In this document: one piece after another, positions 1-64,000 of the stretch
How the letters are laid out: each line of letters starts with the position of its first letter
Position numbering within the stretch: position 1 is the first letter of the stretch
Source: Ruegeria lacuscaerulensis
GTDB lineage: Bacteria; Pseudomonadota; Alphaproteobacteria; Rhodobacterales; Rhodobacteraceae
Direction: 5' to 3'
Assembly: GCF_013031245.1 (NCBI RefSeq)
Contig: NZ_WPZL01000001.1
Coordinates: 248,001 to 312,000 of the forward strand
Length of the DNA stretch: 64,000 nt
Translations under genes and position numbers: made by a program
The notes under the pieces: model-generated
Database searches by the model: none
What the model saw: the letters and a program-made list of their open reading frames with translations, nothing else
What the model was told of the DNA's origin: nothing

Positions 1-130
1 GGCACCTGGCTTTGACGGCATTGCTTTCCAAGCGGCTTGTGATCTGATCTTTAAGGGGCGTGTGCAGCCTTCGGGCTATACCGAACCGATTCTGCATGCC
101 CGCCGTCTGGAGCTGAAGGCGAGCCTCTAA
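1..130 (+). CDS. glcB: Malate synthase G, C-terminal fragment
   Basis: The window opens inside this gene; only the last 42 codons before a TAA at 128-130 are present. The readable tail includes [15 protein letters not shown] and [14 protein letters not shown]. This closely matches the end of GlcB-type malate synthases, where a [14 protein letters not shown] segment is characteristic. The enzyme condenses glyoxylate with acetyl-CoA to malate in the cytoplasm. The next gene, 31 bases on, is a GlcG homologue; glcG and glcB are also neighbours in the enterobacterial glycolate operon, which supports the assignment. The catalytic residues lie outside the window. Confidence 0.85.
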
Positions 131-160
131 ACTGATTAAAATCGAAAGATAGGACACGAC

Positions 161-586
161 ATGGAAGTTTCGCTTCGCAAAGCCCGCACCATCATCCGGA
201 AGACCATGGAAAAGGGCCGCGAGATGGAATTGAAACCTCTTTCCGTTGTCGTGTTGGATTCAGGTGGCCACGTCATCGCCTTTGAGCGTGAAGACGGTGC
301 GGCTCCAGGCCGATTCGCAATTGCGCACGGCAAGGCTTATGGCTCGGTCATGTTGGGTATGGCCGGCACGGCACAGATGCAGAGGGCTGAGGAGCAGGCG
401 TATTTCATGGCTGCCGTGAATGGTATCTACGGCGGCCAGGTCGTTCCGGTACCAGGCGGCGTATTGCTGCGCGACAAGAAGGGCGCGGTTATCGGTGCCG
501 TTGGCGTGACCGGCGATTCATCTGAAAACGATGCCATCGCGGCGATGACCGGCATTGAAGGCGCCGGTTTGACTGGCGAGATCTGA
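161..586 (+). CDS. glcG: GlcG/HbpS-family (heme-degrading domain) protein
   Basis: A 141-residue protein that fits the GlcG/HbpS (DUF336) family along its full length. It has the family's VVLDSGGHVIAFEREDGA core near residues 30-45, a G-rich YGGQVVPVPGGVLL segment near 90-105 and a terminal GAVGVTGDSSENDAIAA stretch. There is no signal peptide, so it is probably cytoplasmic. AGGA lies about 8 bases before the ATG. It follows the malate synthase gene by 31 bases and is probably cotranscribed, which suggests a role linked to glycolate/glyoxylate use. The biochemical function of GlcG in such operons is not settled; HbpS relatives bind heme. Confidence 0.8.
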   Translation: MEVSLRKARTIIRKTMEKGREMELKPLSVVVLDSGGHVIAFEREDGAAPGRFAIAHGKAYGSVMLGMAGTAQMQRAEEQAYFMAAVNGIYGGQVVPVPGGVLLRDKKGAVIGAVGVTGDSSENDAIAAMTGIEGAGLTGEI

Positions 587-786
587 ATCAGTTTTTACTG
601 CGAGCCAGGGCAACCTTCCGACCCCTGCGGGCAATGAACGCGGTTTTACGGCATGGCTCGTGAATTCCATGACATGTGCAATGTTGAACAAGAACTTGCG
701 CTGACACGCAGGTTTTGTGCTATTGCGCGCTTTCGTTACTGCCGATAGGTTTTTTGAAAGCGCAGGTAACGATTTAGGAATACAGA

Positions 787-1566
787 ATGTCTCGACCCGT
801 CGTCGGTATCATCGGCAATTCGTATTTGATGAACGATCAATACCCGACCCATGCCGGTGGAACGATGAACTCGGACGCGGTCGCTAACGTTTCCGGTTGT
901 TTGCCGATGCTGATCCCGGCCGACCCTCGCTTTGTAAACGTCGAGGAATTGCTGGAGGTTTGTGATGGTTTCCTGCTGACCGGCGGGCGTCCAAATGTGC
1001 ACCCAGAGGAATATGGCGAACCGGCGACTGAGGCCCATGGCGAATTCGACCGTGCCCGGGACGCGATCACCCTGCCGTTGGTACGGGCCTGTGTTGAGCG
1101 TGGGCAACCGTTCTTTGGCATCTGCCGCGGGTTTCAAGAGGTCAACGTGGCGATGGGTGGCACGCTCTATCCCGAAATCCGCGACTTACCGGGCCGTTTG
1201 AACCACCGGATGCCGCCCGACGGCACGCTCGAGGAGAAATTCGCCCTGCGCCATGTGGTGGCACTCACCGAGGGTGGCGTGTTTCATCGTTTGATGGGCG
1301 CAACCGAGGTGATGACGAACACGCTGCACGGTCAGGGGATCAACACGGTTGGGCAGAGGGTTGTAGTCGACGGTCATGCGCCGGATGGCACGCCCGAGGC
1401 GATCTACATTAAAGACGCCCGCGGTTTCACCTTATCGGTGCAATGGCACCCGGAATGGGATGCCGTGAACGATCCGGTCTCACGCCCCCTGTTCGAGGCA
1501 TTCGGCGCCGCGGTGCGCGCCTGGTCCACCGGGTCGGACGCTGGGCTGTTTCAACAAACAGCGTGA
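787..1566 (+). CDS. Gamma-glutamyl-gamma-aminobutyrate hydrolase family (peptidase C26) protein
   Basis: A 259-residue class I glutamine amidotransferase-like hydrolase of the PuuD/C26 type. The nucleophile elbow is GICRGFQE with Cys113, and the His-Glu of the triad is in QWHPEWD (His221, Glu223). The N-terminal PVVGIIGNSY and LLTGGRPNVHPEEYG segments are typical of the family. PuuD-type enzymes cleave the gamma-glutamyl bond of gamma-glutamyl-GABA in putrescine breakdown. No other puu genes are nearby, so the substrate is uncertain. The 200 bases upstream contain no gene and no clear terminator. Confidence 0.8.
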   Translation: MSRPVVGIIGNSYLMNDQYPTHAGGTMNSDAVANVSGCLPMLIPADPRFVNVEELLEVCDGFLLTGGRPNVHPEEYGEPATEAHGEFDRARDAITLPLVRACVERGQPFFGICRGFQEVNVAMGGTLYPEIRDLPGRLNHRMPPDGTLEEKFALRHVVALTEGGVFHRLMGATEVMTNTLHGQGINTVGQRVVVDGHAPDGTPEAIYIKDARGFTLSVQWHPEWDAVNDPVSRPLFEAFGAAVRAWSTGSDAGLFQQTA

Positions 1567-1606
1567 AATTAGCGCCGGTCGCGAAAGAGGGACCGGCGCT
1601 TCGCTA

Positions 1607-3847
1607 TCAGATCAGCAGGTTAAACTGATTGATCAGCGGCAGGCGGCGAGCGCGTTTCCCGGTCAAGTCGAACAACGCATTTCCAAGAGCCGGCATCGAT
1701 GGGGGAGTGCCCGGCTCACCTGCGCCTCCCATATGACGATTGGTTTCAAGAACGCGCACTTCGACCTGCGGGGCCGTGTGCATTCGCATGGCGTCATAGT
1801 CCGGGAAGTTGAATTGCTCCACTTCGCCCTCGGTAAAGGTAATCTCGCCGAAGCATGCTGCTGACAGGCCGTACATCATGCCGCCGAACATCTGCGCCTT
1901 GACGTTTTCGGAGTCCAGCGCGAGGCCCATGTCGCAGGCGATCCACGCCCTGTTGATGCGGATGCTGCCATCTTCGTCCACCACTTCGATCACTTGCGCG
2001 ACCGGAGTGCCAAAACTGTAGGTAAAGGCCACGCCACGTCCGACACCATCCGGGGTCTGACCTGTCCAGCCGGACATTTCACGCACCGCTTCCAGACATC
2101 CGGCGGACGGTGCGTGTTCGTTTTTCATCAGCTCCAAACGGAAATCCAGCGGGTCGCGACCTGCCGCATGAGCCATCTCATCCATGAAGGTCTCATGGAA
2201 GAACCCGTTATGGCTGTTGCCAACCGAACGCCAGAAGCCGACGGGAATATCAAGATCGGCGATATGGCCGCTGATGCGATAGTTCGGCACCGCGTAAGGT
2301 TGATTGAAAATGCCTTCGACCAGTACTTTGTCAGGTCCGCCGCCGGTAAATCCGGTCATGCGGGAAACCGCCTGATGGGTGCAGGATTGTGACGCGACCT
2401 GAGCGTCGATCAGGACAGCCTGACCGTCCTTGAGCGCACCGCGCATCCGCGCCATCGCGCCGGGGCGGTAGAAGTCGTGGCGCATGTCCTCTTCGCGGCT
2501 CCATGTGGTCAGAACCGGTGTGTTGGGCATGGCCATGGCGATTTTGGTGGCGATGACGCCAAAGTCAAATTCGGTTCGGCGACCAAAGCCGCCGCCCAGA
2601 TAGGTGGTGTGAACCTCAATCGCTTCAGTGTCGAGATTGGCCGCGGCGGCGATTTTCATCTGCATGAAGGTCGGGGCCTGATTGCCGCCCCAGAATTCCA
2701 GTTTGTTTCCGGAAAACAGCGCAGTCGCGGTCATCGGCTCCATTGTGGCATGGGCCAGGTAGGGGACGGTGTATTCCGCCGAAATCTCCGTGGCACCTTC
2801 GGGCAGGGTGGCGACATCGCCATCATCACGCATGGTCGAGTTCGGTTCGCTGTCGAACGCCTCGGCGATTTTGGCAAAGATCGCATCGGTCTCGGGCGGG
2901 TAGGGCGCGTCGCCCCAATCCACGTCGATGGCCTCGACCGCCTGATTTGCCAGCCAGGTGTTGGTGGCGATGACAGCCACGCCATCGCCCAGATCGACGA
3001 TCTTCTCGACTCCGGGCATGGATTTAGCGGTGCTATCGTCAAAGCCGTTCATCGCACCACCCAGCTTGGGATTCATGCGCACGCTGGCGAATTTCATACC
3101 GGGCAGGCGCACGTCGATTGCGAACTCAGCAGTGCCGGTTGCCTTTTCGATCATATCCACGCGCGGTTGCGTCTGGCCGAGGTAACGCCATTCTGACGGG
3201 TCGCGAAGAGGGGCCTCGACTGGTTCAAGCTTGGCCACGTCCTCGGCCAGTTCTGTATAAGGAATTTTGTCGCCATTGGGTGCGATCACATGGCCCGAAG
3301 CGGTTTTCAGTTGCCCCCGATCAACACCCAGCCGATCACTAGCCGCTTGTTTCAGCGTTTCACGAGCCGAGGCTCCAGCCTCGCGCATGCGCTCAAACCC
3401 GTCCTTCATCGAGGTTGAACCGCCGGTGACGTGCAGGCTGATCACCTTGCCGATCACACCCAGAGCCTCGCCCAGATTGTGCTGGAATTCAGAGATGTCA
3501 TAACCCTTGTTGGGCAGGCCTTCGCCCAGCATGGCGGTGTTGTAATAAGCCTGCGCGGCGGGCCCGTGCAGGACGGTGATCTGGTCCAGATCCACATCCA
3601 GTTCCTCGGCAATCAGCGCGGCCCAGGTGGTCTTTACGCCCTGGCCCATTTCGGCGCGTGGCGCGAACAGAGTAACTCCGTTCTGGTCGATCAGAACAAA
3701 CGGGTTAAGTGCCGCTTCACCTTTGCCAGGTTTCAGGGGGTTCGGGGCCGGGCGATTGACGTAATAGACACCGAAGGCGACGCCGCCAAGTATTGCGGCC
3801 GAGCCGATCAGGAAGGTGCGGCGGAGAATTTTTCCAACAGATGCCAT
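1607..3847 (-). CDS. iorB: Molybdenum hydroxylase large subunit, isoquinoline 1-oxidoreductase beta type
   Basis: A 746-residue protein of the xanthine dehydrogenase/aldehyde oxidase large-subunit superfamily, closest in architecture to IorB-like enzymes. The N-terminus has a twin-arginine signal (RRTFLIG followed by a hydrophobic stretch, residues 9-28), so the mature enzyme is probably exported folded with its cofactor. Molybdopterin-binding segments such as TTYLGGGFGRRTEFDFG and GGAGEPGTPPSMPALGNA are visible. It lies 3 bases after its 2Fe-2S partner, forming a two-gene operon. Such enzymes hydroxylate N-heterocycles or oxidise aldehydes; the substrate here cannot be read from sequence. 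Confidence 0.82.
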   Translation of the reverse strand: MASVGKILRRTFLIGSAAILGGVAFGVYYVNRPAPNPLKPGKGEAALNPFVLIDQNGVTLFAPRAEMGQGVKTTWAALIAEELDVDLDQITVLHGPAAQAYYNTAMLGEGLPNKGYDISEFQHNLGEALGVIGKVISLHVTGGSTSMKDGFERMREAGASARETLKQAASDRLGVDRGQLKTASGHVIAPNGDKIPYTELAEDVAKLEPVEAPLRDPSEWRYLGQTQPRVDMIEKATGTAEFAIDVRLPGMKFASVRMNPKLGGAMNGFDDSTAKSMPGVEKIVDLGDGVAVIATNTWLANQAVEAIDVDWGDAPYPPETDAIFAKIAEAFDSEPNSTMRDDGDVATLPEGATEISAEYTVPYLAHATMEPMTATALFSGNKLEFWGGNQAPTFMQMKIAAAANLDTEAIEVHTTYLGGGFGRRTEFDFGVIATKIAMAMPNTPVLTTWSREEDMRHDFYRPGAMARMRGALKDGQAVLIDAQVASQSCTHQAVSRMTGFTGGGPDKVLVEGIFNQPYAVPNYRISGHIADLDIPVGFWRSVGNSHNGFFHETFMDEMAHAAGRDPLDFRLELMKNEHAPSAGCLEAVREMSGWTGQTPDGVGRGVAFTYSFGTPVAQVIEVVDEDGSIRINRAWIACDMGLALDSENVKAQMFGGMMYGLSAACFGEITFTEGEVEQFNFPDYDAMRMHTAPQVEVRVLETNRHMGGAGEPGTPPSMPALGNALFDLTGKRARRLPLINQFNLLI

Positions 3848-3850
3848 TGT

Positions 3851-4315
3851 TTACGCCTCCTTCAGTTTTGAAGCTGCGTCGTGAATCGCAGCCCGGATGC
3901 GTGGGTAGGTGCCGCAGCGGCACAGGTTGCCTTGCATGGCTTCGTCGATATCCGCGTCACTGGGCGTGGGTTTTTCAGCCAGCAATGCCGCCGCTTGCAT
4001 GATCTGGCCCGACTGGCAGTAGCCGCATTGCGCGACCTGATGATCAACCCAGGCCTGCTGAACGGCCGCCATCGCATCGGGCGTGCCAATGCCTTCGATT
4101 GTGGTCACGTCGCCCCAAACATCCGACAGCGCCACCTGACAGGAACGGACGGGCTCGCCATCAATGTGGACGGTGCAGGCCCCGCAGGCGGCCACGCCGC
4201 AGCCGAATTTGGTTCCGGTCAGACCAACCTCATCCCTCAGAACCCATAGCAGGGGGACGTCACCGGGCAGGTCAACCTGATGTTGTTTTCCGTTGATCTT
4301 AAGGGCCGTCGCCAT
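3851..4315 (-). CDS. iorA: Molybdenum hydroxylase 2Fe-2S subunit, isoquinoline 1-oxidoreductase alpha type
   Basis: A 154-residue two-cluster iron-sulfur protein. The plant-type 2Fe-2S domain carries Cys39, Cys44, Cys47 and Cys59 ([16 protein letters not shown]). The second helical domain carries Cys97 and Cys100 (QCGYCQSGQ) and Cys132 and Cys134 ([10 protein letters not shown]). It passes electrons from the molybdenum centre of the large subunit. The start at 4315 is preferred because GAGAGG sits 6-7 bases upstream; an upstream ATG at 4351 would add 12 residues unlike the family. The intergenic region shared with the divergent TetR gene carries TGTCA repeats. Confidence 0.85.
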
Positions 4316-4344
4316 GGCGCACCTCTCGTAGCTGTGGCTGGTTT

Positions 4345-4404
4345 CTGACATAATTGGTGAAAAGTGTCAGAGTGTCAATTGACAAAATAAACAAAAAATG
4401 TCAC
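4345..4404. promoter_or_regulatory. Divergent regulatory region with TGTCA-box operators
   Basis: The gap between the oxidoreductase operon and the TetR gene has a perfect 12-bp palindrome TGTCAATTGACA (4373-4384). It also has an inverted pair CTGACA (4345-4350) and TGTCAG (4365-4370), and a further TGTCA at 4399-4403. On the minus strand TTGACA (4378-4373), a 17-base spacer and AATTAT (4355-4350) form a plausible promoter for the oxidoreductase that overlaps these boxes. This is what one expects if the adjacent TetR protein represses both genes. Confidence 0.55.
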
Positions 4405-4414
4405 GTGTTCGAAT

Positions 4415-4993
4415 ATGAGCGATGCAGTAGATAATTCACGGCAAAAGGCGATCCTGGACTCGGCCTTTCAGGCTTTTGCCGCCTACGGTTTTCGAAAAAC
4501 CTCAATGGATGACATAGCGCGCGGTGCGGGGATGTCCCGACCGGCTGTTTATCTGCACTACAAGAACAAGGAGGCGATCATCAGCAAGCTGACCGAGCTC
4601 TACTATGCCGATAAAGGCGCGGCGATTGCGGCCCAGCTTGCGACGTCCGGATCCGTACCTGAGGTGTTGAGGCGGGCGATTCTGGCACATACCGAGGGGA
4701 TAGCCGCCATTCTGGCCTCGCCGCACGGGCTTGAATTACTGGATACCAGCAAATCCATTTCCTCCGAGGTCATCTCTCAGGGTGAGGCGCAATTGGCCAG
4801 TTTATATGCCGCGTGGCTCTCAGAGGGGGAAAAGGCTGGGCGGCTTCGTCTGCTGGCAAGTGCGGATGAGACCGCCAGGACAATCACGGCCACGCTGAAG
4901 GGGCTCAAAATGACCGGGCCGGACGCAGAGGAATACGAAAAACGGGTGGCACAGTTTGCCGACCTGATCGGAGCGGGGCTGGAGATCAGGTAA
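4415..4993 (+). CDS. TetR/AcrR-family transcriptional regulator
   Basis: A 192-residue one-component regulator. The N-terminal helix-turn-helix is clear at about residues 10-55 (FAAYGFRKTSMDDIARGAG then MSRPAVYLHYKNKEAI). The C-terminal two thirds form the variable ligand-binding and dimerisation region. The gene is divergent from the molybdenum hydroxylase operon, with palindromic TGTCA boxes in between, so local regulation of that operon is the simplest inference. The ligand is unknown and may be the enzyme's substrate. Confidence 0.88.
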   Translation: MSDAVDNSRQKAILDSAFQAFAAYGFRKTSMDDIARGAGMSRPAVYLHYKNKEAIISKLTELYYADKGAAIAAQLATSGSVPEVLRRAILAHTEGIAAILASPHGLELLDTSKSISSEVISQGEAQLASLYAAWLSEGEKAGRLRLLASADETARTITATLKGLKMTGPDAEEYEKRVAQFADLIGAGLEIR

Positions 4994-5142
4994 CCTGCTG
5001 CCGGGTTTTGTATTCCGGCCTATCTGATCCCGGCCCACGCGCATTGATGCGACATCCTGAGCTTTTGCCAATTGTACCTGAAAACGGTAACACGTGACCC
5101 AGAAGCGACATGCCCGCGTGTCGTCACATAAAAGGAACGCGC

Positions 5143-5592
5143 ATGCACCGGATCGACGTACCGCCCGTATGGCTTCTAGGATTTGCAGTGCTGGCATGGC
5201 TGCAGGCGCGTCACTTTCCGCTGGGATTGTCGCTGGACAGCGCCTTTTCCGATCTGCTCGGCGGTATCCTGATCGGTGGCGGTTTGATCTTGTTGCTGCT
5301 GGCGATTGTCGAGTTCCGCCGCCACAAAACGACGGTCATCCCTCACGAAACACCCTCTGCCATGGTGCAGTCCGGCATCTACAAACGCAGCCGAAATCCG
5401 ATCTATCTGGGTGATGTTCTTATACTGACAGGCCTGATTCTGCGCTTCGATGCGGTGCTTTCACTGGTATTGGTGCCCGTTTTCGTTTGGGTTCTTGAGC
5501 GCCGCTTTATTGTACCGGAAGAGGATCGGCTGCGGCGCACGTTCCGTGCCGATTATGCCCGTTATGAACGGCAGACTCGGCGCTGGATATGA
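5143..5592 (+). CDS. Isoprenylcysteine carboxyl methyltransferase-family membrane protein
   Basis: A 149-residue protein with about four hydrophobic segments and the C-terminal signature of the ICMT/PEMT methyltransferase fold: GIYKRSRNPIYLGDVLILTG, then EEDRLRRTFRADYARYERQ ending in RRW. Bacterial members methylate unknown small or lipid substrates with S-adenosylmethionine at the inner membrane. The start at 5143 has AAGGA 6-7 bases upstream; an ATG at 5110 would add 11 poorly supported residues. It is followed by the pntAB promoter region. Confidence 0.8.
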   Translation: MHRIDVPPVWLLGFAVLAWLQARHFPLGLSLDSAFSDLLGGILIGGGLILLLLAIVEFRRHKTTVIPHETPSAMVQSGIYKRSRNPIYLGDVLILTGLILRFDAVLSLVLVPVFVWVLERRFIVPEEDRLRRTFRADYARYERQTRRWI

Positions 5593-5678
5593 GAGAGCCG
5601 TTGCCATGATGCAACTCAGGGAATGCTGCGCTTGCGAAATAATGTTGCGCAAGATACATGTTTGCTTAACAAACAATA

Positions 5679-5698
5679 CCGACCACTCGCTCGGTCGG
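5679..5698. promoter_or_regulatory. Inverted repeat upstream of pntA
   Basis: CCGACC (5679-5684) and GGTCGG (5693-5698) form a 6-bp inverted repeat with an 8-base spacer, 24 bases before the pntA GTG start. The geometry suits a dimeric repressor such as a TetR-family protein, but no cognate regulator gene is adjacent. It is not followed by a T run, so it is not a terminator. Confidence 0.35.
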
Positions 5699-5721
5699 AG
5701 TGAAAATTAGGGGGACTGCCA

Positions 5722-7293
5722 GTGAAAATAGGCACACCAAAAGAGATATTGGACGGTGAAAACCGGGTTGCGATGACGCCCGACTCTGCCGTGCAGTTGC
5801 AGAAACTGGGCTATGAGTGCCTGATCGAAAAAGGGGCAGGTGCCGCCGCAGGGTTTTCTGATGCGGCGTACGAGGCTGCCGGAGTCGAGGTGGTCAAGAC
5901 CGCTGCATCGCTGTGGAAGGCGGCTGACATTGTCGCCAAGGTCCGGGTGCCGACCGAGACCGAGCTGAAGCGTCTGACCAAGGGCAAGACCCTGATTTCC
6001 TTCTTCAACCCCGCAGGAAACGAAGAGGGGATGGAGCTGGCCAAATCCAAGGGCGCCAATGTGATTGCCATGGAGATGGTGCCGCGCATCAGCCGCGCCC
6101 AGAAGATGGATGCGCTGTCGTCGATGGCCAATATCGCCGGTTACCGCGCGGTGATCGAGGCGGGCAACAACTTCGGCCGGTTCTTCACTGGTCAGGTGAC
6201 GGCGGCCGGTAAGGTTCCGCCTGCCAAGGTATTGATCGTCGGTGCCGGGGTGGCCGGTCTGGCCGCCATCGGGACCTCGACCTCGCTTGGTGCCATCACT
6301 TATGCGTTCGACGTGCGCCCCGAAGTGGCCGAACAGGTCGAATCCATGGGGGCCGAGTTCGTCTATCTGGACTTTGAAGAAGACCAGCAGGACGGCGCGG
6401 CCACCGGCGGTTATGCCAGCGTGCAGTCCGAAGAGTTCCGAAATGCGCAGCTGGCAAAGTTCCGTGAACTGGCACCGGAAATGGACATCGTCATCACCAC
6501 GGCCCTGATCCCCAACCGCCCGGCGCCCAAGCTCTGGCTAGAGGATATGGTCAAGGCGATGAAGCCGGGCTCGGTCATTGTCGATCTTGCGGCGGAACGG
6601 GGTGGCAACGTCGAAGGCACCGTTCCGGACGAGAAAGTCGTGACCGACAATGGCGTGACCATCATCGGCTATACCGACTTCCCCAGCCGGATGGCGGCAC
6701 AGTCGTCGTCTCTGTACGCCACCAACATCCGTCACATGATGACGGATCTGACGCCCGAGAAGGACGGCCACGTCAACCACGACATGGAAGATGACGTGAT
6801 CCGCGGCTCGACCGTGACCTACAAGGGTGAGATCACCTTCCCACCGCCACCGCCCAAGGTGCAGGCTATCGCGGCGCAGAAGAAGCCCGAGGTCAAGGAA
6901 CTGACGGTTGAGGAAAAGAAGGCGCAGGAAATCGCCGCATTCAAAGCGCAGACCAAGCAGCAGTTCACCCTGCTGGGGGTTGGCGGCGCGCTGATGCTGC
7001 TGGTGGGGCTGATCGCTCCGGCCAGCTTCATGCAGCACTTCATCGTCTTCGTGCTGGCGATCTTTGTGGGCTTCCAGGTGATCTGGAACGTCTCGCATTC
7101 GCTGCACACACCGTTGATGGCGATAACCAACGCAATCTCGTCGATCATCATCGTCGGGGCCCTGATGCAGATCGGGTCGGGTTCGATCCTCGTCCTTCTG
7201 CTGGCGGCGTTGTCTGTCTTCATGGCCGGGATCAACATCTTCGGCGGCTTCCTCGTAACCCGGCGCATGCTCGCCATGTTCCAGAAATCTTAA
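5722..7293 (+). CDS. pntA: NAD(P) transhydrogenase subunit alpha
   Basis: A 523-residue, single-chain alpha subunit of proton-translocating transhydrogenase (E. coli-like; not split into AA and AB). Residues 1-370 are the NAD(H)-binding domain I, with the Rossmann glycines in [18 protein letters not shown] proline-rich linker (FPPPPPKVQ) and a charged segment lead to about four membrane helices in the last 110 residues. With PntB it couples hydride transfer from NADH to NADP+ to inward proton flow, supplying NADPH. Translation starts at GTG after a GGGGG ribosome site. pntB follows by 13 bases. Confidence 0.95.
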
Positions 7294-7306
7294 GGAGGCC
7301 GGGCAC

Positions 7307-8761
7307 ATGGAATTTGGCTTCACCACTGCCGCCTATGTTGTTGCGGCTGTTCTGTTCATCCTTTCCCTTGGCGGTCTGTCGAACCAGGAAAGCGCCAAGC
7401 GCGCGGTCTGGTACGGCATCGTCGGCATGGCGCTGGCGGTCTTTGCCACGCTGGTCGGCCCTGGTTCCGGTCTGTGGCTGCTGTCGCTGCTGCTGATCGC
7501 GGGTGGCGGTCTGATCGGTCAATATGTGGCGCAACGTGTGCAGATGACCGAGATGCCACAACTTGTGGCCGCGATGCACTCGCTGGTGGGTCTGGCGGCT
7601 GTGTTTGTCGGCTACAATGCACATTTTGAAGTTCTGAACGTCGCCGAGGTGATGGCGATTTCGGACGCATCGAAAGAGGTGCTGTACACGGGTCTCGGAG
7701 GGTTTGCCAAACTGATCGCCAAGAAAACCCCGGCGGAACTGTCGATCCTGCATGTCGAGCTGTTCCTGGGCGTCTTCATCGGCGCGATCACCTTCACCGG
7801 TTCGGTCGTGGCCTATGGCAAGCTGGCGGGCAAGGTGACCTCGGCGGCAACCAAGCTGCCCGGTGGTCACGCGCTGAACGCGACGGCGGCGGGTCTCTCG
7901 CTGATCTGCCTGATCTGGTACACCGCGTCGGGTGGCTTTTTCCCACTGTTCCTGATGACGCTGGCGGCGCTGTTCATCGGCTATCACCTGATCATGGGCA
8001 TCGGTGGTGCTGACATGCCGGTGGTTGTGTCGATGCTAAACAGCTATTCCGGTTGGGCCGCCGCGGCGATCGGTTTCTCGCTGGGCAACGACCTGCTGAT
8101 CGTGGTCGGTGCGCTGGTGGGCTCGTCCGGTGCGATCCTGTCTTACATCATGTGTAAGGCGATGAACCGGCACTTTGTCAGCGTGATCCTGGGCGGCTTC
8201 GGCGGTCCGCAGGGCGAGCAGATGGCGGTCGAGGGCGAACAGATCGCCATTGAGGCTGATGGTGTAGCAGCGGCCCTGAATGATGCAGACAGCATCGTGA
8301 TCATCCCGGGCTATGGCATGGCTGTGGCGCAGGCGCAGCAATCAGTTTCTGAACTGGTCCGCAAACTGCGCGCCAAGGGCAAGGAAGTGCGCTTTGCGAT
8401 CCACCCCGTTGCTGGCCGTTTGCCGGGCCACATGAACGTGCTGCTGGCCGAAGCGAAGGTACCGTATGACATCGTTCTGGAAATGGACGAGATCAACGAC
8501 GACTTCCCGGATACGGATGTGGCTATCGTCATAGGCTCGAACGACATCGTGAATCCTGCGGCGCAGGAAGACCCCAACAGCCCCATCGCCGGTATGCCGG
8601 TTCTGGAATGCTGGAAGGCCAAGCAGGTGTTCGTGTCGAAACGCGGTCAGGGCACCGGGTACTCGGGCATCGAAAACCCGCTGTTCTTCAAGGAGAACAC
8701 CCGCATGTTCTACGGCGACGCCAAGCAGTCGCTCGACAAACTGCTGCCGATGATCGATTGA
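7307..8761 (+). CDS. pntB: NAD(P) transhydrogenase subunit beta
   Basis: A 484-residue protein with about nine N-terminal membrane helices (residues 1-270) followed by the NADP(H)-binding domain III. The domain III fingerprint is [13 protein letters not shown] near residue 330, with [20 protein letters not shown] and [13 protein letters not shown] later. It forms the membrane proton channel with PntA. An AAGGAGG ribosome site precedes the ATG, and the gene is followed by a strong rho-independent terminator, so pntAB is a two-gene transcription unit. Confidence 0.95.
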
Positions 8762-8783
8762 TGCCGCAGCATGGTCATTAAGG

Positions 8784-8818
8784 AAAGGCGCCCCGACCGG
8801 GCGCCTTTTCTGTTTTTT
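8784..8818 (+). terminator. Rho-independent terminator of pntAB
   Basis: A perfect 9-bp stem, AAAGGCGCC (8784-8792) with GGCGCCTTT (8800-8808), a 7-base loop and a T-rich tail through 8818. It sits 23 bases after the pntB stop. Confidence 0.88.
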
Positions 8819-8848
8819 GTTGTACCTTAACGGCACAGGAGGTGGACT

Positions 8849-9205
8849 ATGGAAAAAGTGAACGGCATTGGCGGTGTGTTTTTCCGAGCCAAAGACCCCG
8901 AGGCGCTGAGCGCTTGGTACGAAGAACACCTGGGCATTAATCACTACGACCCGGTTCCTTGGAAGCAGCGTGAGGGGTACACGGTCTTTGCCCCTTTCGC
9001 GCAGGAAACCGAGTATTTTGGGCGAGCCGAGCAGCAATGGATGATCAATTTCCGGGTCGACGATCTGGCAGCAATGATCGCCCAGCTGGAGTTCGCAGGA
9101 ATCGCCGTTGAGACCCGCGCAGAATGGGACAGCGAGATCGGCAAATTCGCCCGTCTTCACGACCCCGAGGGCAATCCCATCGAGCTGTGGCAGCCAAATC
9201 AATGA
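8849..9205 (+). CDS. VOC-family (glyoxalase/bleomycin resistance fold) protein
   Basis: A 118-residue single vicinal-oxygen-chelate module pair. The first beta-alpha-beta unit begins GIGGVFFRAKDPEALSAWYEEHLG; the end has FARLHDPEGNPIELWQP, where the Glu before LW is the usual metal ligand position. These proteins act as metal-dependent lyases, dioxygenases or binding proteins; the substrate is not predictable. It has its own ribosome site (AGGAGG) and stands alone after the pntAB terminator. Confidence 0.8.
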   Translation: MEKVNGIGGVFFRAKDPEALSAWYEEHLGINHYDPVPWKQREGYTVFAPFAQETEYFGRAEQQWMINFRVDDLAAMIAQLEFAGIAVETRAEWDSEIGKFARLHDPEGNPIELWQPNQ

Positions 9206-9312
9206 GATAGCGGGTTTGTATACCGTCGTATCCTTGTAAGTATATGAAATAAAAAGAGAATTGATGTATTTCAGGTGTGGCGTATAGTGCCCCGGACGAA
9301 ACGGAGCCCTAA

Positions 9313-10590
9313 ATGACGCCGATAGACGACCATCCCCTGCGCTATGCGCTGGCCAACGAACTGCATGCGCGCCCGTTTCCTGTGGCGACTACGCCTTGCA
9401 CGGTTGTCTTTCTTGCGATCAAAAAGCCGGTTGCTGCCGCTGCACGGGATCGCGGCGAAGATTTGGTTCATCTGATCGACTTGTTGGACCGGCACGGCGC
9501 ACCACACCCGCAACCGGAGGCCACGCATTATGCCGGACAAATCGGTCGCCATTGGTTGAAATGGGAGCAGCACACCGAGTTCGTGACCTACACAGCGATA
9601 ACTCCGAATGTCAGTGATCGACCGTTCAACCCGGCCGATTTTGAAGTCTTTCCCCCAGACTGGCTGATGTCCAGCCCCGGCCAGCGGGTGACGTCGGCCA
9701 TGCTCCGCGTGGTTGAGCGTCAGGACGATGACAAGGTTAAATCTTCTCTGGCCAATTGGTTCGAACCTGAAAGCCTGGCTGTTGCTCGTGTGTTGGACGA
9801 TGCTGCGATTTGCGCTAGCGACTTCCGCATCGATCCGGCAGGACACATGCGGTTCGCGCTGTTCGTGACGCAAGGTACCGGGCGGCGCAGGATTGGTCGG
9901 ATCATTCAACGCTTGTGCGAGGTTGAGACCTATAAGGCAATGTCCATGCTGGGTTTCGCTCGGGTCAAGCAACTGAAATCCCGTATCGGAGAGCTGGACG
10001 GAAAACTGACACGTTTGATGGGGCAGATGACTGATAATTCTGCCCAGCCTGAAGAATTGTTGGAGGATCTGCTTTCGACTTCGATCGAACTTGAAACTCT
10101 TTCCGCCCAGTGTTCGTTCAGGTTCGGGGCCACTGGGGCATATGAAGCCATCGTCAATCAGCGGATTGAGGTTTTGCGTGAAGAGCGGTTTCAGGGCGGC
10201 CAGAGCTTTGCCGATTTCATGATGCGACGCTACGACCCTGCGATCCGTACCGTGAAATCCACCGAACGCCGGCTTCAGGCGCTGTCCGACCGGGCGATCC
10301 GGGCGGGGGATTTGTTGAGGACACGTGTCGACGTGGAACGCAGTGCTCAGAATCAGGCGCTGCTGGAAAGCATGGACCGTCGCGCCGATCTGGCTTTACG
10401 CCTGCAGCACACGGTCGAAGGGTTATCCGTGGTAGCCATCAGCTATTACGCGGTCTCACTGGTAAGTTATCTGCTTTATCCACTGACCAAGGCCGGGGTA
10501 AGTAAGGGGATGCTGACGGCGGCGGTGACGATCCCCGTTGTGATGATGGTGTGGTTTGCCATCCGACAAATCCGCAAACGACTGGAGTAG
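9313..10590 (+). CDS. DUF3422-family membrane-anchored protein
   Basis: A 425-residue protein that opens with DDHPLRYALANELHARPFPV, the typical start of DUF3422 proteins of alphaproteobacteria. The central region is largely soluble, with charged helices likely to form coiled coils. Two hydrophobic segments close the protein (about residues 370-415), so it is probably anchored in the inner membrane by its C-terminus. GGAG precedes the ATG. No enzymatic motif is recognisable and the family has no established function known to me. Confidence 0.75.
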   Translation: MTPIDDHPLRYALANELHARPFPVATTPCTVVFLAIKKPVAAAARDRGEDLVHLIDLLDRHGAPHPQPEATHYAGQIGRHWLKWEQHTEFVTYTAITPNVSDRPFNPADFEVFPPDWLMSSPGQRVTSAMLRVVERQDDDKVKSSLANWFEPESLAVARVLDDAAICASDFRIDPAGHMRFALFVTQGTGRRRIGRIIQRLCEVETYKAMSMLGFARVKQLKSRIGELDGKLTRLMGQMTDNSAQPEELLEDLLSTSIELETLSAQCSFRFGATGAYEAIVNQRIEVLREERFQGGQSFADFMMRRYDPAIRTVKSTERRLQALSDRAIRAGDLLRTRVDVERSAQNQALLESMDRRADLALRLQHTVEGLSVVAISYYAVSLVSYLLYPLTKAGVSKGMLTAAVTIPVVMMVWFAIRQIRKRLE

Positions 10591-10659
10591 TCCGCATTTG
10601 CCAAAATGCGACAAGCCTGTAGAACAACAGGGATTGACGCATTTTGCGAAGGATTTCCC

Positions 10660-11802
10660 GTGATCGGACTCATGGCCGCGTGGCGGGCCGTTGCTGCCAT
10701 GTTTATCCTGAACGGTGCGCTGTTCGGCATTTGGGCGTCTCGTATCCCTGCCGTGCGCGATCACCTGAACTTGTCGCATGATGCCCTTGGCTATGGCCTG
10801 CTTTTCATGGCGGCGGGGGCCGTATGTTCGTTTCCGATAACCGGGCGGCTGACCGACAGGTTCGGGGCGGTGGCGATCACGCGGGTCATCGCCGCCCTTT
10901 ACACTTTTTCCCTGTTCCTGCTGGCCCTGGCAGGTGGGTTCTGGACCTTGTCGGCGTACCTGTTTGTGTTTGGCGCGTTTCACGGCTCGATGGATGTCGC
11001 CATGAACGCCTGGGCGGCCGAGGTCGAGCAAGCCTACAGCAAGCCCGTCATGTCCTCGTTCCATGCGATGTGGAGCCTCGGGGCGGGGCTGGGGGCGCTC
11101 AGCGGCTATGGGGCGGTCCAGTTGGGCCTGACCGTTGCCCATCACTTTCTGCTGGCCGGCGGCATCGTTGTCGGACTTGCGATGGCCTTATCCTGGGTGC
11201 GCTGGACGTCCCGGCGATCCGAATTGTCCAAGGGGTCGGTCTTTGCGTTACCTTCCAGTGCGCTGGTGCTGGTCGGACTCACCGCGCTCTGCGGGGCTTT
11301 GGGTGAAGGGGCGGTGGCGGATTGGAGCGCGATTTTCCTGCGCGATGTGACCGGGGCTGCCGAAAGCGTCGCGGCCTTGGGGTATGCGGTGTTCTCCGTG
11401 ACGATGGTCGCGTTCCGTCTGGCAGGCGGCTTTGTCATCGCGCGGTTCGGGCCCGTTGCCACGGCACGTTTTGGCGGCGTTTGCGCCGCGGTTGGAGTGT
11501 ACTGCGTTGTGTCCGCTGACAATGCGGGGCCGACGTTGGTGGGGTTTGCCCTGATGGGTGTCGGTTATGCGGTGATCATGCCACTTGCGTTCAGCCGGGC
11601 GGCCAGCGATCCGCATGTACCTCCTGGTCAGGCCATCGCCAGCGTGGCCACACTGGGCTATGGAGGGCTGCTGATTGGTCCGCCGCTTATTGGGTTTCTG
11701 GCAGAGATGCTTACATTACGCTTGGCGTTCATGGTTTTGCTGCCATTGGCCGTTCTGATTGTTCTGTTGTCCGGCGCGCTTCGGCCTGCCAGTTTGGACT
11801 GA
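10660..11802 (+). CDS. MFS transporter
   Basis: A protein of about 380 residues and roughly twelve hydrophobic helices, with the loop 2-3 signature GRLTDRFGAVAITR of the major facilitator superfamily. The first half has FLNGALFG-like and MDVAMNAWAAEVE segments, which resemble fucose-permease-like or YbjJ-like transporters. The GTG at 10660 is chosen as start because GAAGGA lies 6 bases upstream; the next in-frame ATG is at 10672. The substrate cannot be deduced, and neighbouring genes do not point to a pathway. Confidence 0.82.
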   Translation: MIGLMAAWRAVAAMFILNGALFGIWASRIPAVRDHLNLSHDALGYGLLFMAAGAVCSFPITGRLTDRFGAVAITRVIAALYTFSLFLLALAGGFWTLSAYLFVFGAFHGSMDVAMNAWAAEVEQAYSKPVMSSFHAMWSLGAGLGALSGYGAVQLGLTVAHHFLLAGGIVVGLAMALSWVRWTSRRSELSKGSVFALPSSALVLVGLTALCGALGEGAVADWSAIFLRDVTGAAESVAALGYAVFSVTMVAFRLAGGFVIARFGPVATARFGGVCAAVGVYCVVSADNAGPTLVGFALMGVGYAVIMPLAFSRAASDPHVPPGQAIASVATLGYGGLLIGPPLIGFLAEMLTLRLAFMVLLPLAVLIVLLSGALRPASLD

Positions 11803-11877
11803 ATGCACGACCGCTCTGTTGTCTGGCTGGCTGCCAGCGGTGGAACGCCGGTCAAATGATAAAGATGGGAGAAGACT

Positions 11878-13041
11878 ATGCCGGTCAAAAACCGTTTCGC
11901 CGAATTACAGGGCGAAATTACCGAATGGCGACGCGATATTCACGAGAACCCCGAGATTCTGTTCGAGACGCACCGCACCAGCGCTCTGGTCGCAGACAAG
12001 CTGAAGGAATTTGGGTGCGATGAGGTTGTGACCGGTATCGGTCGTACCGGCGTAGTGGGCGTGATTAAAGGTAAGGTCGACACAGGCGGCAATGTGATCG
12101 GTTTGCGGGCGGATATGGATGCGTTGCCGATTCACGAAGCCACCGGGCTGGAATATGCATCCAAAACCGATGGAGCGATGCATGCATGCGGTCATGATGG
12201 TCACACGGCGATGTTGCTGGGGGCGGCGAAATACCTGGCTGAGACCCGGAATTTCGATGGCACTGTGATCGTGATTTTCCAACCCGCCGAAGAGGGCGGA
12301 GGTGGCGGCCGTGAGATGTGCGAAGACGGCATGATGGACCGTTGGGGCATTCAGGAAGTTTACGGAATGCACAATTGGCCGGGACGTCCCGTTGGCAGTT
12401 TCGCCATTCGCCCCGGAGCGTTCTTCGCGGCTACGGATCAGTTTGACATAATTTTTGAAGGCAAGGGCGGCCACGCCGCCAAACCTCATGAGACAGTCGA
12501 TACAACAGTGATCGCCGCGCAGGCGGTCGTGGCGTTGCAGACCATCGCTGCGCGCAACGCGAACCCGGTCGATCAGGTTGTCGTCTCGGTCACGTCTTTT
12601 GAAACCTCATCCACCGCGTTCAACGTGATCCCTCAGAAGGTAAAGCTCAAAGGGACCGTTCGCACGATGAGCAAAGAGATGCGTGATATGGCTGAACAGC
12701 GCGTCAAGGAAATCTGCAACGGCGTTGCGGCCACGTTTGGCGGGGCTGCAGAAGTAACCTATTACCGGGGGTATCCGGTGATGGTGAACAGCGACGAGCA
12801 AACCGATTTTGCCGCGGATGTCGCGCGATCTGTCTCGGGTGACTGCGACGAAGCCCCACTGATCATGGGCGGAGAGGACTTTGCTTTTATGCTCGAGGAA
12901 CGCCCGGGCGCGTATATTCTGGTTGGCAATGGCGACACAGCGGCGGTGCATCACCCTGAATACAATTTCAATGACGAAGCCATTCCTGCCGGATGTAGCT
13001 GGTGGGCCGAAATTGTCGAACAAAGAATGCCGGCGGCTTGA
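11878..13041 (+). CDS. M20-family metal-dependent amidohydrolase (hippurate hydrolase-like)
   Basis: A 387-residue M20D peptidase-family amidohydrolase. The first metal-binding block is MHACGHDGHTAMLLGAAKYL around residue 102, with the catalytic glutamates in FQPAEEGGGGGREM; a later HHPEYNFND supplies further ligands. Homologues hydrolyse N-acyl amino acids such as hippurate or N-acetyl amino acids in the cytoplasm. The ribosome site GGGAGA precedes the ATG. It is convergent with waaA across a short GC-rich hairpin. Confidence 0.87.
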   Translation: MPVKNRFAELQGEITEWRRDIHENPEILFETHRTSALVADKLKEFGCDEVVTGIGRTGVVGVIKGKVDTGGNVIGLRADMDALPIHEATGLEYASKTDGAMHACGHDGHTAMLLGAAKYLAETRNFDGTVIVIFQPAEEGGGGGREMCEDGMMDRWGIQEVYGMHNWPGRPVGSFAIRPGAFFAATDQFDIIFEGKGGHAAKPHETVDTTVIAAQAVVALQTIAARNANPVDQVVVSVTSFETSSTAFNVIPQKVKLKGTVRTMSKEMRDMAEQRVKEICNGVAATFGGAAEVTYYRGYPVMVNSDEQTDFAADVARSVSGDCDEAPLIMGGEDFAFMLEERPGAYILVGNGDTAAVHHPEYNFNDEAIPAGCSWWAEIVEQRMPAA

Positions 13042-13047
13042 GTAACA

Positions 13048-13083
13048 GCGGGGGCTCTGTCCCCGCACCCCCGAGGTATTTTC
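13048..13083 (+). terminator. GC-rich hairpin, terminator-like intergenic element
   Basis: GCGGGG (13048-13053) pairs with CCCCGC (13061-13066) around a 7-base loop, followed by ACCCCCGAGGTATTTTC. It lies between the convergent M20 amidohydrolase and waaA genes. The CCCCCGAGGTATTTT tail resembles a short element that recurs between genes in Roseobacter-group chromosomes (from memory). The T run is short, so termination strength is uncertain. Confidence 0.5.
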
Positions 13084-14398
13084 AGTCAGATGAATCTGCA
13101 CCCAGCAGGTTGAGTTGGGTGCAAAGAGTGTCGGCGATGGCATCCAGCGCTGATTTTTGAGTGTTCACGCAGGATTTTGCTGCGGTCCGCACCTTATCCA
13201 GCGCGTCTTGATCAGACAGCCATGTTGCGACGGTCGCAGCCAGCTCAGGAGCGGACGTGACCTCAATCGCGCCACCAGTATCGACCAGCGGGGCGAAGGT
13301 TTCGGCAAAATTGAAATAGCCGGGTCCGGTAATCACGGCGGCTCCGGCCTGCGCAGGTTCAAACGGGTTGTGGCCGCCGATTTCCTTGAGGGAGCCACCC
13401 AAAAACACGATGGGACACAGCGCGTACCAGGTGCCGGTTTCCCCCAGTGTGTCTGCTACATAGACCTGCGTTTGGTCGGTGATCGTGTCCCTGGCGCTGC
13501 GGAAAGCTGCGGTTTGACCCGCTTGTCCCAGCAGGGCTGCCACTTCGGTGCGGCGCTCGGGATGGCGGGGGATCAACAGCAGAAGCAGGTCGGGCCAGCT
13601 TTTCAGCAGTTCGGCATGGGCAGCCAGAACCGTTTCCTCTTCGCCCGCATGAGTGGAACTGGCGATCCAGACCGGGCGGTTTCCGATTTGTGTACGTATG
13701 TCGAATAGCGTGGACTCATCCACCGGCAGAGGGTCAGACATCGCCTTGAGATTGGTGCCGGGATACACGCGATCGGGATTTGCACCCATGTCGATCAGGT
13801 TTGAAGCCGTTTTGTCATTCTGAGTCAGAAACAGCCGGAAATGATCCAGAATGAACCGTGCGGTTTGCGGGCGTTTCTTCCAGCCTTCGACAGACTTTTC
13901 GGAAAGGCGCGCGTTGAGCAGCGCCAGTGGAATGCCTCGTGCGGCACCCTCAACGATCAGGCGCGGCCAGATTTCGCTTTCAACAAATATTCCGGCATCC
14001 GGGCGCCAATGGTCCAGAAAACGCCGGACTGGTCCTGCGGTGTCCAGTGGTGGGTATTGGTGGCGCGCTCGGGGCGGCATGCGCTTTTCGATCAGCGCGG
14101 CTGATGTGGGGGTACCGGAGGTGATCAGAAACTCAGCATCCGGAAGGCGCTGGCCCAGACGTTTGATCAGGCTGATGACTGACAGGGTTTCACCCACACT
14201 TGCCGCATGAAACCAGATCACCTGCCCATCGGGACGGGGTTGGCTGGCATGGCCAAGTCGTTCTTGTTGGCGGGCCTCAGGGACGTCCGCAGCTTGCAGT
14301 TTTTTCCGAACCGTTCTCCAGACAAGCGAAGCGGCAATGGCAGTAAAACCGCCATACAGATGGTAAAGCAGAGTCGGTCGGCCGAATTGGTCCGACAT
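13082..14398 (-). CDS. waaA: 3-deoxy-D-manno-octulosonic acid (Kdo) transferase
   Basis: A 438-residue glycosyltransferase of the WaaA/KdtA type. It has an N-terminal membrane anchor (about residues 10-28), then IWFHAASVGETLSVISLI, the characteristic motif containing the catalytic Glu. FVESEIWPRLI follows, and in the C-terminal half FLGGSLKEIGGHNPFEPAQ, which binds CMP-Kdo. It adds Kdo to lipid IVA at the cytoplasmic face of the inner membrane during lipopolysaccharide synthesis. moaA lies one base upstream on the same strand, so the two are likely cotranscribed despite unrelated functions. Confidence 0.92.
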   Translation of the reverse strand: MSDQFGRPTLLYHLYGGFTAIAASLVWRTVRKKLQAADVPEARQQERLGHASQPRPDGQVIWFHAASVGETLSVISLIKRLGQRLPDAEFLITSGTPTSAALIEKRMPPRARHQYPPLDTAGPVRRFLDHWRPDAGIFVESEIWPRLIVEGAARGIPLALLNARLSEKSVEGWKKRPQTARFILDHFRLFLTQNDKTASNLIDMGANPDRVYPGTNLKAMSDPLPVDESTLFDIRTQIGNRPVWIASSTHAGEEETVLAAHAELLKSWPDLLLLLIPRHPERRTEVAALLGQAGQTAAFRSARDTITDQTQVYVADTLGETGTWYALCPIVFLGGSLKEIGGHNPFEPAQAGAAVITGPGYFNFAETFAPLVDTGGAIEVTSAPELAATVATWLSDQDALDKVRTAAKSCVNTQKSALDAIADTLCTQLNLLGADSSD

Positions 14399-14399
14399 G

Positions 14400-15407
14400 T
14401 CAGCCGCCTGTATGGCTCATGTGGCGGCTCATCTTGCCGTCGACCGCCTGACGGGAATAGTCGAAATCATGGCCTTTGGGTTTCAGGTGGATCGCCGCGC
14501 GGATCGCGTCCTCAAGCGGTTGCTCGGTGTTGGGGTGATCACGAAGGGCACCGCGCAGGTCGGCCATATCCTCCTGACCAAGGCACATATACAGCTCACC
14601 GGTGCAGGTCAGGCGCACGCGGTTGCAGCTTTCGCAGAAATTATGTGACAGCGGGGTAATGAAGCCGATCTTCTGTCCTGTTTCCTCAAGACGAACATAG
14701 CGCGCGGGCCCGCCGGTGCGTTCGGCTAGATCGGTAACAGAATAGTGGTTTTCGTATTCCTTGCGGACGTCCTTGAGCGACCAGTACTGATCCAGGCGAT
14801 CTTCGTTTCCGATATCGCCCATAGGCATGACCTCGATCCAGGTCAGATCCATGTCGCGCTCGGCACACCATTTCGTGATCAACGGCAGTTCTTCCTCGTT
14901 GAACCCTTTCAGAGCCACAGCGTTGATCTTGATCCGCAGCCCGGCCTTTTGAGCTGCGTCAATGCCGTTCAGCACCTGCTTCAGCCGGCCCCAGCGGGTG
15001 ATCTGAGCGAACTTGTCCTCGTCCAGAGTATCCAGCGACACGTTCACCCGGCGCACGCCCGCAGCGTACAGGTCATCTGCAAAGCGATGCAGCTGCGAAC
15101 CGTTGGTCGTCAGCGTCAGCTCTTTCAGCGCGCCGCTTTCCAGATGCCGCGTCATCGAATTGAAAAACGCCATGATATTGCGCCGTACCAATGGTTCGCC
15201 GCCGGTGATGCGCAGCTTTTCGACCCCCATCTTCACGAAGGTCGTGCACATGCGGTCCAGTTCCTCAAGCGTCAGCAGGTCTTTCTTGGGCAAAAACTTC
15301 ATGTCTTCGGACATGCAGTAGACACAGCGGAAATCGCAGCGGTCCGTCACGGAGACGCGAAGATAGGTGATGGCACGTGCGAACGGGTCGATGAGAGGAG
15401 CAGTCAT
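14400..15407 (-). CDS. moaA: GTP 3',8-cyclase (molybdenum cofactor biosynthesis)
   Basis: A 335-residue radical SAM enzyme. The N-terminal cluster motif Cys24-x3-Cys28-x2-Cys31 ([10 protein letters not shown]) binds the SAM-ligating 4Fe-4S cluster. The C-terminal motif [11 protein letters not shown] binds the second cluster with GTP. It catalyses the first step of molybdopterin synthesis, which the molybdenum hydroxylase at 1.6-4.3 kb would need. The ATG at 15407 gives the normal family N-terminus; a TTG at 15428, with GAGAGGTGG just upstream, would add seven residues and cannot be excluded. Confidence 0.93.
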
Positions 15408-15497
15408 GCGACATAGGTAAAGCTGCAACCACCTCTCGACAAGGGCGAACTGCGCATTGCACTGGTACAGATGCGCGCAGGACGGTAGGTTTCTGGC

Positions 15498-15914
15498 ATG
15501 AGGTATATGATTGTAGCGCTGTGTGTTTTGGTTGCCGGATGTGACACGGTCCGGTCGACAACAGACCGTGTCTATGGTGGTGACAAGACACCGGGTGACG
15601 CAGAACCAACCGCGGTAGAAGAAACGGTTGAACCGGAACCCATCCCGGCCACCGCGGCCGGTTGGGTTGGGGCAAAGACAACCATTGCCGGGTTGGGAGA
15701 TCCGACAACACCGGGCCGCTGGCTTGAGACGCCGCTGGTCGACACCGAGTTCACGGGCCGGGTCGTCGTGCCCAGAACCGGGGCGCAGGCCTATATCACC
15801 CTGGTTCCGGCATCGGGGCCTGAAGGCGGCGGCAGCCGCCTGTCGTTGGATGCAATGCGGGCGCTATTGCTGCCGTTTGATGAGTTGGTCGAGCTTGAGG
15901 TCTATTCCAACTGA
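15498..15914 (+). CDS. Small predicted lipoprotein
   Basis: A 138-residue protein with a short lipoprotein signal; the lipobox LVAGC places the acylated residue at Cys15. After the signal comes a low-complexity acidic and proline-rich stretch (about residues 30-55) and then a small domain containing [15 protein letters not shown]. No catalytic motif is visible. Similar roseobacter proteins are sometimes labelled D-galactarate dehydratase, but nothing here supports that activity. Its 3' end overlaps the convergent AlkD-like gene by 13 bases. Confidence 0.65.
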
Positions 15915-16588
15915 TCTTTCAGATATTTGCCGGCTTCGCGGCGGGCAAAGGGCTTCATCGCGTCACCATACGTATTCAGAAAGGCAATCACTCGAGCCGG
16001 GTCGTGCTTGGACAATTCACGCAACCACCACGCAACGGCTTTTTGGATGAACCATTCGCGATCGGTTACATAACCCGCCGCCCACCCGAGGATTCGGTCA
16101 CGCCGAAGCAGATCGTCGGGTTTCGGGTGGTTCTGCTTGGTCCAGGGCAGGGTGGCCACCATCGCGGCACGCCGTGTCCACATGTGGTCCGAAGCCGTCC
16201 AACATTCCACCTGATCCAATCGGGAAGGGTCAGCTGAGAGGCGTTTCTGCATTGCCAAGCAGGCGTGGTCAGCGACGGCCCAGGCGTCGAAATCCGGCAA
16301 CCAGCTTTGCAGCAGGTCCCAGACCGCGTCATCGGGCCGGATGCGCGCCTGCGTCAGCAACTTGGCAGCGGCAAGGCGGCCTTCGTGGATGTTGGTTTGC
16401 CACAGAGCGTCCGCCAATTCCACGCGCGCGGCCACATCCAGTTCTTGCCGCCACGCTTTGGTCAGGTCATTCAGAACAGGGTTCGCGACCCCCAGATATA
16501 GGCGGTCGGCCTTGTGATAAGCCGCCATCTGTTCGGCGCGCTCGGGATCGGCATGGGCCTTGATTTGATCCAGATAGATGTCCGGCAT
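15902..16588 (-). CDS. DNA alkylation repair protein (AlkD-like HEAT-repeat fold)
   Basis: A 228-residue, largely helical protein of the AlkC/AlkD family. It contains FIQKAVAWWLRELSKHDP and a helix ending MKPFARREAGKYL, typical of the family's HEAT-like repeats. AlkD glycosylases remove N3- and N7-alkylated purines; distant members lack that activity, and the catalytic Asp cannot be confirmed by eye. The gene sits 6 bases downstream of a PPOX-fold gene on the same strand and is probably cotranscribed with it. Confidence 0.75.
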   Translation of the reverse strand: MPDIYLDQIKAHADPERAEQMAAYHKADRLYLGVANPVLNDLTKAWRQELDVAARVELADALWQTNIHEGRLAAAKLLTQARIRPDDAVWDLLQSWLPDFDAWAVADHACLAMQKRLSADPSRLDQVECWTASDHMWTRRAAMVATLPWTKQNHPKPDDLLRRDRILGWAAGYVTDREWFIQKAVAWWLRELSKHDPARVIAFLNTYGDAMKPFARREAGKYLKDQLE

Positions 16589-16594
16589 GGAAGT

Positions 16595-17137
16595 TCAGCC
16601 CGGGGCGCGGGTGGGTTTCCCGTCGATGGTCTGGTGGTTCTTTTCCGTCCAATAGGCCTGAATCTGATCGTCGGACTTGCCATCGACCCATTGTTGCATC
16701 GTATCCCGCTCAGACTGGTATTCCATGAACGGAACCGCATAGCCGCAAGAAGTTTGGACCAGATCAACATCCAGATCGTAGATCTGCCGAGCGCTTCTGT
16801 GGTTCGGGAACAATCTGGCCAATTCGTCCCAACCCTCGTCGCCAAAGTGCAGAGTGTGTGCCGTGCCATAAGTTCGCAGGATCAGCGGCCTTGTCGTGAA
16901 CGAACACCACATCAGCGTCATGCGGTTGATCTCAAGCAAATGCCCGGCAGTCTCGTTGCCGCTGCCGGTCAGGTTCATCCAGACAATACGGTTGGGCCCG
17001 AGGACACGCAAGGAATCCATCCCTTTGGGCGAAATATTGACCCGCCCGTCGGAACCCGCCGTGCCAACGAAAAACATGTGCTGGTCTTCGATGAACTTGC
17101 GCTGGGCATCGTCCAGTTCCGGGAACTGCTTGGCCAT
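16595..17137 (-). CDS. Pyridoxamine 5'-phosphate oxidase-family protein
   Basis: A 180-residue split-barrel flavoprotein of the PPOX-like superfamily. The N-terminal half has FFVGTAGSDGRVNISPKG, the usual first strand and loop of these FMN-, F420- or heme-binding proteins, followed by WMNLTGSGNETAGHLL. It is shorter than PdxH and lacks its C-terminal dimer motif, so it is not the vitamin B6 enzyme. It starts 3 bases after glmS and precedes the AlkD-like gene, so these three genes probably form one unit. Substrate unknown. Confidence 0.8.
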   Translation of the reverse strand: MAKQFPELDDAQRKFIEDQHMFFVGTAGSDGRVNISPKGMDSLRVLGPNRIVWMNLTGSGNETAGHLLEINRMTLMWCSFTTRPLILRTYGTAHTLHFGDEGWDELARLFPNHRSARQIYDLDVDLVQTSCGYAVPFMEYQSERDTMQQWVDGKSDDQIQAYWTEKNHQTIDGKPTRAPG

Positions 17138-17140
17138 GCT

Positions 17141-18964
17141 TCACTCCACCGTGACGGATTTCGCCAGATTGCGCGGCTGGTCCACATCCGTGCCCTTGGC
17201 CACCGCCGTATGGTAGGCTAGGAGTTGCGCCGGGACTGAATACAGGATGGGGGCCAGGCTGGGGTGTATGTGAGGCATGCGAATGACGCTCCAGACACCG
17301 TCTTCTGCCTCAGCGATTCCATCGTCATCGGACACGAGGATGACTTTGCCTTTACGCGCCATCACCTCTTGCATGTTGGAAACAGTCTTGTCGAAAACCG
17401 CGTCGCGCGGCGCCATGACCACGACAGGCATATGTTTGTCAATCAGGGCAATGGGACCGTGTTTCAACTCACCCGATGCATAACCTTCGGCGTGGATATA
17501 GCTGATTTCCTTGAGTTTCAGCGCGCCTTCCATCGCCAGCGGGTACATCAGCCCGCGACCCAGGAACAGAACGTCGCGCGCTTCGGACAGGCGCTGCGCC
17601 GATTTACGAATTGCACGGCCCTGATCAAGCGCCGTGTTCAGCGCCGAGGGAAGGCCGCGCAGGGCAGCGGCATGATCGGCAATTTCTTCATCTGTCAATG
17701 TGCCGCGATCAGCGGCGGCTTTGAGCGCCAGCATCAACAGCACGCTCAGCTGGCAAGTGAAAGCCTTGGTCGACGCCACACCAATCTCGACCCCGGCGTG
17801 GATTGGCAGAGCCAAATCGCTTTCCCGCGCGATTGAGCTTTCCGGGACGTTGATCACCGAAACGATCTTGTCCGCCTTGCCCTCGCAATAGCGCAAGGCG
17901 GCCAGCGTGTCTGCCGTCTCGCCGGACTGGCTGACGAACAGGGCAAGAGTGCGGTCTACAATCGGAGGCTCACGATAACGAAACTCGCTGGCGATATCGA
18001 CCTCAACCGGTATCCTGGCAAGTTGTTCGAACCAGTATTTCGCGGTCAGACAAGCATAGAATGCGGTGCCACAGGCCACCATGGTCAGCCGATCCAGTTT
18101 CGAAAAATCCAGATCCGCATCGGGCAGTACCACCTGATCGCCACCGGTGGGCAGGTATGACCGGATCGCCTCGGCCACAACGACGGGCTGCTCGGCGATC
18201 TCTTTGGCCATGTAATGCTTGTGGCCGCCTTTGTCGGTGCGCGCGTGATCCAGCTTGATCTTGCGCATCTCGCGGTTGGCAAGCTCTCCCACTTCATTGC
18301 GAATTTCCAGCGATGTGCGTGTCAGGACCGCCCGGTCGCCCTCTTCCAGATAAGTGATCCTGTCGGTCAGCGGGGCCAGCGCAATCGCGTCCGAGCCCAC
18401 AAACATCTCTCCGTCACCATGCCCGATGGCAAGCGGTGAGCCCTTTCGGGCTGCGACGATCAGGTCGTCTTCACCGTCAAAAAGGAAGGCCAGAGCAAAG
18501 GCGCCCTGCAACTGATCGATGGTTTTAAATGCAGCCTCAACCGGTGACAGGCCGGTTTTAAGCAGATGCTCGGTCATCAGGGCGACGGTTTCAGTGTCGG
18601 TTTCCGTCTGGAAATCGATCCCATGCCCAGCCAGTTCGGCGCGCAGTTCCCGGTAATTCTCGACAATGCCGTTATGAACCACCGCCACCGGCCCGGCCTT
18701 GTGGGGGTGCGCATTGGTGACCGAGGGCGCGCCATGTGTGGCCCAGCGGGTGTGGCCGATCCCGGATTTTCCTGGCAGAGGATCGTGCACCAGCAGGTCG
18801 CTGAGATTTACAAGCTTGCCCACGGCCCGCCGACGCCCCAGTGACCCTTTGCTGACCGTCGCGATTCCGGCGCTGTCATAGCCGCGATATTCCAGCCGTT
18901 TCAGCGCCTCAACAAGAATCGGGGCTGCTTCGTGGCTCCCCAGAACTCCAACAATTCCACACAT
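17141..18964 (-). CDS. glmS: Glutamine--fructose-6-phosphate aminotransferase (isomerizing)
   Basis: A 607-residue protein, the usual GlmS length. After Met removal Cys2 (MCGIVGVLG) is the N-terminal nucleophile of the glutaminase domain (residues 2-240). Two SIS sugar-isomerase domains follow, with VACGTAFYACLTAKYW, SQSGETADTLAALRY and STKAFTCQLSVLLML. The C-terminus DQPRNLAKSVTVE is diagnostic. It makes glucosamine-6-phosphate for peptidoglycan and LPS. It lies 4 bases after glmU on the same strand, giving a glmU-glmS operon for UDP-GlcNAc supply. Confidence 0.96.
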   Translation of the reverse strand: MCGIVGVLGSHEAAPILVEALKRLEYRGYDSAGIATVSKGSLGRRRAVGKLVNLSDLLVHDPLPGKSGIGHTRWATHGAPSVTNAHPHKAGPVAVVHNGIVENYRELRAELAGHGIDFQTETDTETVALMTEHLLKTGLSPVEAAFKTIDQLQGAFALAFLFDGEDDLIVAARKGSPLAIGHGDGEMFVGSDAIALAPLTDRITYLEEGDRAVLTRTSLEIRNEVGELANREMRKIKLDHARTDKGGHKHYMAKEIAEQPVVVAEAIRSYLPTGGDQVVLPDADLDFSKLDRLTMVACGTAFYACLTAKYWFEQLARIPVEVDIASEFRYREPPIVDRTLALFVSQSGETADTLAALRYCEGKADKIVSVINVPESSIARESDLALPIHAGVEIGVASTKAFTCQLSVLLMLALKAAADRGTLTDEEIADHAAALRGLPSALNTALDQGRAIRKSAQRLSEARDVLFLGRGLMYPLAMEGALKLKEISYIHAEGYASGELKHGPIALIDKHMPVVVMAPRDAVFDKTVSNMQEVMARKGKVILVSDDDGIAEAEDGVWSVIRMPHIHPSLAPILYSVPAQLLAYHTAVAKGTDVDQPRNLAKSVTVE

Positions 18965-18968
18965 AAAC

Positions 18969-20321
18969 TCAGGCCCCTTTATTCTGGCGAGCCTTTTTCG
19001 CCTTCAACATATCAAACAATTTACGCGCATAACCCGGTTTGTTGTCCTGCTTGGCCCGCGCCACGGCAAGCGCGTCGGGTTCAACATCCCGCGTCACAAC
19101 CGTGCCGGTTGCCGTCATTGCGCCGTCACCGACGGTCACCGGCGCCACCAGCATGGTGTTGGAGCCAACAAAGACATTTTCGCCAATCGTAGTGCGATGC
19201 TTCATCACGCCGTCATAATTGCAGGTGATCGTGCCCGCGCCGATATTCGTCGCGGAACCCACCGAGGCGTCACCGATATAGCTGAGGTGATTGACCTTGG
19301 CGCCTTCGCCGATCTCGGCGTTCTTGACCTCAACGAAATTGCCGACGCGCGCGCCTTCGGCCAGTTCCGCACCGGGGCGCAGGCGGGCATAGGGACCGAC
19401 AATGGCGTCACGGCTAACGTGGCAACCTTCCAGATGCGAGAACGCCCTGATCGTCGCGCCGCTTTCGACGGTGACACCGGGGCCGAAAACCACGTTGGGT
19501 TCAATTACTGTGTCGCGGCCGATCACGGTGTCAGCGGCCAGATACACGGTTTCGGGTGCCATGAGAGTCACGCCCAGGTCCAGCAGTTCGGTGCGCGCGT
19601 GGGCCTGAAATACAGCATCCGCTGCGGCCAGATCAGCCCGTGAATTGACACCCAGTGTCTGCGCCTCATCACAGGCAACAGCGGTGACCTTCAGGCCGCG
19701 GGTGCGTGCGATTTCTACGACGTCGGTCAGATAGTATTCTTCTGACGCGTTGTCGTTTCCGACGGTGTCGATCAGCGAAAACAGTGTATCGGCATCACAG
19801 GCCAAAAGACCAGAATTGCAAAAGGTTATCGCGCGCTCTTCATCAGACGCGTCCTTGAATTCAACGATACGATCAAGGTTTCCACCGCTCATTATCAATC
19901 GCCCGTATCGGGCAGGATCGGTGGCCTCGAACCCCAGAATGACCAGATCGTTTTCAGCGCGCGCCGCGATCATCCGCTCCAACGTGTCGGGCTGCAGAAA
20001 CGGCGTGTCGCCATACAGAACCACCACGTCGCCTTTAAAGCCCTTTAAGGCTTCGCGCGCCTGCGCGACAGCATGTGCGGTGCCCAGCTGCTCGTCCTGC
20101 ACTGCGATCTTGGTCCCGTCGTCCTCTGCAGTGGCGACCTTGGCAACGGCCTCGGCTCCGTGACCAGTAACGATTACGGTGCGCTCGGGCGCGAGAACCG
20201 CGCCGGCGCGCATGGCGTGAACCAGCATCGGCGTCTGTGCGATCGGATGCAGAACTTTGGGGATATCCGAATTCATCCTGGTGCCTTTTCCGGCGGCAAG
20301 GATGACAAGGGCAGTGCTCAT
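18969..20321 (-). CDS. glmU: Bifunctional UDP-N-acetylglucosamine pyrophosphorylase / glucosamine-1-phosphate N-acetyltransferase
   Basis: A 450-residue bifunctional enzyme. The N-terminal uridylyltransferase domain begins MSTALVILAAGKGTRM, whose LxxGxGTxM loop binds UTP. The C-terminal half is a left-handed beta-helix of hexapeptide repeats, with NFVEVKNAEIGEGAKVNHLS and IGAGTITCNYDGV as acetyltransferase signatures. The reading frame stays open to 20903, but the true start is the ATG at 20321, where homology begins. It is divergent from gph. Confidence 0.96.
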   Translation of the reverse strand: MSTALVILAAGKGTRMNSDIPKVLHPIAQTPMLVHAMRAGAVLAPERTVIVTGHGAEAVAKVATAEDDGTKIAVQDEQLGTAHAVAQAREALKGFKGDVVVLYGDTPFLQPDTLERMIAARAENDLVILGFEATDPARYGRLIMSGGNLDRIVEFKDASDEERAITFCNSGLLACDADTLFSLIDTVGNDNASEEYYLTDVVEIARTRGLKVTAVACDEAQTLGVNSRADLAAADAVFQAHARTELLDLGVTLMAPETVYLAADTVIGRDTVIEPNVVFGPGVTVESGATIRAFSHLEGCHVSRDAIVGPYARLRPGAELAEGARVGNFVEVKNAEIGEGAKVNHLSYIGDASVGSATNIGAGTITCNYDGVMKHRTTIGENVFVGSNTMLVAPVTVGDGAMTATGTVVTRDVEPDALAVARAKQDNKPGYARKLFDMLKAKKARQNKGA

Positions 20322-20455
20322 GAAATCGATTTCTCTTTGTGTTTTGTTGCTGTCCGTTTTATCCGCTGGGGGCAAAGGCGCAAGCGGTTCGGGCATCAAA
20401 CAAGATTGCCGTTTGCAACACGACACGGCGAAATCCCGCCGAGGCAGGAGGCAAA

Positions 20456-21127
20456 ATGCGCACGGTAATCTTCGATCTGGACGGAACCTTGGCCGATACC
20501 TCGGGCGATCTGCTGGCCGCTGCCAACCACTGTTTCCGCCAGATGGGGCACGGGGATGTGCTGGTTGACGGGCAGGATGCAGCCGTTGCGCTGCGAGGCG
20601 GGCGGATGATGCTGACCCACGGGCTGAAGCGGGTCGGAGCTTATGATGAGGACACTGTTCATGCCTATTATCCGACGCTGCTTGATGCCTATTCGCAGGA
20701 GATTGATACCCATACAAAGTTCTATCCAGGCGCGCTGGAAGCGGTGGAACTGCTGAAATCCGCAGGTTACGGCGTCGGCATTTGCACCAACAAGCCCGAG
20801 GCGCTGGCCCATCAGCTGCTGACACAGATGGGGGTACGGGACCGGTTTGCTTCGTTGGTCGGGGCCGATACGCTGCCGGTGCGAAAGCCGGACCCGGAAC
20901 CATTGCGCGAAGCTGCGCGTCGGGCCGGAGGGCACCCGGACCTTTGCGTACTGATCGGGGATTCCGACACGGACCGCAATACGGCGCGGGCGGCGGGGGT
21001 GCCGTCGGTGCTGGTCACGTTCGGACCGTCCGGGGACGATATGGCTGCGCTGGAGCCGGAAGCCTTGCTGCACCATTTCAATGATCTTCCGGCTCTTGTG
21101 GCCGGGTTGATCGGTGAGGCGGCGTGA
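20456..21127 (+). CDS. gph: Phosphoglycolate phosphatase-like HAD hydrolase
   Basis: A 223-residue HAD-superfamily phosphatase. Motif I is VIFDLDGTLADT at the extreme N-terminus, motif II is the Thr in GICTNKPEAL, and motif IV is LIGDSDTDRNTARAAG. A helical cap domain sits between motifs I and II, as in Gph. It would dephosphorylate 2-phosphoglycolate to glycolate. The start at 20456 has GCAGGAGG 5-7 bases upstream; the frame is open from 20339 but that extension has no family resemblance. It is divergent from glmU across 134 bases. Confidence 0.85.
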   Translation: MRTVIFDLDGTLADTSGDLLAAANHCFRQMGHGDVLVDGQDAAVALRGGRMMLTHGLKRVGAYDEDTVHAYYPTLLDAYSQEIDTHTKFYPGALEAVELLKSAGYGVGICTNKPEALAHQLLTQMGVRDRFASLVGADTLPVRKPDPEPLREAARRAGGHPDLCVLIGDSDTDRNTARAAGVPSVLVTFGPSGDDMAALEPEALLHHFNDLPALVAGLIGEAA

Positions 21128-21166
21128 TCTCTTGACCTTGACCGTCAGCGACATCACAACGAACTT

Positions 21167-22357
21167 ATGACTGAGATATTCACTGGCAGTTTCACCCAGC
21201 AGGAACCCATCCCGGAAGAAGCGATAGAGGCCGCTCTGGCCGTGCTGCGCCACGGGCGGCTGCACCGCTACAACGTCGCGCCCGGAGAGTTGGGCGAAAC
21301 CGCGCTGCTGGAACAGGAATTCGCAACGCAGATGGGGGCCAAGTACTGCCTGGCTGTCTCTTCCGGCGGATACGCGCTGGCCACGGCGCTTCGGGCAGTG
21401 GGCGTGCAGCCGGGTGATCCGGTTCTGACCAACGCGTTCACTCTGGCGCCGGTGCCGGGGTCGATTGCCTCTGTCGGGGCTAAACCGGTCTTTGTGGGCG
21501 TGACGGAAAACCTGACAATTGATCTGGATGATCTCGAGGCCAAGCTGGATCAGGCCCGCGTACTGATGCTGAGTCACATGCGCGGGCATTTGTGCGACAT
21601 GGACCGGCTGATGCAGATATGCGACTCGGCCGGGGTGATCGTGATAGAGGATTGCGCGCATACGATGGGTGCCGCGTGGCGCGGGCAGTCTTCGGGGCGG
21701 CAGGGTGCCATCGGATGCTACTCGTGTCAGACCTACAAACATGTCAATTCGGGTGAGGGTGGCCTGCTGATCACCGATGACGAAGAACTCGCCGCCAAAG
21801 CCACGATGCTGTCTGGTTCCTATATGCTGTACGAACGCCATCTTGCCGCGCCTGGCCCAGAAGTGTTTGAGCGGATAAAATACACCACTCCCAATGTCTC
21901 AGGCCGTATGGACAACCTGCGCGCGGCTATTCTGCGCCCACAGTTGCGCGAACTGGACCAGCAGATTCACCGTTGGAACGAACGCTATTCCGAGATCGAA
22001 GCAGGTCTTCGCGGAACGACCGGCCTGACGATTGTCGAGCGGCCCGTGGCAGAAACGTATGTAGGTTCGTCCATCCAGTTTCTTTTGCTCGACTGGTCTC
22101 CAGAGCGTATTGCCGAAGTGATCCGGCGCTGCGCGACGCGTGGTGTCGAGCTCAAGTGGTTCGGCGGGGCAGAGCCGACCGGTTTTACCTCGCGCTATGA
22201 CAGCTGGCGCTATGCTGACAGCACGCCGATGCCGGCAAGTGATCGCGTTCTTGCCGGGATCATGGATATGCGCGTGCCGCTCACGTTTTCGTTGCAAGAT
22301 TGCCGCCTTATTGCGCGCATCATTCGTGCCGAAGTTGGCGCGGTTTTCCAATCCTAA
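21167..22357 (+). CDS. DegT/DnrJ/EryC1/StrS-family PLP-dependent aminotransferase
   Basis: A 396-residue fold type I PLP protein. The cofactor lysine is in CYSCQTYKHVNSGEGG, where Lys precedes the family GEGG motif. VIEDCAHTMGAAWRGQ contains the Asp that contacts the pyridine nitrogen, and SSGGYALATALRA binds the phosphate. Members aminate keto-sugars or act on scyllo-inosose and related substrates. No other nucleotide-sugar genes are near, so this is an orphan member. It follows gph by 39 bases and may be cotranscribed with it. Confidence 0.85.
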   Translation: MTEIFTGSFTQQEPIPEEAIEAALAVLRHGRLHRYNVAPGELGETALLEQEFATQMGAKYCLAVSSGGYALATALRAVGVQPGDPVLTNAFTLAPVPGSIASVGAKPVFVGVTENLTIDLDDLEAKLDQARVLMLSHMRGHLCDMDRLMQICDSAGVIVIEDCAHTMGAAWRGQSSGRQGAIGCYSCQTYKHVNSGEGGLLITDDEELAAKATMLSGSYMLYERHLAAPGPEVFERIKYTTPNVSGRMDNLRAAILRPQLRELDQQIHRWNERYSEIEAGLRGTTGLTIVERPVAETYVGSSIQFLLLDWSPERIAEVIRRCATRGVELKWFGGAEPTGFTSRYDSWRYADSTPMPASDRVLAGIMDMRVPLTFSLQDCRLIARIIRAEVGAVFQS

Positions 22358-22452
22358 TCCAAATGAGTGCGCCTTTGGCGCACACCCTATAGTTTGCGCA
22401 ACCGCCTGTCGCGCGGCTGCTTTGTCGTGCCTATGGATTTTGATCAGAGACG

Positions 22453-22500
22453 TTGACCGGGCGTGGGAAGGCTGATATCAGTTTATTGAACAACTGTTCA
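22453..22500 (+). promoter_or_regulatory. Putative ivd promoter and palindromic operator
   Basis: TTGACC (22453-22458), a 17-base spacer and TATCAG (22476-22481) make a plausible sigma-70 promoter. Immediately downstream is TGAACA-AC-TGTTCA (22487-22500), a perfect inverted repeat placed between promoter and ribosome site as a repressor operator would be. Leucine catabolism genes are commonly controlled by LiuR- or LiuQ-type regulators, but none is encoded next to this gene. Confidence 0.4.
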
Positions 22501-22524
22501 TTTATGCGGAGGAGGAGATCGCGT

Positions 22525-23688
22525 ATGTTCACGGCTACCATGCAATTTGATCTGGGCGAGGACGTGAACGCCCTGCGCGAGATGGTGCACCGCTGGGCGC
22601 AAGAGCGGGTCAAGCCGATGGCGTCAGAGATCGACGCCTCGAACGCGTTTCCCAACGAGTTGTGGAAAGAGATGGGTGAGTTGGGGATGCTCGGCGTCAC
22701 GGTGCCCGAGGAATATGGTGGGGCGGGGATGTCCTATCTGGCCCATACCGTCGCGGTTGAAGAGGTCGCTCGGGCGTCTGCTTCGGTCTCCCTGTCTTAC
22801 GGGGCGCACTCGAACTTGTGCGTCAACCAAATCAAGCTGAACGGCAATGACGAGCAAAAGGCAAAGTATCTGCCGCGGCTGATCTCGGGTGAGCACGTGG
22901 GCGCGCTGGCGATGTCCGAGGCGTCGGCGGGATCTGACGTCGTGTCAATGAAGCTGCGCGCGGAAAAGCGCAACGATCATTACCGGCTGAACGGCAACAA
23001 GTACTGGATCACCAACGGACCGGACGCGGATACTCTGGTCGTCTATGCCAAGACTGACCCGGATGCCGGATCAAAGGGGATCACCGCTTTTTTGATCGAG
23101 AAGGAGATGAAGGGATTCTCGACCTCGCCTCATTTCGACAAGCTGGGGATGCGTGGATCGAACACTGCGGAACTGATCTTTGAAGATGTCGAGGTGCCCT
23201 TCGAAAACGTTCTGGGTGAAGAGGGCAAGGGCGTAGCGGTACTGATGTCCGGGCTGGACTACGAACGTGTGGTTCTGGCCGGGATCGGAACAGGAATCAT
23301 GGCCGCCTGCCTGGACGAGATCATGCCCTACTTGTCCGAGCGAAAGCAGTTCGGCAAACCTATCGGTAGCTTTCAGTTGATGCAGGGCAAGATTGCCGAC
23401 ATGTACACCGCGATGAATTCTGCGCGGGCCTATGTATACGAGGTTGCTAAAGCCTGTGATCGGGGGGATGTGACTCGTCAGGATGCGGCGGCGTGTTGCC
23501 TCTATGCCTCGGAACAGGCGATGACACAGGCGCATCAGGCGGTACAGGCAATGGGCGGAGCCGGGTTCCTGTCGGATTCAGCGGTCAGCCGTATTTTCCG
23601 CGACGCCAAGCTGATGGAGATCGGTGCGGGCACCAGTGAAATCCGCCGAATGCTGATTGGGCGGGAACTGATGAGCAAGATGCTTTGA
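22525..23688 (+). CDS. ivd: Isovaleryl-CoA dehydrogenase
   Basis: A 387-residue acyl-CoA dehydrogenase. The family signatures are [20 protein letters not shown] (first FAD/substrate motif) and, at the C-terminus, [20 protein letters not shown] followed by [20 protein letters not shown]. The assignment to isovaleryl-CoA rests on the mcc, hmgL and hydratase genes downstream, which complete leucine breakdown. It oxidises isovaleryl-CoA to 3-methylcrotonyl-CoA and passes electrons to ETF. The start at 22525 follows a strong GGAGGAGG site; the upstream in-frame codons are arginine-rich and unlike the family. Confidence 0.92.
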
Positions 23689-23726
23689 AAAAAATAACGC
23701 CCCGCCGGAGAGGTCCGCGGGGCGTT
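23687..23726 (-). terminator. Bidirectional-type terminator between ivd and ompW
   Basis: A perfect 10-bp stem AACGCCCCGC (23696-23705) with GCGGGGCGTT (23717-23726) and an 11-base loop. Read on the minus strand it is followed by TATTTTTTTT, so it should terminate ompW efficiently; on the plus strand the T run is short and termination of ivd is weaker. Confidence 0.85.
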
Positions 23727-23738
23727 GTCTGAATAGGA

Positions 23739-24347
23739 TCAGAATCGATGGACGTAGGACACACCGACCAACCAGGGATCGATTTCAGCGGTTCCCATGT
23801 CGTTGCCGTTCAGCGTGACGTCCGAATCGATGTCAAACCAGCGCACGTTCAGACGCACGGCGCCTTTTTCGGTGACCATGTAATCGAGACCAGCCTGCAG
23901 GGCGAGACCGACCGAGTTATCCAGTTTCAGATCGCCCAGGCCCGATTTCTCGTCAAAGAAGATGGTGTAGTTGATGCCGGCCCCGACATAGGGTTTCCAG
24001 GCGGAATTGGTCGGGAAGTGATAGTTCAGCGACAGTGTGGGCGGCAGATGCTTGACACTGCCAGCGTCGATGCTGCCGTTCAGTGTGATGTCATGGCTGT
24101 ACGGAGTGGCGGCCAGCAGTTCGACGCCAAGATTGTCGCGAAGGAAATACTCGACGGTAAAGATCGGGCGGGTGTCCGAATCCACTTCGACGTCGAGACC
24201 GCCGGTCAGCGTCCCGTTGTCGGATTTCGGGTCCAGGTAGCCAACACCGACACCCACGGTCCAGTCGCCCTGGTTCTGGGCAAAGGCAGGGGCTGTAAGC
24301 GCGACCAGCGCAGTCGTAAGAGTCAATGCGGCGAGTTTATTGGACAT
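23739..24347 (-). CDS. ompW: OmpW-family outer membrane protein
   Basis: A 202-residue protein with an N-terminal signal peptide cleaved after APAFA (about residue 22). GDWTVGVGVGYLDPKSDNGT begins the first strand of an eight-stranded barrel. It ends KYV-type fashion with GVSYVHRF, the terminal Phe being the usual outer-membrane assembly signal. OmpW proteins form narrow hydrophobic channels for small nonpolar molecules. It is transcribed against the leucine-catabolism genes, lies between ivd and the acyl-CoA ligase, and has its own terminator. An FNR-like box lies 65 bases upstream of the ATG. Confidence 0.9.
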   Translation of the reverse strand: MSNKLAALTLTTALVALTAPAFAQNQGDWTVGVGVGYLDPKSDNGTLTGGLDVEVDSDTRPIFTVEYFLRDNLGVELLAATPYSHDITLNGSIDAGSVKHLPPTLSLNYHFPTNSAWKPYVGAGINYTIFFDEKSGLGDLKLDNSVGLALQAGLDYMVTEKGAVRLNVRWFDIDSDVTLNGNDMGTAEIDPWLVGVSYVHRF

Positions 24348-24405
24348 TTTAGAGCCTTTGAATTTGTTGATGTTTCGGTTGTGCAGGGCGCGGTCCCTGG
24401 CAACT

Positions 24406-24419
24406 CTGATCTGCATCAA
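24406..24419 (-). promoter_or_regulatory. FNR/FnrL-like box upstream of ompW
   Basis: Read on the minus strand the site is TTGATGCAGATCAG, matching TTGATNNNNATCAA at nine of ten defined positions. It is centred 65 bases upstream of the ompW ATG and 71 bases before the divergent acyl-CoA ligase ATG. E. coli ompW is known to respond to FNR, which makes oxygen control of this gene a reasonable inference. Confidence 0.5.
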
Positions 24420-24483
24420 GTTCTTGGGGGTTCGCATCAATGCACACGCTCTGGAAGTGTTAGAAAAATAAGGGGTTTTGGCC

Positions 24484-26010
24484 ATGCATCCCACTAACCG
24501 CATACCCGGTTTGCGGGAAACGGGGGGCTGGGTAATTCCGGACCGGATCAACATGGCGCGGCAATGTCTGTCGCAATCTCGTGACAGCGTGGCGATTGTC
24601 GATCTTACCGAAGGTGGGTGTAAAACGATCACCTTTGGCCAGTTGGAGCGCTTTACAGACGGTATCGCCCGGACATTGCAGCAACATGTGAAACCCGGAG
24701 ATTGCGTGGGTGTCTTGCTCAGTCAGTCGCCATGGTGCGCGGCGGCGCATCTGGCGATCTGGAAGGTTGGCGCGATCTCGGTGCCGTTGTTCAAACTGTT
24801 CAAACATGACGCTCTGGCCTCGCGCGTCGGTGATGCAGGGGCGCAAATCGTACTGACAGATTTGGATGGGACCACATTGCTGGGTGATCTGGCCCGGCCT
24901 GTGTTGGTCGAGCAGATATCACCGTCAGATGACCCGCTGTCCTTTGCAGATACCGGCCCCGAAGACCCGGCGATTCTGATTTATACCTCGGGCACCACCG
25001 GCAGCCCAAAGGGCGCCTTACACGGGCATCGGGTATTGACCGGGCATTTGCCGGGCGTTTCGATCAGCCACAACCACCTGCGCGACGGTGACTGCCTATG
25101 GACGCCCGCCGACTGGGCCTGGATCGGCGGGTTGTTCGATGTGTTGATGCCCGGGCTGGCGCTGGGCATTCCGGTCGTTGCCGCACGGCTGGACAAATTC
25201 ACACCTGAGGCATGCGCTGATGTCGTCGCACGCGGCGGGGTACGGAACGTGTTCTTTCCCCCGACCGCACTGCGGATGCTGAAAGCTGCAGATCAGGCGA
25301 TACCGGGTTTGCGTTCGGTTGCGTCGGGCGGAGAACCCTTGGGGGCCGAGATGCTGGCCTGGGGTCAGCAAGCGTTTGGCCTGACGATCAACGAGTTTTA
25401 CGGCCAGACCGAGTGCAACATGGTCGTGTCCTCCTGCGCCGAGGATTTCCCCGTCCAGCCCGGCTGTATCGGCAAACCGGTGCCGGGTCATGAGGTTGCT
25501 GTGATCGACGACGATGGCAATCCGACGGATGAAGAGGGCGACGTGGCCATCCGGCACGGCTCGGCTTCGATGATGCTGGAATACTGGAACCGGCCTGTCG
25601 CCACGGCCGAGAAATTCCGAGGTAACTGGCTGATCACCGGAGATCGCGGCGTGTGGGAAGGCGACTATCTGCGATTCGTAGGTCGCGATGATGACGTAAT
25701 CACCTCGGCAGGCTACCGCATCGGCCCGGCTGAGATCGAGGATTGCCTGCTGACCCACCCGGCGGTGGCGACGGTGGGCGTGGTCGGCAAGCCCGATCCG
25801 CTGCGGACCGAGATCGTCAAGGCGTACGTGGTTCTGAAGCCGGGTGCTGAGGCATCGGAGCCGGAATTGCAGGACTGGGTCAAGGACCGTCTGGCGCAGT
25901 ATTCCTACCCGCGCGAGGTGGCGTTTCTGGAGGAACTGCCGATGACGGTGACGGGGAAGGTCATTCGGAGGGAATTGAAGGCGTTGGCCTCGAGAGAGGC
26001 CGCGCAATGA
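24484..26010 (+). CDS. AMP-dependent acyl-CoA synthetase/ligase
   Basis: A 508-residue ANL-superfamily ligase. The P-loop-like motif is LIYTSGTTGSPKGALHGH (about residues 160-177). NEFYGQTECNMVVSSC is the adenine-binding motif, and the C-terminal PMTVTGKVIRRELK carries the catalytic lysine. It activates a carboxylate to its CoA thioester. Being in the leucine block, it may activate isovalerate, another branched acid or acetoacetate, but specificity is not readable. The ATG at 24484 is preferred over a TTG six bases earlier, since AAGGGG is well placed. Its stop overlaps the next ATG by 4 bases. Confidence 0.85.
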   Translation: MHPTNRIPGLRETGGWVIPDRINMARQCLSQSRDSVAIVDLTEGGCKTITFGQLERFTDGIARTLQQHVKPGDCVGVLLSQSPWCAAAHLAIWKVGAISVPLFKLFKHDALASRVGDAGAQIVLTDLDGTTLLGDLARPVLVEQISPSDDPLSFADTGPEDPAILIYTSGTTGSPKGALHGHRVLTGHLPGVSISHNHLRDGDCLWTPADWAWIGGLFDVLMPGLALGIPVVAARLDKFTPEACADVVARGGVRNVFFPPTALRMLKAADQAIPGLRSVASGGEPLGAEMLAWGQQAFGLTINEFYGQTECNMVVSSCAEDFPVQPGCIGKPVPGHEVAVIDDDGNPTDEEGDVAIRHGSASMMLEYWNRPVATAEKFRGNWLITGDRGVWEGDYLRFVGRDDDVITSAGYRIGPAEIEDCLLTHPAVATVGVVGKPDPLRTEIVKAYVVLKPGAEASEPELQDWVKDRLAQYSYPREVAFLEELPMTVTGKVIRRELKALASREAAQ

Positions 26011-26585
26011 AATCAGCTTTTAAACTTGAGCGCGACATGGCGTCTCTTCCAAAGACGGTGGAAATTGAATGCCCAAACTGCCAAAAACCTGCGAAATTCG
26101 TACCTGCAGAACTAGAAGTGCGCCCCAACCAGTCAAACGCTGCCGAGGTCCGGCGGGACACTGTTGTCATGAAGTTTGAGCACCCAAGGCGAAACTACGC
26201 AAATTGGCACCGAGAGCATGAACTCATCTACATTGGCCTTGGCGGAACGAGCATTCATTCGCCCGACGGCCTCTATCCGGTAGGTATGCATAGGCATCAG
26301 CTAAGTTCTCTGTGGGGAACTTCGATTTGCGGAAATTGCCATGTGCCGAAGAAAACTAAAATCAATTGGCCGCAGGACGCATTTTTCCAACTAAGTTTTT
26401 CGGGTCGATTGCTGTGGTTTTATAACAGAGCAAATGTCATTGCGATGTTGGAATTGCTGAGCGGCGCAGATGCGGTTGGCCACCCGTGGGGATACTGGTT
26501 CGACCGAAAACTCCCAACAGTATTCAAAACAGTCAGAGCTCACCGGCAATTGCCTGCAAAACTAAAAAGGATGCTGCGCGCATGA
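26007..26585 (+). CDS. Unknown protein with two CxxC pairs
   Basis: A 192-residue protein not recognised as a known family. Two CxxC knuckles, Cys22/Cys25 (ECPNCQKP) and Cys108/Cys111 (ICGNCHVP), could bind one zinc ion in a split ribbon. A tryptophan- and histidine-rich middle ([22 protein letters not shown]) separates them, and the C-terminus is basic. It overlaps the upstream ligase by 4 bases (ATGA) and mccB by 4 bases, so it is translationally coupled into the leucine operon. Its base composition looks more AT-rich than its neighbours, suggesting later insertion. Confidence 0.6.
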
Positions 26586-28186
26586 AACTCACATCCAAAG
26601 CCATGCCCGCCTCCGAGGGCTTCAAAGCAAATCGCACGGCGCATCTCGATGCGCTGGCGCAAATCTCTGCCGCTGCCGAAGCGGCCCGCATGGGCGGAGG
26701 TGAGAAATCCCGCGCGCGGCATGAATCTCGGGGCAAGATGCTGCCGCGCCGTCGGGTGGCGAACCTGCTCGATCCGGGGTCTCCGTTCCTTGAAATCGGC
26801 GCGACGGCGGCTCATGGGATGTATGGCGACGCCGCGCCGTGTGCTGGTGTAGTCGCAGGCATCGGCCGGGTGCAGGGGCGCGAGGTCATGGTGGTTTGCA
26901 ACGACGCCACCGTGAAGGGCGGCACCTATTATCCGATGTCGGTCAAGAAACACCTGCGCGCGCAGGAGATTGCCGAGGAAAACCATCTGCCCTGCATCTA
27001 TCTGGTCGATAGTGGCGGCGCGAACCTGCCCAATCAGGACGAGGTCTTCCCGGACCGCGATCACTTTGGCCGCATTTTCTATAATCAGGCGCGGATGAGC
27101 GCGAAGGGCATCCCTCAGATCGCGGTGGTCATGGGATCCTGCACGGCGGGCGGGGCCTATGTCCCGGCGATGTCCGATGTGACGATCATCGTCAAGGAAC
27201 AGGGCACGATCTTTCTGGCCGGTCCGCCTCTGGTCAAGGCTGCAACCGGTGAGGTCGTCAGTGCCGAGGATCTGGGTGGCGGTGACGTCCATACCCGCCT
27301 GTCTGGCGTGGCCGATTATCTGGCCGAGGACGACGCGCACGCTTTGGCTCTGGCGCGCCGCGCAGTCGGGTCACTGAACCTGCGCAAGCCGCAGACAGTG
27401 GATTGGGCAAGCCCCGAAGACCCGGCCTATGACCCCGAGGAGATACTCGGCGTCGTTCCCGCTGATCTGCGCACGCCTTACGACATTCGCGAAGTGATCG
27501 CCCGGCTGGTCGATGGCTCGCGATTTGACGAGTTCAAGCCGCGCTTCGGCGAGACGCTGGTGACGGGCTTTGCCCATCTCAAGGGCTGCCCGATCGGGAT
27601 CATCGCCAATAATGGTGTCCTGTTCTCGGAGGCCGCGCAGAAGGGCGCGCATTTTGTCGAGCTTTGCTCGCAGCGGAAAATCCCTTTGGTCTTCCTGCAG
27701 AACATCACCGGGTTCATGGTCGGACGAAAGTACGAAAACGAGGGCATCGCGCGTCATGGCGCCAAGATGGTGACGGCGGTGGCAACGACCAATGTGCCGA
27801 AGATCACAATGCTGGTTGGCGGCTCGTTCGGGGCCGGAAATTATGGAATGGCAGGCCGTGCCTATCAGCCGCGATTCCTGTGGACATGGCCGAACTCGCG
27901 GATTTCCGTGATGGGCGGTGAGCAGGCCGCGGGCGTACTGGCCACTGTCAAACGCGACGGGATCGAGCGGCAGGGCGGCACATGGTCCGCCGAGGAAGAG
28001 GCCGAATTTAAACGCCCGACATTGGAGATGTTCGAGGAACAATCGCACCCTCTATATGCCTCCGCACGGTTGTGGGATGACGGCATCATTGATCCGCGCA
28101 AAAGCCGCGATGTTCTGGCCCTGTCGCTGAACGCCGCGCTGAACGCCCCGATCGAGGAGACACGTTTCGGCGTGTTCAGGATGTGA
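26582..28186 (+). CDS. mccB: Methylcrotonoyl-CoA carboxylase, carboxyltransferase (beta) subunit
   Basis: A 534-residue carboxyltransferase, the normal length for MccB. The crotonase-fold oxyanion loops are visible in [15 protein letters not shown] and [19 protein letters not shown], and the acyl-CoA region in [22 protein letters not shown]. It transfers the carboxyl group from biotin to 3-methylcrotonyl-CoA, giving 3-methylglutaconyl-CoA in leucine catabolism. The ATG at 26582 overlaps the end of the preceding gene. The partner subunit follows after one intervening gene. Confidence 0.93.
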
Positions 28187-28187
28187 G

Positions 28188-28616
28188 ATGAGCACCGAAT
28201 TGGAACGGATAAAAGAACGCTATCCCGATGCGCAGACATTTAAGTTTGGTGACAGTAAGTCCTTGTGTGACGAGTTACTGGCGCTTGTCAGGTCCGGGGC
28301 AAAGACCGCGACTTGTGGCGCACTCAGGGATTTTCCAGCGGGGAGTGCTGATATGCCAAGGCCGGGTCGACGCGACATTGCTCTTGAGTGGGACGACCGA
28401 CCGGCCTTGGTGATCGAGACCGTCGATGTCTCGATCTACAGGTATTGCGAGGTGACCGAGGAGTTCGCTTTGGCCGAAGGTGAGAACAACACGCTGGAAG
28501 GATGGCGCGACGGGCACCGACGGTATTTTGAGCGCAATGGCGGGTTTGATCCCGAGATGGAACTGGTGTGCGAGCAGTTTCGTCTTGTCGAAGATTTGGC
28601 ATCTGAGGGGCGATAG
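28188..28616 (+). CDS. ASCH domain-containing protein
   Basis: A 142-residue protein with the ASCH (PUA-like beta-barrel) signature. FGDSKSLCDELLALVRSGAKTATC resembles the family's N-terminal G-K-K-T-A type motif, and EEFALAEGENNTLEGWRDGHRRYF the C-terminal helix. ASCH proteins are proposed RNA-binding modules or amidohydrolases (YqfB cleaves N4-acetylcytidine). Here it sits 1 base after mccB and 3 bases before mccA, so it is embedded between the two carboxylase subunits without an evident role in leucine breakdown. Confidence 0.78.
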   Translation: MSTELERIKERYPDAQTFKFGDSKSLCDELLALVRSGAKTATCGALRDFPAGSADMPRPGRRDIALEWDDRPALVIETVDVSIYRYCEVTEEFALAEGENNTLEGWRDGHRRYFERNGGFDPEMELVCEQFRLVEDLASEGR

Positions 28617-28619
28617 AAA

Positions 28620-30548
28620 ATGTTTAACAAAATCCTAATTGCCAACCGGGGCGAGATTGCCTGCCGGGTCATGGAGACGGCTCAGAAGTTGGGCGTCTCT
28701 TGTGTGGCGGTTTACTCGGATGTGGATGCCTCGGCCAAGCATGTGCAGATGGCCGATGAGGCAGTGCATATCGGCGGCGCGGCGCCAGCGGAAAGCTACC
28801 TGAAGGGGGACGTGATCATTCAGGCGGCGCTCGATACAGGTGCACAGGCGATCCATCCCGGCTATGGTTTTCTGTCCGAGAACCCTGACTTCGTGGATGC
28901 GGTTGAGGCTGCGGGTCTTATCTTCATAGGTCCCTCGGCGGATGCGATCTGTAAGATGGGTTTGAAGGATGCGGCGAAGGTTCTGATGGAGCAGGCGGGT
29001 GTGCCGGTTGTTCCAGGATATCACGGTGACAATCAGGATCCTGAACATTTATCGGGAGCAGCAGATACCATCGGCTATCCGGTGCTGATCAAGGCCGTCG
29101 CCGGCGGCGGCGGGAAAGGCATGCGCCTAGTCGAACGCCCCGAAGATTTCGCCTCGGCATTGGACAGCGCCCGCGGCGAAGCCAGGACCGCCTTTGGCAA
29201 TGACGCCGTTCTGGTCGAGAAGTTCGTCGCCAAGCCGCGCCATATCGAGGTGCAGGTGTTCGGCGACGGTACCCACGCGGTGCAACTGTTCGAACGGGAC
29301 TGCTCGTTGCAACGTCGGCACCAAAAGGTGATCGAAGAGGCTCCGGCCCCCGGCATGACGCCAGAGATGCGCAAAGCGATGGGTCAGGCTGGTGTGCGTG
29401 CTGCCGAAGCCATCGGGTACAAAGGGGCAGGGACGGTTGAGTTCATCGTTGACGGCTCGGACGGTCTGCGCCCGGATCGGTTCTGGTTCATGGAGATGAA
29501 CACACGCCTGCAGGTGGAACATCCGGTGACCGAGGCCATCACCGGCGTCGATCTGGTGGAATGGCAGTTGCGCGTTGCTTCGGGTGAGGCGTTGCCGAAG
29601 CAGCAGGAGGAATTGTCTATCACCGGGCACGCGTTTGAGGCGCGTCTGTACGCCGAAGATGTCCCCAAAGGGTTTCTGCCTGCTACGGGTACACTGACAC
29701 ACTTGCAGTTCCCATTGTCTTGTCGGGCTGACAGTGGTGTGTGCGCTGGCGACACGATCAGCCCATGGTATGACCCGATGATCGCAAAGGTCATTGTTCA
29801 CGGTGCCACACGCTCGGTCGCCCTTGAACAACTGCATCGCGCCCTGCAGCGCACCGAGGTTGCGGGCACCGTCACCAACCTTGCCTTTCTGGGCGCGCTG
29901 ACCCGGCATCAGGGGTTTGCCGCCGAGGATGTGGATACGGGCCTGATTGGCCGTGATCTGGATGCGTTGGTGGAGGAAACTCCGATCTCGGCGCAATCAT
30001 GTGTTGCTGCGGCGATGACCGCGCTGGATCTGGTGGATACGAACGAAGACAGCGGGTTTTCGCTGTGGGCTCCGCTGCACCGGGCCGTGCAGTTGAAGGC
30101 CGAGGATGTCATTGATCTGGACGTTCAGGTCGAAAGCCCGGATCGCCAGACATGGCAGGTCGGCTCAGAGACAGTCATCGCGCACCGTTCTGCCGGATGC
30201 TGGTCCATCAATGGGGAGCCTATGCCGCGTGTTGCGGTCTCAGGCTCTCGGGTCACTGTGTTCGAAGACTACGGGCAGGCGTTTGACATAGTTGATCCTC
30301 TGGACCGCGATGCAAGTGCCGGTGGCGATACCAATGTGATCGAGGCACCAATGCCCGGTCTGGTCAAAGCCGTCTTTGCGCAGGTGGGACAGGCCGTACA
30401 GGAAGGCGACCGGCTGGCGGTGCTCGAGGCGATGAAGATGGAGCATTCTCTGCTGGCCGCGCGTGACGGCGTTGTGGCCGAAGTTCTGGCCAACGCGGGT
30501 GCTCAGGTTGAGGCCGGGGCTGCCCTGGTCAGGCTGGAAGAGGAATGA
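28620..30548 (+). CDS. mccA: Methylcrotonoyl-CoA carboxylase, biotin-containing (alpha) subunit
   Basis: A 642-residue protein. It contains an N-terminal biotin carboxylase domain (residues 1-445) starting MFNKILIANRGEIACRVM, with the ATP-grasp glycine loop AGGGGKGMRLVE and EMNTRLQVEHPVTE. A middle linker domain follows. The C-terminal biotinyl domain carries LEAMKMEHS, with biotinylated Lys606. It carboxylates biotin with ATP and bicarbonate for MccB. The biotin ligase encoded at 51.3 kb would attach the cofactor. It starts 3 bases after the ASCH gene. Confidence 0.94.
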   Translation: MFNKILIANRGEIACRVMETAQKLGVSCVAVYSDVDASAKHVQMADEAVHIGGAAPAESYLKGDVIIQAALDTGAQAIHPGYGFLSENPDFVDAVEAAGLIFIGPSADAICKMGLKDAAKVLMEQAGVPVVPGYHGDNQDPEHLSGAADTIGYPVLIKAVAGGGGKGMRLVERPEDFASALDSARGEARTAFGNDAVLVEKFVAKPRHIEVQVFGDGTHAVQLFERDCSLQRRHQKVIEEAPAPGMTPEMRKAMGQAGVRAAEAIGYKGAGTVEFIVDGSDGLRPDRFWFMEMNTRLQVEHPVTEAITGVDLVEWQLRVASGEALPKQQEELSITGHAFEARLYAEDVPKGFLPATGTLTHLQFPLSCRADSGVCAGDTISPWYDPMIAKVIVHGATRSVALEQLHRALQRTEVAGTVTNLAFLGALTRHQGFAAEDVDTGLIGRDLDALVEETPISAQSCVAAAMTALDLVDTNEDSGFSLWAPLHRAVQLKAEDVIDLDVQVESPDRQTWQVGSETVIAHRSAGCWSINGEPMPRVAVSGSRVTVFEDYGQAFDIVDPLDRDASAGGDTNVIEAPMPGLVKAVFAQVGQAVQEGDRLAVLEAMKMEHSLLAARDGVVAEVLANAGAQVEAGAALVRLEEE

Positions 30549-30614
30549 CCTGTCCCGTTCCCGTACAACGTGGCACAGTCAGTTTGAAATTGGTCAGCAG
30601 GAAGGGGCACAACC

Positions 30615-31469
30615 ATGGATGAACGGGTCGAGATCTTCGAGGTAGGGCCGCGCGACGGGCTGCAGACCGAAAAGCGCGAGATCCCGGTGGCCGAGAAGGT
30701 TGCTCTGGTCGATTGCCTCAGCCGTGCTGGGTTCAACAGGATCGAGGTGGCCAGCTTTGTCTCGCCCAAATGGGTGCCACAAATGGCGGGCAGTGCTGAA
30801 GTGCTGGCCGGGATCAAGCGGGCCGAAGGGGTTCGTTACGCCGCATTGACGCCGAACATGCGCGGTTACGAAGACGCGCTGGCAGCAAAAGCGGACGAAA
30901 TCGCTGTTTTTGCGTCGGCCTCCGAAGGATTCTCGAAAGCCAATATCAACGCAACGATTGCTGACTCCATCGAACGCTTCACTCCGATACTTGAGGCTGC
31001 GCGTCACATTGACCTGCCCGTGCGTGGCTATGTGTCATGCGTTACTGACTGCCCTTATGACGGTCCAACCCCCCCCGAAAAAGTGGCAGAGGTAGCGGAT
31101 CGGTTGTTTTCGCTCGGTTGCTACGAGGTTTCTCTGGGCGACACGATCGGGCAGGGGACGCCGGATGCCATCGCCCATATGCTTTTGGCTGTGCGCGACC
31201 GCGTGCCGGTGACTCGGCTGGCGGGTCATTTTCACGATACGAACGGCCGGGCCATCGACAATATCGATGCCGCGCTGGCGCTGGGCATTCGGACGTTCGA
31301 CACAGCGGTTGGTGGTCTGGGCGGGTGCCCCTATGCACCCGGTGCCGCCGGGAACGTTGCCACCGAAGCCGTCGCGGCGCACCTTGAGCGGCTTGGGTAT
31401 CAAACCGGGCTCGATCTGGCAGTTGTGGAAGAGGCTGCGCAGATGGCGCGAGCCATGCGGGCTGAATGA
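30615..31469 (+). CDS. hmgL: Hydroxymethylglutaryl-CoA lyase
   Basis: A 284-residue TIM-barrel lyase. FEVGPRDGLQTEKREIPV is the N-terminal metal/substrate motif, SFVSPKWVPQM follows, and GGLGGCPYAPGAAGNVATE contains the catalytic cysteine of the HMG-CoA lyase signature. It splits 3-hydroxy-3-methylglutaryl-CoA into acetyl-CoA and acetoacetate, the last step of leucine catabolism. It lies 66 bases after mccA and 10 bases before the hydratase that makes its substrate. Confidence 0.93.
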   Translation: MDERVEIFEVGPRDGLQTEKREIPVAEKVALVDCLSRAGFNRIEVASFVSPKWVPQMAGSAEVLAGIKRAEGVRYAALTPNMRGYEDALAAKADEIAVFASASEGFSKANINATIADSIERFTPILEAARHIDLPVRGYVSCVTDCPYDGPTPPEKVAEVADRLFSLGCYEVSLGDTIGQGTPDAIAHMLLAVRDRVPVTRLAGHFHDTNGRAIDNIDAALALGIRTFDTAVGGLGGCPYAPGAAGNVATEAVAAHLERLGYQTGLDLAVVEEAAQMARAMRAE

Positions 31470-31479
31470 GGGAGCAGGC

Positions 31480-32268
31480 ATGTTTGAAACGATCTCGGTG
31501 ACCACAGACGCGCGTGGCGTCGCCACGCTGACATTGAACCGTGCAGAAAAGCACAACGCAATGTCAGCCTGGATGATCGCCGAATTGACGCAGGCAGCGG
31601 GGCAACTGGGTGCAGATGGCTCGGTTCGGGTCGTGATTCTGACCGGTGCGGGCAAGAGTTTCTGTGCCGGCGGTGATCTGGGTTGGATGCAGGATCAAAT
31701 GGCTGCCGATCCCGACACCCGATTTGCTGAGGCCCGCAAGCTGGCCGAGATGCTGCAAGCACTGAACACAATGTCTAAACCGCTGATTGGGGCGTTGCAG
31801 GGCAATGCTTTCGGTGGGGGCGTCGGGCTCGCTTCGGTTTGTGATGTGGCAATTGGCGTGGATACCGTGAAGATGGGCCTGACAGAAACCCGCCTTGGCC
31901 TGATCCCTGCGACGATTGGCCCATACGTGATCGCCCGCATGGGCGAGGCACGCGCGCGGCGCGTGTTCATGTCAGCCCGATTGTTCGACGCCACAGAAGC
32001 AGTTGAGCTTGGGTTGCTGGCCAAAGCAGTCCCTGCCACCAAACTTGGCGATGCGGTCGAGGCCGAAGTTTTACCCTACCTATCCTGCGCGCCGGGCGCG
32101 GTTGCCTCGGCCAAGGAATTGGTCCGGACCCTGGGGCCGCGTATCGACGATGCCGTTATCGATCAGACGATCCGGGCGCTGGTGGACAGATGGGAAACCG
32201 ACGAGGCACAAGAGGGAATCGGTGCGTTCTTCGAAAAACGAAAACCTGCTTGGGTAACAAATACCTGA
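31480..32268 (+). CDS. liuC: Methylglutaconyl-CoA hydratase (enoyl-CoA hydratase family)
   Basis: A 262-residue crotonase-fold protein. NRAEKHNAMSAWMIAEL and GAGKSFCAGGDLGWMQDQM form the first oxyanion segment, and GALQGNAFGGGVGLASVCD the second. Placement after ivd, mccB, mccA and hmgL supports 3-methylglutaconyl-CoA as substrate, completing the pathway to HMG-CoA. The frame is open upstream to 31267, but the ATG at 31480 with GGGAGCAGG before it gives the family start. It is the last gene of the leucine block. Confidence 0.88.
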   Translation: MFETISVTTDARGVATLTLNRAEKHNAMSAWMIAELTQAAGQLGADGSVRVVILTGAGKSFCAGGDLGWMQDQMAADPDTRFAEARKLAEMLQALNTMSKPLIGALQGNAFGGGVGLASVCDVAIGVDTVKMGLTETRLGLIPATIGPYVIARMGEARARRVFMSARLFDATEAVELGLLAKAVPATKLGDAVEAEVLPYLSCAPGAVASAKELVRTLGPRIDDAVIDQTIRALVDRWETDEAQEGIGAFFEKRKPAWVTNT

Positions 32269-32299
32269 CTTCATTTAACAATCTGAAATACCTAACCTG

Positions 32300-32325
32300 G
32301 GCACTCGCATAAGGAGAGTGCCGTG
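32300..32325 (+). promoter_or_regulatory. Hairpin presenting a ribosome binding site
   Basis: GGCACTC (32300-32306) pairs with GAGTGCC (32316-32322), placing AAGGA in the 9-base loop directly before a GTG at 32323. It has no T run and is not a terminator. It could have controlled translation of the gene that is now broken downstream. Confidence 0.35.
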
Positions 32326-32846
32326 TCGATACGACTATTACGGCTGCATTTCGAATATGTGTCGCCCTGAATCGAGCGATTCTAACGACACTTATTTGTC
32401 TCAATATTTGGGCGGCGGGAGCCCTTTGGCTGATGCCAGATGCCGGACAGGCAACAATGTCCTCGACATCAGCGATTTTCATCGCATTTTTCTTTGCCTT
32501 CATACCGGCGTTAGGTTTTTGCGCCGCAGTATTGACCATCGGGGTCGTGCTGCGCGGATCAAAACTGGCACTGCCGGCAAGCCTTGTTTTTTTGGACTGT
32601 GTTTGGCGGAGCGGTGCTCGGGAGAAATGGAGACGAGTTAAATATCTTGACTGCTGTTGCGATCGGGGCGTTAGCCGGGCTGATTTTTTGGCTGTTGTTA
32701 GCGGGGGTTAAGCACTCATCGGATGTTGGCGGTACAGAATTTTCGCCAGTTCGTGGCGGGACCGCTTGATATCGCTGGCGTTCGTGGGGGCCGGGCTGTT
32801 TTTTCTGGGTAATGGACTGTCTGACCGGATCGAAAATGCTTTTTAA
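32323..32846 (+). pseudogene. Frameshifted multi-pass membrane protein gene
   Basis: A good ribosome site and GTG start at 32323 open a frame that stops after 15 codons. The hydrophobic coding signal then continues in other frames. Frame 3 runs from about 32361 to the seven-T run at 32587-32593 (ILTTLICLNIWAAGALWL, then IFIAFFFAFIPALGFCAAVL). Frame 1 runs from there to about 32760 (AVAIGALAGLIFWLLLAGV). Frame 3 resumes to TAA at 32844 (LISLAFVGAGLFFLGNGL). Losing one T and gaining one G near 32757 would rejoin most of it. This is a decayed gene for a protein of about four or five helices, or a poorly sequenced one. Family unknown. Confidence 0.6.
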
Positions 32847-32894
32847 AATGAGGATATTGCAGTTCCCGCTTTTCAGGATGAGTTCTTTCGCCCT

Positions 32895-33296
32895 TTGACA
32901 GCCGGGGAGCTAAAGGCCACGAGGCGTTTTCCGTCGGTTGAAACTTGCATGCAACAGGGTATGGAAGACGGCGTTTTGCCTGAACTCGATTGGTCACGCA
33001 TTCACAATTCGCACGAAGCTAAAGTTTGTATTTTCCGGGCCTTACAGCTTTCAGATGATGTAGAGCAGGCAGCCGACTGGCTCGATTTGCAAGGACTAGG
33101 AGTTAGCCGGGAAAACTCGGACGGATCGCCTACAAAACTCCGAAAAGGCCGAGATGGCGACTATTACATCCACGCAGGACGTACGATCCGCCGATCTGTC
33201 GGTGACACCTATGTCTACACGCCGTTGTACAAGGCCAGAACACCGCTTGCGCAGTTATTAACACTGACCGCCTATGGCATGTCTATTTATGTCTAA
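32895..33296 (+). CDS. Open frame of unknown function, probably the tail of the broken gene upstream
   Basis: The frame is open from the TAA at 32844 to 33296 but has no convincing start: the first candidates are a TTG at 32895 and internal ATGs near 32949. Codons before 32895 (EDIAVPAFQDEFFRPL) look coding and are in the same frame as the last piece of the upstream pseudogene. A single nonsense change may therefore separate them. The product is soluble and acidic, with ALQLSDDVEQAADWLDLQGLG and GRDGDYYIHAGRTIRRSVG; no family is recognised. It is listed as a frame rather than a confident gene. Confidence 0.4.
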   Translation: MTAGELKATRRFPSVETCMQQGMEDGVLPELDWSRIHNSHEAKVCIFRALQLSDDVEQAADWLDLQGLGVSRENSDGSPTKLRKGRDGDYYIHAGRTIRRSVGDTYVYTPLYKARTPLAQLLTLTAYGMSIYV

Positions 33297-33411
33297 TACA
33301 AGGCAGGTGAGAAGCGACCCTACGCCGTCTCAATCAGTTCCAGCACCGTTTGAACCGCTGAATTCTCAAGGTATATCAAAAATGAACGTTTTTTGAGGGG
33401 CTGGTTGCCGT

Positions 33412-33440
33412 TGACCCTCTGACCCCGCACGGATAGAGAA
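33412..33440 (+). promoter_or_regulatory. nuoAp: Putative nuo operon promoter
   Basis: TTGACC (33412-33417), a 17-base spacer and TAGAGA (33435-33440), about 65 bases before the nuoA GTG. The -10 matches the consensus only partly, so this is a weak call. The 208 bases between the preceding frame and nuoA hold no other gene. Confidence 0.3.
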
Positions 33441-33504
33441 TGTCCAGTCAACACGCCAATTGACGGCGCACCCGTTCAGGGCATGCGCAGGAAAGGAGCT
33501 ATTC

Positions 33505-33870
33505 GTGGAAGACCTGTTGCGGGAATATCTCCCGATCCTGGTGTTTCTGGCCGTTGCCGTAGGCCTTGGAATCGTCCTGATTCTTGCGGCTGTGGTGCTG
33601 GCCGTCCGTAATCCCGACCCCGAAAAGGTCAGCGCATATGAATGTGGCTTCAATGCCTTCGACGATGCGCGGATGAAATTCGACGTCCGATTCTATCTGG
33701 TTTCGATTCTCTTCATCATCTTCGATCTGGAAATCGCGATGCTGTTCCCATGGGCCGTCGCCTTCAAGGACATCAGCGATGTCGGGTTCTGGTCCATGAT
33801 GGTGTTCCTGGCGGTGCTGACCATCGGCTTTGCCTATGAATGGAAGAAAGGGGCCCTGGAATGGGAGTGA
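33505..33870 (+). CDS. nuoA: NADH-quinone oxidoreductase subunit A
   Basis: A 121-residue subunit with three membrane helices and the conserved loop [20 protein letters not shown], whose Cys lies at the quinone-channel entrance. [12 protein letters not shown] marks the second helix. It starts at GTG after GAAAGGAG; the frame is open to 33460 but homology begins with [12 protein letters not shown]. It is the first gene of the operon and overlaps nuoB by 10 bases. Confidence 0.95.
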
Positions 33871-34394
33871 TGACGGGTGCAAACACCGCTGGCGTCGACA
33901 AGGAAGTCGCCACCCAGGCCCTGAACGCCGAGCTGCAGGACAAAGGTTTTCTGCTGACCTCAACCGAAGACATTATCAACTGGGCGCGTACCGGTTCACT
34001 GCATTGGATGACCTTTGGTCTGGCCTGTTGCGCGGTGGAGATGATGCACACCTCGATGCCACGTTACGACGCTGAGCGATTCGGGATCGCGCCGCGCGCG
34101 TCCCCGCGCCAGTCCGACGTGATGATCGTTGCGGGAACGCTGACCAACAAGATGGCCCCGGCGCTGCGCAAGGTCTACGACCAGATGCCCGAGCCGCGTT
34201 ATGTAGTCTCCATGGGGTCCTGTGCAAATGGCGGTGGGTATTATCACTATTCCTATTCCGTCGTGCGCGGCTGTGACCGCGTCGTTCCGGTGGACATCTA
34301 TGTCCCCGGCTGCCCTCCGACCGCCGAGGCACTGCTGTACGGTCTGATGCAGCTGCAACGCAAAATCCGCCGTACCGGCACAATCGTACGCTGA
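33861..34394 (+). CDS. nuoB: NADH-quinone oxidoreductase subunit B
   Basis: A 177-residue peripheral-arm subunit that holds cluster N2, the final 4Fe-4S centre before quinone. Its ligands are in [12 protein letters not shown] (tandem Cys), [13 protein letters not shown] and [16 protein letters not shown]-like [14 protein letters not shown]. The start at 33861 has AAGGGG 7 bases upstream inside nuoA; the ATG at 33870 is an alternative that removes three residues. It forms the quinone cavity with NuoD. Confidence 0.95.
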
Positions 34395-34405
34395 GGAGAG
34401 AGCTG

Positions 34406-35011
34406 ATGAGCGAAGCACTCAAAGAACTCGGCGCGCAGTTGGAACTGAAACGGGCTGATTGTGTTCTGTCCTGGGACGTGACCCATGGCGAACTGAACGT
34501 GGATGTGGCGCCTTCAAACATTGTTGAATTCGTAGAGTTCCTGAAGTCCGATCAGAACTGCAAGTTCTCGACTTTGGTGGACATCACCGGCGTCGATTAC
34601 CCCGAGCGCGCCAAGCGGTTTGATGTGGTCTATCACTTCCTGTCGATGTACCAGAACCAGCGCATCCGCCTGCGGGTTTCGATCCGCGAAGAGGATATGG
34701 TGCCCTCGATTACCGATCTTCACCCCTCGGCCAACTGGTTCGAGCGTGAAGTGTTCGACATGTTCGGTATTCTGTTCTCGGGCCATCCGGACCTTCGGCG
34801 CATTCTGACCGACTATGGGTTCCGCGGCCATCCGTTGCGCAAGGATTTCCCGACCACCGGCTATACCGAGGTGCGCTATGACGAAGCGCAAAAGCGCGTG
34901 GTCTACGAACCTGTCTCGCTGGTGCAGGAATACCGTCAGTTTGATTTCATGTCCCCTTGGGAAGGAGCGAACTACATTCTGCCGGGGGATGAGAAACAGG
35001 AGACCGAATAA
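34406..35011 (+). CDS. nuoC: NADH-quinone oxidoreductase subunit C
   Basis: A 201-residue 30-kDa subunit, separate from NuoD (not fused as in E. coli). It contains the family signature [30 protein letters not shown], followed by [19 protein letters not shown]. The C-terminus is extended with [19 protein letters not shown]. It supports NuoD and NuoB in the peripheral arm. The TAA overlaps by one base the start of a tiny membrane gene. Confidence 0.95.
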
Positions 35012-35184
35012 TGGGTGGCATCTGGTGGCTGATCCTGTCTGCGCTGACCATCATTCCGATGGTGAAGATTCTGCCATTTTTCGGGATCAACAAATACTGG
35101 TGTCTTCTATGTCTGATCCCATTTGGCACGATCGCGTTGCTTTGGTGGGTCGGGCTGAAACTGCAGGAACTGGAGCGCCGCTGA
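35011..35184 (+). CDS. Tiny two-helix membrane protein in the nuo operon
   Basis: A 57-residue frame starting GGIWWLILSALTIIPMVKIL, then INKYWCLLCLIPFGTIALLWW and ending LKLQELERR. Two hydrophobic helices are separated by a short polar turn. It overlaps the nuoC stop by one base (TAATG), and the next tiny frame starts one base after its own stop. Alphaproteobacterial nuo loci such as those of Paracoccus and Rhodobacter are known to carry unidentified frames. This compact, gap-free placement supports real translation, perhaps of an assembly factor. Confidence 0.6.
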   Translation: MGGIWWLILSALTIIPMVKILPFFGINKYWCLLCLIPFGTIALLWWVGLKLQELERR

Positions 35185-35185
35185 G

Positions 35186-35317
35186 ATGATGATGCTGGGG
35201 GAACTGGTCGCGTTAGGTGCGTTGGGGGTCCTGCTGGCAGGGGCCGCGGCAAAAGCGGTCGAGGCGGAAAAGGTCCGGGTACGGGCCGAAGCGAAAAAGA
35301 ACAAACGGGGGCGTTGA
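35186..35317 (+). CDS. Tiny single-helix protein in the nuo operon
   Basis: A 43-residue frame with one hydrophobic helix ([19 protein letters not shown]) and a strongly basic tail ([11 protein letters not shown]). It begins with three consecutive in-frame ATG codons (35186, 35189, 35192) and its TGA overlaps the nuoD ATG. Nothing is known about it from sequence. Its role may simply be translational coupling between nuoC and nuoD, or it may be a small accessory of Complex I. Confidence 0.45.
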
Positions 35318-36540
35318 TGGACGGCTCAAGATACGATGACGGCAGCACAGACGCGCTGAGCGGAGAACAGAGTATCCGCAATTTCAACATCAACTTCGGC
35401 CCGCAACACCCTGCGGCGCACGGGGTATTGCGTCTGGTACTCGAGCTGGACGGCGAGATCGTCGAACGGTGTGATCCGCATATCGGTCTGCTGCACCGTG
35501 GCACCGAAAAGCTGATGGAAAGCCGCACCTACCTGCAGAACCTGCCCTATTTCGACCGCCTCGATTACGTGGCGCCGATGAACCAGGAACATGCCTGGTG
35601 TTTGGCTATTGAAAAGCTGACCGGTGTCGAGGTTCCGCGCCGGGGTTCGCTGATCCGGGTGTTGTATTCCGAGATCGGGCGCATCCTGAACCATCTGCTG
35701 AACGTGACCACACAGGCGATGGACGTGGGTGCATTGACGCCGCCTCTGTGGGGCTTTGAAGAGCGCGAAAAGCTGATGGTCTTCTATGAGCGCGCTTGCG
35801 GGGCCCGCCTGCACGCGGCTTATTTCCGTCCCGGCGGTGTGCATCAGGACCTGCCGCCGGAACTGCTGGACGATATCGAGGCGTGGAGCCACGAATTCCC
35901 CGCCGTTCTGGATGACATTGACGGCCTGCTGACCGAAAACCGCATCTTCAAACAGCGTAATGCCGATATCGGTGTCGTGACTGAGGAAGATATCCAGAAA
36001 TACGGTTTTTCTGGCGTGATGGTGCGCGGATCGGGGCTTGCCTGGGACCTGCGCCGCGCGCAGCCCTATGAATGCTATGACGAGTTCGAGTTCCAGATCC
36101 CCGTCGGCAAGAACGGCGACTGCTATGACCGCTACCTCGTCCGTATGGAAGAGATGCGCCAGTCGCTACTGATTATCCGTCAGGCCATCGCCAAGATGCG
36201 CGACTGCCCGGGTGACGTTCTGGCGCGCGGCAAGATCACCCCGCCCAAACGCTCGGACATGAAGACCTCGATGGAAAGCCTGATCCACCACTTCAAGCTT
36301 TACACCGAAGGCTTCCACGTGCCGGCTGGTGAGGTCTACGCTGCCGTCGAGGCCCCCAAGGGTGAGTTCGGCGTCTATCTGGTCGCCGACGGCACCAACA
36401 AACCCTACCGCGCCAAACTGCGCGCGCCGGGTTTCCTGCACCTGCAAGCCATGGACCACGTCGCCGGGGGCCACCAACTGGCCGACGTCGCCGCCATCAT
36501 CGGCACCATGGACGTCGTATTTGGAGAGATTGACCGCTAA
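35317..36540 (+). CDS. nuoD: NADH-quinone oxidoreductase subunit D
   Basis: A 407-residue 49-kDa subunit related to the large subunit of NiFe hydrogenases. [20 protein letters not shown] is the N-terminal signature, with the quinone-binding HGVL loop. [14 protein letters not shown] and the C-terminal [13 protein letters not shown] are also typical. It forms the quinone site with NuoB. The ATG at 35317 is used rather than the adjacent TTG at 35314. The stop overlaps the nuoE ATG by one base. Confidence 0.96.
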
Positions 36541-37640
36541 TGCTCCGCCGTCTGCATCCCGAACAACCCGAAAGCTTTGCCTTCACCGCTGCCAACCAGC
36601 AGTGGGCCGAAGCGCAGATCACCAAGTACCCCGAGGGGCGTCAGGCCAGCGCGGTCATTCCGCTGCTGTGGCGCGCGCAGGAACAAGAGGGCTGGCTGAG
36701 CCGTCCGGCGATTGAATCCGTCGCCGACATGCTGGGTATGGCCTATATCCGCGTGCTTGAGGTTGCGTCCTTCTACTTCATGTTCCAGCTGCAGCCGGTT
36801 GGTTCGGTCGCGCATATTCAGGTCTGCGGTACGACCTCCTGCATGATCTGCGGGGCCGAAGATCTGATCGCGGTCTGCAAGGAAAAGATCGCCGCAAAGC
36901 CGCATGAGCTGTCCGCCGATGGCAAGCTGAGCTGGGAAGAGGTGGAATGCCTCGGCTCATGCACCAACGCGCCGATGGCTCAAATCGGAAAGGATTACTA
37001 CGAGGATCTGACTGCCGAGAGCTTTGGCAAGATCATCGACGATCTGGCAGCGGGCAAAGTGCCGACCCCAGGTCCGCAGAACGGGCGCTATGCGGCGGAA
37101 CCGCTGAAAGGTCTGTCTAGTCTGTCCGAGCATGAGGCCGGCAAGCCCAAGTACAACGCCAGCGTCGAACTGGCGACGGATCTGGGCGACACGGTTAAAC
37201 GTATCGACGGGACTGAGGTTCCGATCCTGACCCCGTGGCTGGGTAAGGACGGCAAGGCGGCGGCAACCAAGGCGGCCCCGAAACCGCCCAAAGCGCCCGC
37301 AGCAGCCAAACCCGCCGTGAAACAGGTGGAAGAGGCCAGGAAGGCGACCGAAGACCAGCCGGAAACCCTGACGGGCGCGCGCGATGGCAAGCCTGACGAT
37401 CTGAAGATGCTCAAAGGTGTCGGGCCCAAGCTGGAAGAGACTCTGAATGAGTTGGGCTTCTTCCACTATGACCAGATCGCGGCCTGGACGCCAGCTAACG
37501 TCGCATGGGTGGATGAACGACTGAAATTCAAAGGCCGGATCGAACGGGACGGCTGGATCGAACAGGCCGGTAAACTGGCGGTAGGCGAGGAAACGGAATT
37601 CGCCAAACGCGCCAAGGAAGACGGCACTTACGAAGACTAA
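36540..37640 (+). CDS. nuoE: NADH-quinone oxidoreductase subunit E with C-terminal helix-hairpin-helix extension
   Basis: A 366-residue protein, about twice the usual NuoE length. Residues 1-175 are the thioredoxin-like 2Fe-2S subunit with ligands Cys96, Cys101 (VCGTTSC), Cys137 and Cys141 (ECLGSC). An Ala/Pro/Lys-rich linker (about 238-275) joins it to a helix-hairpin-helix-like domain at 287-345 ([20 protein letters not shown]). The same domain is found appended to other proteins in this bacterial group. NuoE sits with NuoF at the NADH-oxidising tip. The extension might help assembly or stability; its function is unknown. Confidence 0.94.
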
Positions 37641-37670
37641 AAGGGTGCCCATCCGGGGCATCAGTGTGAG

Positions 37671-37898
37671 ATGAACAACGACAAGGAACAGGCCATGGCC
37701 CGTAAGGGCCGACATATCGGCATAGTCATCGCTGTGACTATGTTGCTTTGGCTTGCCATGACGCTGTTCATCGGCCCCGCGCTGGAATTGCCGGGGCGTT
37801 ATGCGCTGCTGTTTGATTTTGCCGCTTTGGCGGGATTCATATATGCGGGCGTGAACATATTTCAACTCTGGCGCATGCGTCAGGATAGCCAAAGGTAA
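37671..37898 (+). CDS. Small membrane protein in the nuo operon (DUF5337-like)
   Basis: A 75-residue protein with a basic N-terminus (KEQAMARKGRHIG) and two hydrophobic helices, VIAVTMLLWLAMTLFIG and LLFDFAALAGFIYAGVNIF. It resembles small proteins annotated as DUF5337 at this position in other Rhodobacterales, though I name that family from memory. It lies 30 bases after nuoE and 6 bases before nuoF, so it is part of the operon. A role in Complex I assembly is only an inference. Confidence 0.65.
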   Translation: MNNDKEQAMARKGRHIGIVIAVTMLLWLAMTLFIGPALELPGRYALLFDFAALAGFIYAGVNIFQLWRMRQDSQR

Positions 37899-37904
37899 GT
37901 AGCG

Positions 37905-39203
37905 ATGCTGAAGGATCAGGACCGGATCTTTACCAACATCTACGGGATGCATGAGCGTACGCTGAAAGGCGCGCAGACCCGCGGGCATTGGGACGGCACT
38001 GCTGGCCTGATCGAAAAAGGGCGCGACTGGATCATTCAGACGATGAAAGATTCGGGCCTTCGCGGTCGCGGCGGCGCAGGGTTTCCCACCGGCCTGAAAT
38101 GGTCGTTCATGCCCAAGGAAAGCGATGGGCGTCCGGCTTATCTGGTGGTGAACGCGGACGAATCCGAACCCGGCACCTGTAAAGACCGCGAGATCATGCG
38201 CCATGATCCGCACACGCTGATCGAAGGCTGCCTGATCGCGTCTTTCGCGATGAACGCGCATACCTGCTATATCTACCTGCGCGGCGAATATATCCGCGAG
38301 CGTGAGGCGTTACAGGCCGCGATTGACGAAGCCTATGACGCGGGCCTTCTGGGAAAGAACGCTGCTGGTTCGGGTTGGGATTTCGATCTGTTCCTTCATC
38401 ACGGGGCCGGGGCTTATATCTGCGGTGAGGAAACTGCTCTGATCGAAAGCCTTGAGGGTAAGAAGGGCATGCCACGGATGAAGCCTCCGTTCCCGGCGGG
38501 TGCGGGGCTTTATGGCTGTCCGACCACCGTGAACAATGTGGAGTCGATTGCGGTCGTGCCAACCATCCTGCGCCGCGGCGCGGACTGGTTTGCGAGCTTT
38601 GGCCGTCAGAACAACGCAGGCACCAAGCTGTTTGCGATCTCTGGCCATGTGAACAATCCCTGCGTCGTGGAAGAGGCGATGTCGATATCCTTCGAGGAAC
38701 TGATCGACACTCATTGCGGTGGTATTCGAGGTGGCTGGGACAATCTTCTGGCCGTGATCCCGGGCGGGTCCTCGGTGCCGTGCGTGCGCGGTGAGAACAT
38801 GCGCGACGCGATCATGGATTTCGACTATCTGCGAAACGATCTGGCCTCGGGGCTGGGGACGGCTGCGGTGATCGTGATGGACAAGTCCACCGACATCATC
38901 AAGGCGATCTGGCGGCTGTCGAAGTTCTACAAACACGAAAGTTGCGGCCAGTGCACCCCATGCCGCGAAGGCACAGGCTGGATGATGCGCGTGATGGACC
39001 GTCTGGTGCGCGGTGAGGCTGAACTGGAAGAGATCGACATGCTGTTCGACGTGACCAAACAGGTGGAAGGGCATACAATCTGCGCCTTGGGCGACGCGGC
39101 GGCCTGGCCAATTCAAGGTCTGATCCGCAACTTCCGTGAAGAAATCGAAGACCGTATCAAGGCCCAGAAATCGGGCCGCATGGGTGCGATGGCAGCGGAG
39201 TAA
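37905..39203 (+). CDS. nuoF: NADH-quinone oxidoreductase subunit F
   Basis: A 432-residue flavoprotein subunit. [20 protein letters not shown] is the NADH-binding loop, [19 protein letters not shown]-type sequence binds FMN, and [16 protein letters not shown] plus a later Cys ([13 protein letters not shown]) hold 4Fe-4S cluster N3. It accepts hydride from NADH and passes electrons into the cluster chain. The MAPEG-family gene follows 5 bases after its stop. Confidence 0.96.
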
Positions 39204-39208
39204 CCCCA

Positions 39209-39625
39209 ATGGATGTTTTCGCAGATTATGGTCACGCAGTCGCTTCGGTGGTGGTATTCACACTGATCATCCTGTTCTTGTCGCCATTCTCGGCGCTGGC
39301 CAAGGCGGGCAAGGGGCTGGCTCCGGGTGCAACGCCCGAGCAGGACTATTCGGACAAGGCATATCGTCTGAACCGTGCCTATCTTAACGGCACCGAGACA
39401 CTGCCAGCCTACGCGGTTGTCATTTTCGCCGCAATTTTGATGGGTGCGAGCCCGATTTGGGTGAACCTGCTGGCCTCGGTGGCGTTGGTTTCGCGTCTGG
39501 TGATGCTGTTTGTTCACCTTCGCGGAATCGGTAAGCCCCACAGCGGTTTGCGGTCAGTTCTTTACGTCATTAGCTGGGCCTGCATGTTCGTGATGGGCAT
39601 CATGGCACTGGTGGCGGCGTTTTGA
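39209..39625 (+). CDS. MAPEG-family membrane protein
   Basis: A 138-residue four-helix membrane protein. NRAYLNGTETLPAYAVVIFA matches the helix 2 signature of the MAPEG superfamily (membrane proteins of eicosanoid and glutathione metabolism), followed by LASVALVSRLVMLFVHLRGI. Bacterial members include glutathione transferases and proteins of unknown role. It is inserted between nuoF and the lipoprotein/DUF5333-like pair with no spacing. No link to respiration is established. Confidence 0.75.
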   Translation: MDVFADYGHAVASVVVFTLIILFLSPFSALAKAGKGLAPGATPEQDYSDKAYRLNRAYLNGTETLPAYAVVIFAAILMGASPIWVNLLASVALVSRLVMLFVHLRGIGKPHSGLRSVLYVISWACMFVMGIMALVAAF

Positions 39626-39678
39626 TGATGACGTTAGGTACTCATCAATTGACCGGCCGTACCTTTCGGAAAAGGCAC

Positions 39679-40020
39679 ATGTCTGTGTTGGGTGCGGTGA
39701 TCACAATGTCGATTGTGTCGGCATGTGGAATCGTGACGCCTTCCGACGACCGGATTCTCTTCGACGGTAAATCGTTTCGGGCCAAGGCGAATCCCGTTGA
39801 TAAAAAGGCGATGCCAACCGAGTTCACTGTGGTCGTAAACGGTGTCTCCGCATCACTGGACGGGGCCCGCGAAGCTGGTCGATATGAAGGGACCAAGTTT
39901 TGCATCGCAAACTTTGGCTCATCCAGAATTGAATGGAAGGTCGGCCCGGATACCGAACCTCAGAACCTTCGGATCAGCGACGACAAACTGACCTTTGCCG
40001 GAACGTGCCAACGGCCATGA
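39679..40020 (+). CDS. Predicted small lipoprotein in the nuo operon
   Basis: A 113-residue protein from the ATG at 39679, which has AAAAGG about 4 bases upstream. The signal ends in the lipobox VSAC, giving acylated Cys16. The mature part contains ILFDGKSFRAKANPVDKKA and a pair of cysteines (FCIANF, GTCQRP) that could form a disulfide. The frame is open from 39622, overlapping the MAPEG stop, but that start would bury the signal peptide. No family is recognised. Confidence 0.55.
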   Translation: MSVLGAVITMSIVSACGIVTPSDDRILFDGKSFRAKANPVDKKAMPTEFTVVVNGVSASLDGAREAGRYEGTKFCIANFGSSRIEWKVGPDTEPQNLRISDDKLTFAGTCQRP

Positions 40021-40118
40021 TGGGTGTTTCCGAATATCACGCCATGACGCTCGGGTTGTTATTGCATAGCAACCCAGTCGCCACTCGTCTTGGGTTTCCC
40101 AAGACGAAAGGAACGGTC

Positions 40119-40523
40119 ATGTCTGGTATGAAAACGCTTGCTCTGTTGTCTTTGCTGACACTTCCCGCAATGGCTGACGCAAAGCCGCCCTTGCGCGAAG
40201 TCAAAGAGATCGACAACGAACTCTATTACATCGCAATCGCAAACGAGATTTCCGATTACTGCCCATCGATCAGCGGGCGCCGGATGAAAGCGATTGGTGT
40301 GATGTGGGGGCTGAGGTCCAAAGCGAACAAACTGGGGTACTCGGACAAGGAAATCCGGGCTTATGTGGAATCGTATACCGAAAAGGACCGGATGCGTGCC
40401 AAGGGCGAAGCGTATCTGGCCCAGCACGGTGTCACATACGACAATCCAAATTCCTTCTGCACGCTCGGGCGAGCAGAGATCGAAAGAAACAGCGCCATTG
40501 GCGTGTATTTGAGGGCGAACTAG
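40119..40523 (+). CDS. Predicted secreted protein, DUF5333-like
   Basis: A 134-residue protein with a clear signal peptide (KTLALLSLLTLPAMADA), two cysteines (DYCPSIS, SFCTLGR) and a helical body containing YIAIANEISDYCPSISGRR. It resembles proteins annotated DUF5333 beside nuoG in Rhodobacterales, a name given from memory. AAAGGAA lies 7 bases before the ATG at 40119; the frame is open from 39933 but without a signal there. It ends 3 bases before nuoG. A periplasmic helper of respiration is possible but unproven. Confidence 0.65.
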   Translation: MSGMKTLALLSLLTLPAMADAKPPLREVKEIDNELYYIAIANEISDYCPSISGRRMKAIGVMWGLRSKANKLGYSDKEIRAYVESYTEKDRMRAKGEAYLAQHGVTYDNPNSFCTLGRAEIERNSAIGVYLRAN

Positions 40524-40526
40524 ACC

Positions 40527-42548
40527 ATGTCTGACCTCCGCAAAGTGAATATCGACGGGCAGGAAGTCGAAGTCGATGGTGCGATGACCCTGATCCAGGC
40601 CTGTGAAGAAGCCGGGGTCGAGGTTCCGCGTTTTTGCTACCACGAACGTTTGTCGATTGCTGGGAACTGCCGGATGTGCCTTGTCGAAGTTGTGGGCGGT
40701 CCTCCGAAACCTGCGGCTTCGTGCGCGATGCAGGTGCGCGATCTGCGCCCGGGGCCGGAGGGTCAGCCGCCGGAGGTCAGGACGAATTCGCCCATGGTCA
40801 AGAAGGCCCGCGAAGGGGTGATGGAGTTCCTGCTTATCAACCACCCGCTGGATTGCCCGATCTGCGATCAGGGCGGCGAATGCGATTTGCAGGATCAGGC
40901 GATGGCCTATGGTCTGTCGGGCTCACGCTTCAAGGAAGCCAAGCGCGCGGTTGACGATCTGGATCTGGGACCGCTGGTTGGCACCGCTATGACCCGCTGC
41001 ATCAGCTGCACCCGCTGCGTTCGTTTCACCACCGAGGTGGCTGGGATCACGCAGATGGGTCAGACCGGACGTGGGGAAGATGCCGAGATCACCTCATACC
41101 TGAATCAGACGCTCGATTCCAACATGCAGGGCAACATCATTGATCTGTGCCCGGTTGGGGCGCTGACATCAAAACCCTATGCCTTTACCGCCCGTCCCTG
41201 GGAGCTGACCAAAACGGAATCCATCGATGTAATGGATGCTTTGGGCTCGAATATCCGTGTGGACACCAAAGGGCGCGAAGTGATGCGCTTCCTGCCGCGC
41301 AACCATGATGGCGTGAACGAAGAGTGGATCAGCGACAAGACCCGGTTTGTTTGGGACGGCCTGCGTCGCCAGCGGTTGGATAAGCCGTATGTGCGAGAAA
41401 ACGGCAAGCTTCGCCCGGCCACTTGGCCCGAAGCATTGACCAAGGCGGCCGAGGCTCTGAAAGGGGCCGAGAAACAGGCCGGGATTGTGGGGGATCTGGT
41501 TCCGGTTGAGGCCGCATTTGCGCTGAAACAGATGATCGAAGGGCAGGGCGGTGTCGTCGAATGCCGCACCGACGGGGCCAGGCTGCCCGCGGGCAACCGG
41601 GGCGCGTATGCCGGGACTGCCGCGGTCGAAGACATCGACTCCGCTGAACGTATCCTTCTGATCGGCACCAACCCTCGGGACGAAGCGCCTGTCCTGAACG
41701 CGCGCATCCGAAAGGCCTGGGCGCACGGGGCCGAAGTTGCCCTGGTCGGGCCGGCGGTTGATTTGACCTATGGCTATCATCACGTAGGTGACGACCGCGC
41801 TGCTCTGCAGAATGTGGTCGATATGGGTGGCGACGATGAGATCAAGGGCAAAGCCTCGTTGGTCATTGTCGGGCAGGGCGCACTGCAAGAAGCTGACGGC
41901 GCCGCAGTACTGGCTGCCGCACAAACCATTGCGGCAAATACCGAAAGTGGACTGCTTATCCTGCACACGGCTGCCTCGCGGGTGGGTGCGATGGATGTGG
42001 ATGCCACCAACGAAGGTGGCATGGATGCCGTCGGTGCCGCAGACGTGATCTATAATCTCGGCGCGGATGAAGTTGAAATCGGTGACGGAGCCTTTGTCAT
42101 CTATCAGGGCAGCCATGGCGACCGTGGTGCGCATCGCGCCGACGTGATCTTGCCGGGTGCAGCCTATACCGAGGAAAACGGCCTGTTCGTGAACACGGAA
42201 GGCCGCCCTCAGTTGGCCATGCGCGCCGGGTTTTCCCCGGGTGAGGCCAAAGAGAACTGGGCCATTCTGCGCGCCCTGTCCGCCGAGCTGGACGCGAAAT
42301 TGCCCTTCGACTCGCTGGCGCAGCTGCGTACGGCTCTGATCGAGGCCGTGCCGCACCTGGCCCGCATCGACGAGGTGGTCGAGAACGAGGTGCAAGCGCT
42401 GGAAGAGGGCGCTTTGGGCAGTGCAACATTCCGCTATGCGATCAAGGATTTCTATCTGACCAACCCGATTGCCCGCGCCTCGCAACTGATGGCCGAGTTG
42501 TCGGCGCAGGTTCAGGCCCGTAAGGCCGAGAAGATCGCGGCTGAATGA
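40527..42548 (+). CDS. nuoG: NADH-quinone oxidoreductase subunit G
   Basis: A 673-residue subunit. The N-terminal 2Fe-2S ferredoxin domain has [39 protein letters not shown] and the His-ligated cluster region follow, then [17 protein letters not shown] for further 4Fe-4S clusters. The rest is a molybdopterin oxidoreductase-like domain that has lost the cofactor, as is normal for NuoG. It carries electrons along the peripheral arm. Its stop overlaps a small frame by 4 bases. Confidence 0.96.
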
Positions 42549-42763
42549 ACCAGACCTGTTTCATATCGCTCTGTGACACACGTGCTCTGCCAAGTGGCGC
42601 GTGTGTCAGAGAAATGCGCAGGAAACTCAACAATAAGGGTGGCGCAATGGCGGCAGATGCTGTTTACACCAACGCGCCGACCCAGCCGCAGATTGCGCAG
42701 GCATATGGCCTTTGCAACACACGCGGAAAACGGAATACCCACGGTGTGAGGACCAATGGCTGA
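42545..42763 (+). CDS. Small unknown frame between nuoG and nuoH
   Basis: A 72-codon frame that overlaps the nuoG stop by 4 bases (ATGA) and the nuoH start by 8. It has four cysteines, a basic centre ([12 protein letters not shown]) and no membrane helix. A shorter version could begin at the ATG at 42647, which follows AAGGGTGG. Either the frame is a real small protein or it is a spacer that keeps ribosomes coupled; sequence alone does not decide. Confidence 0.3.
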
Positions 42764-43793
42764 TTTCTTTAACACCCCAGGCGGAATAGCTATCATCATT
42801 CTGGCGCAAGTGCTTGCTGTCGTTGCCTTTGTGATGATCTCGCTGTTGTTCCTTGTTTATGGCGACCGTAAGATCTGGGCCGCCGTCCAGATGCGGCGCG
42901 GCCCCAACGTGGTGGGCGTATACGGCATTCTACAATCAGTAGCGGATGCATTGAAATACGTGGTCAAGGAAGTGGTCATTCCCGCCGGAGCTGACCGCGC
43001 CGTGTTTATTCTGGCGCCGTTGACCAGTTTCGTCTTGTCGCTGATCGCCTGGGCGGTGATCCCCTTCAACGATGGATGGGTTCTGTCGGACCTGAACGTC
43101 GCTGTTCTGTACGTCTTCGCCGTCTCCTCGCTTGAGGTTTATGGCGTGATTATGGGCGGTTGGGCGTCGAACTCAAAGTACCCGTTCCTTGGATCGCTGC
43201 GCTCGGCAGCGCAGATGATTTCCTACGAGGTTTCCATTGGCCTGATCATCATCGGCGTGATCATCTCGACCGGTTCGATGAATTTCGGTGCGATTGTCAA
43301 TGCGCAAGACACCGGATACGGCTTCTTCGGCTGGTACTGGCTGCCGCATTTCCCGATGGTCTTCCTGTTCTTCATTTCGGCGCTGGCCGAAACCAACCGC
43401 CCTCCGTTCGACCTGCCCGAGGCTGAATCGGAACTGGTCGCCGGCTATCAGGTGGAATATTCCGCCACCATGTTCCTGCTGTTCATGGCCGGTGAATACA
43501 TCGCCATCTTCCTGATGTGCGCGCTGACTTCGCTGCTGTTCTTCGGCGGCTGGCTGTCACCGATACCGGGCTTGCCGGACGGTGTGCTGTGGATGGTCGG
43601 CAAGATGACGTTCTTCTTCTTCATCTTCGCAATGGTCAAGGCCATCACCCCTCGCTACCGCTATGACCAGCTGATGCGGCTGGGCTGGAAAGTGTTCCTG
43701 CCCTTCTCGCTGGCCTGGGTGGTCTTCGTGGCCTTTGCGGCGAAATTCGAATGGTTCTGGGGCGTCTTCGCCCGTTGGACCGTAGGAGGCTGA
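42756..43793 (+). CDS. nuoH: NADH-quinone oxidoreductase subunit H
   Basis: A 345-residue membrane subunit with about eight helices that connects the two arms. Signatures are [20 protein letters not shown] near residue 30 and [20 protein letters not shown], the acidic loop at the quinone channel. It couples quinone reduction to proton pumping. GTGAGGA precedes the ATG, and nuoI follows by one base. Confidence 0.96.
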
Positions 43794-43794
43794 T

Positions 43795-44289
43795 ATGGCA
43801 AATATCGATTACACCCGCGCCGCCAAATACTTCCTTCTGCAAGACTTCTGGGTCGGCATGAAGCTGGGGCTGAAATATTTCTTCTCCCCCAAGGCCACCA
43901 TCAACTATCCGCACGAAAAGGGACCTTTGTCGCCCCGCTTCCGGGGGGAACACGCCCTGCGTCGGTACCCCAACGGCGAAGAGCGCTGTATCGCCTGCAA
44001 GCTGTGCGAGGCGATCTGCCCGGCGCAAGCCATCACAATCGACGCCGAACCGCGCGAGGACGGCTCCCGCCGCACCACACGCTATGACATCGACATGACC
44101 AAATGCATTTATTGCGGTTTCTGCCAAGAGGCATGCCCGGTCGATGCCATCGTCGAAGGCCCGAACTTCGAATTCGCCACCGAAACCCGTGAAGAGCTGT
44201 TCTACGACAAGGAAAAACTGCTGGATAACGGCGAACGCTGGGAAGCCGAGATCGCCCGCAATCTGGAAATGGACGCGCCGTACAGATGA
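43795..44289 (+). CDS. nuoI: NADH-quinone oxidoreductase subunit I
   Basis: A 164-residue ferredoxin-like subunit with two 4Fe-4S motifs, [16 protein letters not shown] and [16 protein letters not shown], which carry clusters N6a and N6b. [20 protein letters not shown] before the first motif is typical of alphaproteobacterial and mitochondrial homologues. GTAGGAGG precedes the ATG. The stop overlaps the next gene by 4 bases. Confidence 0.96.
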
Positions 44290-44696
44290 GTGACACGCCC
44301 CAAAACCCATTTGAGCTGATGATGAAGCAGGCTCAGGACATGGCCAAGGCGATGAACCCGGCGATGGAAAGCTTCTCGCCCAAAGGGTTTGAGGCGCTGT
44401 GGCCGACCATGCCCAAAGAGGTCATGGAGATGATGTTCGGCAACACCGTTAACAAGGACGGGCTGGACGCCAGGACCCGCCTGCTGCTGACGCTGGCCGG
44501 GCTGACCTGTCAGGGCGCGCAGGCGGATGCGGCGGTGCGCCAGACCGTGCGCCACGCGCTTGAGGCGGGTGCCAGGAAACAAGAGATCGTGGAAACGATC
44601 GGTCAGATGTCGGTTTTTGCCGGCATCCCGGCCATGACCCGCGCGCTGGATCTGGCGCAAGAGGTCATGGGCGATAACGAGGATGAGGATCAATGA
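44286..44696 (+). CDS. Carboxymuconolactone decarboxylase-family protein in the nuo operon
   Basis: A 136-residue helical protein. [21 protein letters not shown] and [20 protein letters not shown] match the CMD/AhpD-like fold. The usual CxxC of AhpD peroxidases is not present; only one Cys, in TCQGAQ, sits near that position. It overlaps nuoI by 4 bases and nuoJ by 4 bases, so it must be translated with them. Whether it acts on Complex I, on oxidants or on an unrelated substrate is unknown. Confidence 0.78.
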
Positions 44697-45295
44697 CCGT
44701 CTTTGCCTTCTATCTGTTTGCCATCTGCGTCATCACCGGCGGGCTGTTCACGGTGATCAGTCGCCAGCCGGTGCACTCGGTGCTGTGGCTGATCCTGGCG
44801 TTCCTGTCCTCGGCGGGGCTGTTCGTTCTGCTGGGGGCCGAGTTCGTCGCGATGCTGCTGATCATCGTCTATGTCGGTGCGGTCGCGGTTCTGTTCCTGT
44901 TCGTGGTGATGATGCTGGACGTCGACTTTGCCGAGCTCAAGGCCGAGATGGCGCGCTACATGCCGCTGGCGCTGCTGATCGGTCTGGTGATCTTGATGCA
45001 GTTCGTCATGGTCTTGGGCGCCTGGGAAAGTGCACAGGGCGCGGCGGCCAATCTGGCGCAGCCGGTCCCGGCGGACCGTCATAACACCGAGGCGCTGGGT
45101 GTCATCCTTTATGATCAATACTTCCTTCTGTTCCAACTTGCGGGCCTGATCCTGCTTGTGGCCATGATCGGCGCCATCGTTCTGACGCTGCGCCACCGCA
45201 AGGACATCAAGCGTCAGGACATCATCGGCCAGATGATGCGCGACCCGGCCAAGGCGATGGAATTGAAGGACGTGAAACCGGGGCAGGGGTTGTGA
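44693..45295 (+). CDS. nuoJ: NADH-quinone oxidoreductase subunit J
   Basis: A 200-residue membrane subunit with five helices. [20 protein letters not shown] and [21 protein letters not shown] are the conserved second and third helices; the latter includes the pi-bulge region involved in pumping. The polar C-terminus is typical of the family. Its TGA overlaps a GTG start of the next gene by 4 bases. Confidence 0.95.
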
Positions 45296-45780
45296 ACTTT
45301 AAAGCCTTCATATCTGGTTTTGCTGTGGCAAGTATGCCTTTGTCAGTAGTCGCGTTTCCAATAACGGATTGCGATGGCCAGCCGTTGTTGTCCCATCATT
45401 GGATAGCAACTGAGCACCAAGTGATCGGTGACGGGGTTGTAGCGTTCTACGAAGTCGGCGGTCTTTGCGACGAAGAACTGGGATGCACGGAATCGACATT
45501 CCTAAAAATTTCAGCTTGCGAGACTGGGCAAACACTTAATGTCGTGACGCAACTCAACAGGGAATACGACAATACCCTGTTGGATCGAACTGACGAGGCA
45601 AGTGAAACCCTACAAAAACTGGCCAAAGTTGGTGCAAGCCATTCGTGGGATTCGGTGAGAAAGACATTCGATCAGAAAGCCTTCGACGTCAGCGAAATCA
45701 CGGAAACGAATGAAAACTGCGCCTGTGCTGCGGCTTTTCCAGAGCTCCGCAACGGGAAAGAGAAATTCGAGGGACTATGA
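45292..45780 (+). CDS. Secreted six-cysteine protein of unknown function in the nuo operon
   Basis: A 162-residue protein starting at GTG, overlapping the nuoJ stop by 4 bases. The first 21 residues are a signal peptide. The mature part has exactly six cysteines (27, 59, 65, 76, 143, 145), ending in [10 protein letters not shown], which suggests up to three disulfides in the periplasm. No family is recognised. The sequence looks more AT-rich than nuoJ and nuoK on either side, so it may be a later insertion. The overlap ties its expression to Complex I. Confidence 0.6.
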
Positions 45781-45784
45781 GACG

Positions 45785-46090
45785 ATGATCGGACTTGAAC
45801 ACTATCTTACGGTCGCGGCGACGCTGTTCGTCATCGGCATCTTCGGTCTCTTCCTGAACCGCAAGAACGTCATCATCCTGCTGATGAGCATCGAACTGAT
45901 GCTGCTGGCGGTGAATATCAACCTCGTGGCGTTTTCCAGCTTTCTCGGCGATCTGGTCGGGCAGGTGTTTACGCTGTTCGTGCTGACCGTGGCGGCGGCC
46001 GAGGCGGCGATCGGGCTGGCCATTCTGGTTTGCTTCTTCCGCAACCGCGGCACCATCGCGGTTGAAGACGTCAACATGATGAAGGGGTAA
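45785..46090 (+). CDS. nuoK: NADH-quinone oxidoreductase subunit K
   Basis: A 101-residue, three-helix antiporter-like subunit (MrpC family). [20 protein letters not shown] carries the conserved glutamate used in proton transfer, and [17 protein letters not shown] the second. The start at 45785 gives the full family N-terminus; the frame is open from 45710 within the upstream gene. nuoL follows by 6 bases. Confidence 0.95.
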
Positions 46091-46096
46091 GAGAAC

Positions 46097-48280
46097 ATGG
46101 AAACCACCATCCTCTTTGCCCCGCTAGTGGGCGCTCTGCTCTGCGGGTTCGGCTGGAGATTCATTGGCGAGAAAGCCGCCATGTGGACCGCCACTGGCCT
46201 GTTGTTTCTGGCCTTTCTGCTCAGCTGGATCGTATTCTTCAGCTTCGATCCGTCGGCCTATCCCGGCGGATCCTACTCGGTGCCGGTTCTGCGGTTCATC
46301 GAAAGCGGTTCGCTGTCGACCGAGTGGGCGATCCGTCTGGACCGGCTGACCGCGATCATGCTGATCGTGGTGACGACTGTGTCGGCCTTTGTTCACCTCT
46401 ACAGCTTTGGCTACATGGATAACGATCCGCAATGGCGCGAAGGCGAGAGCTATAAGCCGCGGTTCTTCGCGTATCTGAGCTTTTTCACCTTTGCGATGCT
46501 GGCGCTGGTCACGGCGGACAACCTGGTACAGATGTTCTTTGGTTGGGAAGGCGTGGGCGTCGCGTCCTATCTGCTGATCGGTTTCTATTATCGCAAACCC
46601 AGCGCCAACGCGGCGGCGATCAAGGCCTTCGTTGTGAACCGGGTGGGCGATTTCGGCTTTGCACTTGGAATTTTCGCGATCTTCTTCCTGACCGACAGCA
46701 TCAGTTTCCCGGATGTATTTGCCTCGGCACCGACACTGGCGGAAACGCAGCTGCATTTCCTGTGGGGTGAATGGAACGCTATCGAGGTGATCTGCGTGCT
46801 GCTGTTCATCGGTGCGATGGGTAAATCGGCGCAGCTGATCCTGCACACATGGTTGCCGGACGCGATGGAGGGCCCGACGCCTGTGTCGGCGCTGATCCAC
46901 GCTGCGACCATGGTGACTGCGGGTGTATTTCTGGTCTGCCGTATGTCACCACTGTTCGAATTTGCGCCGGGCGCTGCGGGTTTCGTGACCGTGCTGGGGG
47001 CCTCGACCGCGTTCTTTGCCGCGACTGTGGGTCTGGTCCAGACTGACATCAAGCGCGTCATCGCTTATTCGACCTGTTCGCAGCTGGGCTACATGTTCGT
47101 GGCCGCAGGTGTTGGCATGTATTCGGCGGCGATGTTCCACCTGTTCACACACGCCTTTTTTAAGGCACTGTTGTTCCTGGGCGCCGGTTCGGTGATCCAC
47201 GCGATGCATCATGAGCAGGAGATGACCGAGTATGGCGGCCTGCGGAAGAAGATTCCTTATACCTTCTGGGCGATGATGATCGGTACGCTGGCCATCACCG
47301 GTGTGGGTATTCCGCTGACAACCATTGGCTTTGCCGGGTTCCTGTCCAAGGATGCCATCATCGAGAGCGCATATGCGGGTGGTTCGGCCTATGGCTTCTG
47401 GCTGCTGGTGATCGCGGCTGCGTTCACGTCGTTCTACAGCTGGCGTCTGATCTTCCTGACTTTCTACGGCGAGCCGCGCGGCGACAAGCACACGCATGAT
47501 CACGCACATGAAAGCCCGATGAGCATGCTGGTACCCTTGGGTGTTCTGTCTCTGGGTGCTGTGTTTGCCGGGATGATCTGGTACGGCAACTTCTTTGGCC
47601 ACGCTGACAAGGTCGGTAAGTTTTATGGCATTCCGGTTGCAGAGGCGTCGGAGCATGCCGAAGCGGGTGATCATGCCGAAGCTGGTGCCCACGGCGAGGA
47701 AGCGGCGCAGGCCGATACCGCACACGCGGATGACAGCCATGCAGACGAAGGCCACGCCGATGAGGTTGCCCATGGTGAAGAGACCGCCAAGGGCGGCGAT
47801 CACCACTATGTCTTTGCTGGTGAGCCGGGTGAGGGCGGGATCTACATTGCGCCGGACAACCACGTGCTGGACGATGCTCATGCTGCTCCAAAATGGGTCA
47901 AGGTTTCACCGTTCATCGCGATGGTGCTGGGCTTTGTCGTGGCCTACTGGTTCTACATCGTGAACACCTCGCTCCCGGCGCGCCTGGCGGCAAACCAGCG
48001 CCCGCTGTACCTGTTCCTGCTGAACAAGTGGTACTTTGACGAGATCTACGATGCGGTCTTTGTCAAACCCACAGTGGCGCTTGGCCGGTTCCTTTGGAAA
48101 CGCGGTGATGGCAACACGATTGACGGTTTCCTGAACGGGGTTGCCATGGGCGTTGTGCCCTTCTTCACCCGCCTCGCAGGCAAGGCGCAGACGGGCTACA
48201 TCTTTACTTACGCCTTCTGGATGGTTCTGGGCATAGCCGCCCTTGTCACCTGGATGTCGATCGGCGGAGGCGCACACTAA
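46097..48280 (+). CDS. nuoL: NADH-quinone oxidoreductase subunit L with His/Asp-rich loop
   Basis: A 727-residue antiporter-like subunit, longer than the roughly 610 residues of E. coli Nuo[21 protein letters not shown] and the lysine/glutamate helices of the proton channel are intact. The extra length is a polar loop near the C-terminal helices: HTHDHAHES at about residues 464-472 and a run of [11 protein letters not shown]- and [11 protein letters not shown]-like repeats at about 519-560. The C-terminal lateral helix and last membrane helix follow. The stop overlaps nuoM by one base. Confidence 0.96.
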
Positions 48281-49824
48281 TGGATAATATCCTCTCCATC
48301 GTCACCTTCATCCCCGCTGTGGCGGCAGGCATCCTGGCCCTGTTCCTACATGGCGAGGACCCGGCGGCACAGCGCAACGCGAAATGGGTTGCGCTGGTGG
48401 CAACCACGGTGACGTTCCTTGTCTCGATCGGCATCTATACCGGCTTTGACCCCTCGAACACCGGCTTCCAGATGGTGGAAGAGGGTGAGTGGCTTATGGG
48501 CCTGAAATACAAGATGGGCGTCGACGGGATCAGTGTTCTGTTCGTGCTGCTGACCACTTTCATCATGCCGCTGACCATTCTGGCCAGTTGGCAGGTCACG
48601 GATCGCGTCAAGGAATACATGATCGCCTTCCTGCTGCTGGAAACGCTGATGCTGGGCGTGTTCATGGCGCTGGATCTGGTGTTGTTCTACCTGTTCTTCG
48701 AAGCAGGCCTGATTCCGATGTTCCTGATCATCGGTGTCTGGGGCGGAAAAGACCGTATCTATGCCAGCTTCAAGTTCTTCCTCTATACCTTCCTCGGCTC
48801 GGTGCTGATGCTGGTGGCGATGGTTGCGATGTATTCCGATGCGGGCACCACAGACATCGAAGCGCTGATGAGCCACCAGTTCTCGTCCGAAGGCTTCACT
48901 GTGCTGGGCATCTATGTTGTCGGCGGTCTGCAGACGCTGATGTTCCTGGCTTTCTTTGCATCCTTTGCAGTGAAGATGCCGATGTGGCCGGTGCACACCT
49001 GGTTGCCGGACGCGCACGTGCAGGCCCCGACCGCGGGTTCGGTCGTGCTGGCGGCTATTCTGTTGAAGATGGGCGGCTATGGCTTCCTGCGGTTCAGCCT
49101 GCCAATGTTCCCAGTCGGCTCGGCGGTGATGACCGATCTGGTGCTATGGATGTCGGCCATTGCCGTTGTCTACACCTCGCTGGTGGCACTGGTGCAGGAG
49201 GATATGAAGAAGCTGATCGCTTATTCCTCGGTCGCGCATATGGGTTTCGTGACCATGGGGATCTTCGCGGCAAACCAGCAAGGCGTTGACGGGGCCATCT
49301 TCCAGATGCTCAGCCACGGGTTCATCTCGGCGGCGCTCTTCCTTTGCGTTGGTGTGATCTATGACCGGATGCACACCCGCGATATCGAAGCGTACGGAGG
49401 TCTGGTCATTCGGATGCCCGCATACGCCCTGGTCTTCATGCTGTTTACCATGGCAAATGTGGGTTTGCCGGGGACTAGCGGGTTCATCGGGGAGTTCCTG
49501 ACATTGATGGGTACGTTCCAGGTCAATACTTGGGTGACGGCTGTGGCGGCCTCAGGTGTGATTTTCTCGGCGGCTTATGCGCTGTGGCTGTATCGTCGGG
49601 TCGTGTTTGGCGATCTGATCAAGGAAAGCCTCAAGGCAATGACCGACATGAGTTCGCGCGAGCGGCTGATCTTTGCGCCGCTGATCGTGATGACCATCCT
49701 GCTGGGCGTTTACCCGTCGCTGGTGACCGACGTGATCGGTAACTCGACTGCCGCGCTGATTTCGAACTATGACACGGCTCTGGCCGCGGCTGAGGCTGCG
49801 ACCCAGACGGCCGCTTCGCATTAA
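48280..49824 (+). CDS. nuoM: NADH-quinone oxidoreductase subunit M
   Basis: A 514-residue antiporter-like proton pump subunit with about 14 helices. [20 protein letters not shown] is the characteristic motif, and [18 protein letters not shown] the conserved second half. The key channel glutamate is in the [17 protein letters not shown] helix. The start overlaps the nuoL stop by one base (TAATG), and nuoN follows after 15 bases. Confidence 0.96.
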
Positions 49825-49839
49825 GGGAGCTTTGGAGAC

Positions 49840-51282
49840 ATGATCCAGGCTGATCTGACAATAATCCTGCCGGAAATCGTTCTGGCTGTATATGCGATGG
49901 CTGCTCTGATTGGGGCGGTCTACACAACGAAAGACGGTCTGGCACCTGTACTGGTTTGGGTGACAGCGGGTCTGATGGCGCTGTTGTCGTTCTGGATCGC
50001 TACCAACGGCGACGGAACCAACGTGGCGTTCAACGGCATGTTCGTGGATGACGGGTTCTCACGCTTTGCCAAGGTCGCAATCCTGCTGTCGGCTGCCGCG
50101 GTGCTGGTGATGAGTCAGGACTACATGAACCGCCGCGGCCTGTTGCGGTTCGAATTCCCTTTGCTGGTGGCGCTGGCGGCCGTGGGCATGATGATGATGG
50201 TCAGTGCAGGCGATCTGATGTCTTTGTACATGGGGTTGGAGCTGCAGTCGCTGTCCCTTTATGTCGTCGCCGCGCTGCGCCGCGACAGCGCCAAGTCAAC
50301 CGAGGCCGGTCTGAAGTACTTTGTGCTGGGCGCGCTCAGCTCGGGTCTGCTGCTCTACGGTGCGTCGCTGGTCTACGGCTTTACCGGCACCACGCTGTTC
50401 TCGGGGATCATCCAGACGGTTCATCTCGGAGATGTTTCGGTCGGCCTGCTGTTCGGCCTGATCTTCCTGATCTCGGGTCTTGCGTTCAAGGTTTCGGCCG
50501 TGCCTTTCCACATGTGGACACCGGATGTGTACGAAGGTTCGCCCACACCGATTACCGCCTTCTTTGCCACTGCGCCGAAAGTGGCGGCGATGGCCCTGTT
50601 TGCGCGCCTGATGCACGACGCCTTTGGCGGTATCGTGGCGGATTGGCAGCAGGTAATCGTGCTGCTGTCGGTGCTGTCCATGCTGCTGGGTGCCGTTGCG
50701 GCGATTGGTCAGCGCGACATCAAGCGGCTGATGGCGTTCTCGTCGATTGCACATATGGGCTATGCACTGATTGGTCTGGCGGCTGGTACTGAAATGGGCA
50801 TCAAAGCGATGCTGATGTATCTGGCGATTTATGTGACCATGAATATCGGTACCTTTGCCTTCATCCTGATGATGGAGCGGGACGGAAAACCCGTCACCGA
50901 TATCGATGCCCTGCGGCAATACTCAAAGCGCGATCCAGGCAAGGCCCTCGCTGTTCTGATCCTGATGTTCTCGCTTGCGGGCGTACCGCCGATGCTGGGC
51001 TTTTTTGCCAAGTTCGGCGTCTGGCAGGCCGGTATCAACGCAGGTCTGACCGGTTTGGTCATCGCCTCGGCCATCGCCTCGGTCATCGGTGCCTTCTATT
51101 ATATTCGGATCGTTTACTACATGTACTTCGGGGCCGAGAACGAAGACCCGATCGAAACACATTCCACACCTGTTCTGTGGGCTGCCCTGATGGGATCAGC
51201 CGCCCTGATGCTGGTCGGGGTGTTCTATCAGTTCGGCATCGAAGGCGCAGCGGCAGCTGCGGCAGCGACACTTGTCAACTGA
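49840..51282 (+). CDS. nuoN: NADH-quinone oxidoreductase subunit N
   Basis: A 480-residue antiporter-like subunit, the last gene of the operon. [20 protein letters not shown] holds the channel glutamate and [20 protein letters not shown] the conserved lysine-side motif, with [18 protein letters not shown] later. GGGAG precedes the ATG. A rho-independent terminator follows 24 bases after the stop, which ends the Complex I transcript. Confidence 0.96.
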
Positions 51283-51306
51283 CGTGTTTGAGATTCATTT
51301 GCAGGG

Positions 51307-51333
51307 GGCTCGGTCGGCAGACCGGGCCTTTTT
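51307..51333 (+). terminator. Rho-independent terminator of the nuo operon
   Basis: GGCTCGGTC (51307-51315) pairs with GACCGGGCC (51320-51328), with one G-T wobble and a 4-base loop, followed by five T. It ends only 3 bases before the birA ATG, so read-through could still supply birA. Confidence 0.72.
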
Positions 51334-51336
51334 GAC

Positions 51337-52086
51337 ATGACCGATTGGCCGCAAGGATATGGCCTGCACATCGTGCAGGAGGTTGACAGCACTCTGAACG
51401 AAGCCGCCCGGCTTGCGCCTACGGCGCAGGGCCCGGTCTGGATCATGGCCCATCACCAAACCGCCGCACGGGGGCGGCGGGGCAGGGTATGGGCCAACCC
51501 TAAAGGCAATCTGGCAGCGACCCTGTTGATGCGGCCGCAAGGCAACCCGGAACAGGCGGCGCTGCGCAGCTTTGTGGCGGCACTGGCCCTGTTCGATGCC
51601 TGTGTCGCTGTGACCGGGCGCGCGGATGGATTGTCGCTGAAATGGCCCAATGATGTATTGCTGAATGGTGGGAAACTGGCCGGTATCCTGCTGGAGAGCA
51701 CTGGCAAGGGGCGTGGTCTCTCGCACCTGTGCATCGGGATTGGCGTAAACCTGTCCGAAGCGCCGCCCGCCTACGCAGTTGAAAAGAGCGCCGTTCGACC
51801 CGTCTCGCTGCTTTCGGAGACAGGTGCCGCCGTCATCCCCGAGGATTTTCTGACTGAGCTGGCCGCAGCTTACGCGCGATATGAAACCCAGTTCGCGACA
51901 TATGGGTTCGAACCGATCCGAACAGCCTGGCTCTCACGTGCCGCCAAATTGGGAGAGGTCATCACAGCCCGGACCTCAACATCGGAAACGGTCGGGACCT
52001 TTGAAACCGTGGACGTGAATGGCAACCTTGTCCTAAAGACCGCCAAGGGTCGCGCCAGCATACCTGCGGCGGATGTATATTTCTGA
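51337..52086 (+). CDS. birA: Biotin--[acetyl-CoA-carboxylase] ligase
   Basis: A 249-residue biotin protein ligase of the short type: it begins at the catalytic domain (IVQEVDSTLNEAARLA) with no N-terminal DNA-binding domain, so it cannot act as a repressor like E. coli BirA. The ATP/biotin loop is HHQTAARGRRGRVWANPKGN, and WPNDVLLNGGKLAGILLE completes the active site. It would biotinylate MccA (Lys606, encoded at 28.6 kb) and acetyl-CoA carboxylase. coaX follows by 11 bases. Confidence 0.93.
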   Translation: MTDWPQGYGLHIVQEVDSTLNEAARLAPTAQGPVWIMAHHQTAARGRRGRVWANPKGNLAATLLMRPQGNPEQAALRSFVAALALFDACVAVTGRADGLSLKWPNDVLLNGGKLAGILLESTGKGRGLSHLCIGIGVNLSEAPPAYAVEKSAVRPVSLLSETGAAVIPEDFLTELAAAYARYETQFATYGFEPIRTAWLSRAAKLGEVITARTSTSETVGTFETVDVNGNLVLKTAKGRASIPAADVYF

Positions 52087-52097
52087 AGGAGGCTTGG

Positions 52098-52877
52098 ATG
52101 CTTCTTGCAATCGACTGCGGCAACACAAATACCGTTTTCTCGATTTGGGACGGCGAGAATTTCCTGTGCACCTTGCGCACCTCGACCCATCATTCCCGCA
52201 CGGCAGATGCCTATTTCACCTGGTATTCGACACTGGTGAAGCACTACGGGATTGAGGCGGACATCACCGATGTGATCATTGCGTCGACAGTACCGCGCGT
52301 GGTGTTCAACTTGCGCATATTCGCCGACCGATTTTTTGGCTGCCGACCCCTTGTTGTGGGCAAACCTGAATGCCTTCTGCCCGTCGCACCGCGTATTGAC
52401 GAAGGCACCATTCCCGGCCCCGATCGTCTGGCGAATGCGGTCGGCGCCTTTGACCGCCATGGCGGCGATGTGGTTGTTGTTGATTTCGGCACAGCCACGA
52501 ATTTTGACGTTGTCGCCTCGGACGGGGCCTATGTCGGTGGCATCATCGCTCCGGGCGTGAACCTCAGCCTCGAGGCTTTGCACCAGGGGGCTGCAGCATT
52601 GCCACATATCGACATTACGCGACCGGAAAAAGTGATTGGTACGAATACGGTTGGCTGTATTCAGTCAGGCGTGTATTGGGGCTATTCCGGATTGATTGAG
52701 GGGCTTATTGCGCGGATCAAGGCGGAATATGGAATGCCGATGAAAGTCGTCGGAACCGGAGGGCTTGCGCCTCTGTTCGATCAGGCAGATGTCGGGTTTG
52801 ACGCGATCGAAGATGATTTGACGATGCACGGCCTGACCGTGATTTATCGCTATAACAAGGACAATGGCTCAACATGA
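52098..52877 (+). CDS. coaX: Type III pantothenate kinase
   Basis: A 259-residue acetate/sugar kinase-fold enzyme. MLLAIDCGNTNTVFSIWDG is the phosphate-binding motif and VVVDFGTATNFDVV the second nucleotide motif; GGIIAPGVNLSLEALHQGAA is diagnostic of CoaX. It phosphorylates pantothenate at the first step of CoA synthesis. AAGGAGG precedes the ATG, and the stop overlaps rnj by 4 bases. Confidence 0.94.
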   Translation: MLLAIDCGNTNTVFSIWDGENFLCTLRTSTHHSRTADAYFTWYSTLVKHYGIEADITDVIIASTVPRVVFNLRIFADRFFGCRPLVVGKPECLLPVAPRIDEGTIPGPDRLANAVGAFDRHGGDVVVVDFGTATNFDVVASDGAYVGGIIAPGVNLSLEALHQGAAALPHIDITRPEKVIGTNTVGCIQSGVYWGYSGLIEGLIARIKAEYGMPMKVVGTGGLAPLFDQADVGFDAIEDDLTMHGLTVIYRYNKDNGST

Positions 52878-54541
52878 GCAGTGAACGACTGATCTACCTG
52901 CCGCTGGGCGGTGCAGGTGAAATTGGCATGAATGCCTATGTCTACGGCTATGGTAAGCCGGGGCAGGAACGATTGATCCTCGTGGATCTCGGGGTGACGT
53001 TTCCGGATATGGACACGACGCCCGGTGTCGATCTGATCCATGCCGATATTTCGTGGCTGCGGGAACGCGCCGACCGGCTGGACGCTGTTTTCGTCACCCA
53101 CGCGCACGAAGATCATGTGGGCGCCGTGGCCCATTGTCATGACGCCCTAGGCGCACCGATTTATGCGCGCGCCTTCACCGCCAATATTGCGCGTCGCAAG
53201 ATGGAAGAGCACGGCCACCCCGAGGACGCTGTGCAGACTGTATCTGCTTGGCCCGAACAGATTTCGGTTGGTCCCTTTTCGATAGGGTTCTTGCCGGTCT
53301 CGCACTCGATCCCGGAAAGCGCTGCATTGGTGATCGACACGCCTGCGGGCCGGATCGTGCATTCCGGTGACTTCAAGCTGGATGCAAATCCAGTAGTCGG
53401 TGAACCCTTTGATCCTGACCTCTGGGACGAAGTGGCCAAACCCGGTGTCAAAGCATTGGTCTGCGACAGCACCAACGTGTTTTCCCCGCATGCCGGGCGT
53501 TCGGAATCAGAGGTCGGCCCCGAGATCGTCAAATTGGTGGAAAGCGCCGAGGGTATGGTGGTCGCGACTACTTTTGCGTCGAACGTGGCGCGGGTAAAGA
53601 CACTTGCCGAGGCCGGTCAAAAGGCCGGTCGTTCGGTGGTGTTGCTGGGCCGGGCCATGCGGCGGATGATCGAGGCGGCGACGGAAACGGGCATCCTTTT
53701 CGATTTCCCCAAGGTGATCAGCGCCGAAGAAGCGGTTGACCTGCCGCGCCAGAACCTCATGTTGATCGTGACCGGCAGCCAGGGCGAGCGTCGCGCCGCC
53801 AGTGCACAACTGGCACGCGGCAAATATCGCGGGCTGGAATTGAAAGAAGGCGACCTGTTCCTTTTCTCGTCCAAAACCATTCCCGGAAACGAGCGTGGAG
53901 TGATCTTCATCATGAACCAGCTCAGTGAAAAGGGCGTAGATGTGGTGGATGACAACTCGGGCCTGTATCACGTCTCGGGTCATGCCAACCGTCCTGACCT
54001 TGAGAAAGTGCATGCGCTGATCGACCCGCAAATGGTCATCCCGATGCACGGCGAACACCGCCATCTGCGCGAACACGCGAAACTGGCCGAGGCCGGTGGA
54101 CGAACCGGGATTCTGGCAGTCAACGGTACGATGCTGGACCTGACAGGCAATGCGCCTCAGGTTGTGGATTACATCGAAACAGGCCGGACCTATTTGGACG
54201 GCACCGTCAAGGTCGGCGCGCTGGATGGTGTCGTGCGCGACCGTATCCGGATGGCGTTGAACGGGCATGTGACGGTGACAGTCATTCTGGACGAAGAGGA
54301 CGAACCGCTGGGTGAACCCTGGTGCGACACGATGGGTTTGCCTGAAGTGGGGACATCCCGTGCCGCGCTGGTCGAGGTGCTGGAAGAGGACCTCAACCAG
54401 TTTCTCATGCGGGCCGAGGCCAAGACTCTGCGCGACGATGATAAGCTGGAAGAGGCCATGCGTCGCATCGTACGCCAGACCGCTAAAGCAGAGATTGGCA
54501 AAAAGCCCGAAGTGACGACAGTGATCAGCCGGATGAAATAG
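52874..54541 (+). CDS. rnj: Ribonuclease J
   Basis: A 555-residue metallo-beta-lactamase/beta-CASP ribonuclease. The zinc motif HAHEDH is at residues 76-81, VSHSIPES-type and HSGDFKLD ligands follow, and the beta-CASP domain and GHANRPDLEKVHALIDPQMVIPMHGEHRHL complete the core. It acts as an endo- and 5'-3' exoribonuclease in RNA processing and turnover. It overlaps coaX by 4 bases; the birA-coaX-rnj order is common in Rhodobacterales. The next gene is convergent. Confidence 0.94.
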   Translation: MSSERLIYLPLGGAGEIGMNAYVYGYGKPGQERLILVDLGVTFPDMDTTPGVDLIHADISWLRERADRLDAVFVTHAHEDHVGAVAHCHDALGAPIYARAFTANIARRKMEEHGHPEDAVQTVSAWPEQISVGPFSIGFLPVSHSIPESAALVIDTPAGRIVHSGDFKLDANPVVGEPFDPDLWDEVAKPGVKALVCDSTNVFSPHAGRSESEVGPEIVKLVESAEGMVVATTFASNVARVKTLAEAGQKAGRSVVLLGRAMRRMIEAATETGILFDFPKVISAEEAVDLPRQNLMLIVTGSQGERRAASAQLARGKYRGLELKEGDLFLFSSKTIPGNERGVIFIMNQLSEKGVDVVDDNSGLYHVSGHANRPDLEKVHALIDPQMVIPMHGEHRHLREHAKLAEAGGRTGILAVNGTMLDLTGNAPQVVDYIETGRTYLDGTVKVGALDGVVRDRIRMALNGHVTVTVILDEEDEPLGEPWCDTMGLPEVGTSRAALVEVLEEDLNQFLMRAEAKTLRDDDKLEEAMRRIVRQTAKAEIGKKPEVTTVISRMK

Positions 54542-54551
54542 TGGCCGCTGC

Positions 54552-55253
54552 CTAGTCGTTCTCCGGCATCGAGTAGCCTTTCAGTTGTAAAAACAGGCTT
54601 TGTTCCTCGTTATTCAGATACATTGGAACAGCGGCGGGCGGTTCGGGGCGCGTGACCCGAGCTGCCACTTCCGCCAGCACAACCTCGGTAATAAAGGGTA
54701 AATCCAGTTCACGCGCCCGGCTAAGTGAGACCCATTGCAAATGGGACAACTCATCGGATGCGCGGCTGAAATCATCGAGGTCACCCTGAATCGCCCCGGC
54801 ATCCACCAAAAAGAACCGTGCATCAAACCGTCGTGGGCGGCCCGGTGGTGTCACGGCGCGGAAAACAAACTGAAGCGCATTGGCCGCAGGGCGAAACCCC
54901 ATTGCGGCAAAGCTCTGCCAATCACCGGGGATGGTTTCGTCCCAGTCGCCGGGCTCTCCCAGAACCAGCCCGGTCTCCTCCCACAATTCGCGGATCGCTG
55001 CAGCGGCCAGGGCGTTCTGTAGGTCCGGTTCAGAATGCTCGGACAACCGTTCGCTACATATGTCGGGGAGTGCTGTGGCCAACGGCACCGCATTATCCGC
55101 CGCGTCTACAGCACCGCCAGGAAACACGAATTTGTTAGGCATGAACGCGGCTTTTGCGCCCCGCTGACCCATCAGGATCGAAGGGTCGGTCAAACGGTCC
55201 CGCAGGACGATGACCGTTGCCGCATTCCGTATGGCTGATTTGTCTTCCGTCAT
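54552..55253 (-). CDS. NUDIX hydrolase
   Basis: A 233-residue NUDIX protein. The box is split: FVFPGGAVDAAD, then a long insertion of about 30 residues, then AAIRELWEETGLVLGE, which has the catalytic REx2EExGU core. The insertion before the core resembles NUDT19-like and other acyl-CoA-acting subfamilies, but specificity is not certain. It hydrolyses a nucleoside-diphosphate-linked substrate. It is convergent with rnj (gap 10 bases) and the DUF983 gene lies just upstream on the same strand. Confidence 0.85.
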   Translation of the reverse strand: MTEDKSAIRNAATVIVLRDRLTDPSILMGQRGAKAAFMPNKFVFPGGAVDAADNAVPLATALPDICSERLSEHSEPDLQNALAAAAIRELWEETGLVLGEPGDWDETIPGDWQSFAAMGFRPAANALQFVFRAVTPPGRPRRFDARFFLVDAGAIQGDLDDFSRASDELSHLQWVSLSRARELDLPFITEVVLAEVAARVTRPEPPAAVPMYLNNEEQSLFLQLKGYSMPEND

Positions 55254-55278
55254 GCCCTGTTAGACCCGTTCGCCCGAG

Positions 55279-55677
55279 TCACTGCGCATTCTCGAAGCCG
55301 TGCATACGACGGGCCCATTGATAGGCAACAACAGCCCCTTTTAGCCGGGGCAACAAAAACAGCGAAAGGGCTGTGCAGCCAATGGCAAAGATCAGGAACA
55401 TGGTCAGCGGCTCAGGACGCCAATTCACGTAAGACACATGCAGAGCAGGAGCCAGCAAGTGGCCGACAAACAGGATGGTCAAATAAGCAGGGCCATCATC
55501 CGCCCGGTGATGAAACAGTTCCTGACCACAACTGTTGCAACTGTCATTTACCTTCAGATAGCCATGTAAAAGCTTGCCCTCGCCACATTTCGGGCAGCGA
55601 CAGCGGAACCCTTTTACCAGTGCTGGCCAGGTCGGGCGGTCATTCTCGTCCGTAGTATCGATCGTTTGATCTGTCAT
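55279..55677 (-). CDS. DUF983-family zinc-ribbon membrane protein
   Basis: A 132-residue protein typical of DUF983. The cytoplasmic N-terminus has a zinc ribbon, RCRCPKCGEGKLLHGYL with CNSCGQEL, followed by two membrane helices (LTILFVGHLLAPALHVSYV and LTMFLIFAIGCTALSLFLLP). The family is widespread in alphaproteobacteria and of unknown function. It is divergent from the EF-hand gene and 25 bases upstream of the NUDIX gene, with which it is probably cotranscribed. Confidence 0.87.
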   Translation of the reverse strand: MTDQTIDTTDENDRPTWPALVKGFRCRCPKCGEGKLLHGYLKVNDSCNSCGQELFHHRADDGPAYLTILFVGHLLAPALHVSYVNWRPEPLTMFLIFAIGCTALSLFLLPRLKGAVVAYQWARRMHGFENAQ

Positions 55678-55897
55678 TTTGAAACTCGCGCGTTCAGGTT
55701 GGTGGAATATTGCGCTTGTTTTGCCCTGCGGAAAAGGGGGGTGCGTCGCTTTGTGTCGCGGAGCCCCGATGAAATTATCGGTCAGGTGCCGCCCGGTCAG
55801 GGCAAAAAAAATACATTTTGCGACGGAACCTGCGTTCCGGCCCGTTTGAACTTATGTGAGCAGCGGCGATGGGGCCGCGAAACAAAGGAAAAACGTT

Positions 55898-56365
55898 ATG
55901 AAAAGCGCGAAGTTCATTCCGGCCATCATCATCTCGGCAGTTGCAATTACGGGTACATCCGTTCTTGCGGCAGGTCCAAGAGATCGCGAACCTGTGACTT
56001 TCCAGGAGTTGGACGCAAATGGTGACGGTCAGGTGACACAGGAAGAAATGGAATCGCACCGGACGCAGCGATTCACCGAAACGGACACAGATGGCGACGG
56101 TAAGCTGAGCGTCGAGGAAGTGCAGGCAGCAGGTCAGAAGAAGGCCAGTGAGCGCGCAACCAGGATGTTCGAGAGATATGACGCCAACAATGATGGTTTT
56201 CTGACCGAGGATGAGTTGCCCAAGCCTCGCCGTGCTGGCAAGATGTTTGACCGTATCGACACGGATGGAAGTGGGACGATTTCGGAACAGGAATTTGCGG
56301 ATGCAAAAGAGCGGATGGGCCGCCATCACAGGAAACACGGCAAGGCGGACTCTGACGACAGCTGA
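55898..56365 (+). CDS. Periplasmic EF-hand protein
   Basis: A 155-residue protein with a signal peptide ending near residue 25 (SVLAAG). It has four canonical EF-hand loops: residues 39-50 (DANGDGQVTQEE), 63-74 (DTDGDGKLSVEE), 95-106 (DANNDGFLTEDE) and 121-132 (DTDGSGTISEQE). All have Asp at position 1 and Glu at position 12. The C-terminus is His- and Asp-rich. It should bind calcium in the periplasm. It is the first gene of a unit with an ECF sigma factor, a small membrane protein and a metal-sensor-like protein. Confidence 0.88.
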   Translation: MKSAKFIPAIIISAVAITGTSVLAAGPRDREPVTFQELDANGDGQVTQEEMESHRTQRFTETDTDGDGKLSVEEVQAAGQKKASERATRMFERYDANNDGFLTEDELPKPRRAGKMFDRIDTDGSGTISEQEFADAKERMGRHHRKHGKADSDDS

Positions 56366-56371
56366 TGAAGG

Positions 56372-56986
56372 ATGGAGGATCTGACCTCCTTGCCGCACGA
56401 AGTCCGTGGCGTTGAAAGCGCCACGGACGAGTTGAGTGACGACGCGTTGCTGCGGCAGTTCGCTGACGGAGATGCCGTGGCCGCACGTTTGCTGACGGAT
56501 CGGCTTGGGCCACGCAGCTTTTCTGTTGCCCTGCGGATGCTGGGCAACAGGGCTGAGGCCGAGGATGTGACGCAGGAGGCTATGATGCGGCTTTGGCAAA
56601 TGGCGCCGAACTGGGTTTCAGGTCAAGCCAAGGTTTCGACCTGGCTGTATCGTGTCACGTTGAATCTGTGTGTGGATATGCAGCGCAAGAAAAAGCCGGA
56701 CCGGCTGGCTGATGTCCCCGAGCCCGAGGACAATGAGCCCAGCGTGGCAGAGCGTTTGCAGGACGCAGCGCGTAAGGATGCGCTTCAGGCGGCCTTGTCG
56801 CAATTGCCGGAACGTCAGAGGCAAGCTGTGGTTCTGCGGCACATCGAAGAATTGCCCAACCCAGAAATCGCCGGGATCATGGGTGTTTCAACTGAAGCGG
56901 TGGAAAGCCTGACCGCACGCGGAAAACGAGCTCTGACGGCGATACTGGCCGGACGACAGGATGAACTGGGGTATGACAATGGCTGA
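56372..56986 (+). CDS. ECF-type RNA polymerase sigma factor
   Basis: A 204-residue group 4 sigma factor. Region 2 is MLGNRAEAEDVTQEAMMRLW with WLYRVTLNLCVDMQRK, and region 4 is LQAALSQLPERQRQAVVLRH with the recognition helix IMGVSTEAVESLTARGKRAL. A long acidic linker separates the regions. It starts 6 bases after the EF-hand gene and overlaps the next gene. The following small membrane protein is in the position of an anti-sigma factor, so envelope-stress or metal-responsive control is inferred. Confidence 0.9.
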   Translation: MEDLTSLPHEVRGVESATDELSDDALLRQFADGDAVAARLLTDRLGPRSFSVALRMLGNRAEAEDVTQEAMMRLWQMAPNWVSGQAKVSTWLYRVTLNLCVDMQRKKKPDRLADVPEPEDNEPSVAERLQDAARKDALQAALSQLPERQRQAVVLRHIEELPNPEIAGIMGVSTEAVESLTARGKRALTAILAGRQDELGYDNG

Positions 56987-57332
56987 AGACGACATGGAAC
57001 TGGATCAGTTGTTTGCCCAAGCACGGCAAAATCGACCGGAGTTACCGGATGATCTTGCAGTACGCATTCTGACGGATGCCGAATCTGTTCGCCTTGATCG
57101 GCTTGCACAAGCTGCGCAACCGCCACGCCCCCTTTGGGTGCGGATGCTTGACGGGATCGGAGGCTGGCAGGGCATGAGCGGGCTGGTTGCAGCCAGCGCG
57201 GCCGGGGTTTGGATCGGCTTTTCAGCACCTGGCTTTCTGCCTGATCCGGCGGCGTATATCTATGCGCAGGATGTGACCTTTGTGGTTGCTGACCTGGGCC
57301 TGGACACAACATTTCTGGAGGACGCGGAATGA
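56979..57332 (+). CDS. Small membrane protein, candidate anti-sigma factor
   Basis: A 117-residue protein. Its cytoplasmic N-terminal half contains LDQLFAQARQNRPELPDDL, and one membrane helix follows near residues 65-80 (GLVAASAAGVWIGFSAPG). The remaining periplasmic part is short and ends TTFLEDAE. Anti-sigma factors of this size and layout commonly follow ECF genes, but no zinc or sigma-binding motif is recognisable. It overlaps the sigma gene by 8 bases and the sensor gene by 4. ATGs at 56961 and 56973 are alternative starts. Confidence 0.6.
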   Translation: MAEDDMELDQLFAQARQNRPELPDDLAVRILTDAESVRLDRLAQAAQPPRPLWVRMLDGIGGWQGMSGLVAASAAGVWIGFSAPGFLPDPAAYIYAQDVTFVVADLGLDTTFLEDAE

Positions 57333-57802
57333 GCGATAATCCCAAACCAAGACGACGTTGGGTATCGGTTCTGCTGAGCGTTTCGCTGGCTCTGAATCTG
57401 CTGATCGTCGGGGTTGCACTGGGCACTGTTTACAGGGTCAAAGGTGGTGATCACGGCAAGGCGCCGCCTGGTTTTGGGCCGGCTCTATATCGGGCCCTGC
57501 CCAAAGAAGATCGCAAAGTCCTGCGCGGGGAACTGTCTGAGCGGCATGTAAAGGGGGCAAAACTTCGTGCTCAGGATTTCGCGGCACTTGGCGCGGCTTT
57601 GAGAGCAGAACCATTTGATCCGGCGGCCGTACAGGCTCTTCTGCTGCAGCAGGCGCAATTCATGGCGGATATGCAATCAGCCCTGCAAGAGCAGTGGTTG
57701 GCGCGCGTCACCGCAATGAGTGATGCTGAGCGTCAGGCCTATGCGGACAGGCTGGAGGACGTGGTTCACCGCAAGTCGCATGGGCGCAAGAACAGAGATT
57801 GA
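57329..57802 (+). CDS. Periplasmic heavy-metal sensor-like protein
   Basis: A 157-residue protein anchored by one N-terminal helix (VSVLLSVSLALNLLIVGVALG) with a periplasmic helical domain. APPGFGPALYRALPKEDRKVL and MADMQSALQEQWLARVTAM fit the CnrX/ZraP/Spy-like metal-sensor family. Together with the ECF sigma factor and the preceding membrane protein it resembles a CnrYXH-type trans-envelope relay. The metal ligands of CnrX (several His) are not obvious here, so the signal may differ. It overlaps the preceding gene by 4 bases. Confidence 0.78.
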   Translation: MSDNPKPRRRWVSVLLSVSLALNLLIVGVALGTVYRVKGGDHGKAPPGFGPALYRALPKEDRKVLRGELSERHVKGAKLRAQDFAALGAALRAEPFDPAAVQALLLQQAQFMADMQSALQEQWLARVTAMSDAERQAYADRLEDVVHRKSHGRKNRD

Positions 57803-57807
57803 CTATC

Positions 57808-59201
57808 TCAGGCGGCGCTTTGCCGAACCCGGACCTGATTGCGACCAGCCGATTTCGCCGCATAAAGCGCGGTGTCGGCTGATTTTATCAGCGTGTCCAG
57901 CAGCGCAGGCTGGCGCAACTTGGATGAGGGCTGGGTTACGATCAGGCCGATGCTGATCGTAACCGGCACCGGGGCAGGGGTATCGGGCAGGTCGAACGGT
58001 TTCACACGGATGCAATCACACAGGTTCCGGGCCAGTTTCAGGGCCTTTTCCTGTGTGGTGTCAGCAAGGCCTATCATAAACTCTTCGCCACCGATCCGCG
58101 CGACAAAACCGGCAGAGGCGACCGTGCGCTCCATCCGAATGGCGGCTTCGGCCAGAACGTGATCCCCCCGGCATGACCAAACCGATCGTTGATGGCTTTG
58201 AAATGATCCAGATCAGCCAGCATGACGGCAAAGCCATGCCCGGCATGTGTGGACCGGTGGGCAATCAGACCCATCGCGTGCATTGCATAGCGGCGATTAT
58301 GCAAACCGGTCAGAGGGTCAACCCAGGATTCGGCGATCCCTTGCCGCAGAGAGGCGCGCATCTGGTCCAACCGCGTTATGCGGGCAACCTGGCCATCCAA
58401 CCGCAGCAGCGTTTCCTCGGCGCAGAATCCGTCCATGCAAATCGCGTCAGCCCCCCGGTCCAGCGCTTCCGAGGCCAGGTCGGCGTTATCGCCTTCAACT
58501 ATACCGATCACCACGGTGTTCCGCGTGGCACCTCTCGATTTCAAGTCGGCAAGCAGGTTCAATCCGAAAGGGTTCGCGCTCACTTCAAACAAAATTGCAT
58601 CCGGAACAGGCCCGGATAGAAGTGCCTGAAGGTCCGATACTGTGTGCGTGGACAGGTTGTGTCGTGTGGATTTCGATAGTCCGATTTGCCATAGCGCGCC
58701 GGTGTGTGAGGTTTGCGTCAGAATAGCAACACGGCCTTCCTTGCGAGGGGTTATTAGCGCGGCAGTAGGTTCGGCAAACCCAATCGGCTGCGATCCATTC
58801 CCGACACGCAAATCCTGTGTATCTGCGCGTACTCGCAACAGGCTGCGTACCCTCGCCAGCAAAAAAGTATCCTTGAACGGATGTGCCAGAACATCGTCCA
58901 ATCCGTCGGCCAGGGCCTGTAACCTGGCTGCTTTGTCATTTTGCGGAGCGATAGCAACCACTGGCACATCAATCAGGTCCGGATCCGCCATGACCAGCCT
59001 TTTTACATCTGCAGCGGTGCCGTCCGGCAATGTCTGAGAGGTCAGCACCAGATCGGGTTTCGTGCGCCGCAACAGCCCGGCAAGCCCCTGCAGCTTTTCG
59101 CCCTGCACGACTTGATACCATGCTGCTGTTAGTTGAACTTTCAGCATGATGCGATTGGTCGAGGTCCCGTCGAGGACAAGGATAGTTCCCTGCACGGACA
59201 T
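57808..59201 (-). pseudogene. pleD: PleD-like diguanylate cyclase, frameshifted in the GGDEF domain
   Basis: Two receiver-like domains and a GGDEF domain in two frames. Frame A (from 59201) runs through DPLTGLHNRR and LADLDHFKAINDRFGHAGG and then goes out of frame at a run of six C at 58164-58169. The other frame supplies DHVLAEAAIR, ARIGGEEFMIGLAD and the C-terminus to 57808. Adding one G/C rejoins them. Both receivers lack the phosphoryl Asp (VLTSQTLPDG, AILFEVSANP), and no RxxD inhibitory site precedes GGEEF. This may be a true pseudogene or a homopolymer sequencing error. Confidence 0.8.
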
Positions 59202-59288
59202 TTGAGTCACCATTGATTGCATGCGTTGCCAAAGTCTTTATGAGTCTGGTTAACAAACCCTTTCCAAGTTCTGATCCGGGGCCGTTTT

Positions 59289-59573
59289 ATGCCGATTCCT
59301 GCCCATTCCGCTGAAGCACTGGCGCTCAATGTTCTGAGCTGGCTGGTTGGAAACGAAGAATTGCTGCCTGTTTTTCTTGGATCGACCGGTGCATCCGCTC
59401 AGGATTTGCGGGACAGGGCGGCCGAGCCGGATTTTCTCGGGTCAGTTCTTGAATTTCTTTTGCTTGACGATTCGTGGGTGATCGCCTTTTGTGACGCCAA
59501 TTCGGTGCCGTATGACTTACCTGTCCAAGCCCGTGCTGTATTGTCCGGGGGCGCAGACGTCCACTGGACCTGA
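59289..59573 (+). CDS. DUF3572-family protein
   Basis: A 94-residue acidic protein. AEALALNVLSWLVGNEELLP at the N-terminus and LGSVLEFLLLDDSWVIAFC in the second half match DUF3572, a small alphaproteobacterial family of unknown function. It is divergent from the PleD-like gene and 25 bases upstream of a HAD phosphatase. In related genomes it is often next to pleD, so a signalling link is possible but unproven. Confidence 0.8.
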   Translation: MPIPAHSAEALALNVLSWLVGNEELLPVFLGSTGASAQDLRDRAAEPDFLGSVLEFLLLDDSWVIAFCDANSVPYDLPVQARAVLSGGADVHWT

Positions 59574-59598
59574 TCCACCTCACTTGCAGGAGCCCCAA

Positions 59599-60291
59599 AT
59601 GCCCATCGACGCGATCTTGTTCGACAAGGATGGTACACTTTTTGATTTTGCAAACACATGGGGAACCTTCGGGCGCAATATTGTACTGCGTCTGGCAGAT
59701 GGCGACCACGCGCGGGCTATGGAACTGGGACGTGCCATCGGTTTCGACCTGGAGGAGGTCACCTATTCCGAAGACAGCATCGTTATTGCCGGGACGGTTG
59801 AGGAAATTGCCGAAGTTCTGGTCCCGCTTCTGCCGGACATGTCGCTTGCGGAACTGATTGAGGCAATCAATGCCGAAGCGGCGTCCGCACCTCAGGCGCA
59901 AGCAGTGCCTTTGATTCCGTTTCTGGATGGGTTGCGACAGGCGGGGCTTAAACTGGGTGTGGCTACCAATGACAGTGAGGGGCCGGCCTTAAAACACCTG
60001 GAATCGGTGGGAATTCGCGATCATTTCGATTTTGTTGCGGGCTATGACAGCGGACACGGGTTTAAGCCCGGGCCTGGGCAATTGCTTGCATTTGCCGCGC
60101 AAGTCGGCGTGGCCCCTGAACAAGTGGCAATGGTCGGGGACAGTCTGCACGACCTGCAAGCCGGGCGCGCCGCAGGGATGACCACAATCGGTGTTCTGAC
60201 CGGGTTGGCTCAGACCGAAGTGTTGGCGCCAATGGCAGATGTCGTGTTGCCGGATATTGGGCACATTCCTGACTGGCTGGCAAAAATCTGA
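59599..60291 (+). CDS. HAD-family phosphatase
   Basis: A 230-residue haloacid dehalogenase-like hydrolase. Motif I is ILFDKDGTLFDF (nucleophile Asp9 and Asp11), motif II contains GVATNDSEGPALKHL, and motif IV is MVGDSLHDLQAGRAAGM. A helical cap of the Gph type lies between. Substrate unknown; it differs clearly from the gph product at 20.5 kb. The start at 59599 follows CAGGAG; the frame is open from 59491 within DUF3572. Confidence 0.83.
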   Translation: MPIDAILFDKDGTLFDFANTWGTFGRNIVLRLADGDHARAMELGRAIGFDLEEVTYSEDSIVIAGTVEEIAEVLVPLLPDMSLAELIEAINAEAASAPQAQAVPLIPFLDGLRQAGLKLGVATNDSEGPALKHLESVGIRDHFDFVAGYDSGHGFKPGPGQLLAFAAQVGVAPEQVAMVGDSLHDLQAGRAAGMTTIGVLTGLAQTEVLAPMADVVLPDIGHIPDWLAKI

Positions 60292-60330
60292 ACCGAAATG
60301 CTCTGGATTCAGCTGTTCTGAATTCGAAAC

Positions 60331-60345
60331 CGACATAGCTTGTCG
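60331..60345. promoter_or_regulatory. Inverted repeat upstream of the mttB-like gene
   Basis: CGACA-TAGCT-TGTCG, a 5-bp inverted repeat with a 5-base centre, 67 bases before the ATG of the methyltransferase gene. It could be an operator, but no regulator is encoded next to it and the repeat is short. Confidence 0.3.
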
Positions 60346-60411
60346 CATTCAGAGCGGCTACATACCCGGCTTCAGGGCTTGCTTGAGAAAACGCAAGTTC
60401 CGGAGGACACA

Positions 60412-61971
60412 ATGGCTGACACAAAAACCCGCAGACGTCGCGCTGGAGGGCGAGCCGGTGCCGCAGAACGCAGGGGCAGTGCCGTGATCGATCAGATGCC
60501 CTGGAACCCTCCGGTCAATATCGACAACCCGACCGAGCCGCTGGGCGAGGATGGAATCGAGGCGATACACGAAGGGGCCATGCGAATCCTCGAAGAGATT
60601 GGTGTCGAATTCTACAACGAAGAGGCCAAAGGCATTCTGAAGGAAGCTGGTTGCACGGTTGAGGGCGACAACGTTCGCATGGGCCGGGACTTTGTGATGG
60701 AAATGGTGAAAAAGGCACCTTCCAAATTCACCATCACTCCGCGCAATCCTGATCACACAATCGAGATTGGCGGCAAAAATATCGTGTTCGGCAACGTGTC
60801 ATCTCCACCGAATTACTGGGATATGGAGATCGGCACCAAGGTTCCAGGAAACCGGCAAATGTGCCGTAATCTGTTGAAACTCACCCAGTATTTCAACTGT
60901 ATCCACTTTGCAGGGGGCTATCCGGTCGAGCCGGTCGATATTCACGCCAGTGTCCGGCATCTCGACGTTCTCTATGACAAGCTGACCCTGACTGATAAGG
61001 CCATGCACGCTTATTCGCTGGGCAAGGAACGTGTCGAAGACGTGATGGAAATGGTCAGGATCGCTGGGGGGTTAAGCCACGAGGAGTTTGAAGAAACCCC
61101 GCGGATGTACACCAATATCAACTCTACTTCACCGCTGAAACACGACCACCCGATGATTGACGGTTGTTTGCGTTTGGCGCGTCGTGGGCAGGCGATCGTG
61201 GTGACGCCGTTTACACTTGCCGGGGCGATGGCACCGGTGACGATGGCCGGAGCAGTGGCTCAATCGCTGGCCGAAGCCCTGTGCGCAATCGCTCTGTTTC
61301 AATATGTTCGCCCCGGGATACCCTGTGTCGTCGGAACGTTTACATCCAATGTGGATATGAAGTCGGGTGCTCCGGCGTTTGGCACACCGGAATATATGCG
61401 CTCGACCCAGATGACAGGACAGATGGCGCGATTTTATGACCTGCCAATGCGCTCATCGGGCGTTTGCGCAGCTAACGTGCCGGACGGGCAATCGGTGTGG
61501 GAAACGTCGAACTCACTGTGGGCGGCTGTGCAGTCGGGGACGAATATGGTCTACCACGCGGCCGGATGGCTGGAAGGCGGGCTGATCGCAAGCCCCGAGA
61601 AATTCATCATGGATTGCGAGGTTCTTCAGCAAATACAACGTTATATGCAGCCCGAGATAACGGCGACCGGACCCGATGAAATCGCGTTGGATGCGATCCG
61701 TTCTGTTGGAAACGACGGCCATTTCTTTGGTATCCAACACACGCAGGACCGCTACACAACTGCGTTTTATCAGCCCTTCCTGAGTGATTGGAAAAACTAT
61801 GAAGGCTGGGATGTCGCCGGAGGTATATGGACTGCAGAACGCGCCCATCACATGTTCAAGGAAATCATCACCAGCTTTGAGCCGCCCGCGCTGGACGACG
61901 GGATTCGGGAAGAACTTGCCGACTTCGTGGAACGCCGCAAGGCCGAGGGTGGGGCGCCTACGGATTTCTAG
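60412..61971 (+). CDS. Trimethylamine methyltransferase (MttB)-family protein, non-pyrrolysine type
   Basis: A 519-residue MttB-superfamily protein. It has a basic, disordered N-terminus (RRRRAGGRAGAAERR), then MRILEEIGVEFYNEEAKGIL, NVSSPPNYWDMEIG and VTPFTLAGAMAPVTMAGAV. The frame is uninterrupted and has no amber codon, so the pyrrolysine of archaeal MttB is absent. Such members demethylate quaternary amines such as glycine betaine, passing the methyl group to a corrinoid protein. GGAGG precedes the ATG at 60412. No corrinoid protein gene is adjacent in this window. Confidence 0.82.
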   Translation: MADTKTRRRRAGGRAGAAERRGSAVIDQMPWNPPVNIDNPTEPLGEDGIEAIHEGAMRILEEIGVEFYNEEAKGILKEAGCTVEGDNVRMGRDFVMEMVKKAPSKFTITPRNPDHTIEIGGKNIVFGNVSSPPNYWDMEIGTKVPGNRQMCRNLLKLTQYFNCIHFAGGYPVEPVDIHASVRHLDVLYDKLTLTDKAMHAYSLGKERVEDVMEMVRIAGGLSHEEFEETPRMYTNINSTSPLKHDHPMIDGCLRLARRGQAIVVTPFTLAGAMAPVTMAGAVAQSLAEALCAIALFQYVRPGIPCVVGTFTSNVDMKSGAPAFGTPEYMRSTQMTGQMARFYDLPMRSSGVCAANVPDGQSVWETSNSLWAAVQSGTNMVYHAAGWLEGGLIASPEKFIMDCEVLQQIQRYMQPEITATGPDEIALDAIRSVGNDGHFFGIQHTQDRYTTAFYQPFLSDWKNYEGWDVAGGIWTAERAHHMFKEIITSFEPPALDDGIREELADFVERRKAEGGAPTDF

Positions 61972-62092
61972 CTTTTTCGCAAGGACTTCCAGTTCGAGAC
62001 TTGATCATATTGTCTGAATCTCGCCATCCATCTTGGGGGTTTGTTAAGGATTGTCAGGCCAGACTGGGCGTGTAACCAATCTGGGGCATCTC

Positions 62093-62683
62093 ATGCATGG
62101 TCTGATCAATCGGGCGATACAGTCCTTTGTATGCGCGACTTACGGGCAATCGTGCTGGCTACGTGTGACCGAGGCGGCCGATCTGGGCTTTGCCGAGTTT
62201 GAAGCCATGCTTGTCTATGATGATGACGTGACTGTCCGCGTCATGGATGCGCTTTGCGCTGATCTGAACAGGCCACGCGCAGAAATCCTTGAAGATCTGG
62301 GAACTTATCTGGTTTCACACCCCAATATGGAGGACTTGCGCAGGCTGCTGCGGTTCGGCGGCGTTACATATGTGGAATTCCTTCATTCTCTGGACGATTT
62401 GTCCGACCGGGTTCGGCTGGCAGTGTCCGATCTCAGCCTGCCCGAATTGGAACTCAGAGAAGTGAATCCAATGGAATATCAACTGTGTTGCCACCCGGGT
62501 TTGCCGGGCTTTTCCAGTGTCATGGTGGGCGTTTTGCGTGCCATGGCCGACGATTACGGAGCTTTGGCCATGCTATCCCATGATGGGCAGGAGGGTGAGG
62601 CAGACGTTATCTCAATAGTCCTTGTAGAAAGCGCATTTGCAGAAGGGCGCCATTTTGACCTGGGGCGCGCAAGTTATGATTGA
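62093..62683 (+). CDS. Heme NO-binding (H-NOX/HNOB)-fold protein lacking the usual heme ligands
   Basis: A 196-residue protein that starts MHGLINRAIQSFVCATYG and continues ILEDLGTYLVSH and FLHSLDDLSDRVRLAV, the HNOB fold. In a gapless alignment with Thermoanaerobacter H-NOX, Ser104 stands where the proximal heme His should be. Tyr129 is followed by QLCCHPG rather than xSxR, so the heme propionate motif is missing too. It overlaps the following HNOBA-GGDEF gene by 8 bases. It probably regulates that cyclase, but whether it binds heme or NO is doubtful. Confidence 0.82.
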   Translation: MHGLINRAIQSFVCATYGQSCWLRVTEAADLGFAEFEAMLVYDDDVTVRVMDALCADLNRPRAEILEDLGTYLVSHPNMEDLRRLLRFGGVTYVEFLHSLDDLSDRVRLAVSDLSLPELELREVNPMEYQLCCHPGLPGFSSVMVGVLRAMADDYGALAMLSHDGQEGEADVISIVLVESAFAEGRHFDLGRASYD

Positions 62684-63698
62684 TACGGAAAACCTAGCGA
62701 CTCTTCTGGATACGCTTTGCCCAATGTTCGTGCTGGTGGACGATGGGGGCAGGATAATTCGTGTCGGCCCAACATTGCAAAAATTACGACCTGATCAGCC
62801 GATGGCCGGCAAGAATTTTCTGGATGTCTTTGAGTTGGTTCGTCCCCGTGCCGTGACCACAATTTCTGCGCTAATGACGCTGGCGGGGGCAAAAGTGCAT
62901 CTGAAACTCCACGATACACCGCGCACCGCGCTCAAAGGGTTGATCGCCCCGCTGCCCCACGGAAAGGGTGCGGTTATCAATCTGTCCTTCGGAATTTCGA
63001 TATTGGATGCCGTAGGCGATTATGCTCTGACCAGCGCAGATTTCTCCGGCACCGATCTGGCGGTTGAGCTGCTGTATCTGGTTGAAGCCAAATCCGCCGC
63101 GATGGAAGCCTCGCGGTCGCTGAACCTGCGCTTGCAGGGGGCAATGCTGGCAGCTGAAGAGCAAGCATTTACCGACATGCTAACCGGAGTGAAGAACCGG
63201 CGCGCGATGGACGTCTTTCTGGGGCATCTGATATCCGGGAACTCGCCCTTTGCACTGATGCACCTGGACCTGGATTTCTTCAAATCCGTCAATGACAGGT
63301 TTGGACATGCCGCAGGGGATTACGTGCTGCAGCAAGCTGCCCGGATTATGGTGGAGGAAACCCGTAACGACGACACAGTTGCCCGCATTGGAGGGGATGA
63401 GTTTGTAATTATTTTCAAGGGGTTGGCAGACGAAATTATTATATCGGCAATTGCCGGGCGCCTAATTGACAGGTTGCAGATCCCCATGGTGTTCGAAAAC
63501 AATACCTGCCGAATTTCCGCAAGCATCGGAACCGCCTTGTCCACTCAGTTTACACCGCCGAAAGCTGCAGAAGTCCTCCATGCTGCTGACCTCGCCCTGT
63601 ATGAGGCAAAAAGGAATGGCAGGTCTCGCCATTGCCTTTATTCAACGCTTGTAGATCTTCAGAGAACGAACGCGGCAACCGATACGCCCTCGGAATAG
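62676..63698 (+). CDS. HNOBA-GGDEF diguanylate cyclase
   Basis: A 340-residue protein. Residues 12-135 match the H-NOX-associated (HNOBA) PAS-like domain: FVLVDDGGRIIRVGPTLQKL and FLDVFELVRPRAV, ending ADFSGTDLAVELLYL. A coiled-coil helix (136-162) leads to the GGDEF domain. That domain has DMLTGVKNRRAM, HLDLDFFKSVNDRFGHAAGD, the catalytic GGDEF at 239-243 and an RxxD inhibitory site at 230-233. It should synthesise cyclic di-GMP with product feedback. It overlaps the H-NOX-like gene, so the two are one sensor-output unit. Confidence 0.9.
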   Translation: MIDTENLATLLDTLCPMFVLVDDGGRIIRVGPTLQKLRPDQPMAGKNFLDVFELVRPRAVTTISALMTLAGAKVHLKLHDTPRTALKGLIAPLPHGKGAVINLSFGISILDAVGDYALTSADFSGTDLAVELLYLVEAKSAAMEASRSLNLRLQGAMLAAEEQAFTDMLTGVKNRRAMDVFLGHLISGNSPFALMHLDLDFFKSVNDRFGHAAGDYVLQQAARIMVEETRNDDTVARIGGDEFVIIFKGLADEIIISAIAGRLIDRLQIPMVFENNTCRISASIGTALSTQFTPPKAAEVLHAADLALYEAKRNGRSRHCLYSTLVDLQRTNAATDTPSE

Positions 63699-63820
63699 AG
63701 AGTTGCCGGACTAACGAATGTCTGCAGCTGCAACACTTACGCAGCAGAACTAACGAGGGTTCGAAAGGCGCGCCTCTCGTCTGGTTTAGAAAACGCCAGA
63801 AGCTCAATATCTGAGTCAGG

Positions 63821-64000
63821 TTACGCCCCTTTGATGGCCCCAGTCAGTATCGCGGCAATATGCCGTTTAATTTGAGGCAACTCTCCAACAACGGGCATGA
63901 CTTTTCCCTTAAAGGCCGCCTCGTCCAGTGCTTGCGGAACGTCATCAAGAACATGACCACCGGTACAGGCAAAAAAAGGCAGGCAGAGGGCCTGTTCCGA
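63821..64000 (-). CDS. cbiX: CbiX-like (sirohydrochlorin chelatase family) protein, C-terminal fragment
   Basis: Only the last 59 codons are in the window; the gene continues beyond 64000. The readable part has ALCLPFFACTGGHVLDDVPQ and then GKVMPVVGELPQIKRHIA. This resembles the C-terminal half of CbiX-type cobalt/iron chelatases, in which a GGH motif supplies a metal-ligand histidine. These enzymes insert metal into sirohydrochlorin in cobalamin or siroheme synthesis. It is convergent with the diguanylate cyclase gene. The name rests on a short segment. Confidence 0.6.
   Translation of the reverse strand, partial: SEQALCLPFFACTGGHVLDDVPQALDEAAFKGKVMPVVGELPQIKRHIAAILTGAIKGA

Follow-up and report, generated by a model that had tools for sequence, protein, structure and literature searches.

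H-NOX proteins that lack the proximal heme histidine have been described before. According to the accessible text of Lee-Lopez and Yukl 2022 (PMC8738867), fewer than 10% of the members of H-NOX group 5, whose seed is the P. denitrificans H-NOX, carry this histidine and most have proline in its place. The group has no conserved cysteine, and how its members sense anything is posed as a question. A figure legend of the paper names GGDEF and MTTB among the H-NOX neighbours, the group not being specified in the text.

For P. denitrificans, the available part of another study (PMC5588039) notes the missing histidine, as also for R. sphaeroides. Biofilm is underproduced by its hnoX mutant and overproduced by one without both predicted cyclases; inhibition of DgcA by H-NOX is the authors' suggestion. 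NO acts also without H-NOX. According to the accessible text of later work on this species (PMC12582929), c-di-GMP could not be measured, which weakens the argument for inhibition. The D. shibae H-NOX is listed in a review (PMC8846402, accessible part) as a heme NO sensor whose NO-bound form inhibits Dgc1.

Here, we analysed an H-NOX gene and a cyclase gene in a 64,000-nucleotide stretch of Ruegeria lacuscaerulensis DNA, called the window. A first-pass annotation made from the sequence had offered the pair as something unusual. The His-less pair is, however, the usual state in the sampled clade and is already published, both as the ligand-less group 5 type (PMC8738867) and as the missing ligand of P. 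denitrificans (PMC5588039), so far as the accessible texts go. By the description of its features the clade fits group 5, and the window protein is a genuine and unremarkable member of a group that is known but still unexplained.

Lost canonical heme ligation in an H-NOX fold

The gene pair and the sites discussed below are as follows.

62093..62683 (+): H-NOX-fold protein of 196 amino acids without the proximal heme histidine (H-NOX group 5 type), from Pfam HNOB, the clade tree, the AF2 model and PDB matches
62402..62404 (+): Ser104 codon, in the column of the proximal heme histidine, from the alignments
62489..62503 (+): codons 133-137 (C-H-P-G-L), holding the columns of the lost YxSxR, from the alignments
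62676..62683 (+): 8-base overlap of the H-NOX and cyclase genes, from the sequence; possible translational coupling
62676..63698 (+): HNOBA(PAS-like)-helix-GGDEF diguanylate cyclase of 340 amino acids from ATG, from Pfam, NCBIfam and the AF2 model
63363..63374 (+): RxxD (RNDD) inhibitory-site motif, cyclase residues 230-233, kept in the partner cyclases
63390..63404 (+): GGDEF catalytic motif, cyclase residues 239-243, kept in the partner cyclases

The H-NOX protein matches Pfam HNOB (PF07700) with 80.6 bits, above the curated cut-off of 25.5, and is the single HNOB match of its own genome (5.27 Mb). Its AF2 model (pLDDT 87.9, pTM 0.84) is matched by VIA-align to sGC beta (8hbf_B; Z 22.1, rmsd 2.0 over 177) and to the Nostoc H-NOX (2o09_A; Z 21.4, rmsd 2.2 over 178). 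Profile and predicted model together support the H-NOX fold that the annotation had proposed. Among the best 80 of at least 562 relatives, the closest named ones belong to Ruegeria, with up to 90% identity.

We aligned 60 proteins of the window's kind with 31 canonical H-NOX from their own family. The proximal column is His in 31/31 canonical proteins and Ser104 in the window protein; across the 60 it is Pro in 45, His in 5, Ser in 3 and another residue in the rest. A profile alignment with the Nostoc H-NOX gives the same register and places Ser104 on its proximal histidine, so the earlier claim of a serine in place of the histidine holds. A conserved proximal histidine, set against that claim in advance, was not found for the His-less members.

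The YxSxR motif occupies columns 133, 135 and 137, which are Tyr (31/31), Ser (30/31) and Arg (30/31) in the canonical proteins and Cys133, Pro135 and Leu137 in the window protein. Among the 60, column 133 is mostly Cys (34/60) or Val (16/60). The annotation had seen YxSxR reduced to Tyr129; the loss of the motif stands, but its tyrosine column is Cys133 and not Tyr129. With both the proximal histidine and YxSxR of a canonical NO sensor missing from the sequence, the canonical heme ligation is lost, so the window protein is presumably not a canonical heme NO sensor. One canonical-type H-NOX elsewhere (L179, G086:C4) keeps the Tyr and Ser of YxSxR and has Gln at the proximal position.

Extent of the clade and candidate substitutes

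The final set held 277 loci with H-NOX. Removal of 22 duplicates left 255 distinct proteins, and 219 of them form the clade, whose members carry 7-9 of nine marker residues while the others carry 0-3. The trees used for counting changes at residue 104, the 198-protein conservation set and the earlier counts rest on smaller sets from an earlier filter, 'not Tyr133'. This filter left L257 (His104, Tyr133) out of the conservation set, the parsimony count and the earlier count of Trp/His135.

Residue 104 in the 219 is Pro (136), His (27), Ser (24), Ala (12), Gln (6), Arg (5), Asn (3), Glu (2), Thr (2), Lys (1) or Gly (1). Since His104 is missing from 192/219, its absence from the window protein is no private mutation. 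The sampling was uneven and partly targeted (mostly higher-scoring listed members, the best 80 of at least 562 near the window and 40 low-scoring loci), so 27/219 is no unbiased share of His104; an earlier set gave 15/179. In the 36 H-NOX proteins outside the clade, the proximal position is His in 35 and Gln in one.

The 60 proteins of the window's kind make one clade on a long stem with 100/99 support, from a bootstrap that had not settled. Among the sampled genomes of Rhodobacteraceae, 296/394 have an HNOB match of any kind. A profile of the window's kind matches at E <= 1e-12 in 161/196 genomes of the order sample, a few of the matches being canonical (for example G294). In the class-wide sample, it matches in 9/385 genomes. 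Four of these, all in Rhodobacteraceae, score above 280 bits. The remaining five, at 73-110 bits, are H-NOX with His and Tyr-x-Ser; four come from other families and one, L221, which is identical to L002, from Rhodobacteraceae. G814, a genome from the same genus as the window, has two profile matches, and the listed one (C2:183908-184285) covers only profile positions 69-194, as if split.

Conservation is strong elsewhere in the protein. In the 198-protein set 40 columns are at least 95% conserved, none of them Cys. Clade-specific residues, at least 95% in the 198 and at most 25% in 37 other rows (L257 among the 37), number 29 and are the same in His-bearing and His-less members. Pro117, Gly70 and Gly146 are each kept in 219/219.

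The state of residue 104 varies even inside single genera. L257, L266 and L268 have His104 with Tyr133, and L043 and L267 of the same genus have Asn104 with Ser133; His and Asn are the two states of genus g120. Genus g310 has four His and three others (Pro, Glu, Arg). Hence, as far as sequences tell, the histidine has probably been lost several times within the clade. This variation argues better for repeated loss than the trees or the link with residue 135 described next, but it is no proof that the losses are recent: the H-NOX of the two states share only 44-49% identity within g120 and 40-62% within g310, and old duplicates or transfer may be involved. The best trees have 11 to 14 changes at residue 104 inside the clade, of which branches with good support require just 2 or 3, and by parsimony on a weak tree the window's Ser104 derives from Pro.

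Trp or His at column 135 goes with His104 (17/27 against 18/192 His-less members, p 2e-9, not corrected for kinship). The association was stronger (13/19 against 10/179) before genus g378, with Ala104 and Trp135 in seven species, was added. An independent-pairs test of His104 against residue 135 found only 2 usable pairs and so had no power.

The window protein might still bind heme, weakly or through His98, His76, His2 or Cys133, and sense NO, which we consider rather improbable. The fold is kept in the model, His98 is found in 138/192 and His2 in 172/179 His-less members, and many relatives have a nitrite reductase, so NO is probably made. However, YxSxR is gone (Tyr at column 133 in 3/219), position 104 ranges over P, S, A, Q, R, N, E, T, K and G, and no residue stands out as the replacement, His98 being in 14/27 members with His104 against the above 138/192 without it (p 0.04, uncorrected for kinship). 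His98 lies six residues ahead of 104 in the same helix and its column is Glu or Asp in 24/31 canonical proteins, which makes it unlikely to point at the iron. Thus, of the two substitute ligands named by the annotation, His98 is common enough but seems misplaced, and His134 is not conserved (32/192 His-less members).

The annotation had also put forward Cys132 and Cys133 as a switch. Cys133, with Cys132 in the window protein, would be a redox, NO or persulfide switch, to which we give only a slight chance. Cys133 is in 143/219 clade proteins, more often in His-less (137/192) than in His-bearing members (6/27), and reaches at least 90% among 69 proteins around Ruegeria. Switching by Cys and zinc is known in the heme-free V. 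cholerae H-NOX (PMC7108781, accessible part). But many members have Val, Leu, Ala, Ser or Ile at this column, only 4/192 His-less members have Cys132 and no other Cys column is conserved, and group 5 too is without conserved Cys in the accessible text of PMC8738867. Cys133 may have a role in part of the clade; Cys132 is not conserved. A V. cholerae-type Zn/Cys3 redox site was rejected as the mechanism of the whole clade, column 133 being the only Cys-rich one and conserved Cys columns being absent.

Alternatively, the pocket would bind another small ligand such as an organic acid, a lipid or another tetrapyrrole as the signal. Hydrophobic residues at columns 5, 73, 100, 103, 117 and 148, which we take to line the pocket, are kept in the clade, several of them, like the invariant Pro117, Gly70 and Gly146, without heme. 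Among the PDB matches of the model are H-NOX structures with bound drug-like acids (4iae, 5mnw). However, the core may be conserved for structural reasons, and the YxSxR triad, which holds drug-like acids in H-NOX, is lost. We regard another ligand as unlikely, while the kept columns would fit it and so count against the heme-free regulation proposed below.

The window genome has three cytochrome d1-type genes, for NirS and relatives (G000:C12:10406-21066), and with NirS encoded it probably makes NO. That the histidine was lost because exposure to NO had ended was tried as an explanation and rejected: NirK or NirS is found in 9/15 genomes with His104 and 27/65 others (p 0.25). The NirS of the window genome and this lack of a significant difference also count against the heme-free regulation proposed below. 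The count covers 80 of the first 100 listed genomes, including all 15 His104 genomes then known. PF02239 also matches relatives of NirS, so NirK above the cut-off and NirS-sized matches were counted by hand; G069, with NirK above the cut-off and NirS split over contig ends, was added.

The cyclase partner and the promoter box

The window cyclase scores 135.5 bits with Pfam GGDEF and 26.4 bits with HNOBA (PF07701; cut-off 23.4), the latter match being partial (profile positions 7-81 of 216). Its AF2 model (pLDDT 86.8, pTM 0.52) has a helix at 125-187 followed by GGDEF, and residues 15-107 read as PAS-like from the strand order of the model. The PDB matches are mostly GGDEF domains and hardly test the PAS part; the PAS-GGDEF structure 5xgd spans 1-330 with an rmsd of 24.6. 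GGDEF and RNDD are both intact in the sequence as in a diguanylate cyclase, in agreement with the apparent activity read by the annotation.

The two genes had been taken as one module, a view strengthened by the 8-base overlap, which is real, and by the pairing across the clade. The cyclase adjoins the H-NOX in 217/219 clade loci; in L257 the two are fused, and L216 is cut by a contig end. Among the 217 adjacent cyclases, 216 have the GG[DE]EF motif and 214 have RxxD-N5-GG[DE]EF. L202, on a stretch ending at a contig end, is the exception to both, and L232 with RxxE and L080 without RxxD are the others to the second. L257 (131-1777, -) holds H-NOX and GGDEF in one 549-aa frame with His104 and Tyr133 kept, scoring 103 bits with HNOB, 144.7 bits with GGDEF and 16.1 bits, below the cut-off, with HNOBA.

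An intact, full-length cyclase of the window's kind was searched for at E <= 1e-60, from which a diverged copy could escape, in 38 listed genomes that lack such an H-NOX (20 had no HNOB match at all and 18 no match at 1e-12), and none had it. Two of the 38 hold remnants, in one case a fragment at a contig edge that contains a stop, in the other a copy with two stops. Four positive-control genomes taken along all gave the cyclase; 3 of these 42 genomes were not both more than 90% complete and less than 5% contaminated. The H-NOX and cyclase genes seem to live and die together, judging by these searches.

Two other genes of the window lie nearby. An MttB-family methyltransferase gene at 60340-61971 (+) scores 268 bits with TIGR02369, below the NCBIfam cut-off of 525, and MttB is within 3 kb upstream of the pair in 110/141 loci. 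At 57808-59222 (-), a PleD-like receiver-GGDEF gene, perhaps the second cyclase, is split by a frame change into a 382-aa and a shorter open reading frame. In the loci of relatives, 24 open reading frames have both parts in one frame, with 466-478 aa where listed. The split gene is either a real pseudogene or a sequencing error.

A box upstream of the pair is shared by most of the clade loci sampled.

62033..62047 (+): CtrA-like promoter box TTGG-N7-TTAA upstream of the H-NOX gene, conserved in the clade; putative CtrA binding

TTAA lies 38-60 bases ahead of the start codon in 130/140 clade loci, with the consensus TTGG-N7-TTAA, and in four bins elsewhere it is found in 1, 7, 13 and 8 of the 140. 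The canonical set has TTAA in the same interval in 10/30. The CtrA box is TTAA-N7-TTAA, and this full site occurs in 0/140 clade upstream regions. TTGG-N7-TTAA resembles it, and CtrA may be the factor.

Published work on D. shibae describes a quorum-sensing response of hnox and dgc1 and lists hnox with the CtrA phosphorelay; rcc02629 of R. capsulatus is likewise controlled by CtrA (PMC6473078, PMC7232146 and PMC9143464, accessible parts). A predicted CtrA site of D. shibae is, however, named ahead of dgc2 and not hnox in the accessible text of PMC6473078, which counts against the box as a CtrA site.

That ten different residues replace His104 might be read as a His-less protein decaying without function. 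This is scarcely credible, being contradicted by the strong conservation elsewhere in the protein, the tight pairing, the co-loss with the cyclase and the conserved promoter.

A proposed heme-free partner among the known systems

Our leading explanation, to which we give about an even chance, is that the window H-NOX is an obligate, heme-independent regulatory and probably inhibitory subunit of the neighbouring HNOBA-GGDEF cyclase, timed mainly by expression. The H-NOX would bind the PAS/coiled-coil part of the cyclase and would hold its activity down without heme or a ligand. The direct complex and the inhibition are inferred. For inhibition the strongest in vivo pointer is the P. denitrificans genetics, obtained in another species and with both cyclases removed, and the review's statement on the NO-bound D. 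shibae H-NOX goes the same way. Control would come mainly from the timing of operon expression through the CtrA-like box, with CtrA as the presumed factor, and feedback would act at the I-site of the cyclase.

The H-NOX may rest in a conformation like that reached by other H-NOX proteins when NO breaks the Fe-His bond. The displacement of the proximal histidine by NO is the usual on-switch (PMC7108781, accessible part), and an H-NOX that lacks the Fe-His bond could therefore have the on state as its resting state. The model gives Z values of 22.1, 22.0 and 21.6 against NO states of human sGC and of 20.8 and 20.5 against inactive or unliganded ones, and of 17.7 and 16.8 against active and inactive Manduca sGC. 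Against S. oneidensis H-NOX, Z is 16.2 for the His-less mutant H103G and 16.7 for the wild type. The difference between the NO and inactive states is small and gives only a hint toward an NO-like conformation of the predicted model. Moreover, the ferrous-NO form of the Caulobacter H-NOX is not inhibitory at all (PMC12329717, accessible part), so an NO-like state does not generally mean on.

A wider evolutionary reading, possible but doubtful, is that heme is an optional, repeatedly discarded cofactor and that a gas sensor became a heme-free, CtrA-timed brake on c-di-GMP synthesis. The ancestor would have been a heme H-NOX with His104 and Tyr133, as still in L257, L266 and L268. Many conversions to a heme-free subunit would have followed, often frozen by Pro104 in an NO-bound-like state, while His-bearing sister species would keep the gas sensor with Trp/His135 replacing YxSxR.

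What is new here is the variation of the histidine within a genus, the 29 residues kept alike with and without it, the adjacency or fusion in 218/219, the co-loss of the pair, the conserved TTGG-N7-TTAA box and the placement of the D. shibae protein in the His-bearing minority. In the literature searched, which covered few subscription papers and some texts in part, we found no report of the box, the within-genus variation, the H-NOX-GGDEF fusion or the co-loss. Most clade members are relatives of NO sensors that have lost the residue holding heme, yet they have stayed paired, across the Rhodobacteraceae, with a signalling enzyme whose motifs are intact. Pfam names the domain 'Haem-NO-binding' although most clade members cannot hold heme in the known way. 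The natural series of His and His-less forms within one genus, one of them fused, makes the question of what is sensed directly testable.

Among the known systems, group 5 resembles the clade in its mostly Pro and rarely His at position 104 and in the kept hinge Gly, and the seed gene of P. denitrificans overlaps a GGDEF gene (PMC5588039, accessible part) as the window pair does. Unlike most of the group, the window protein has Ser and not Pro at 104 and has Cys133, and the partly targeted sample has His in 27/219 against the published 'fewer than 10%'.

The Nostoc Alr2278 and sGC beta1 H-NOX share the fold and are the best solved matches by sequence and structure. The Nostoc H-NOX, the best match, keeps the proximal histidine and YxSxR that the window protein has lost, and sGC beta1 keeps both as well. 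The heme-free V. cholerae H-NOX offers a precedent for H-NOX signalling without heme, as proposed for the window protein. But its homologues keep the proximal histidine, and its Cys3 zinc site (PMC7108781, accessible part) is not conserved in the clade.

The D. shibae pair of H-NOX and Dgc1 belongs to the window's clade, with the cyclase adjoining and both MttB and a TTGG-N7-TTAA box upstream. The D. shibae protein differs, however, in having His104 and Trp135 where the window protein has Ser104 and Pro135, and as a His-bearing minority member it yields results that are not simply transferable to the rest of the clade.
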